From positions 1-34,344 of the forward strand of contig JAHZOA010000007.1 of NCBI GenBank assembly GCA_020028455.1: 34,344 nt of DNA. The letters run 5' to 3'. The DNA is from Armatimonadota bacterium. GTDB lineage: Bacteria > Sysuimicrobiota > Sysuimicrobiia > Sysuimicrobiales > Kaftiobacteriaceae. The stretch's first letter is position 1; each line of letters begins with the position of its first letter. The position numbers and the translations under genes were made by a program. The notes under the pieces were generated by a model, which saw only the letters and a list, made by a program, of their open reading frames with translations, searched no databases and was not told where the DNA came from. Of the stretch, positions 1 to 34,344 are shown in pieces.

Positions 1-60
1 CGCGTGGTCGTGGAGCGCGAAACCTACGACGATATGATCCGCAAGGACGTGGCACTGTAG
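1..60 (+). CDS. C-terminal fragment of a CDS, possibly diaminopimelate decarboxylase (LysA)
   Basis: Frame 1 is open from the window edge to TAG at 58-60 (RVVVERETYDDMIRKDVAL*). The 'V.RETYDDM' tail resembles LysA C-termini, but only 19 aa are visible. Confidence 0.4.
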   Translation, partial: RVVVERETYDDMIRKDVAL

Positions 61-79
61 GAGCGAACCTTCTTCCAGA

Positions 80-697
80 ATGCTCGGTCGTCTCGATCTC
101 CCGACGCTCCTGCAGGTTGTCGCAGGGCTCATCGTCGCAGCTACCGTGCACGAATTCGCTCACGCATACGTCGCCGACCGTCTCGGGGATCCCACGCCTC
201 GCAACCAGGGCCGATTGACGCTCAATCCGCTGGCCCACCTCGACCCGTTGGGTTCGGTGCTGATCCTGCTCGTAGGATTTGGGTGGGCGAAGCCGGTCCA
301 GATCAACCCCGCGAACTTCCGGGACTGGCGGCGCGATTCCATGCTCGTGGCCGGGGCCGGCCCGCTGGCCAATGTCACAATGCTGTTCGCGTTAGGCGTG
401 CCATTCAAACTCGGCCTGCTCGGCTTCTCCGCGCCGCTGGAAGAGATCTTGCTGACGGTCATTCGCATCAACGCCATGCTGGCAGTATTTAATCTTCTGC
501 CCATTCCTCCGTTGGATGGCTCGAAGATCTTGGTGGGGCTGTTGCCCCCGGCACTGGCAGTGTCCTATGCTAGGCTGACGCCGTACGGCACGTTCATATT
601 GCTCCTGCTTGTTGCGTTTACGGACGTGCTCGCATCGTTTATGATTCCACCGATGCGCTGGCTGATCGCGCAGGCGACGGGGTCATCATTCTTCTAA
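80..697 (+). CDS. Site-2 protease family (M50) membrane metalloprotease
   Basis: HEFAH zinc-binding motif, 'NPLAHLDPLGS' and 'NLLPIPPLDGSKIL' motifs typical of S2P/YwhC-like proteins; multiple TM segments. Confidence 0.92.
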   Translation: MLGRLDLPTLLQVVAGLIVAATVHEFAHAYVADRLGDPTPRNQGRLTLNPLAHLDPLGSVLILLVGFGWAKPVQINPANFRDWRRDSMLVAGAGPLANVTMLFALGVPFKLGLLGFSAPLEEILLTVIRINAMLAVFNLLPIPPLDGSKILVGLLPPALAVSYARLTPYGTFILLLLVAFTDVLASFMIPPMRWLIAQATGSSFF

Positions 698-716
698 TGC
701 GCCCACCCGGAGGCCT

Positions 717-1439
717 ATGACCAACGAGACGAGACTACCGTACAGTGTGAAAGTCCCCCAGTTTGAAGGTCCGCTGGAGCTACTGCTGTCGCTCGCCCAG
801 CAGGGTCAGGTTGACTTGCTCGAGATTCCCCTCGGTCAAATCGCTGAGGATTACCTGTCGGCCACCCGCAGCGGCATTGACCTCGAGCAGGCCACGGAGG
901 TGCTATGGACGCTGGCGGCGATGATCGAGATGAAGTCAAGGCTGCTCGTTCCGAAGCCCGAGCCAACTGAAGCCGTGGTCGTTGAAGATCAGGCCAGCGA
1001 TCTCCAAGAGCAGTTGGAGGAACGGCTTCAGGAATACCGGTCATTCAAAGAAGTGGCCTCGGCGCTGCGGGCGCTTGAGGAATACCAGAATCGCGTATTT
1101 TCGCGCGCGACGACCGGCGACCCCGAAGCCGTGGTGCTCGAGGGCGTGACGATCGACGACCTGTTCCGAGCCTTTCAACGCGTGCTCGAGCGGGCGCGGG
1201 AAGACGTAGGTGAAATTGCCACCGAGGAGATCAAGGTTGCCGATCGGATGGACACAATCCTCGCATTGCTCACGGCACACCCGGAGGGAGTGGAGTTCGG
1301 GGCGCTCTTCGGGCAGGCGTCCAGCACCCTCGAGGTCATCGTAACGTTCCTGGCGTTGCTGGAACTCATCAAGGACCGGCGCGTCCGCGCGCAGCAGGCG
1401 GGAGCGTTCGCGCCGATCACGCTCGCGATGACGCCATGA
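717..1439 (+). CDS. scpA: Segregation and condensation protein A
   Basis: N-terminal 'VPQFEGPLELLLSLAQQGQVDLLEIPLGQIAEDYL' is characteristic of ScpA; adjacent to scpB with a 4-nt ATGA overlap. Confidence 0.95.
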   Translation: MTNETRLPYSVKVPQFEGPLELLLSLAQQGQVDLLEIPLGQIAEDYLSATRSGIDLEQATEVLWTLAAMIEMKSRLLVPKPEPTEAVVVEDQASDLQEQLEERLQEYRSFKEVASALRALEEYQNRVFSRATTGDPEAVVLEGVTIDDLFRAFQRVLERAREDVGEIATEEIKVADRMDTILALLTAHPEGVEFGALFGQASSTLEVIVTFLALLELIKDRRVRAQQAGAFAPITLAMTP

Positions 1440-2002
1440 CGCCCGAAATCGACACCATCAAACGCGCTGTGGAGTGCATCCTCCTCGTGGGCGGCGGGCC
1501 CGTGCGCCTGCAGCAACTACGCACCGCTCTGGAGGCGCCGGACAACGTGATCACCGCGGCGCTGGCGGAGCTCGCGCGGGATTACGACGGTCATGGACTG
1601 CACATTCAGGAGGTCGCAGGCGGGTATCAACTCGTGACCCGGCCCGCCTACGCGGATTACGTGCAGCGATTTCTGCAGCTTGAGCACCAGGAGACACTGA
1701 CACGCGCTCAACTAGAAACCCTCGCCATCGTCGCCTACCGCCAGCCGGTGACGCGCGCCGAGATTGACGCCGTGCGCGGCGTGCGCTCCGACTACGTGCT
1801 CGATAGACTGCTCGACCGCTATTTGATCCGTGAAGTCGGCCGACGACCGACACTCGGCCGGCCGATCCTATATGGGACGACCGAAGCGTTTCTGCGGCAC
1901 TTTGGACTGAGAGACCTGAGCAGCCTTCCACCACTCGCTAACCATGATCCCCGCAACGCGCTTGAGGCCGTCGCTCCCCAGGAACTCTCAGTCTCCAGTT
2001 AG
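1436..2002 (+). CDS. scpB: Segregation and condensation protein B
   Basis: 'LETLAIVAYRQPVTRAEIDAVRGV...' and 'GRPILYGTTEAFLRHFGL' are ScpB signatures; directly follows scpA. Confidence 0.95.
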   Translation: MTPEIDTIKRAVECILLVGGGPVRLQQLRTALEAPDNVITAALAELARDYDGHGLHIQEVAGGYQLVTRPAYADYVQRFLQLEHQETLTRAQLETLAIVAYRQPVTRAEIDAVRGVRSDYVLDRLLDRYLIREVGRRPTLGRPILYGTTEAFLRHFGLRDLSSLPPLANHDPRNALEAVAPQELSVSS

Positions 2003-3113
2003 TCTGCGTCTTGCAGTTGCGGCGCTGCTGGCCTCACTTTTGGGCAGCGCTGTTTCCATCCCCGCACCAGCCGCACCACTTCCTCGAGCCCCTCGCATTG
2101 ACGCCACGGCGGCAGTGCTCATGGATGTGCGCAGCGGCCGCGTGCTCTTTGCCAAGTCTGCCGATCTGCGCTGGTCACCTGCCAGCACGACAAAAATCCT
2201 GACGGCGCTGCTGGCGATGGACGCGCTGTCGGAGGAGACACTCATACGGATCAGTGAGCGTGCTTCAGTTGAACGGTCAGGATCGGCGATAGGCCTTGAA
2301 CCGGGGGAGCAGTGGAAGGCCCGCGATCTGCTGTACGCGCTGCTCTTGCACTCGGCGAACGACGCGGCGGTGGCGCTTGCGGAAGCGGTCGGCGGCTCAG
2401 TACAGCAGTTCGTCGTCGCCATGAATGCCCGTGCGACGACATTGGGCGCCAGGCGCAGCCGGTTCGTATCGCCCCACGGGCGGTATCACCCGAATCACCA
2501 GACGACGGCGTACGATCTCGCCGTCATTGCGCGCGCAGCCCTCCACAATCCCCGGTTTGCGGAGATCGTGCGCACCCAAACCTGGGATCTGATCCGCCCA
2601 GGTCAGGAACGCAGAATGGTGATTAACACGAACAGCCTCCTCTGGCGTTATCGTGGCGCGGACGGGGTGAAGACGGGCTGGATTGCCCAGTCGGGACCGA
2701 GTCTGGTCGCCTCGGCCACACGAGACGGCTGGCAGTTGATCGCGGTTTTGCTGAATGCCCCACGCATGTATCGCGACGCCGCAGCCCTGCTGGACTATGG
2801 CTTCGGTGTATTCACGCCGGTCCGTGTTGCAGCGGAGGGTGAGGTGTTCCACGAAGGCCCGATCGGTCGCGGTGCGGGGTCGCTTGTTGCTGTCGCGACG
2901 GAGGAGATTGTCGTTCCGGTCCGGCGAGGCGCGCCGGTCGAGAAGCGTGTCATCCTGAACGTCACACGCGCTCCGGTGCGCAAGGGACAGCCCGTCGGCG
3001 CCGCAGTGTTCACGAGCGAGGGCCGGGAGGTTGCGCGAGTCACGCTTATCGCCGCCGAAGATGTCCGGCTCGGCTCGCTGTGGTCACGCTTTGTGCAATG
3101 GCTAAGACGGTAG
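1944..3113 (+). CDS. D-alanyl-D-alanine carboxypeptidase (S11/PBP5-like)
   Basis: Signal peptide, SxxK 'SPASTTKILTA', SxN 'SAN', KTG 'GVKTGW'. N-terminus overlaps scpB by 59 nt. Confidence 0.93.
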   Translation: MIPATRLRPSLPRNSQSPVSLRLAVAALLASLLGSAVSIPAPAAPLPRAPRIDATAAVLMDVRSGRVLFAKSADLRWSPASTTKILTALLAMDALSEETLIRISERASVERSGSAIGLEPGEQWKARDLLYALLLHSANDAAVALAEAVGGSVQQFVVAMNARATTLGARRSRFVSPHGRYHPNHQTTAYDLAVIARAALHNPRFAEIVRTQTWDLIRPGQERRMVINTNSLLWRYRGADGVKTGWIAQSGPSLVASATRDGWQLIAVLLNAPRMYRDAAALLDYGFGVFTPVRVAAEGEVFHEGPIGRGAGSLVAVATEEIVVPVRRGAPVEKRVILNVTRAPVRKGQPVGAAVFTSEGREVARVTLIAAEDVRLGSLWSRFVQWLRR

Positions 3114-3165
3114 AACCGGGTCCGCAAAGGAATTTACTTTCGGCGTCCACGAACGTACCAGCCAG

Positions 3166-3582
3166 ATGACAAAGCGTTTGTACCGGTCGCGAACGAATCG
3201 TTGGATCGCGGGCGTGTGCGGGGGGCTGGCCGAGTACCTGAACGTCGACACGACCGCCGTCCGCATTGCGTTCGTGTTGCTTGCCCTGTGGCAGGGCTTC
3301 GGAGCGCTCTTGTACCTGCTCATTGTCATCATGGTCCCGGACGAGCCCCTCACCGAGATGGTCACGGAGCCCGGCCTGCCGGTGCCGGGGCCTGACGAAG
3401 AGGACGGGCCCCGCCGTGCGCGCACGCTGGGTGCCGTCCTGGTCTTGGGCGGTGTGTACCTGCTGCTTCGCGAGGCCGCCGTCTTCACGGGTGTGTTCGG
3501 CGGGCGCAGCGTCGGTGTCGTCTTGATCCTCGGCGGTGTGATCCTCCTCCTGCTGCGATCACGCAACGCCGGTAGTTCTTGA
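3166..3582 (+). CDS. PspC domain-containing membrane protein
   Basis: 'KRLYRSRTNRWIAGVCGGLAEYLNVDTTAVRIAFVLLAL' is the PspC signature; additional C-terminal TM segments. Confidence 0.92.
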   Translation: MTKRLYRSRTNRWIAGVCGGLAEYLNVDTTAVRIAFVLLALWQGFGALLYLLIVIMVPDEPLTEMVTEPGLPVPGPDEEDGPRRARTLGAVLVLGGVYLLLREAAVFTGVFGGRSVGVVLILGGVILLLLRSRNAGSS

Positions 3583-3589
3583 GAGCAGA

Positions 3590-4060
3590 ATGCTCCCGGA
3601 AATCACTCAGTGGGCGGACGCCTGGCGCGCGGCACGGGCGCTGACCTATGATTTCCTCCGCTCCTTGCCCTACGCCATCATGAACTTCTCGCCGCATCCT
3701 GGTTTCGGTACGTTGGCCCGCCAGATCCGGCATGTCGGAGAGATCCAGGCCTGCTACCTTGAAGCGGTCACGACCGGGCAAATGGACTTCGCCGCTCGGC
3801 CGCACCAGCGGGCGCTCGAGCAATCGAAGGAGCGACTAGACGCATACCTGCAAGAACAAGACGCCGCGTTGCTCGAGGTCTTGGCCGAGGCCGATCTCGG
3901 ACGCTCGATCAAATGGAGTTCTGGATCAGTGACGCTGCTGACACATCTGCTCTTGTTGCTCCAGCATGAGACGCTGCACCACGGCATGTGGATTTTTTAC
4001 GCGAAGATTGCCGAGCTCGACCTTCCTCAAAGCTGGCGGGATGCTTGGAACCTAGAGTAG
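3590..4060 (+). CDS. DinB-like family protein
   Basis: Four-helix DinB-like pattern 'LARQIRHVGEIQACYLEA' and 'LLQHETLHHGMW' with metal-ligand-type histidines. Confidence 0.8.
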   Translation: MLPEITQWADAWRAARALTYDFLRSLPYAIMNFSPHPGFGTLARQIRHVGEIQACYLEAVTTGQMDFAARPHQRALEQSKERLDAYLQEQDAALLEVLAEADLGRSIKWSSGSVTLLTHLLLLLQHETLHHGMWIFYAKIAELDLPQSWRDAWNLE

Positions 4061-4089
4061 GGACCGTGAAGACCGTGGAGACCTGAGTT

Positions 4090-4425
4090 ATGGTGCAGAT
4101 TACCTGGGAGGACTTTGAAAAGGTAGAGATGCGGGTCGGGGTCATAGTAGCCGCGGAAGAGTTTCCGAAGGCGCGCAAGCCCTCGTACCGCCTGACGATC
4201 GATTTTGGACCGTACGGGACGAAGCGATCGTCGGCGGCGGTCCGGCCGTTCTACTCGCGCGAGGAGCTCGTCGGACGGCAGGTCATCTGCGTCATGAACT
4301 TTCCGCCCAGGCAGATCGCCGACTTCAGGTCCGAGGTCCTCACCCTCGGCGTGATGGAGCAGGGCGGGCGCATCGTGTTTCTGCAGCCCGACAAAGCTGC
4401 GGAGGTCGGCGGGAGGATCGCGTAG
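4090..4425 (+). CDS. CsaA-like tRNA-binding domain protein
   Basis: 'WEDFEKVEMRVGVIVAAEEFPKARKPSYRLTIDFG' and 'VICVMNFPPRQIADFRSEVLTLG' match the EMAP/OB-fold tRNA-binding CsaA pattern. Confidence 0.9.
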   Translation: MVQITWEDFEKVEMRVGVIVAAEEFPKARKPSYRLTIDFGPYGTKRSSAAVRPFYSREELVGRQVICVMNFPPRQIADFRSEVLTLGVMEQGGRIVFLQPDKAAEVGGRIA

Positions 4426-4426
4426 C

Positions 4427-5293
4427 ATGCTACGGTGGCGTGTCTCAATCGTCGTGCTGCTGGCGGCAGCCACCGCCGCCGGCGCCGCTTATCCACTCAC
4501 GGTCACGGATACCCTTGGCCGGAGGGTCACTTTTGACCGGGTGCCGGTGCGGATCATCTCGCTCGCGCCGAGCGTGACCGAGATCCTGTTTGCGCTTGAA
4601 CTGGATCAGCGCATCGCCGGCGTGAGCGATGCCGACGACTACCCTGCCGACAAACTGAAGAAGAAACCGCGCATCGGCGGCGTGCAGCTCAACGTCGAGC
4701 GCATCGTGAGCTTGCAGCCCGACCTTATCGTTGGGATGCCCGCTATCCAGGCGTCGCAGCTCGAGCGCCTGATTGCGATGGGCCTGCCGGTTCTGGCGGT
4801 CGCTGCGAACTCGTTACCTGACACATATGCGCAAATCGCGCTGATCGGCAGAGTAACCGGGGTAGACCACGCGGCTCAGCGGCTGACCTCGCGGATGCGC
4901 TCGCACCAGGCCAGGATCGAGGCCGGGGTGCGAGGTCGGGTCCGCCCTCGAGTCTTTGTCGAGATCTCGGGCGAGCCGATGATCACTGCAGCCCGGGGCA
5001 CGTTCATTGACGATCTCGTCCGCCGCGCCGGCGGAACGAATATCTTCGCCGACCTGCGCGGCTGGCCTCAGGTCAGCGCTGAGACGGTCATCGAGCGAAA
5101 CCCGCAGGTGATTGTCTCAACCCATTCCGGGCGTCACCGGATATTGTCGAGAAGGGGTTGGAATGAGGTTGCGGCGGTTCGGTCAGGCCGTGTGGTCAGT
5201 ATTGACGCAGCGCTCTTGTCGCGACCCGGGCCACGGATCGTGGAAGGACTCGCCCATCTCGCGCGCCTGCTGCATCCGGAGGTCTCTCGATAG
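4427..5293 (+). CDS. Cobalamin/iron-siderophore-type ABC transporter substrate-binding protein (BtuF-like)
   Basis: Signal peptide; 'RIISLAPSVTEILFALELDQRIAGVSDADDYP' and 'LQPDLIVG' are BtuF/FhuD-family signatures. Confidence 0.9.
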   Translation: MLRWRVSIVVLLAAATAAGAAYPLTVTDTLGRRVTFDRVPVRIISLAPSVTEILFALELDQRIAGVSDADDYPADKLKKKPRIGGVQLNVERIVSLQPDLIVGMPAIQASQLERLIAMGLPVLAVAANSLPDTYAQIALIGRVTGVDHAAQRLTSRMRSHQARIEAGVRGRVRPRVFVEISGEPMITAARGTFIDDLVRRAGGTNIFADLRGWPQVSAETVIERNPQVIVSTHSGRHRILSRRGWNEVAAVRSGRVVSIDAALLSRPGPRIVEGLAHLARLLHPEVSR

Positions 5294-6093
5294 TGCCAGA
5301 GGCTGTGATCGTCGTTGACGACCTCGTCTGCCGCTACGCCGCGATTCCTGCGCTGGACGGTGTCAGCCTCTCGGTTTCCGCGCGTGAAATGTGCGGCGTC
5401 ATCGGACCTAATGGAAGTGGGAAGACGACCCTGCTTCGGGCGATCGACGGCTTGATCTCCCCGGAACGTGGTGTGGTGTTACTCGAAGGGCGCGCAGTTG
5501 GGATGATGTCCTCGCGACAGATCGCCGCACTGATCGGCGTCGTACCGCAGCGGGCAGGGACCGGGTTTGGATTCACCGCACGGGAGATGGTTGCCATGGG
5601 CCGGTCGCCTCATCTCGCGCCGCTCAGTATGGAAACGGGACGTGACTCTCTGATCGTCGACGATGCGATGGCACGGACCGGTATTCTGCACTTAGCCGAT
5701 CGTCCCATCGATTCGTTGAGCGGAGGAGAATTCCAGCGGGTGCTGATCGCCCGGGCGCTCGCGCAGGAGCCTCGTGTGCTGCTGCTCGACGAGCCCACGG
5801 CGCATCTCGACTTGCGCTATCAACGAGAGATCATGGGCCTGCTCTTTGCGCTATGCCGTTCAGGCCTCGCGCTGGTAGCAGCACTGCATGATGTGAATCT
5901 GGCCGCAGAGTATTGTGACCGGCTCGTACTCCTTTCAGGAGGTCGGATTGCAGCGATGGGTACCCCGGCGCAAGTGCTCGAAGAACCTACGCTGGAGAAG
6001 GTCTTTGAGATTCCTGTGAGGGTGGCGACCCAACCCGGATCGGGGCGGCCATACGTATTCGCGGCGAAAGCTGCCCCGATCACTGAGCGATAG
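5293..6093 (+). CDS. ABC transporter ATP-binding protein (BtuD/FecE-like)
   Basis: Walker A 'GPNGSGKTT', signature 'LSGGEFQRV', Walker B 'RVLLLDEPTAHLD'. GTG start overlaps the btuF-like stop (TAGTG). Confidence 0.92.
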   Translation: MPEAVIVVDDLVCRYAAIPALDGVSLSVSAREMCGVIGPNGSGKTTLLRAIDGLISPERGVVLLEGRAVGMMSSRQIAALIGVVPQRAGTGFGFTAREMVAMGRSPHLAPLSMETGRDSLIVDDAMARTGILHLADRPIDSLSGGEFQRVLIARALAQEPRVLLLDEPTAHLDLRYQREIMGLLFALCRSGLALVAALHDVNLAAEYCDRLVLLSGGRIAAMGTPAQVLEEPTLEKVFEIPVRVATQPGSGRPYVFAAKAAPITER

Positions 6094-6764
6094 TGCGAAC
6101 TGCACCGATCGTCGCCATCGACGGCCCGGTCGGCGCTGGGAAGAGCACGGTGGCGATGGGGGTGGCGCGGGTGCTGGGTTTCCGGTACATCGATACGGGT
6201 GCGATGTACCGTTCAGTCGCGTGGCTCGCGCTGCGGCAGGGAGTCAATCTCCCCGACGAGCGGACCGTGGCGTCCGTTGCGGCCTCCGCTTCCATAGAAT
6301 TCAAGCCGGCGAACGGCCGTCCGCGCGTTCTGGTGAACGGCACCGACGTCACCGAGGCAATTCGAACGCCTGAAGTCAGCGCAGCGGCGTCAGTCGTCAG
6401 CGCGCACCCCGCCGTGCGACAGGCACTGGTCGCGCTCCAGCGCACCATGGGGGCCGACGGCGGCGTGGTCATGGAGGGCAGGGACATCAGCACAGTCGTC
6501 TTTCCCGACGCGGAGGTCAAAGTCTATCTTGATGCCTCACCCGAGGAACGCGCGCGGCGGAGGTTTCAAGAGCTTGTCAGCAAAGGCGTGGCTGTCGACT
6601 ACGAGTCTCTCAAGCGAGCCGAGGAGGAGCGGGACCGACGCGATTCCACCCGAGCGCATTCCCCGCTGCGTCGAGCTCCTGACGCCGTGGTGATCGACAC
6701 CACAGGTTTGACCGTTGAGCAGATCGTGGATCGGATCGTGAAGCTGGTCGAGAAGCGGAAATGA
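6093..6764 (+). CDS. cmk: Cytidylate kinase
   Basis: 'IVAIDGPVGAGKSTVAMGVARVLGFRYIDTGAMYR', 'MEGRDISTVVFPDAEVKVYLDAS', 'RDSTRAHSPL'. Confidence 0.95.
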   Translation: MRTAPIVAIDGPVGAGKSTVAMGVARVLGFRYIDTGAMYRSVAWLALRQGVNLPDERTVASVAASASIEFKPANGRPRVLVNGTDVTEAIRTPEVSAAASVVSAHPAVRQALVALQRTMGADGGVVMEGRDISTVVFPDAEVKVYLDASPEERARRRFQELVSKGVAVDYESLKRAEEERDRRDSTRAHSPLRRAPDAVVIDTTGLTVEQIVDRIVKLVEKRK

Positions 6765-7462
6765 GCAGGAGCGTCGTGGCGTCGATGCCGCAGGCGTCTG
6801 CACGCCGTAGGACAGTCGATTTCCTCTCGGGTCTGTGGTACCTGGGCTGGAAGCTCGTGCTGAGTGGCCTGTTCAAAGTGCTCTTCCGCTACAGGATCGA
6901 GGGAAGATCGAACGAGCCGGAGCGCGGGCCCTTCATCGCCGCGGCAAATCATGCCAGCGCGATCGATCCGCCAATGATCGGTCTCGTCCTCCGGCACCGC
7001 GCCGCTTACATGGCCAAGGTTGAGTTGTTTTCGATCCCGATCCTCGGGCCCTGGCTCCGCTCGGTCGGGGTATTTCCGGTGCGCCGCGGCCAACCGGACC
7101 GCGGTGCCGTTCGCCACTCCTTGAAGGTGCTGGCGGACGGCGGAGTGCTGGTGATGTTTCCCGAAGGAACGCGCAGCCCCGACGGCCGGCTACAGGATCC
7201 GGAACCCGGTGCGGCGTTGCTGGCACTGCGGACTGGTGTGCCGGTGGTGCCCGTGAGCGTCGTCAATAGCCACCGGGCGATGTCGAAGAGTTCGCGGCTC
7301 CCGGGACTTCAACAGGTCAAAGTGATAATCGGGCGGCCGCTTCCCGTCCCGAAGATCGAAGGGCGGCTGGATCACAAGCTGCTGGAGGAATGGGGACGGC
7401 GCATCATGGCGGAGATTGCGAAACTTCTTCCCGAAGACCAAAAGCCAAGCCCTAAGCCCTAA
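6761..7462 (+). CDS. 1-acyl-sn-glycerol-3-phosphate acyltransferase (PlsC family)
   Basis: 'AANHASAIDPPMI' (HX4D-like NHASAID) and 'FPEGTRS' acyltransferase motifs; 4-nt overlap with cmk. Confidence 0.92.
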   Translation: MSRSVVASMPQASARRRTVDFLSGLWYLGWKLVLSGLFKVLFRYRIEGRSNEPERGPFIAAANHASAIDPPMIGLVLRHRAAYMAKVELFSIPILGPWLRSVGVFPVRRGQPDRGAVRHSLKVLADGGVLVMFPEGTRSPDGRLQDPEPGAALLALRTGVPVVPVSVVNSHRAMSKSSRLPGLQQVKVIIGRPLPVPKIEGRLDHKLLEEWGRRIMAEIAKLLPEDQKPSPKP

Positions 7463-8372
7463 GTCCTGAGCCCAGTGGCACAAGGACTTCCAGTGCGCCT
7501 GGTACGCTGCGAAACCGCGCGGGAACGCGTCCTACTGTCTCCCCATCTGCGTGAATCGACAGCGGCACATCGCTCTCCACGACGACTTCAGTTGCGGTGG
7601 TATGCGAGACCTTGGGGTGTTGGAGATGCTTGCCAGTGTACACTTTAGGCAGTAGCATGAGCGTTTCTAATTTTCCGAGGTCGCGCGCGTACACGATGCC
7701 GAGCCGGCCGTCGTCGATCTCGGCGTGTGGGGCCATCAACATCCCGCCGCCGTACCATTTCGTGTTCGCGGCGGCGAGCAAGAACATCCGCAACGTCTGG
7801 GGGCGTCCGTCGATCGTGATTCGCGCCTCGACCGGGCTGTAGGTCACCAGCATCTTCAGAATTGCCGCCACATAGAGGGCTGTCCCGCCGATCCATCTCG
7901 GCCACGCATTCGCCTGCCGCGCAGCCTCAGCGTCAAAACCGACGCCTGAGATCCCCGCGAAGTAACGGCCGTTGACCTGTCCGACGTCAACTCGCTTACG
8001 CACGCCGTTCAAGAGCGCCTGAACCGCAAGAGGGGCACGCTTGGGCGTGCCGATTCCCCGGGCAAAGTCATTGCCGGTGCCACCCGGAATCACTGCCAGC
8101 GCCGGCCGCATCTCCTGCGGGATCTGCATCAGGCCGTTGATGACTTCGTTGACCGTGCCGTCCCCGCCGGCCGCCACGACGGTACTGTAGCCCTGCGTGG
8201 CTGCGTCTCCCGCAATTTCCCACGCGTGCCTCGGGCGCTCTGAAAACACTTCGGTGAATGACAGACCATGCGAGGTGACGAGGTCGCGAACGCGGGCCCA
8301 GGCGCGAGCGCCGCGGCCACGGCTGGCAGAAGGATTGATGATGACGAGCGCTCGCCCGGCAGGCACGCCCAT
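7452..8372 (-). CDS. Diacylglycerol kinase / lipid kinase (YegS/DgkB family)
   Basis: 'ALVIINPSASRGRG', 'VVAAGGDGTVNEVINGLM', 'VIPGGTGNDFARGIG'. The longer ORF extends into ispH; start placed at MGVPAGRALV. Confidence 0.9.
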   Translation of the reverse strand: MGVPAGRALVIINPSASRGRGARAWARVRDLVTSHGLSFTEVFSERPRHAWEIAGDAATQGYSTVVAAGGDGTVNEVINGLMQIPQEMRPALAVIPGGTGNDFARGIGTPKRAPLAVQALLNGVRKRVDVGQVNGRYFAGISGVGFDAEAARQANAWPRWIGGTALYVAAILKMLVTYSPVEARITIDGRPQTLRMFLLAAANTKWYGGGMLMAPHAEIDDGRLGIVYARDLGKLETLMLLPKVYTGKHLQHPKVSHTTATEVVVESDVPLSIHADGETVGRVPARFRSVPGALEVLVPLGSGLRA

Positions 8373-8424
8373 CGTATACGGCGCATGCGGAGGAGCACCT
8401 TCGCCGCTGCCCACGGACTGTTGT

Positions 8425-9288
8425 ATGCTAAAGGCTGTGGACGTTATCGTCGCCAGGCACATGGGTTTCTGCGGTGGCGTGAAACGCGCCGTTGAGATGG
8501 CGCGCAACACCGCGCAGTCGTCCGAGGGTTCCGTCTACACGTGGGGCCCCCTCATTCACAACCCCCAGGTCGTGTCTCGACTCGAGGAAGCAGGGGTGAA
8601 GGTCGCCGAGGAACTCGATGAGCTCGCCGGCGACGCGTTCGTGGTGTCCGCGTACGGCGTCGAGCACAGCGTGCTGGAAGCGGCGAAGGCCGGAGGAATG
8701 CGCATTGTCGACGCGACCTGCCCCGTGGTCATTCGCGCCCATTCCCTCGCGTTCAAGCTGGTGGAAGACGGGTTCCAGCTCATTGTGGTCGGTGATCACG
8801 GCCATCCGGAGATGGTGACGCTCAAAGAGGTGCTGGGCGAGAAGGTCACGATCGTCCACACGCGCGACGAGGCGGCGGCTGTGAAGCTGCGCGGCCGCAT
8901 CGCCGTGATGTCGCAGACGACGCAGTCCATGGAAAACTTCCGGCAGATTGTGGGTGATCTGGCGCTTCGTACAAAAGAGTTGAAGGTCGTGAACACGCTC
9001 TGTCCGGCCATCACGGTCCGCCAGGAAGAGGCGGAGGTCATGGTCGAGGAGGTCGAGGCCCTCGTCGTCATCGGCGGGCATCACAGCGCCAATACGACGC
9101 GTCTTGCGGAAATCGGGCGGGGCCGCGAGCTTCCCACTTACCACATTGAAGTCCCGGACGAACTGGATCCAGCGTGGTTTAGCGGCGTGCGCAAAGTTGG
9201 CGTGATGTCGGGCGCAAGTACCCCCGAATGGATCATTGCGGAAGTCCTGCAGAAGCTTGAGGAAATAGGGTCGATCTCCCACGAGTAA
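8425..9288 (+). CDS. ispH: 4-hydroxy-3-methylbut-2-enyl diphosphate reductase
   Basis: 'VIVARHMGFCGGVKRAVEMA', 'DATCPVV', 'SANTTRLAEI', 'GASTPEWII' (LytB/IspH). Start moved to the ATG at 8425, which fits the family N-terminus. Confidence 0.95.
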   Translation: MLKAVDVIVARHMGFCGGVKRAVEMARNTAQSSEGSVYTWGPLIHNPQVVSRLEEAGVKVAEELDELAGDAFVVSAYGVEHSVLEAAKAGGMRIVDATCPVVIRAHSLAFKLVEDGFQLIVVGDHGHPEMVTLKEVLGEKVTIVHTRDEAAAVKLRGRIAVMSQTTQSMENFRQIVGDLALRTKELKVVNTLCPAITVRQEEAEVMVEEVEALVVIGGHHSANTTRLAEIGRGRELPTYHIEVPDELDPAWFSGVRKVGVMSGASTPEWIIAEVLQKLEEIGSISHE

Positions 9289-9301
9289 GACTCCGCGTGG
9301 G

Positions 9302-10660
9302 TTGCCAATCGTTGCCATCGTCGGCCGCCCCAACGTAGGCAAGTCCGCGCTGTTCAACCGGCTCGTCGGCGGCCGCAAGGCCATCGTCGAAGACCTGCCA
9401 GGTCTGACCCGTGACCGGCTTTACGCGCAGGCGTCGTGGCGCGAGCATTCCTTTCACGTCGTAGACACCGGCGGGTACGTGACGAACGCAGCCGAGCCGA
9501 TCCAGCGCCAGGTCCGCGCCCAGGCGGAGCAGGCGATGGGGGAGGCCGAAGTCATCCTCTTCGTCGTCGACGCGGCCTCGGGTATTCTGCCGGAGGATCG
9601 AGAGGTGGCGCAACGCCTCAGGGAGGGGCGTACTCCGGTCTTGGTCGTTGTCAACAAAGCCGACAGGGCCGACCATCCCGGTACGTTCGAATTCTACGAA
9701 TTTGGTCTGGGAGATCCAATGCCGGTCTCCGCGATCCACGGGCTTGGGATTGGCGATCTGCTTGATGCGGTTGTTGAGTTGTTGCCCGCCGGGGTCTCCG
9801 CACTAGAAACGGCGCCGGTGCTTTCTGTGGCAATCGTGGGCCGTCCCAATGTCGGGAAGTCCTCGCTCCTCAACGCAATTCTGGGTGAGGAGCGCGTCCT
9901 GGTCGATCCTGTTCCAGGCACGACTCGAGACGCGGTCGATACACCATTCGTGCTGAACGGTCGACATTTCGTCCTCATCGATACCGCTGGACTGCGCCGG
10001 AAAGCCCGTATCGACCAGGCCGTTGAACGGTACAGCGCCGGGCGTTCGCTCAGCGCGGTCGACCGATGTGATGTCGCCGTTCTGGTGATCGAAGCCGGGG
10101 CGCCGGCCGTCAATCAAGATCAGGAGATCGCCCGCTATACGGTGGAGCAAGGACGGGCGCTGGTCATCGCGGTCAACAAGTGGGATCTGGTGGGCGATAC
10201 CGATCGCGCGACGCCGGCGCAACTTGCGCCCGTTCATCGCGCGTTACGCTTCGTGGATTATGCACCGGTGGTCGTGACGTCGGCCGAGAAAGGGTGGGGG
10301 ATCGGCCGGCTGTTAGAGCGTGTACTGGTCGTTGCCGAATCGTTCGCGCGCCGCGTGCCTACAGGACCGCTCAACAGGGTGGTCGAACAGGCCGAGCAGG
10401 CCCATCAACCTCCGGCCGATCGCTCGGGCCGGCACTTGAAGATCTACTACGCGACTCAGCCGAAGGCGAAACCGCCGACCTTTATCCTCTTTGTCAATCA
10501 TCCCGATCTCCTGGGGAGCGACTATCGCCGCTATCTCGAGTCCAGGCTGCGGGGAGCGTTCGATTTCACGGGGACGCCGATCCGCCTGGTCGCGCGGGCG
10601 CGAGAACGGAGCGCGGCGGCGTCCAAGCATCGGGCGCCTATTGACCGCGAAACCCTTTGA
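9302..10660 (+). CDS. der: Ribosome biogenesis GTPase Der (EngA), two tandem GTPase domains
   Basis: Two G1 motifs 'GRPNVGKSALFN' and 'GRPNVGKSSLLN', NKAD/NKWD motifs, C-terminal KH-like domain. TTG start. Confidence 0.96.
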   Translation: MPIVAIVGRPNVGKSALFNRLVGGRKAIVEDLPGLTRDRLYAQASWREHSFHVVDTGGYVTNAAEPIQRQVRAQAEQAMGEAEVILFVVDAASGILPEDREVAQRLREGRTPVLVVVNKADRADHPGTFEFYEFGLGDPMPVSAIHGLGIGDLLDAVVELLPAGVSALETAPVLSVAIVGRPNVGKSSLLNAILGEERVLVDPVPGTTRDAVDTPFVLNGRHFVLIDTAGLRRKARIDQAVERYSAGRSLSAVDRCDVAVLVIEAGAPAVNQDQEIARYTVEQGRALVIAVNKWDLVGDTDRATPAQLAPVHRALRFVDYAPVVVTSAEKGWGIGRLLERVLVVAESFARRVPTGPLNRVVEQAEQAHQPPADRSGRHLKIYYATQPKAKPPTFILFVNHPDLLGSDYRRYLESRLRGAFDFTGTPIRLVARARERSAAASKHRAPIDRETL

Positions 10661-10675
10661 CTAGGACGTTGTCAG

Positions 10676-11239
10676 GTGGGGCATAGCACGGTTGTGGTGA
10701 GTATTGTGACGTCGGAGTGGGTAACCATCCTGTATGGCGTGGCCTTTCTGTGCCTGCTCGGCGTCATTTTCGGCCTCCGGCGGCTGATCCAGCTGCGGAT
10801 GGCCGACCGCGTGATCCGCGACCCTATGACGGGCGCGTACACCCCCGACTTCATCCACGAGATCTATCAGACCGAGCTGCGCCGGGCGGAGCGCACGGGC
10901 GTGCCGTTCTCTGTCGCCCTTGTCTCGATCCGCGACACTGGCAAAGGCTCGATTGACATCCCAGTGGCGCTCGCCAGGTGGTTGAAGCAGAACCTGCGAG
11001 GATGCGATTACGTCGGCCGGCTCGACACGAACCAGTTCGTCATCATCCTGCCTGAGACGTGGGACGAAGACGCGCGCTCCGTCGCGGTCCGAATCCACGG
11101 TGCGTTCAAAGTACGGCAAGACGGGCAGGAGACGGTCGCCTGTGATGTCGCGATCGAAACCTGGCGCCCCGATGCTCCCGACGTGTGGAACGGCGCCTCG
11201 CGCCAGCTCGACAAGCTCGTCACCACCCCCGCAACTTAA
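10676..11239 (+). CDS. Membrane-anchored degenerate GGDEF domain protein
   Basis: One N-terminal TM; 'DPMTGAYTPDF' resembles DxLTxLxN of GGDEF domains; 'VGRLDTNQFVIILPET' aligns with the GGDEF motif block but the catalytic residues are replaced. Confidence 0.8.
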   Translation: MGHSTVVVSIVTSEWVTILYGVAFLCLLGVIFGLRRLIQLRMADRVIRDPMTGAYTPDFIHEIYQTELRRAERTGVPFSVALVSIRDTGKGSIDIPVALARWLKQNLRGCDYVGRLDTNQFVIILPETWDEDARSVAVRIHGAFKVRQDGQETVACDVAIETWRPDAPDVWNGASRQLDKLVTTPAT

Positions 11240-11261
11240 ATCTGCACAATTAGGTGAACAG

Positions 11262-11295
11262 ATGCTCGCCGGTCTTTTTGCGAGCATTCGTTTTT
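11262..11295 (+). terminator. Rho-independent terminator
   Basis: ATGCTCGC (11262-11269) / GCGAGCAT (11280-11287) 8-bp stem followed by tcgTTTTT. Confidence 0.75.
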
Positions 11296-11303
11296 CCACG
11301 AGT

Positions 11304-11348
11304 GATTGTGTTGATTGTGGAGATTGTGTCGATAGTGTAGATTGTTGT
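11304..11348. repeat. 9-nt tandem repeat, five imperfect units
   Basis: gattgtgtt / gattgtgga / gattgtgtc / gatagtgta / gattgttgt, immediately 5' of the tRNA. Confidence 0.85.
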
Positions 11349-11351
11349 GTG

Positions 11352-11427
11352 CGGGCCGTAGCGCAGTTGGTAGCGCGCCTGAATGGGGTTCAGGAGGTCG
11401 GCGGTTCAAGTCCGCCCGGCCCGACCA
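11352..11427 (+). tRNA. tRNA-Pro (anticodon GGG), CCA encoded
   Basis: Manual fold: acceptor CGGGCCG/CGGCCCG with C1-G72, D stem GCGC/GCGC, anticodon stem CCTGA/TCAGG with loop ATGGGGT, T arm GGCGG-TTCAAGT-CCGCC, A73 then CCA. C1-G72 is typical of bacterial tRNA-Pro. Confidence 0.95.
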
Positions 11428-11492
11428 GTTCAACGCCAGTCAGAGTCCTATCCGGAGAATTGCGAGAACCTTTTCAAAGAGTGTTCGTCGTG

Positions 11493-12395
11493 ATGCCCAA
11501 AGCGTCTTGCTTCTCTGCCGTTACGTTCTTCTTGCTCTCCTCTCTGACCGTTATTGCCGCTCCCTCGGGGCGCTTTTTCATCGAAGGGGATGGAAAAATC
11601 CATCTCGTCAATAAAAAGACCGGTGCGGGTGGTCCGGTGACTTACCGAACGCCGAGGGGCGAGTATCCAGAATCGGCCCAAAGGAGGATCAACCAGATCT
11701 TGGGCGTCCCTCCCAACGCTTCCGAAGGAATCGCCATCCGGCTCACCGCCCTCCTCGATTATCTCCAAGATCAACTGAAGGGAGGGACGATCAAGATCGT
11801 CTCAGGCTACCGGAGTCCCACCCATAATGAAGGACTCCGGAAGAAGGGCCGGCTCGTGGCACGGACGAGCATGCACCTCGAGGGGATGGCGGCCGACATC
11901 GAGATGGAGGGGGTCGAGGGAAAAAGACTTTGGGAGTTCGTACGAGGCCTCGACTGCTGCGGGGCGGGTTACTATTACGCGAAAGGAATTCACGTCGACG
12001 TCGGCCCAAACCGGTTTTGGGACGCGTCCTCCACCAAGGTCGAGCAGGACCTCGGGGCCCGAAACAAACTCATCCTTCTTCGCACCGAATGGGATCTCTA
12101 CCGGCCGGGCGAGGAGGTCCGGATGACCTTGGGCAGGATCACCGATTATCCGATCGGCGTTCGTCGCGACGGAAAGTTGATCCATACCGGGCAAGAGGTC
12201 GTCGGCGTCCGCTTGGAAAACGGCCTGCCCGACTGCCTCTTGATCCCGAACCGCTCGGCCGCGAGGTCGCTCGTCTGGAAGATACCGAATCGAATTGCGC
12301 CCAAGGAAAAGTTTCGAATCCGGATTTCGTTCTGTCAAAAACGCTTTCCGGAGATGCCAGAGGGGATTGACTCAAACCCAATTTCGATTAAATAG
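11493..12395 (+). CDS. Secreted M15/DUF882-type peptidase with C-terminal beta-rich extension
   Basis: Signal peptide; 'IKIVSGYRSPTHNEGLRKKG...SMHLEGMAADIEM' and 'GIHVDVGP' (M15-type H..D and HxD ligands). The long ORF from 11100 reads through the tRNA, so the start was moved to ATG 11493. Confidence 0.85.
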   Translation: MPKASCFSAVTFFLLSSLTVIAAPSGRFFIEGDGKIHLVNKKTGAGGPVTYRTPRGEYPESAQRRINQILGVPPNASEGIAIRLTALLDYLQDQLKGGTIKIVSGYRSPTHNEGLRKKGRLVARTSMHLEGMAADIEMEGVEGKRLWEFVRGLDCCGAGYYYAKGIHVDVGPNRFWDASSTKVEQDLGARNKLILLRTEWDLYRPGEEVRMTLGRITDYPIGVRRDGKLIHTGQEVVGVRLENGLPDCLLIPNRSAARSLVWKIPNRIAPKEKFRIRISFCQKRFPEMPEGIDSNPISIK

Positions 12396-12699
12396 AAATG
12401 GAAGCGGTTAAGTCCTAATTTGACACACCCCAATCACCCGGCTCCGCGTACCCGTTTGGTGCCTTGGTAGTGCCTTCGATGGGCTCCGGGGATGGTTTCC
12501 GCCGCGTCTACCTAGACACCAGCGCGATCCAGAAGGCAACCGTGAGATCTTGTTTTTCGTGATTACTGGCAATGGGCCCGCGCCCTTTGGGAACGTTCCT
12601 TGGCCCAATTTGCTGTTTATCGTCTCAACGGTTTCCGCACGGGGCTCCGGATGGAGGATCCTCTAGCCTAGTCGTGCCAGCTGGCAAAATAGGAGACTG

Positions 12700-13260
12700 C
12701 TATATGTTGTGTCCGCCGCTGGCGAGCATCCGGGTTCCCCGTGCCTTGAGCGACCTCATCTGGAATGCATGCCCCGCCTCATGCTCGACGAGGTGGAACA
12801 CCACCCACTCCGGGGTCACCTCCTCCTGCGGAGGGCTAGGACGCAACCTGCGCCACTCGGCGGATGAGATCCCTTCAAGTTCCTTCAGAAAGACTTCGCG
12901 ACTGCGATTGAGCCGAGCGACGTGCTCGGCAATGGGCACGCCCAACACGCGGGTCAGGTGGTTGCGGTCCGGTTCCCTGTCGGGAAACGGAAAGTCTGGT
13001 TTGATCGCCGGCGGCAGCTCGGTCATCTGCTTCACGTCCCCGTAGAGCCAGCCCATCTCTACTATAGCGATGTGATAGAGGAGAGACCCGATCGCATTTT
13101 CCTGCCCGTCCGGCCCTTCCCAGTCCACAAGACGCTCATCGAGACCCTCCACAACGCGTAGCGTGTAGCGGTGGCGCACATCCTGCAGCGCCCACAACCA
13201 GCGCCCGACTTCTGGATCGTACCCTTCCAGTGGTTCTATCTGCACCTGCCACACAGCCAT
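12700..13260 (-). CDS. DinB-like family protein
   Basis: 'AIGSLLYHIAIVEMGWLYGD' and 'VVFHLVEHEAGHAFQM' DinB-like helices with His ligands. Start placed at MAVWQVQ. Confidence 0.8.
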   Translation of the reverse strand: MAVWQVQIEPLEGYDPEVGRWLWALQDVRHRYTLRVVEGLDERLVDWEGPDGQENAIGSLLYHIAIVEMGWLYGDVKQMTELPPAIKPDFPFPDREPDRNHLTRVLGVPIAEHVARLNRSREVFLKELEGISSAEWRRLRPSPPQEEVTPEWVVFHLVEHEAGHAFQMRSLKARGTRMLASGGHNI

Positions 13261-13856
13261 TGCCGTCCCCCTTAGTCGATAGGCCCAATCGTCCTTCCCG
13301 CACTCACGCCCACCTATCTCTCCGCTAGACCCCAACTGAGGAGAAACCAGGGCGCAATCCCCAAGAATCACCGCCAGCGTAGGTGGTACGAAGCGGACCA
13401 TCCCCTGGCCCGACGTGGCTTAGTCCGACGCCCGCCCATCATGACGAGCATAGTATCTCCCATGCCGAAGGGCTCGTCGAGATTGTCTTTCTCCGCCCTT
13501 CCGATTTCCCAGTTCTGAACACATGGCTGAATATCCGACTCCTACAATATCTGTCATTGAACCAGAAGGAAATACCAGCACAAGTCGGGTTGATGACTAC
13601 CGAAACATCCTGGAGTCCATGCCTTGCTTCTGAGCTTGAGCTACTCGGAAACTCGATTGCATCGATAACCGCAGCAAGACGGCCTGCCAGTTACTTCCAG
13701 CGCTTTCTTAAACGAAACCAGGTTCAGCTTGGGGAATTGCTCTGCGGTTTCCCAATGGGCCAAACGACTTCCAACCCCCGAATCAGGGAAGGAATCAACT
13801 AACAGATAAAATCCTCCGATCACTCACCGCAGTGATGCTCCGACCGGGAGGGTGGC

Positions 13857-14183
13857 ATGTTTGCAGAGCCAGGAAGTCTAGGAATCTCATCGATTGGGCT
13901 TGTGGCCGGCTTCTACTTCGGACGCTTCTTTGACGTCAGGAGGGATCTTGACGTTACGGGCTTTGTTACCCTCATCACTGTGATCGGTATCGGTCCCAGT
14001 GCGTTGGCGCTGATCAGAGCGTACCGTGACCTGAACCTCCTGGATCCCTACGGCGTGGGGCTCCTCATCGGTGTCGTCATCAACCTCATCGTCGCCGTGC
14101 TGCTGAAAGCCATAAAGGCCGCCGAGGGACGGTCTGCTAGCGTCTTCCGGGCTCTCCTCGACATTACAGGGCACTCACCTTAG
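13857..14183 (+). CDS. Small multi-TM membrane protein of unknown function
   Basis: 108 aa with about three hydrophobic segments; codirectional, 22 nt upstream of the protease gene. Confidence 0.6.
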   Translation: MFAEPGSLGISSIGLVAGFYFGRFFDVRRDLDVTGFVTLITVIGIGPSALALIRAYRDLNLLDPYGVGLLIGVVINLIVAVLLKAIKAAEGRSASVFRALLDITGHSP

Positions 14184-14205
14184 GATCGGCCGGGGCCAAG
14201 CCACC

Positions 14206-15204
14206 ATGGCTGAAGATCTCGGAACGGTTCGAGCCGTCCTTCAGGATACCCGGGACGAACTCCTCGCCAAGCCCAATGTTGTAGCCGCGGGCATCGGCTA
14301 TAAAACGGTACTGGAGAAGCAGGACCCAACCCTCAGTATTGTCTGCTCCGTCAAGCAGAAGGTCCGTGCGGAACTGTTGTCACCCCGGGAACGAGTCCCG
14401 CCAGCTATTGCCGGCATCCCAATAGATGTCGTTATCACCGGCCCCATCCATGCCTTTCAAGCGCGGACCGGCCGGTACCGACCGGCTCCCGGTGGAGTCA
14501 GCATAGGGCATAGGAACATCACCGCGGGGACTCTGGGCTGCCTCGTCCAGAAGAACAACCAAACGTTTATCCTCTCCAACAACCACGTGTTGGCGAACAG
14601 CAATGATGCCAGCGTGGGAGACCCGATCCTGCAGCCCGGGTCATTTGATGGCGCCATGTGGCCCGCCGATCACATCGCAGAGCTGACCGAATTCGTGCCG
14701 ATTCACTTCCTAGGCGAGCCGAGCGACTGTTCCTTCGCCGGCGCGATTACTACATTCCTAAACTTTATTGCTAGGACAATCGGAAGCGATACGAGGCTCA
14801 CGGCCGTAAACACCCAGTTGCGTGAAAACCTGGTCGACGCGGCGATCGCTCGCCCGCTGAATGACAATCTCGTCACGGCAGAAATCCTGGAGATTGGGTT
14901 GATCCAGGGGCTAGGCAAGGGGGAACTCGGCGCGGCGATCAAGAAGAGTGGCCGCACCACCGGCCTCACTCAAGGCCAGATTCTCCAGGTCGACGTGACA
15001 GTAGACGTTCAATACGGTCCAAGCCAAGTCGCCCGATTCGCAGACCAGTTACTGGCCGGTCCGATGAGCCAGGGCGGGGACAGCGGCTCGGCAGTCCTCG
15101 ACTCCGGCAACCGCTTGGTTGGTTTATTGTTCGCAGGGAGCCCGAATAGCACTATCATTAATCGCATCGAGCACGTCTTCTCAGTGCTCGCGCTCAGAAT
15201 ATGA
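14206..15204 (+). CDS. Chymotrypsin-like (S1/Nal1-like) serine protease with an N-terminal alpha/beta domain
   Basis: 'FILSNNHVLA' (catalytic His region), 'NLVDAAIARPL' (candidate Asp), 'GPMSQGGDSGSAVLDSGNRLVGLLFAGS' (catalytic Ser). Confidence 0.85.
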   Translation: MAEDLGTVRAVLQDTRDELLAKPNVVAAGIGYKTVLEKQDPTLSIVCSVKQKVRAELLSPRERVPPAIAGIPIDVVITGPIHAFQARTGRYRPAPGGVSIGHRNITAGTLGCLVQKNNQTFILSNNHVLANSNDASVGDPILQPGSFDGAMWPADHIAELTEFVPIHFLGEPSDCSFAGAITTFLNFIARTIGSDTRLTAVNTQLRENLVDAAIARPLNDNLVTAEILEIGLIQGLGKGELGAAIKKSGRTTGLTQGQILQVDVTVDVQYGPSQVARFADQLLAGPMSQGGDSGSAVLDSGNRLVGLLFAGSPNSTIINRIEHVFSVLALRI

Positions 15205-15434
15205 CCCCCACGATTCAAGAAGTGAAAGCTCGGCACGAAGGGCGCCTGATGACCATGCCTGGAGTCGTCTCTGTGGGCCTCGGTCAGAAGCCGGATGGCA
15301 CGCCGGTGATCGTGGTCGGCTTAGATCGAAGACGCCCGGCGACAATGGCTCAACTGCCCCAGATACTTGACGGGTACCCGGTCAGCGTTGAGTTCGTCGG
15401 AGAGATAAGGGCCCAGGAAAAGGGACGCTCCTAA
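15201..15434 (+). CDS. Small protein resembling the N-terminal domain of the adjacent protease
   Basis: ATG overlaps the protease stop (ATGA). 'MPGVVSVGLGQKPDGTPVIVVGLDRRRP..LPQILDGYPVSVEFVGEIRAQ' parallels the protease's 'KPNVVAAGIGYKTVLEKQDPTLSIVCSVKQKV..VPPAIAGIPIDVVITGPIHAF'. Confidence 0.8.
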   Translation: MTPTIQEVKARHEGRLMTMPGVVSVGLGQKPDGTPVIVVGLDRRRPATMAQLPQILDGYPVSVEFVGEIRAQEKGRS

Positions 15435-15437
15435 GCT

Positions 15438-15986
15438 CTACCTGCCCCACAGACCGCGCAGATTCTCCCTCGCTTCTCGCTGGCAGGCTAAGAAAACCTC
15501 AACGTACTTCACGTTCGGAGGGTAGGTAGAAACGAGTGCGTATCCTTCCCGGACGATGAGCATGTTGAATAACGTGCCATCTTCCAGCCAGACGTAAGCG
15601 AGCAATCTCCTGTATCGATCGCGCTTTTGGACGTCGAGCTCAAGAGCAACATCCTGCCCGAGCAAATACCGGCTGGTAAAGTTTGATGACAGGCGGCCAA
15701 GCCCCCTGATGACCTCTTCAGAGACCCCAAATTCCCACGCATCTCTGTCCAGCTTCACGCTTTGATGCACTTCGGGAGTGTCGATTCCGATCAGACGCGT
15801 GCGCTCGCGCCGACGGTCCACCGAGACGATGATAGTGTCACCATCAACCACTCGGGAAACCCTTGCCGGGTAGAGCCCATCTGGAATAGGCGGATTTGCA
15901 CACCGTACCGCGCCGACGGTGGCCGCTGATCCAAACAGGGTCAGCATCGCCAGGGCCACACTTGCCATCAAAAGGAAGCCTTGCAT
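15438..15986 (-). CDS. Secreted thermonuclease family protein (SNase-like)
   Basis: Signal peptide; 'ARVSRVVDGDTIIVSVDRRRERTRLIGIDTPEV' and 'DRYRRLLAYVWLEDGTLFNMLIVREGYA' SNase motifs. Confidence 0.93.
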   Translation of the reverse strand: MQGFLLMASVALAMLTLFGSAATVGAVRCANPPIPDGLYPARVSRVVDGDTIIVSVDRRRERTRLIGIDTPEVHQSVKLDRDAWEFGVSEEVIRGLGRLSSNFTSRYLLGQDVALELDVQKRDRYRRLLAYVWLEDGTLFNMLIVREGYALVSTYPPNVKYVEVFLACQREARENLRGLWGR

Positions 15987-16114
15987 CTTAGCCCTCCTGT
16001 GGTCCCTCAGGTGTTGCATACCCCCACGATGCCTCTGAACTCCTTACGCAAGGATGCGACTGTTCCGAGGGCGAACGACTGGCCAGACTCGGCCTGGTGC
16101 TTCCGGACGTGGGT

Positions 16115-17233
16115 ATGGCGACGGAAACGGCGGCGAAGTGCCCCAATTGCGCCCTGGCCCTGCGGCCGTTGACGCACGCCGGGGTCAAGCTTGACGTCTG
16201 CCTAGAATGTCAGGGAGTGTGGCTGGACGCAGGGGAGTTCGAGCAAGTCGTAGATGCGAAGGCCGGCATCCGGGACCGGCTCAGCAGTGTCTGGACGATG
16301 GGCAAGCGCCGTTGCCCGCGTGGCCACGGTTGGCTGCGCCAGCAGGAGGTGGACGCCGGAATACCTGTCTTGATCGACTTGTGTGCCGAGTGCGGCGGTC
16401 TATGGCTGGACCGCCACGAACTCTTGCGGCTCCAATCCCTGTCGAAGGGCACCTCGGAGGGGCTTTGGCGCGTGGAGGCTCTCGAACAACGCGTCGAGGA
16501 GGCACACCGTCACTGGGACCAGGAGCGGATCGGTGGCGTTGAAGCCAAGAGCAAGATTTCAATTCCGAGCTACTTAATCAATCTGCTCGGGCTCCCGGTC
16601 GAGGTCTATCACCCCGTCAGAAGCAAGCCGCGTGCGACCTATGCCCTCGTCGTCTTGAATGTCGTGATTTTCGTAATGCAGATGCTTTCTCCCGACGGGG
16701 TCATCAGCGAGCTGGGGCTCATCCCTGCCGTCCTCCTACAGGGCGGGGCTCCCTGGACTGTTGTGACGTCCATGTTCCTCCACGGGAACATCGTTCATCT
16801 GATCGGCAACATGTACTTTCTGTCCATCTTTGGTGACAACGTCGAAGATCGGTTAGGCTCTCGACAGTTCCTGGCGCTCTATCTCGTCGGGGGGCTTGTG
16901 GCGAACGTTGTGCATGTGGCCAGCAATTTTGCATCTGACATTCCGGTCATCGGCGCAAGCGGGGCTGTGTCTGCAGTTTTGGGAGCCTACCTCTACTTCT
17001 TCCCCCAGCGTCGCCTGCACATGACGTTCAGCTTCATTCCGCTCCGGATCCGGACGCTGTGGTATCTCGGGATCTATTTGGTGTTGCAGTTCGTCTTTGT
17101 GGCGCTGGGCGCTGAGGGGATCGCCTGGTGGGCGCACATTGGAGGCTTTGGCCTGGGAATCGCGTGGGCAGCCGTCGCGCGTCACCGGATCCGCCAGCGC
17201 ATCTCCGCCCTTGACGCTGCTTTTGGAAAGTAG
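16115..17233 (+). CDS. Rhomboid family intramembrane serine protease fused to two N-terminal zf-TFIIB-type zinc ribbons
   Basis: 'CPNCALALRPLTHAGVKLDVCLECQGVWLDAGEFE' and 'CPRGHG...DLCAECGGLWLDRHEL' ribbons; rhomboid 'GNMYFLSIFGDNVEDRLG', 'GASGAVSAVLGAYL', 'AHIGGFGLGI'. Confidence 0.92.
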   Translation: MATETAAKCPNCALALRPLTHAGVKLDVCLECQGVWLDAGEFEQVVDAKAGIRDRLSSVWTMGKRRCPRGHGWLRQQEVDAGIPVLIDLCAECGGLWLDRHELLRLQSLSKGTSEGLWRVEALEQRVEEAHRHWDQERIGGVEAKSKISIPSYLINLLGLPVEVYHPVRSKPRATYALVVLNVVIFVMQMLSPDGVISELGLIPAVLLQGGAPWTVVTSMFLHGNIVHLIGNMYFLSIFGDNVEDRLGSRQFLALYLVGGLVANVVHVASNFASDIPVIGASGAVSAVLGAYLYFFPQRRLHMTFSFIPLRIRTLWYLGIYLVLQFVFVALGAEGIAWWAHIGGFGLGIAWAAVARHRIRQRISALDAAFGK

Positions 17234-17893
17234 ATGCCGACACCCTCGACCGATCCCGCTTGGTTTTACTCGTCTCTAGCCCAGGTTTCAGCTGTGATCG
17301 TGGGGCTAATTGGGGCCATCCTCGGCACACGCTTAATTAATCACATCGCAGAGGTGCAGCTGGCTCGAAAGGGGATTGAGGCCAAACTGCTTTACGTTCA
17401 AGAAATGCTTGCTGACAGAGCCAGTCGAATCCAAAGGTTCTATGAACTCGTTCAAGACGTACCCACGGCCGGCCGCGCGGCCCTAGCTTATGAACTGTTC
17501 CGCGGCGACGCTCTCGAAGATCATATCCGGCAGAGAGCAGCCGCGCTGCGGGGGGTCCTGTACGAAATTCCGGCAGACACCGGCGGGCAGAAACAGGCGA
17601 GAGAAGAACTTGGGCACGAGGTAAATGTCCTCGACGACACCGCCTACGAACTCAGGATGTTCCGATTTCGACTTGTTCCCCGCCCCTTCATCGCCATGCT
17701 CCTGATTATGGGATTCTTGACAGCCGCGGGGATCGTCTGGCCACTGTGGGCCCTCTTAGAACCGCTTGCTCCCGACAGACAGAACATGCTTTCTCTTTTC
17801 AGCCTGGGGATGATCGTCCTCGTCGTGTACTTCGGCTACGAACTGCTAAGCCTGCGCAAGCTTGGAACGATCAGTTGGCCAAAGAGGAAATGA
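17234..17893 (+). CDS. Membrane protein of unknown function (N-terminal TM, helical middle, C-terminal TM pair)
   Basis: ATG directly abuts the rhomboid TAG; hydrophobic segments near both ends around a charged helical region. Confidence 0.7.
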   Translation: MPTPSTDPAWFYSSLAQVSAVIVGLIGAILGTRLINHIAEVQLARKGIEAKLLYVQEMLADRASRIQRFYELVQDVPTAGRAALAYELFRGDALEDHIRQRAAALRGVLYEIPADTGGQKQAREELGHEVNVLDDTAYELRMFRFRLVPRPFIAMLLIMGFLTAAGIVWPLWALLEPLAPDRQNMLSLFSLGMIVLVVYFGYELLSLRKLGTISWPKRK

Positions 17894-18302
17894 CAGTTAG
17901 CGAAAGTCTCTCCCTCTTTCCTCTGGACGCTTTCTAGGTCGCTTCGTAGCGGTCGTATCTATCTTCTCGGAAGTTCCATCTCGGTTGGGTCTTGGGGCTT
18001 TCTTGCTTCTTTGCTGGCCTGGGTGGTAACCTCGACCGCTGCGGGGCCGCTTTTTCTTCATGGTTGTATTCCTCTCTCAATAACGCCTACGATCCGAAAA
18101 GTTCTGCACATACTTCAATTCATCAGCAGCCAAGGCCAACCATCTGTTGATCGGTACATTTCGTCAGCTAGGACGGAGAAATTCTTACACCTTAATTCCA
18201 TTTAACCTCCAAATTTGAAAGTCTTTGCTATTCCAGGGAAAAAGTGTGTGGTAGAATCCGCTATCAAGAACGGGGGAAAACGGGGAGGGAATCTCATACT
18301 CG

Positions 18303-18545
18303 ATGGCCATCAACACGATCAGATTGAGCAGTACGATCAGAGCAAGGCAGATCAGACCCGAGGCCCAGCATGAGGTCCGGATGCGAGCGGTCACGGATCT
18401 CTGGAAAAAGATCCGTGAGCTCAATGACAGCGACGCGGACCGCATGAAGATCGCTGACACCTACCTGAAGTTGGGCGACGTGCTGCAGCTTCTGCCTCAG
18501 CACTACCGCATTATCCTCGGTGGATCTATAGCACCGGAAGGATAA
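18303..18545 (+). CDS. Small hypothetical protein
   Basis: 80-aa ORF with plausible composition, followed by a strong inverted repeat at 18551-18579. Confidence 0.45.
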   Translation: MAINTIRLSSTIRARQIRPEAQHEVRMRAVTDLWKKIRELNDSDADRMKIADTYLKLGDVLQLLPQHYRIILGGSIAPEG

Positions 18546-18550
18546 GCAAT

Positions 18551-18579
18551 CCTGGAGCCCGCGGCGCGCGGGCTCCAGG
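18551..18579 (+). terminator. Terminator-like hairpin
   Basis: Perfect 13-bp stem CCTGGAGCCCGCG / CGCGGGCTCCAGG with 3-nt loop; weak downstream T content. Confidence 0.55.
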
Positions 18580-18722
18580 CTCTGTTAGCAGTTCTCAGCC
18601 TCTTACCGCAGATGCTTCAGGGGCTGGCGAAAAGCGGTGTATCTACATCACGTTTTCGGGCGCTTACGTTGACCTAGTAGACGGTCGCTACAACTGTCGG
18701 TAAAGTCACAATGGAGGAGACG

Positions 18723-19076
18723 ATGAACGCAGAAACATTGGTCATGAAGGAGTTGGTTCTGGATTTCTACCGGGAGCAGTTCACAGACCCGGCCACGCAG
18801 TACCTCAATGATTTGCGGCGCATTCGCGCGGAGAAGGATATGAGTCTCGAGCGGGCCATCATCGAACTGTACGAGTACGTTACCAATTCGCTTATGGAGA
18901 AACTGTTCGCGCGGTATGATTCGGCGCATGTTCCATCGTCACGCGATAAGGCTAACGCTTCGGGCTACTTCACAAGCCCCTTTCATATAGGCGCGAATGG
19001 CGACCCGTCAGACCGTAAGTTAGAGGTCCTGGAAGGATTCGGTATGCCGATCGCACCGGCTGTGAAACTGAAGTAG
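18723..19076 (+). CDS. Small hypothetical protein
   Basis: ATG at 18723 preceded by a 'ggagga' Shine-Dalgarno-like sequence; 117 aa; the ORF-track start at 18711 overlaps that SD. Confidence 0.55.
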   Translation: MNAETLVMKELVLDFYREQFTDPATQYLNDLRRIRAEKDMSLERAIIELYEYVTNSLMEKLFARYDSAHVPSSRDKANASGYFTSPFHIGANGDPSDRKLEVLEGFGMPIAPAVKLK

Positions 19077-19163
19077 TGCGCGGAAGGGGTTGGTGACACC
19101 AGGCGCGCGCTGCATCAACCCCGATTGTGTCTTGAGCTCGATCGATGAAGTGCTGCCCGCAGC

Positions 19164-20828
19164 CTAGCGAAGGACGGTTGCCGGCGCGCGCAGTCCTTCG
19201 GTAAACGCCATCTCTGCGCCGATGGCACGCGCAAACGCATCAAGCTGCAACTTCGTTTCTGCTTCAGGCCAGCCTAACTCTTTGCCCATAAGAGCCGCCA
19301 CGGTGGGCGCACAATGCTGCCCGCGGTGTCGATCCAGCACAGCGAGCCGGCTGCGGTTCATCATCCAGTCGGCCAGTGAGAGCGCCTGTTCGTCCCGGCA
19401 GGCGTACACAACCTCGGCGGCAATCACCGGCAGATCCGGTACCAAGCGCCGCTTGTAGGAAGGATCCTCGCGAAGGATATCCAGGATTCGAAATGCCCCG
19501 CTCCCATAGGAGGCATGCAAATGAGACGCATCCACGGATGTCAGGCCGTTCTCCAGCGCCTCTCTTTCGACCCGGGTCGCGTCGGCGTTGGGATCCAGGA
19601 CAAGGTCGCTGGTGCGGCAAGGGGTCCTGCGCCCATCGCGACGCACAACCACGTCCACGGTATCTTCCGCCATCTTGCGAAAGGTTGTGAGCTTTCCCCC
19701 GATGATCGAGACCATCGCATGGGGATGCTCGATGACTTCGTGGCTGCGCGAGAGTCCTGCCGACCGGGCTCCCCCCCGACGGACCAGCGGACGCAGACCG
19801 GCATACGCCCCCACGATTGCCTCCGGGCCGACAGGAAGACGCAGATAGCGATTAAGGTGATCGAGCAGATACCGCGCTTCGCCGGCCGTTGGTGTCGGGG
19901 CGCTTAGATTCCCGTCATAAGACTCATCGGTGGTACCAAGAATCCAGCGGTCACGCCAAGGAACGAGGAACGCCAGACGGCCGTCGTCGGTTTCTGGGAT
20001 GACCAATGCAGAGTTCGCTGCAAGCGGGAGGTCCAGTACCAGATGGGTGCCTTTGCTGTGCTGGATGTGGAAGGGCGCGTCCCCGGAGAGGTGGGCGACC
20101 TCTTCCGCCCAAATTCCACCTGCATTGACAATATGGCGGGCGCGGACGAGTGTCTCACCGGCTCCGACATGGTTTCGTACAGTGACTGTACTCGGAGACC
20201 CGGGGGCAATCGCGCGGACCTCCGCGTAGTTCAGCACCAGCGCGCCGGCGCGCCGCGCCGCGTTCAGGACGGCGTGGGTAAGCCGGACGTCGTCTGTCTG
20301 CGCATCGTAGTAGCGAAACGCGCCAGTCAGTCCCTGGGTACGCAAGTTGGGAAACTCCGCGGCGAGAACCTGGGTGGTTACCGTTTCGCTTCGCAGGTTG
20401 GTCAGTGCCAGCAGATCGTACAACCGGAGTCCGGTACGTATCAGCAGAGGGTGGAGAGGTTGAAAGAGGCCGGGGACCTCAACGCCCAGTGGCCGTCGCA
20501 TTCCCGCATAGAGTGGGAGGATGAACGGGAGCGGCGTAACGAGGTGGGGCGCCAGCCGGCAGAGCCTGTCCCGCTCGATTGCCGCTTCACGGACCAGCCC
20601 AAGTTGCCACTGCGGAAGATATCGAAGCCCGCCGTGTACGAGTTTTGTTGAGCGGCTGCTGGTCCCGCCGGCAAAGTCAGATCGCTCAACAAGCCCTACT
20701 ATGTACCCGCGCGTCACGGCGTCCAACGCGACCCCTGCACCGGTGATGCCGCCACCGATGACAAGGACATCGACGCCTCGCTCAAGGTCAGAGAGAATCT
20801 GGCCGCGTTGACGAAGGGGGTCTGACAC
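19164..20828 (-). CDS. glpD: Glycerol-3-phosphate dehydrogenase (FAD-dependent)
   Basis: 'VDVLVIGGGITGAGVALDAVTRGYIVGLVERSDFAGGTSSRSTKLVHGGLRYL' and 'GGKLTTFRKMAEDTVD'. Confidence 0.94.
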   Translation of the reverse strand: MSDPLRQRGQILSDLERGVDVLVIGGGITGAGVALDAVTRGYIVGLVERSDFAGGTSSRSTKLVHGGLRYLPQWQLGLVREAAIERDRLCRLAPHLVTPLPFILPLYAGMRRPLGVEVPGLFQPLHPLLIRTGLRLYDLLALTNLRSETVTTQVLAAEFPNLRTQGLTGAFRYYDAQTDDVRLTHAVLNAARRAGALVLNYAEVRAIAPGSPSTVTVRNHVGAGETLVRARHIVNAGGIWAEEVAHLSGDAPFHIQHSKGTHLVLDLPLAANSALVIPETDDGRLAFLVPWRDRWILGTTDESYDGNLSAPTPTAGEARYLLDHLNRYLRLPVGPEAIVGAYAGLRPLVRRGGARSAGLSRSHEVIEHPHAMVSIIGGKLTTFRKMAEDTVDVVVRRDGRRTPCRTSDLVLDPNADATRVEREALENGLTSVDASHLHASYGSGAFRILDILREDPSYKRRLVPDLPVIAAEVVYACRDEQALSLADWMMNRSRLAVLDRHRGQHCAPTVAALMGKELGWPEAETKLQLDAFARAIGAEMAFTEGLRAPATVLR

Positions 20829-20861
20829 GAGCCGATCGTTCGACGGCTCGCAGATGAATCC

Positions 20862-21461
20862 TTATGTCAGTGCAGGCTCAAGAACTGGTTTCTGTCCCGC
20901 GACAATGCGGGGAGCTGCCGGACTCTCCCACCGCTGCTTGAGGAGAGGCCACTGTTTCTTCCAGTCATTCACGAGCGGTCCAAACTTGCCGCCGTGGAAA
21001 ATTCGCTCGACAAGATACTTCGTGGGGAATGTATTCCCGAAGTAGCTGACGCGTTTCGCCGTCACTTCGACAAGGGACGGGTCCCAGACCTTACCATTCA
21101 ACACGCACCAGCCATGAGCAAAGGGAGCGGGATGACCGGCGATCCAGGCGTAGCCCTCTGCATACGCCAGATCCTCGTCAAGTTCTAATCGCGACGACGC
21201 AAAGGCCGCGAACACCGTCCTTTGCGCGTTGGCAAAGCAGTGACCATTTCGGAGGCGAACACGCTCGCTGAGATTCTTGATAGTCGTGACTTCATCCGAG
21301 GTCCAGGTCCCCGCGCCTGCCGGCATCTCTTCCCCGTGGGTGGCGAACCACTCGGCAACGCTCGAATACGCGTAACCTTGCCGGCGGAGATCCTCGGAAT
21401 CCGTCCGGATTCGAGTCAGGCGCTCGGCGCGGCTTTGGAGATACTCCTTGATGTCATGCAT
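20862..21461 (-). CDS. Uncharacterised protein with a possible Cys-His-Asp (transglutaminase/papain-like) catalytic set
   Basis: 'RNGHCFANAQRTV...YAEGYAWIAGHPAPFAHGWCVLNGKVWDPSL' has C, H and D spaced as in papain-like hydrolases. Confidence 0.6.
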   Translation of the reverse strand: MHDIKEYLQSRAERLTRIRTDSEDLRRQGYAYSSVAEWFATHGEEMPAGAGTWTSDEVTTIKNLSERVRLRNGHCFANAQRTVFAAFASSRLELDEDLAYAEGYAWIAGHPAPFAHGWCVLNGKVWDPSLVEVTAKRVSYFGNTFPTKYLVERIFHGGKFGPLVNDWKKQWPLLKQRWESPAAPRIVAGQKPVLEPALT

Positions 21462-21519
21462 CTGGTTGCACTGGCGTTACCTACATTTACCCAATCCGCA
21501 GAGGTGCTCCAAAAACAAC

Positions 21520-21548
21520 GGGCGACCCGGCGGGGCACCAGGTCGCCC
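21520..21548 (-). promoter_or_regulatory. Inverted repeat with U-tract on the minus strand, in the presumed leader of the 20862-21461 gene
   Basis: GGGCGACC / GGTCGCCC 8-bp stem; on the minus strand it is followed by cgttgTTTTTgg. Confidence 0.45.
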
Positions 21549-21686
21549 ACTTCGGCGAGGCAGGCGGCACGGCAGGCCGCCGGTGTGAATTTCCCCCAAG
21601 CGCCCGCTGGTTAAACATGCCTGGATTGAATTTTTCCGGCAGGATTTTGCCCGCGAGGGTTCCAGGTCGCCTCACGGCGAATACGT

Positions 21687-22208
21687 GTGCGGACTCCCTT
21701 GAAGCACTCCATCACCGTCCGGGTCAACGGGGCAGAGTACCGCCATGAGGTCGAGCCCAGGCTCCTGCTCGTCTATTACCTGCGCGAGGTCCTCGGGCTC
21801 ACGGGGACCCATATCGGTTGCGACACCACGAGCTGCGGCGCCTGTACCGTCATCCTCAATGGCATGGCGGTGAAGGCCTGTACGGTGCTGGCCGTCCAGG
21901 CCGATGGGGCTGAGATCCTGACCGTTGAGGGACTGGCGAAGGACAGCCAGCTCCATCCCATTCAGGAAGGGTTCTGGGAAGAACACGGTCTGCAGTGCGG
22001 GTTCTGCACGCCAGGCATGATGCTGGCCGCTATCCAGATCCTGGCCCGCAACCCTAATCCTACTGATGATGAGATCCGGCATGGTCTTGACGGCAACCTC
22101 TGCCGCTGCACCGGCTACCAGCACATCGTGAATTCCGTGCGCTACGCGGCGCGGAAGCTTCGCGAGACAAACCAGGAAGCCATTCCGTCCGCGGGGGGCG
22201 GACGATGA
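21687..22208 (+). CDS. (2Fe-2S)-binding subunit of a xanthine dehydrogenase/CO dehydrogenase-family molybdo-hydroxylase
   Basis: '[15 protein letters not shown]', '[12 protein letters not shown]', '[13 protein letters not shown]'. Confidence 0.95.
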
Positions 22209-23077
22209 TCCCAGCGGCGTTCGAGTATCACCGTCCCTCCTCGGTCAAAGACGCGCTCAAGATGCTGCAAGACTTGCCCGACGCGAAACTGCTCGCCGGC
22301 GGGCATAGCCTTCTACCCCTGATGAAACTGCGTCTGGCGAACCCGCCTCACCTGATCGACCTCGGCCGCATCGACGCCCTCCGCCAGATCCGCGCCGATC
22401 GCAATATCCTGGTCATCGGCGCCATGGCCAGCCACTGGATGATCGAGTCGTCAGAGTCGGTGAAACGCCACGCGCCTCTTCTTGCCGAGACGGCGGGAAA
22501 AGTCGGAGACGTGCAGGTGCGCAACGCGGGGACCATCGGTGGATCAGTCGCTCACGCTGATCCCGCCGCAGATTATCCCGCGGCGCTGCTCGCGCTGGAT
22601 GCGCAGTTCGTGGCAGAGGGTCCCAACGGTCCCAGAGTCATCGCGGTTGACGATTTCTTCACGGGCGTGTTCAGCACTGCCCTCGATGCCCACGAGATTC
22701 TGACCGAGGTGCGCCTGCCGTTTCAGGACGCGGGCACAGGGAGCGCATACCTCAAGTTCGCCCACCCTGCGTCCGGGTTTGCCGTCGTCGGTGTCGCTGC
22801 CGCGCTCCGAATGAATGGCGGCAAGCCGGCACGCATCCGCATCGGCATCACGGGCGTGGGTCCCGCCGCATATCGACCCAAAGCCGTGGAGGAACTCCTT
22901 GTGGGAAAGCCGTTTGAGGCGCGCACGGTCGCCGAGGCGGCGAACCTGGCTGCAGACGGGGTCGACGTCAATGAGGACTTGTTCGCATCGTCAGAATACC
23001 GCGCTCATTTGACGCGAGTGTTCACGAAACGCGCCGTGATGCTGGCCGGCGAGCGCGGGGGCGCTCGGTCCGAGTAA
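22205..23077 (+). CDS. FAD-binding subunit of a xanthine dehydrogenase/CO dehydrogenase-family enzyme
   Basis: '[16 protein letters not shown]', '[28 protein letters not shown]', '[28 protein letters not shown]'; ATGA overlap with the previous gene. Confidence 0.95.
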
Positions 23078-23084
23078 GGGATCA

Positions 23085-23507
23085 ATGCCCGCCGGACGCG
23101 AGGACCTGATCAACGATCTTGCCGGGCTGGCGCTGTTCGCCGATCTGTCACGGCCGCAGCTGGAAGCCGTTGTTCACATCCTCGAGGACGAGTATTTCGC
23201 AGAAGGTCAGCGGATTCTCCGCCAGGGCTTCTCCGGATCGAACCTCTATATCATCTTGAGCGGCGAAGCGGCCGTCTTCGTAAATGGGACCCAGCGCGCT
23301 ACGTTGGGGCGGGGGGAGTTCTTTGGTGAGATCTCGGCTCTGCTGGGTGAAGCGCCGGCCGCCGACGTCGCGGCACTGCATCCGCTCCGCTGTCTCGTGA
23401 TGCCGGCCGCCGACGTGGAATCGTTTCTGCTGACATATCCCAAAGTCGCGTTTCGCATGCTGCAGGCAGAAGCCAGGCGCGTCCGCAGCGCCAATCTGTG
23501 GCGCTAA
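23085..23507 (+). CDS. Stand-alone cyclic nucleotide-binding-domain protein
   Basis: 'LFADLSRPQLEAVVHILEDEYFAEGQRILRQGFSGSNLYIILSGEAAVF...LGRGEFFGEISALLGEAPAADV' cNMP fold; no DNA-binding domain. Confidence 0.88.
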   Translation: MPAGREDLINDLAGLALFADLSRPQLEAVVHILEDEYFAEGQRILRQGFSGSNLYIILSGEAAVFVNGTQRATLGRGEFFGEISALLGEAPAADVAALHPLRCLVMPAADVESFLLTYPKVAFRMLQAEARRVRSANLWR

Positions 23508-25021
23508 CACTGGCTCCCGCTAAGCAGCAGACACAGCCTCACCCACCCGGAGAGTATCCCGCTGTCATCGTCGGTGCAGGCGCCGGGGGTCTGCAGATGA
23601 GCTACTTCCTGCACCGCCTGGGCGTCAGGCATGCGGTGATCTCGGAGGATTCCAATCCCGGTGGGATGTTCCGGAAGTTCCCCGTGTATCAACGGCTCAA
23701 CACCTGGTCGAAGCCGTATCCTCCCGTGGAGCCCACATCGAGGCACTACGCGTGGTTCGACTGGAACAGCCTGCTGGCGGACGAGCGCACCCACCTCGCG
23801 CTGGTTCCTGAGTTCATGAACGATGGGTCGTACTTTCCGACGCGGTTGGAGATGGAGCGTGGTCTCGAAACGTTTGCAGAACGCGCCGCCGTTCGCGTGC
23901 GCTACGGGTGTCGATGGGAGTCGACGCGACGCACCGAATCTGGGTTCGTCCTGGGAACATCAGACGGGGAGTACCGGTGCCGGATTGCCATCTTCGCCAT
24001 CGGGATGGCTGAGCCGTGGAAGCCTGAAATTCCGGGGATCGATCAGGTGCCGCACTACGCTGAGGCCCTTCCGTCACGGCAATATGCGCGGAAGCGGGTG
24101 CTGATCCTCGGCAAGCGCACCTCCGCATTCGAGATGGCCGACGCACTCCTGGCCTATACGCCGCAGATCATCCTCATATCGCCAAGGCCACCGCTCCTCG
24201 CCATCCACACCCACTCCACGGCGGGCGTCAGGGCGCGCTATCTGCTGCCGTATGAGGACCATGTGCTCGGCGGAGGTGTGTTCATGCTGGATGCGGCCAC
24301 TGAACGCATCGAACACACCGGAACCGGCTTTCGCGTCTCTGCCTCAGGGACGACGCGCCCGGGCACCTTTACGTTCGCCGTCGACGCCGTAGTGGCGGCA
24401 ACAGGGTGGACTACACCACTTCGAGACCTCCGCGATCTCGGCTTGGCGACGTTCAGTCAAGACCGTATTCCCGCGCTCACGCCGTACTGGGAAAGCACGA
24501 CCGTGCCAGGTATCTTCTTCGCAGGCGCCACCAGTACGGGGTCAGTCGGGTTGCGGAAGTATGGAGTCCCCGGCAACTCTGGCGGGGTTAGCGGATTCCG
24601 GCACAACGCACGCGTGCTCGCGGCGTATCTTGCGCGGACGTACTTCGATATCTCAGTGCCGCGGCCGCTTGTCCGTCCCGGCGACGTCGTAGGGTATCTT
24701 CTGTCGGAGGCCAGCTCGGCGGCCGAGCTTTGGAATCAGCGATCGTACCTGGCGCGTGTCCTGAGTGTTTCAGAGGAGGCGGGGATTCTCGACGAGGGGA
24801 TCCAGCCGCTGGCAGCATTTGTTGATTCGGCGGGGCCCGATGCGGTGGCTGTCGTCCTCGAGACCGACGCGCAGGGTGATCACCATCCTGCGGTTTACGT
24901 CAGGCGTGACGGTCGAGTGAGCGAGCACGCGCTCTCCGGAGACCCACTGCTGGACTTTCAGTCGCCGGACCATCGGGCGCAGCTCACGTCCATCCTCAAG
25001 GATGGATTGGGGCTCATCTAA
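23498..25021 (+). CDS. FAD/NAD(P)-binding flavoprotein monooxygenase-like oxidoreductase
   Basis: N-terminal 'AVIVGAGAGGLQMSYFLHRLG', second nucleotide-binding 'RVLILGKRTSAFEMADALL', 'VVAATGW', 'PGIFFAGATS'. Overlaps the cNMP gene by 10 nt. Confidence 0.85.
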   Translation: MALTLAPAKQQTQPHPPGEYPAVIVGAGAGGLQMSYFLHRLGVRHAVISEDSNPGGMFRKFPVYQRLNTWSKPYPPVEPTSRHYAWFDWNSLLADERTHLALVPEFMNDGSYFPTRLEMERGLETFAERAAVRVRYGCRWESTRRTESGFVLGTSDGEYRCRIAIFAIGMAEPWKPEIPGIDQVPHYAEALPSRQYARKRVLILGKRTSAFEMADALLAYTPQIILISPRPPLLAIHTHSTAGVRARYLLPYEDHVLGGGVFMLDAATERIEHTGTGFRVSASGTTRPGTFTFAVDAVVAATGWTTPLRDLRDLGLATFSQDRIPALTPYWESTTVPGIFFAGATSTGSVGLRKYGVPGNSGGVSGFRHNARVLAAYLARTYFDISVPRPLVRPGDVVGYLLSEASSAAELWNQRSYLARVLSVSEEAGILDEGIQPLAAFVDSAGPDAVAVVLETDAQGDHHPAVYVRRDGRVSEHALSGDPLLDFQSPDHRAQLTSILKDGLGLI

Positions 25022-25030
25022 TGATGGGGG

Positions 25031-25465
25031 TTAGTGTTGGTGTTGGTCACCCACTGAGATCGCGCGCAGGCGTTTCGCCACTTCCCTCAAGATACTAAGC
25101 GTGAGCTTCGGCGTCTTTTCGAGGAGACGTGTGAAGTCCCAGGAGGCGAGGGCCAGGCAGGTGGTTCGCTCTTCCGCGATGACATGGGCCATGCGCGGTT
25201 GGTGGTCGAGCAGCGAGAGCTCGCCGAAAAACTCGCCGGGCCCCAGGCGCGCCAGGGTCTTGCCGTCCATGACAACCTTAGCCTTCCCGCGCGTGATGAG
25301 GTAGAATCCGGTGCCCACCTGTCCCTGCCGGACGATGTACCGGCCGGGTTCGACCTCAATCTCCGTCGTGAGATCAGCAATCGTGTTGAGCTGACGGGGA
25401 CGGATGCCCGAGAAGAGCGCGACGTCGCGCAGTAACGCCGCCTTTTGTTTCTTTGTCATCGGCAT
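25031..25465 (-). CDS. Stand-alone cyclic nucleotide-binding-domain protein
   Basis: 'LFSGIRPRQLNTIADLTTEIEVEPGRYIVRQGQVGTGFYLITRGKAKVV...LGPGEFFGELSLLDHQPRMAHV'. Start may instead be at 25513. Confidence 0.88.
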   Translation of the reverse strand: MPMTKKQKAALLRDVALFSGIRPRQLNTIADLTTEIEVEPGRYIVRQGQVGTGFYLITRGKAKVVMDGKTLARLGPGEFFGELSLLDHQPRMAHVIAEERTTCLALASWDFTRLLEKTPKLTLSILREVAKRLRAISVGDQHQH

Positions 25466-25598
25466 GAGCACAGCACGTTTCTCTCCGCGCAGATACGACT
25501 CCTTCGGCCGCATAGTGGCTGGTGGATCTTGCTTGTTGCGATTTTGAAGGAAGAGTCTCCAGGCCGGTCAAAGTAGAATCCCATTCCCGCAGGCAGGA

Positions 25599-27101
25599 TT
25601 GCGTCGCGGGTCAGATCGGGAGGTGGCGACAGTGTCAGATGCGCCTGACAGCAAGTGGGTGCGCGTTGATGATCACCGCTGGAGACGGCTCTCTCGGCGC
25701 GAGTTTCTGAAGCTGGCGGCCGCCGGTGCGGCCGGCGCCGGATTGGCTGCATCGCGTTTCGGTTCCATCACGACTTTCGTGCGCGCACAGCCGCGCGCGC
25801 TCCGCATCATGACGTGGGCTCACTTTGTGCCCTGGGCATACCATCCCTGGTTTGATAACTTCGCCAGGGAATGGGCGAGAAGCAAAAGTGTAGAGGTCAC
25901 CATCGACCGCGTTAGCTTCGCGGACATCGTGCCGCGCGCCACCGCGGAGGTGGCCGCGCAGCAGGGGCATGACGTCTACTTCTTCATCTCGCCCCCGTCC
26001 CAGTTTGAGCCTCAGGTCCTGGACCTCGCCGATATCAACAGGGAGGCTGAACGGCGTTACGGTCCGATCCTCCCGCTGGTCAAGGACAGCACCTACAATC
26101 CGCATACCAGGAAATGGTTCGGGTTCTCAGACAACTGGGTTCCGGATCCGGGAGATTATCTGAAGAGCGCCTGGGCGGGTGTCGGGTACGCCCAGGGCCC
26201 GCGGACCTGGGAGGACCTGCTCACAGCCGGCCGACGGATCAAGGAGAGGTTCCCCAACATTCAGATCCCTATCGGCGTCGGATATTCTCAGGACATCGAC
26301 TCTAACATGGCCACGCGGGCGATCCTCTGGTCTTTTGGAGCGTCCGTTCAGGACAAGGATGCGAACGTCGTGCTCAACTCGGAGGAGGCGGTGAAAGCGG
26401 TCGAGTGGGGCGCCCGGCTCTTCCGCGAGGCGATGACGCCCGCCGTGATGAGTTGGAACGCCGCCTCTAACAACCAGGCGCTGGAGGCAGGGGCGACCGC
26501 CTACATCCTCAACTCTATCTCGGCGTATCGCTCCGCACAGCAACGGCGGCTGCCGATCGCAAGCGACATCTTCTTCGTCCCTGCGTTGAGAGGTCCCGCC
26601 CGCGCCCTTGCGGCAACGCACGTCATGGGGGTGTGGGTCATCTGGAGGTTCAGTCGCGCTCCCGACCTGGCCAAGGAGTTTCTGCTCCATCTGCTGGACA
26701 ACGCGCGCGAATCGACGCTGGGCAGCGAGATGTACAACTTCCCGTCGTATATGGGGGCGGCGGCCGAGAAGGCCACCCCGGTGGCGCAAAAGCCAGCCGA
26801 GGGTCTCATGTGGGTCCAGGGGCGGGTTCGCAGCGATCGGTTCGGGTCGCTCCCGCCGGACAAACTGAAGGTCCTGGCCGACTCGCTGAAGTGGTCCGCC
26901 AACATCGGCTGGCCGGGGGTGGCCAATCCGGCCGAAGGGGAAATCTTTGACACCAGCGTGACGGCGGATATGTTCGGAAAGGCGGCTACGGGACAACTGA
27001 CCCCGAAGCAGGCCGTCGAAGAAGCCAGCCGCCGTGCCAAGGAGATCTATACCAAATGGCGCCAGGCAGGCTTGGTGGGTGGTGGCGGCCGCGACAGATA
27101 A
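25599..27101 (+). CDS. Carbohydrate-type ABC transporter substrate-binding protein, Tat-type signal
   Basis: 'RRLSRREFLKLAAAGAAGAGLAA' twin-arginine signal; extracellular solute-binding family 1-like sequence; followed by ATPase and two permeases. True start may be nearer 25634. Confidence 0.88.
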   Translation: MRRGSDREVATVSDAPDSKWVRVDDHRWRRLSRREFLKLAAAGAAGAGLAASRFGSITTFVRAQPRALRIMTWAHFVPWAYHPWFDNFAREWARSKSVEVTIDRVSFADIVPRATAEVAAQQGHDVYFFISPPSQFEPQVLDLADINREAERRYGPILPLVKDSTYNPHTRKWFGFSDNWVPDPGDYLKSAWAGVGYAQGPRTWEDLLTAGRRIKERFPNIQIPIGVGYSQDIDSNMATRAILWSFGASVQDKDANVVLNSEEAVKAVEWGARLFREAMTPAVMSWNAASNNQALEAGATAYILNSISAYRSAQQRRLPIASDIFFVPALRGPARALAATHVMGVWVIWRFSRAPDLAKEFLLHLLDNARESTLGSEMYNFPSYMGAAAEKATPVAQKPAEGLMWVQGRVRSDRFGSLPPDKLKVLADSLKWSANIGWPGVANPAEGEIFDTSVTADMFGKAATGQLTPKQAVEEASRRAKEIYTKWRQAGLVGGGGRDR

Positions 27102-27182
27102 GAGAAGCGAAGCCGCACAGTAGAGTAGGGGTGCGCTTGCCATCGCGCAGCGCACCCCTCACTATGAGTGAAGTTGTCATGT

Positions 27183-27270
27183 GCCCTTCGACTCGCTCCG
27201 CTCGCTCAGGGCATTCGACTCGGAGCGGCCGAAGGCCATGAGCGAGTCCGCGAAGCGGGCGAGTCGAATG
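27183..27270. repeat. REP-like composite of inverted repeat copies
   Basis: gcccttcgactcgctccgctcgctcagggc (27183-27212) is followed by a segment whose reverse complement (cattcgactcgcccgcttcgcggactcgctcatggc) resembles it; includes a perfect 10-bp IR attcgactcg/cgagtcgaat. Confidence 0.6.
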
Positions 27271-28308
27271 GGATACGTTGAGGCGAAGGATCTGCACAAG
27301 CACTTCGGCGAGGTCCATGCGGTTGACGGCGTGGATCTCTCCGTCAATCAAGGTGAGCTGCTGGTGCTGCTGGGCCCCTCAGGGTGCGGGAAGACCACCT
27401 TGATGCGGATGATCGCTGGATTAGAGGAGCCGACCCTCGGTGAGATCTGGATCGCCGGCGAGCGTGTCGATCAGGACGTACCACCGCGGGCCCGGGGGAT
27501 CGCCATGGTCTTCCAGGGTTACGCGCTGTACCCGCACAAGACGGCTTTCCGGAATATCTCCTTTCCTCTTGAAGCCATCGGCAAATCCCCGACGGCGATC
27601 AGAGAGGCGGTCGACTGGGCCGCCACAATGTTCGGCATCCGGCCGCTGCTCGCCCGCCGGCCGCGCCAGCTCTCGGGCGGCGAGCGCCAGCGGGTGGCCC
27701 TGGCACGGGCGGTCGTCCGTTCCCCGCGCGTCTTCCTCTTTGATGAGCCGCTCTCCAACCTCGACGCGCAGCTTCGCGCGATCGCCCGATTTGAACTGAA
27801 GCAGTTCCAACGCGAAATCGGGACGACTACGATCTACGTCACGCATGACCAGGTAGAGGCGATGGGGCTAGGGGACCGCATCGTCGTAATGAACAAAGGC
27901 AAGGTCAGGCAGATCGGCACCCCGCAAGAAGTCTACGACAATCCCGCGGACACGTTTGTCGCGACCTTCCTAGGGTCGCCGCCCATGAATCTGGTTGAGC
28001 ACGACGAGAACACCCTTTTCGGGTTCCGTCCGGAGCTCTTCCTTCCGCGGCCGACCTTTCCCCCTCATGAGGACATTCGTGTCTACCACCTGCGCGTGCG
28101 GCAGGTGGAGCACTTGGGCGCGGGTCGCCTGGTCTATGGATACCTGGAAGAAGAGTCGCGCTCGGACCAGCCTGTGATCGCTGGCCTTCCGGTGACGATT
28201 AGGACGCCAATCGCGGAAGACCAGGTCTACGAGTTTGCCGTACCGCGGCGGGCTATGCGCTACTTCGATCGCCGCACGGGGCTCAAACGGCAGGATGGCC
28301 CAGCCTAA
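27268..28308 (+). CDS. ABC transporter ATP-binding protein (UgpC/MalK-like)
   Basis: Walker A 'GPSGCGKTT', 'LSGGERQRVALARA', 'VFLFDEPLSNLDAQLR', C-terminal TOBE-like region. The start at ATG 27268 fits the family; the upstream extension encodes the repeat. Confidence 0.92.
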   Translation: MGYVEAKDLHKHFGEVHAVDGVDLSVNQGELLVLLGPSGCGKTTLMRMIAGLEEPTLGEIWIAGERVDQDVPPRARGIAMVFQGYALYPHKTAFRNISFPLEAIGKSPTAIREAVDWAATMFGIRPLLARRPRQLSGGERQRVALARAVVRSPRVFLFDEPLSNLDAQLRAIARFELKQFQREIGTTTIYVTHDQVEAMGLGDRIVVMNKGKVRQIGTPQEVYDNPADTFVATFLGSPPMNLVEHDENTLFGFRPELFLPRPTFPPHEDIRVYHLRVRQVEHLGAGRLVYGYLEEESRSDQPVIAGLPVTIRTPIAEDQVYEFAVPRRAMRYFDRRTGLKRQDGPA

Positions 28309-29239
28309 CGAAGCGCAGCCCTTAGTTCAGCTGGCGGCGGCCACATTCCGGCGACGCACGCTCGCGGACCGGGAAGGCGTGCTTGGCCGCCTCCTTCTCG
28401 CGCCGGCATTCCTTTATGTCATCTTGGTCGTGGGCGTCCCCTTCGTGCTGGCAATCTTGCTCAGCTTCAGCGCGGCGAGATCGGGGTCATTGTCGTTCTC
28501 TTGGGTCGGGCTGTCCCACTTTTCGACGATCATCGCGGACCCGCAATTTCAGCTGACGCTGCGAAACACCCTTGTCTTCACGATCGCCTCGCAGGTCCTG
28601 GTGATGATTCTGGCGACAGCCGCCGCCAACGTCCTGGACGCCGCGTTTTTCGGGAAGCGCGCCGTCAGGATGCTCATCCTGCTCCCGTGGGCAGTGCCGG
28701 TCTCCCTGGCGGCAATGTCCTGGGCGTGGATTTTCGACTCTACTTTCAGCGTCATCAACTGGACCCTCAGGGCGTCGGGGTTGTTCCAGGGCTGGCTCTA
28801 TTGGCTTGGTGACACGGAACTGGCCATGATTGCAATCATCATCGTGCACGTCTGGCGGACGTTCCCCTTCGCCACGGTCGTCGTCCTCGCAGGGATGGCA
28901 GCCATACCGTTAGAGATTCGTGAGGCAGCGGTCATTGATGGCGCATCCTTCTGGCGGCGGCTTTTTCAAGTCAACCTCCCACTGTTGCTTCCGGTGGTGA
29001 CAGTCGCCGTTTTGTTCGGCGTCGTCTTCACGTCAACCGATCTCAGTGTCGTCTACCTGCTCACGCGCGGCGGCCCCTACAACAGCACCCACGTGCTGGC
29101 CAGCCTGGCGTTCCAGCGGGGCATCCTCGGGGGCGACCTTGGGCAAGGCGCGGCGATCGCTCTCTTCCTGTTGCCGGCTCTCGTGGTCGTCGCCATCGTG
29201 ATGCTGCGCCTGGCGCGGCGGGCGGAAGTGGGCGCATGA
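28295..29239 (+). CDS. Sugar-type ABC transporter permease (MalF/UgpA-like)
   Basis: Multiple TM segments; EAA-like loop 'EIREAAVIDGASFWRRLFQVNLPLLLPV'. Confidence 0.92.
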   Translation: MAQPNEAQPLVQLAAATFRRRTLADREGVLGRLLLAPAFLYVILVVGVPFVLAILLSFSAARSGSLSFSWVGLSHFSTIIADPQFQLTLRNTLVFTIASQVLVMILATAAANVLDAAFFGKRAVRMLILLPWAVPVSLAAMSWAWIFDSTFSVINWTLRASGLFQGWLYWLGDTELAMIAIIIVHVWRTFPFATVVVLAGMAAIPLEIREAAVIDGASFWRRLFQVNLPLLLPVVTVAVLFGVVFTSTDLSVVYLLTRGGPYNSTHVLASLAFQRGILGGDLGQGAAIALFLLPALVVVAIVMLRLARRAEVGA

Positions 29240-30096
29240 CGGCGCGACGGGTCGTCCGGGTGTTGAAGCAGATCGGCCTCTATTCTGCGGCGGCGGCCTT
29301 TACGGGTCTGGCCGTCTTCCCGTTCTATTGGATGCTCGTGACGGCATTCAAAGAGGACAACGATCTGTACGTAGCAGCGACCATGCGCGCCCACATCCCG
29401 TGGATCTTCAACGAGCCCCCGACGCTCGAGCACTTCCAATACCTGCTGGGAGACACGGCCTACTTGGCGTGGGTGCGCAATACGATCTTGGTCGGAGCCG
29501 CGGTCGTCGTGATCACGCTGGTGCTGGCCGTTCCTGCCGGCTACGCGCTGGCGAGGTTGACCGGACGGTGGGGGGAGCGATTGGGCATCGGCATCTTTCT
29601 CACCTATCTGATCCCCCCGACGCTGCTGTTTATTCCCTTCTCTCGCGTGATCGCTGTGCTCGGTCTGCAGAACTCGCTGTGGGCTCTGGTCCTGGTCTAT
29701 CCGACCTTTACCATTCCGTTCTGTACCTGGTTGTTGATGGGGTTTTTCCGATCGATTCCGCGCGATATCGAAGAGCAGGCGATGATCGACGGCTACAGCC
29801 GCCTTGCAGCGATGCGGTTGGTTGTGCTGCCGCTGGCTGTCTCCGGCGTGCTCACCGCCGCCTTCTTTTCCTTCACGCTGGTCATGCAGGAGTTCGTCTA
29901 TGCCCTGACCTTCATTAGTTCTGTGGGCAAGATGACCGTCAGCCTCGGCATTCCGGTGGCGCTATTCCGGGATGTCTTCAACTGGGGAGCGATGATGGCC
30001 GCGGCGCTGATCACCAGCGTGCCGATCGCTATCGTCTACAACCTCTTCATCGACCGGTTCGTCGGCGGCCTTACGGCAGGGGCCGTGAAGGGATGA
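29236..30096 (+). CDS. Sugar-type ABC transporter permease (MalG/UgpE-like)
   Basis: Multiple TM segments; EAA-like loop 'DIEEQAMIDGYSRLAAMRLVVLPLAVSG'; ATGA overlap with the upstream permease. Confidence 0.92.
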   Translation: MTARRVVRVLKQIGLYSAAAAFTGLAVFPFYWMLVTAFKEDNDLYVAATMRAHIPWIFNEPPTLEHFQYLLGDTAYLAWVRNTILVGAAVVVITLVLAVPAGYALARLTGRWGERLGIGIFLTYLIPPTLLFIPFSRVIAVLGLQNSLWALVLVYPTFTIPFCTWLLMGFFRSIPRDIEEQAMIDGYSRLAAMRLVVLPLAVSGVLTAAFFSFTLVMQEFVYALTFISSVGKMTVSLGIPVALFRDVFNWGAMMAAALITSVPIAIVYNLFIDRFVGGLTAGAVKG

Positions 30097-30114
30097 AGGC
30101 CGGATGGCCCCTGA

Positions 30115-30273
30115 ACCCGTCGCCAGGTCCTGGCAGGCCGGCCGCTTCCTTTGGCGAACCTGTGGACGGCGCTGGCGCTTGACGCCGTCTACCTGGCCGT
30201 GGCGTTTGCATTCTTCGGATACATGTTCACACTCGCGCGTGAGCGAGGCCTTCTATTGAAGGCTCAAGAATAG
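30115..30273 (+). pseudogene. Possible C-terminal remnant of an ABC-2-type transporter permease
   Basis: Open frame without an upstream ATG reading RQVLAGRPLPLANLWTALALDAVYLAVAFAFFGYMFTLARERGLLLKAQE*, resembling the last TM and tail of ABC-2 permeases. Confidence 0.5.
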
Positions 30274-30281
30274 GTCTTTCG

Positions 30282-30746
30282 ATGGCGCAGACAAAACAGA
30301 TCAGCATCGTTGCACCGACCGACCGAGCCGCCGCGGCGGCATTCGGGGCGTACCTCCGGATACTGCGCGAGAACCTGCACGGCCCCGGCCGCGGGAAGAG
30401 CCTGCGCAGGCTGGCGCGGGAATCCGGTATTGCTCCGAGCGTTCTCTCACGAGGCGAGCGCGGCCACCAGGATTTGCGTCGCGCCGAGTATGTCGAGCGA
30501 ATTGCTCCACACCTTGGGGTGCGGCCTGCCGTGATGAAACGCGTTGCGGGTGCTCTGACGGCCGATGATCTCAATACCATCAAGGCGGCCCCGGGACGCG
30601 AAGGCAGCACCAGCCAGGTGCTGTGGACCCGGCTAGGCCGGGAGGTCGATCGGCTCCGGGGTGCACAGCCTGAAACGCTCGAAGCCGTGCTTGCGTACAT
30701 CGAGTTTCTAACCTCGCGGCGGCGCGGGACGTCGGAGAGGAACTAG
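30282..30746 (+). CDS. Helix-turn-helix (XRE-like) transcriptional regulator
   Basis: 'LRRLARESGIAPSVLSRGERGHQDLRRAEYVERIAPHLGV' HTH pattern. Confidence 0.75.
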   Translation: MAQTKQISIVAPTDRAAAAAFGAYLRILRENLHGPGRGKSLRRLARESGIAPSVLSRGERGHQDLRRAEYVERIAPHLGVRPAVMKRVAGALTADDLNTIKAAPGREGSTSQVLWTRLGREVDRLRGAQPETLEAVLAYIEFLTSRRRGTSERN

Positions 30747-30756
30747 GCCATCGGAG

Positions 30757-31215
30757 ATGGCGAAGGTCGGAGCTATGACGATCATCCTGGCCCCGCTCGA
30801 CGATGTGTACGAACTGGCCAAGAACGTGGAGAGCTTTCCGGAGTTCATGCCGGACCTGGAATCGGTACGAATCCTCGAGCGATTGAACGGGGATACGGTC
30901 ACGGAATGGGTCGGGGTGGTGCAGGGTCGAAAAATCCGGTGGGTTGAAGATGACAAATGGGATGATGCCGCCCACATCTGCCGGTTTCGCCAGCGTGAGG
31001 GAGATTTCACAGTGTATGAAGGGACCTGGAGCTTCGAGGCCGTCCCAGAGGGCACGCGCACCAACCTGGTGGTCGAGTTCGAAATCAACATCCCCCTGGC
31101 GGGAGCGTTGCTATCCAACCTGCTCAAAATGTTGATGCAAAGAAATCTCGAAAGTATGCTGCAGGCGCTGAAGGGCGAGTTGGAACGCCCGCGCGCTCCG
31201 CGCGGGGTAAAATAA
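30757..31215 (+). CDS. SRPBCC/RatA-like protein
   Basis: 'APLDDVYELAKNVESFPEFMPDLESVRILE' and C-terminal helix 'LLKMLMQRNLESMLQALKGELE' typical of the START-like coenzyme Q-binding/RatA family. Confidence 0.82.
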   Translation: MAKVGAMTIILAPLDDVYELAKNVESFPEFMPDLESVRILERLNGDTVTEWVGVVQGRKIRWVEDDKWDDAAHICRFRQREGDFTVYEGTWSFEAVPEGTRTNLVVEFEINIPLAGALLSNLLKMLMQRNLESMLQALKGELERPRAPRGVK

Positions 31216-31239
31216 ACAGAAACACTGGGAGGTGAACAA

Positions 31240-31383
31240 ATGGATCCGGTTTTCATCTGGTTTCGCACCTACCTGCTCAGCCGTACGCGCGGCGAGCGAG
31301 GTCAGTCGGAAGTAATCGTGCTTCTTATCATCATCTTCCTCCTGTGGCTAATCGTGCAGGGCAGAAGGGTCGTCGTTCAGTAA
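31240..31383 (+). CDS. 47-aa single-TM microprotein
   Basis: MDPVFIWFRTYLLSRTRGERGQSEVIVLLIIIFLLWLIVQGRRVVVQ*; strong SD (gggaggtg) 5 nt upstream of ATG; below the ORF-track length cutoff. Confidence 0.6.
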   Translation: MDPVFIWFRTYLLSRTRGERGQSEVIVLLIIIFLLWLIVQGRRVVVQ

Positions 31384-31403
31384 CACTGCTACTCCAGAAG
31401 TCG

Positions 31404-31437
31404 GGCCTTCGGGAGCCGCCCATTGCTCCCGAAGGCC
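31404..31437 (+). terminator. Terminator-like hairpin
   Basis: Perfect 13-bp stem GGCCTTCGGGAGC / GCTCCCGAAGGCC with 8-nt loop, directly after the microprotein ORF. Confidence 0.65.
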
Positions 31438-31477
31438 TTGTGCTGCGGCCTCTATATTGCCCCCGCGGGGTACGAGA

Positions 31478-31537
31478 ACCGATAGGGTCACGACAGGACA
31501 CTATCTCAAGGATACGTGTCGTGCGCGTCCTATCGGT
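31478..31537 (+). promoter_or_regulatory. Long interrupted hairpin in the leader of the DegT aminotransferase gene
   Basis: ACCGATAGG (31478-31486)/CCTATCGGT (31529-31537), CACGACA (31489-31495)/TGTCGTG (31517-31523), TATC (31502-31505)/GATA (31511-31514). Confidence 0.55.
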
Positions 31538-31562
31538 CGGGAACAGTTAAGAGGAGCTTAAG

Positions 31563-32690
31563 TTGAAGACACAGCAGCGGACTCAGCATCGCATCCCAAT
31601 TGCCAAACCCATGATCACCGACGATGAGAAACGCCGTGTGATGGAAGTCCTGGACTCGGGGCGCCTGGTGGCCGGCGCGAAGGTGAAGGAGTTTGAACAC
31701 TCGTTTGCCGACTATCTCGGTGCAGGCTCGGCGGTGGCCACCTCGTCGGGGACCACGGCGTTGCAGGTCACGCTGGAGGCGCTGGGCATCGGCGCGGGTG
31801 ACACGGTCATCTCGACCCCGTTCACGTTCGTGGCGACAAGCAACGCCATCATTCACGCCGGTGCGCGGCCGCTGTTTGTAGATGTCGATCCGCATACGTA
31901 TAACCTCGACCCGCAGGCCGTCGAGGACGCGTTCAAGCGGGAGAAGGTGCGCGCTATCTTGTGCGTACACCTGTACGGTCTGCCGGCCGATCTTGGGGCG
32001 CTGCGCGAGATCGCACGCCGGCATAGCGCGCTCTTGATCGAAGACAGCGCGCAGGCGCATGGCGCCCGTTACGATGACCAGAAGGTTGGGACGTTCGGCG
32101 ACGCGGCGATCTTTAGCTTCTACCCATCGAAGAACATCACGACTGGCGAGGGCGGAATGATCATCACGACCGACGCGCAGGTTGAGCATCGCGCGCGGGT
32201 CCTCGTCAACGTTGGACAAGACGGCGCCGGCGAGTACGTGTACGAGGTCATCGGCTACAACTACCGCATGACCGATCTCTCCGCGGCGCTCGGATTGGGT
32301 CAACTCGAGCACCTGGATGAGTACAACGCCCGCCGCCGCGCCAACGCCGCGCGTTTGACCGAAGGGCTTGGGCGATCGCGGTGGCTGATGACGCCGGTGG
32401 AACCTCGAGAATGTTTCCACGTGTACAATCAGTACACGATCCGGGTTCCGCAGTCCCGGGACCGCCTGGTGAAGTACCTCAACGACCAGGGAATCGGCAC
32501 CCGAGTCTACTATCCGAGCCTCGTGCCGAACTCGCCCGCCTATCGCCGGCTTGGGTTTGCGGGGCAGTTCCCCGCCGCGGAGACCCTCGCGCGGGAAGTG
32601 CTCTCACTGCCGGTGCATCCGGCGCTCGCTGAAGGTGATCTCGAACGCATTATCGAGGCGGTGGTTCACTTCCCCCGAGATCGGGGCTGA
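31563..32690 (+). CDS. DegT/DnrJ/EryC1/StrS family aminotransferase
   Basis: 'GAGSAVATSSGTTALQVTLEALGI', 'ALLIEDSAQAHGARYDDQKVGTFGDAAIFSFYPSKNITTGEGGMI'. TTG start. Confidence 0.94.
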   Translation: MKTQQRTQHRIPIAKPMITDDEKRRVMEVLDSGRLVAGAKVKEFEHSFADYLGAGSAVATSSGTTALQVTLEALGIGAGDTVISTPFTFVATSNAIIHAGARPLFVDVDPHTYNLDPQAVEDAFKREKVRAILCVHLYGLPADLGALREIARRHSALLIEDSAQAHGARYDDQKVGTFGDAAIFSFYPSKNITTGEGGMIITTDAQVEHRARVLVNVGQDGAGEYVYEVIGYNYRMTDLSAALGLGQLEHLDEYNARRRANAARLTEGLGRSRWLMTPVEPRECFHVYNQYTIRVPQSRDRLVKYLNDQGIGTRVYYPSLVPNSPAYRRLGFAGQFPAAETLAREVLSLPVHPALAEGDLERIIEAVVHFPRDRG

Positions 32691-32698
32691 CCGAACCT

Positions 32699-33634
32699 GT
32701 GGTGAACAGCAGGACGAATGTCGGGGTCGTTGGGCTCGGGCAGTGGGGCAAACATCACGCTCGAGTCTATGCCGGCCTGCCGGATGTCCGTCTGGTCGGC
32801 GTCGTTGATCTGTCGGTCCCGGAAGCCCGAAGTTTCGCGCATCGCTACAAGACCGAAGCGTTTACCGACCACCGCAAACTGATCGGCAAAGTCGACGCCG
32901 TCAGTATCGTCGTTCCCACGGCACTGCACTACGAGATCGCCCGCGATTTTCTGAATGCCGGCGTGCATGTGCTGGTCGAGAAACCCATGACTACGACCAC
33001 AGAGGAAGCGGCCGATCTCGTCCGTCTCGCAAATGACAAGGAGCTGAAGCTGCTCGTCGGCCATGTCGAGCGCTTCAAGCCGGCCGTCCGGCGTCTCGTT
33101 GATCTAGCGAAAGAACCGGTGTTCATACAGGCTCGTCGCGTCCGGCCGTACGATGCCACGCGTGTCATGGACGTCGGAGTCGTGCTGGACTTGATGATTC
33201 ACGACATCGATATCGTGCTCTCGATCACGGGAGGCCGCGTGACCGAGATCGACGGCATGGGCGTGCGGATCCATAACGCGCACGAGGACCTGGCGGTTGC
33301 GAAAGTTACGATGTCCTCAGGGTGCGTCGCCTGGTTGCTGGCCAGCCGCGTGTCGGCGGAGAAGGTTGCGGAGATCGAGGTTACGACGGCGAACCGCAGC
33401 ATCCGTCTCGACTATCACCGTCAGCAGATCACGATCCACCCTTTCGGCGGAGAGACCGAGCGGATGCTCATCCGCGGCGATGAGCCGCTCCGGGCCGAGC
33501 TCCGGCACTTTATGAACTGTGTGCAGGGCCTCGAGCGCCCGCTCGTCACCGGCGAAGATGGCCTGCGCGCCCTCGAAGTCACGCTCAACCTCGTTCAACG
33601 CATGGCGATGGTCTCACCCCCGGTGAAGGTGTAG
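32699..33634 (+). CDS. Gfo/Idh/MocA family oxidoreductase
   Basis: 'VGVVGLGQWGKHHARVYAGLPDVRLVGVVD', 'VLVEKPMTTT', 'VVLDLMIHDIDIV'. Confidence 0.94.
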   Translation: MVNSRTNVGVVGLGQWGKHHARVYAGLPDVRLVGVVDLSVPEARSFAHRYKTEAFTDHRKLIGKVDAVSIVVPTALHYEIARDFLNAGVHVLVEKPMTTTTEEAADLVRLANDKELKLLVGHVERFKPAVRRLVDLAKEPVFIQARRVRPYDATRVMDVGVVLDLMIHDIDIVLSITGGRVTEIDGMGVRIHNAHEDLAVAKVTMSSGCVAWLLASRVSAEKVAEIEVTTANRSIRLDYHRQQITIHPFGGETERMLIRGDEPLRAELRHFMNCVQGLERPLVTGEDGLRALEVTLNLVQRMAMVSPPVKV

Positions 33635-33636
33635 GG

Positions 33637-34044
33637 ATGTGGAAGGACATCGAAGTTCGGTCGCGCCGTCACGTTGAGATAATTGATGTCACCGACCGAG
33701 TGGCCGCAGCGTGCCGGAATCTTGACGCGCGCGATGGGTTAGTGGTTGTGATCTGCAAGCATACGACCGCAGGTGTGTGCGTCAACGAGGGTGACCCCAA
33801 ACTCCATCAGGATCTTGAGCGATGGCTCGAGTCGATTGCTCCTACGGATAGGGAGTATGCGCACAACGCTGTCGACGACAATGCCGAGGCACATCTCCGC
33901 TCGATCCTGCTAGGCCACAACGCAACGATCCCGCTTGCCGAAGGATCATTGAGTCTCGGGCAATGGCAGCGAATTCTTTTCGTCGAGCTTGACGGGCCGA
34001 GGACCCGTGAGTTGCAGGTAGGTCTGATGCCCGTCGCGGGCTAA
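33637..34044 (+). CDS. YjbQ/UPF0047 family protein (secondary thiamine-phosphate synthase-like)
   Basis: 'VVVICKHTTAGVCVNEGDPKLHQDLERWLE' and 'NAEAHLRSILLGHNATIPLAEGSLSLGQWQRILFVELDGPRTRELQV'. Confidence 0.93.
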   Translation: MWKDIEVRSRRHVEIIDVTDRVAAACRNLDARDGLVVVICKHTTAGVCVNEGDPKLHQDLERWLESIAPTDREYAHNAVDDNAEAHLRSILLGHNATIPLAEGSLSLGQWQRILFVELDGPRTRELQVGLMPVAG

Positions 34045-34274
34045 GGCCGCACGACCACGCAGGTCGAGACTTTCAGAACACCTTCAATTCTTTGCACCTC
34101 AGCCGCCACGGCGGGGAACGTCTTCGTGTGGTCCGTCTCGACGAGCGCAATGACGTCGAACTCGCCCATCGTCACATGAGCATCCACAACTCCCGAGACT
34201 TCACGGACTTCGCGGGCCACCGCCGCGGGCGTACTGCGATTTAGAGAGATAAGAAGATAGGCGACTTCGGTCAC
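34041..34274 (-). CDS. Stand-alone Lrp/AsnC-type ligand-binding (RAM) domain protein
   Basis: 'EVAYLLISLNRSTPAAVAREVREVSGVVDAHVTMGEFDVIALVETD' matches the RAM domain without HTH. GTG start at 34274 preferred; ORF track starts at 34283 (TTG). Confidence 0.88.
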   Translation of the reverse strand: MTEVAYLLISLNRSTPAAVAREVREVSGVVDAHVTMGEFDVIALVETDHTKTFPAVAAEVQRIEGVLKVSTCVVVRP

Positions 34275-34344
34275 CCCCCACAATTCTCAAGACCTCTGCA
34301 CGAGTCCTGTGAACGTACAATCGATAGAACTCTGGACCGGCAAG

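Follow-up and report, generated by a model that had tools for sequence, protein, structure and literature searches.

We identified a conserved two-gene module in which a bacterial NAL1-type serine protease is followed by a gene for a stand-alone paralogue of its own N-terminal domain. The module was found in a window of 34,344 nucleotides, the whole stretch of DNA analysed here, and it recurs across many bacterial phyla with homology between the two domains, conserved adjacency and order, parallel divergence and purifying selection; the trees are consistent with a single old origin. Judged from the sequences, the protease probably has in this small protein a dedicated and so far undescribed controller. 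It may well act in trans, most plausibly as an inhibitor or brake, a reading in which we place middling confidence and whose binding and inhibitory steps draw on homology, gene context and analogy.

The cassette consists of three codirectional ORFs on the forward strand, as a sequence-only reading of the window had described. The first (13857–14183) encodes a 108-residue protein with 2–3 transmembrane (TM) segments, and 22 nt separate it from the protease gene downstream (14206–15204; 332 residues). The protease has an N-terminal domain (residues 1–83; 14206–14454), a homologue of both the small protein and NAL1_N, and a chymotrypsin-fold catalytic domain (residues 96–332; 14491–15201), which aligns structurally with streptogrisin and alpha-lytic protease. 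The chymotrypsin-like motifs seen in the earlier reading carry the catalytic residues His127 (NNHVL; codon 14584–14586), Asp211 (VDAAI; codon 14836–14838) and Ser293 (GDSGS; codon 15082–15084), and this triad is intact in the window protease and invariant across 31 relatives in the family alignment. The start codon of the third gene (15201–15434; 77 residues) overlaps the protease stop codon as ATGA (15201–15204), an arrangement that likely couples the translation of the protease and the small gene. Neither of these two proteins has a predicted signal peptide, and the protease is predicted to be cytoplasmic by a hydropathy rule.

The window protease is a bacterial NAL1-type protease, composed of an N-domain and a catalytic domain, because its family matches the corresponding Pfam models, its profile finds NAL1 and its model matches the NAL1 fold over the whole length. 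Searched on its own, the sequence gave sub-threshold Pfam matches to Trypsin_2, Nal1_C (E 0.01) and NAL1_N (E 0.058). Among the 31 members of the family alignment, NAL1_N was matched by 26 and Nal1_C by 27 (E up to 0.1; best 1e-7 and 1e-9, respectively). The protease profile retrieved rice NARROW LEAF 1 (NAL1) from the PDB at E 1.7e-12, and the AlphaFold model (pLDDT 90) aligned with NAL1 along the full length of the protein (Z 26.2 across 285 residues, 19% identity; Foldseek E 8e-16). The next structural matches, streptogrisins and alpha-lytic protease, covered the catalytic domain only (model residues 96/98–332, Z ~19–21). The family alignment, the PDB profile and the fold place NAL1_N and Nal1_C in one chain, which, with the His-Asp-Ser triad, gives the window protease both hallmarks of NAL1-type proteases.

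The resemblance of the 77-residue protein to the front region of the protease, first seen by eye, was borne out by BLASTP, which aligned it with protease residues 7–83 (E 3e-4, 27% over 77 columns). The HMM–HMM similarity on which the sequence-only reading had staked its proposal was equally present: hhalign matched the small-protein and N-domain profiles with a probability of 96.5 (E 9.3e-10, 72 columns), and with 63 pairs the values were 99.5 and E 3.8e-22. The small ORF is a real gene under purifying selection, as its dN/dS is well under 1: comparison with the sister species gave 0.11, and other pairs mostly fell at 0.11–0.3, with one pair at 0.41 and one estimate saturated. No Pfam or NCBIfam model covers the family of small proteins, a sequence search of the PDB with the stand-alone family gave no matches, and of 27 stand-alone proteins none matched the Inhibitor_I9 propeptide family in Pfam (E up to 1).

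The model of the small protein has the order helix-strand-strand-helix-strand with a pLDDT of 84, falling below 50 at residues 69–77. This low-confidence end includes part of a conserved tail, GEIRAQ in the window (residues 67–72; 15399–15416), which is retained in both domain families: small proteins show it as Gly-x-Ile/Val-Arg/Lys-Ala/Pro, N-domains as Gly/Asp-x-Ile-x-Ala. It forms the exact C-terminal end in 19 of the 24 small proteins of the window-type group and, given the model, may become ordered when the protein binds. In fold the small protein is similar to the NAL1 N-domain (VIA Z up to 6.7) and also to the alpha-lytic pro region (Foldseek probability 0.97–0.99, TM 0.53–0.55, E 0.04–0.12; VIA Z 5.3–5.5, below the level that excludes unrelated folds), and the catalytic domain of the protease is, after NAL1, closest to the alpha-lytic and streptogrisin proteases. 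The small protein could act as a foldase in trans, bringing the protease to its native state as the alpha-lytic pro region does when supplied separately, and then leave. We consider this unlikely, since the fold match is weak, unrelated but common domains of ribosomal proteins and transporters come close to it (Z 4–5), and hhalign comparisons of the stand-alone-protein profile, the N-domain profile and the two combined with 16 alpha-lytic pro regions gave probabilities under 1%, that is, no sequence homology.

The distribution of the pair bears on the same question. We gathered relatives from GTDB contigs, 100 genomes around the window, ~390 further genomes and plasmids, the host names of MAGs being the labels as deposited. 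The adjacency is not confined to this assembly: we found 69 non-redundant stand-alone copies just downstream of, and codirectional with, a NAL1-like protease at distances of −13 to +167 nt, and the window pair shows the same arrangement. The 4-nt start/stop overlap recurs exactly (−4) in 19 of the 69 pairs. The hosts include Gamma-, Beta- and Deltaproteobacteria, Rokubacteria, Gemmatimonadetes, Aminicenantes, Troglogloeales, Actinobacteria and 'Armatimonadetes' bins, and the cultured Rubrobacter radiotolerans also carries the pair (WP_051590075.1 with WP_041339327.1). The dedicated partnership proposed in the sequence-only reading is therefore strongly supported by conserved adjacency and domain homology. 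Exceptions to the order and orientation were one stand-alone copy upstream of the protease (L012) and two divergent copies (L134 and L135); an upstream position of the stand-alone N-domain ORF, immediately before the protease, was noted at L022:426-1286. One copy follows a protease that is greatly extended at its C terminus (G234), and several are at contig ends. A second cassette in the window's own genome (L019; G000:C100:1-840) is cut at the contig start; the C-terminal part of its protease is 81% identical to that of the window, and its small protein looks identical to one from a bin deposited as Nitrospirae (L058). Secreted NAL1-like proteases were also seen, with C-terminal repeats that by eye are PKD-like (L112 and L127, each followed by a stand-alone N-domain gene) or CARDB-like (L109).

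A stand-alone copy occurred without any protease found in four genomes, all drafts (G294, G243, G296 and G124), and about ten genomes have the protease N-domain without a stand-alone copy (e.g., G087, G114, G279, G287, G291, G297, G299 and G349). Because the small protein is rarely found without the protease while the protease often lacks the small protein, an accessory regulator is what one would expect. The cis N-domain was present in all 63 analysed paired proteases, a set for which a protease starting at the N-domain was the condition of entry; among all paired proteases it was missing only in those truncated by the end of a contig or locus. As the paired proteases always keep the cis domain, which is integral in NAL1, the small protein would be an extra domain and not a split-off prodomain. 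The many homologous proteases without a partner and the cis N-domain retained in paired ones also speak against the foldase. Taken with the conserved tail, the asymmetry of presence and the retention of the cis domain point to an accessory regulator, most likely an inhibitor, rather than to an obligate foldase.

The predicted compartments of the partners fit an inhibitor less easily. Applying the hydropathy rule to the 64 pairs with readable N-termini, we predicted both partners to be exported in 26 pairs, mostly with lipobox-like ends, and neither in 13, including that of the window. The small protein alone was predicted to be exported in 19 pairs, mostly proteobacterial with the start-fixing 4-nt overlap. 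A signal on the protease only was predicted by the rule in about 6 pairs, and inspection leaves most of these small proteins without a signal. The loci with export of the small protein only include L032–L048, L055 and L057, contrasting with the protease-only loci L122, L125, L126 and L130. The predicted compartments thus differ in about 25 of the 64 pairs, a mismatch that sits poorly with simple inhibition inside a single compartment and is, as far as the predictions go, the main point that the inhibitor reading does not explain.

The signal peptides and lipoboxes on many of the small partners, together with the multiple chains of the NAL1 entries in the PDB (3 or 6 in most), would suit a structural subunit, joining a protease oligomer through N-domain-type contacts and setting its size, location or substrate access, with the lipoprotein forms tethering the complex. 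This is doubtful, and if anything slightly more so than the foldase, as in the 19 pairs with a signal peptide on the small protein and none on the protease the partners should not meet. A role of the small protein as substrate, decoy or signal, with the domain kept so that the protease recognises it, is more improbable still: co-encoding with the protease, occasional export on its own and a conserved C terminus would agree with such a role, but the whole domain is conserved and not merely a cleavage site, and dN/dS is well under 1.

For the history of the two domains, we computed a tree from 71 columns with 63 sequences of each kind, small proteins and N-domains, in which many forks are unresolved. 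The two labels, small protein and N-domain, need three changes on this tree, against a mean of 42 when shuffled, and a tree constrained to keep the small proteins in one clade is not rejected and comes out likelier than the unconstrained one (p-AU 0.82). One old duplication therefore fits, and the stand-alone copies and the N-domains appear as two groups separated by that ancient event. The sequence-only reading had taken the small protein for a copy of the protease's own N-terminal domain; the homology holds, but the tree indicates an old paralogue, and a recent copy was rejected, given the two separate groups. The distances between small proteins correlate with those between catalytic domains (r 0.76, reached in 0 of 2000 permutations), a correlation that shared vertical descent alone could give. 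A phage origin was rejected, as the search used turned up no viral relatives of either protein in the viral contig set. Distant NAL1-like proteases do occur in an archaeal spiravirus, the Aeropyrum coil-shaped virus (L169:1483-2463), and in an uncultured 484-kb phage (L168); no stand-alone partner was detectable beside either in the stretch examined.

Besides the two genes, no widely shared conserved neighbours were found at the compared loci. The upstream gene had been read as a protein of about three TM segments, of which two are strongly hydrophobic and the third, weaker, is visible only by eye; it has no Pfam match. Homologues with 62–66% identity lie immediately upstream of the cassette only in L008/L056 and L009, and by genome it is in G005 and G007 that the protein is conserved at this position. 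The gene is a lineage-specific neighbour, absent at the cassette of the same-genus sister species (L007/L031; G001), and for that reason we place it outside the conserved module. Its suggested role as anchor or sensor is not supported, the arrangement being limited to three genomes of the window's family. A link of the cassette to defence was rejected, with no PADLOC match. Downstream, an exported staphylococcal-nuclease homologue (15438–16019, reverse strand) converges to 3 nt from the small-gene stop and is followed by a rhomboid protease with N-terminal TFIIB-type zinc ribbons (16097–17233, forward strand). Further along, ARAGORN predicts a 91-nt tRNA-Gly (21517–21607, reverse strand) without an Rfam report at the gathering score. 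On Rhizobium plasmids (L085:2411-4309 and L082:1-3421), one protein joins a NAL1-like protease to a DNA/RNA non-specific endonuclease, and another NAL1-like protease lies beside radical SAM and HEXXH peptide-modification genes.

If the small protein is an inhibitor, it would dock on the protease at or beside the site of the cis N-domain, its C-terminal Gly-x-Ile/Val-Arg/Lys-Ala/Pro tail would lie on the catalytic domain like the tails of propeptides, and translational coupling would set the ratio of protease to small protein. The prodomain premise of the sequence-only reading is uncertain, as the equivalent domain is integral to the solved structure of NAL1, and the propeptide analogy may be wrong since the N-domain is present in the solved structures. 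More broadly, and quite tentatively, the pair could be an ancient and widespread bacterial control module, where a paralogue of the protease's own N-domain switches the NAL1-type enzyme in trans and, in some lineages, does so across a membrane; such switching would mark the N-domain as a regulatory site of the plant NAL1 proteases. NAL1 is an important crop gene, and two small genes, available also in a cultured bacterium, offer a simple system to probe the role of its N-domain.

Separate proteins related to the N-terminal domain of a protease are known chiefly from eukaryotic subtilisins and cathepsins. The principle of a stand-alone propeptide-like regulator is known, whereas the family, the protease type and the bacterial breadth appear to be new: searches of Pfam, NCBIfam and the open literature gave no match for a NAL1-type chymotrypsin-fold protease with a stand-alone N-domain as conserved neighbour in many phyla. 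The alpha-lytic pro regions (2pro, 3pro and 4pro) arrange their helices and strands in a similar way and precede a related catalytic domain, but they share no detectable sequence homology with our family, in which the trans copy is additional to the cis copy; the analogy is suggestive only. The principle has a direct precedent in SUB1-ProM, a stand-alone propeptide-like protein encoded beside Plasmodium subtilisin genes and a potent, selective inhibitor of SUB1 (PMC6993865). It resembles the present case in being a small protein akin in fold to the N-terminal region of a protease and encoded near protease genes (PMC6993865); it differs in belonging to the subtilisin family and fold and in that inhibition was shown there, while here the enzyme is an S1 protease of the NAL1 type and the domain, of putative inhibitory function, is not known as a cleaved propeptide. 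The plant NAL1 papers found, a search that left the structure papers aside, describe no stand-alone N-domain partner. Rice NAL1 itself (PDB 7y77, 8has, 8pmg and 8pmi; Pfam NAL1_N PF25608 and Nal1_C PF25819) has the same layout of N-domain and chymotrypsin fold, while the window protease is bacterial, shorter and paired with a separate gene for a stand-alone N-domain.
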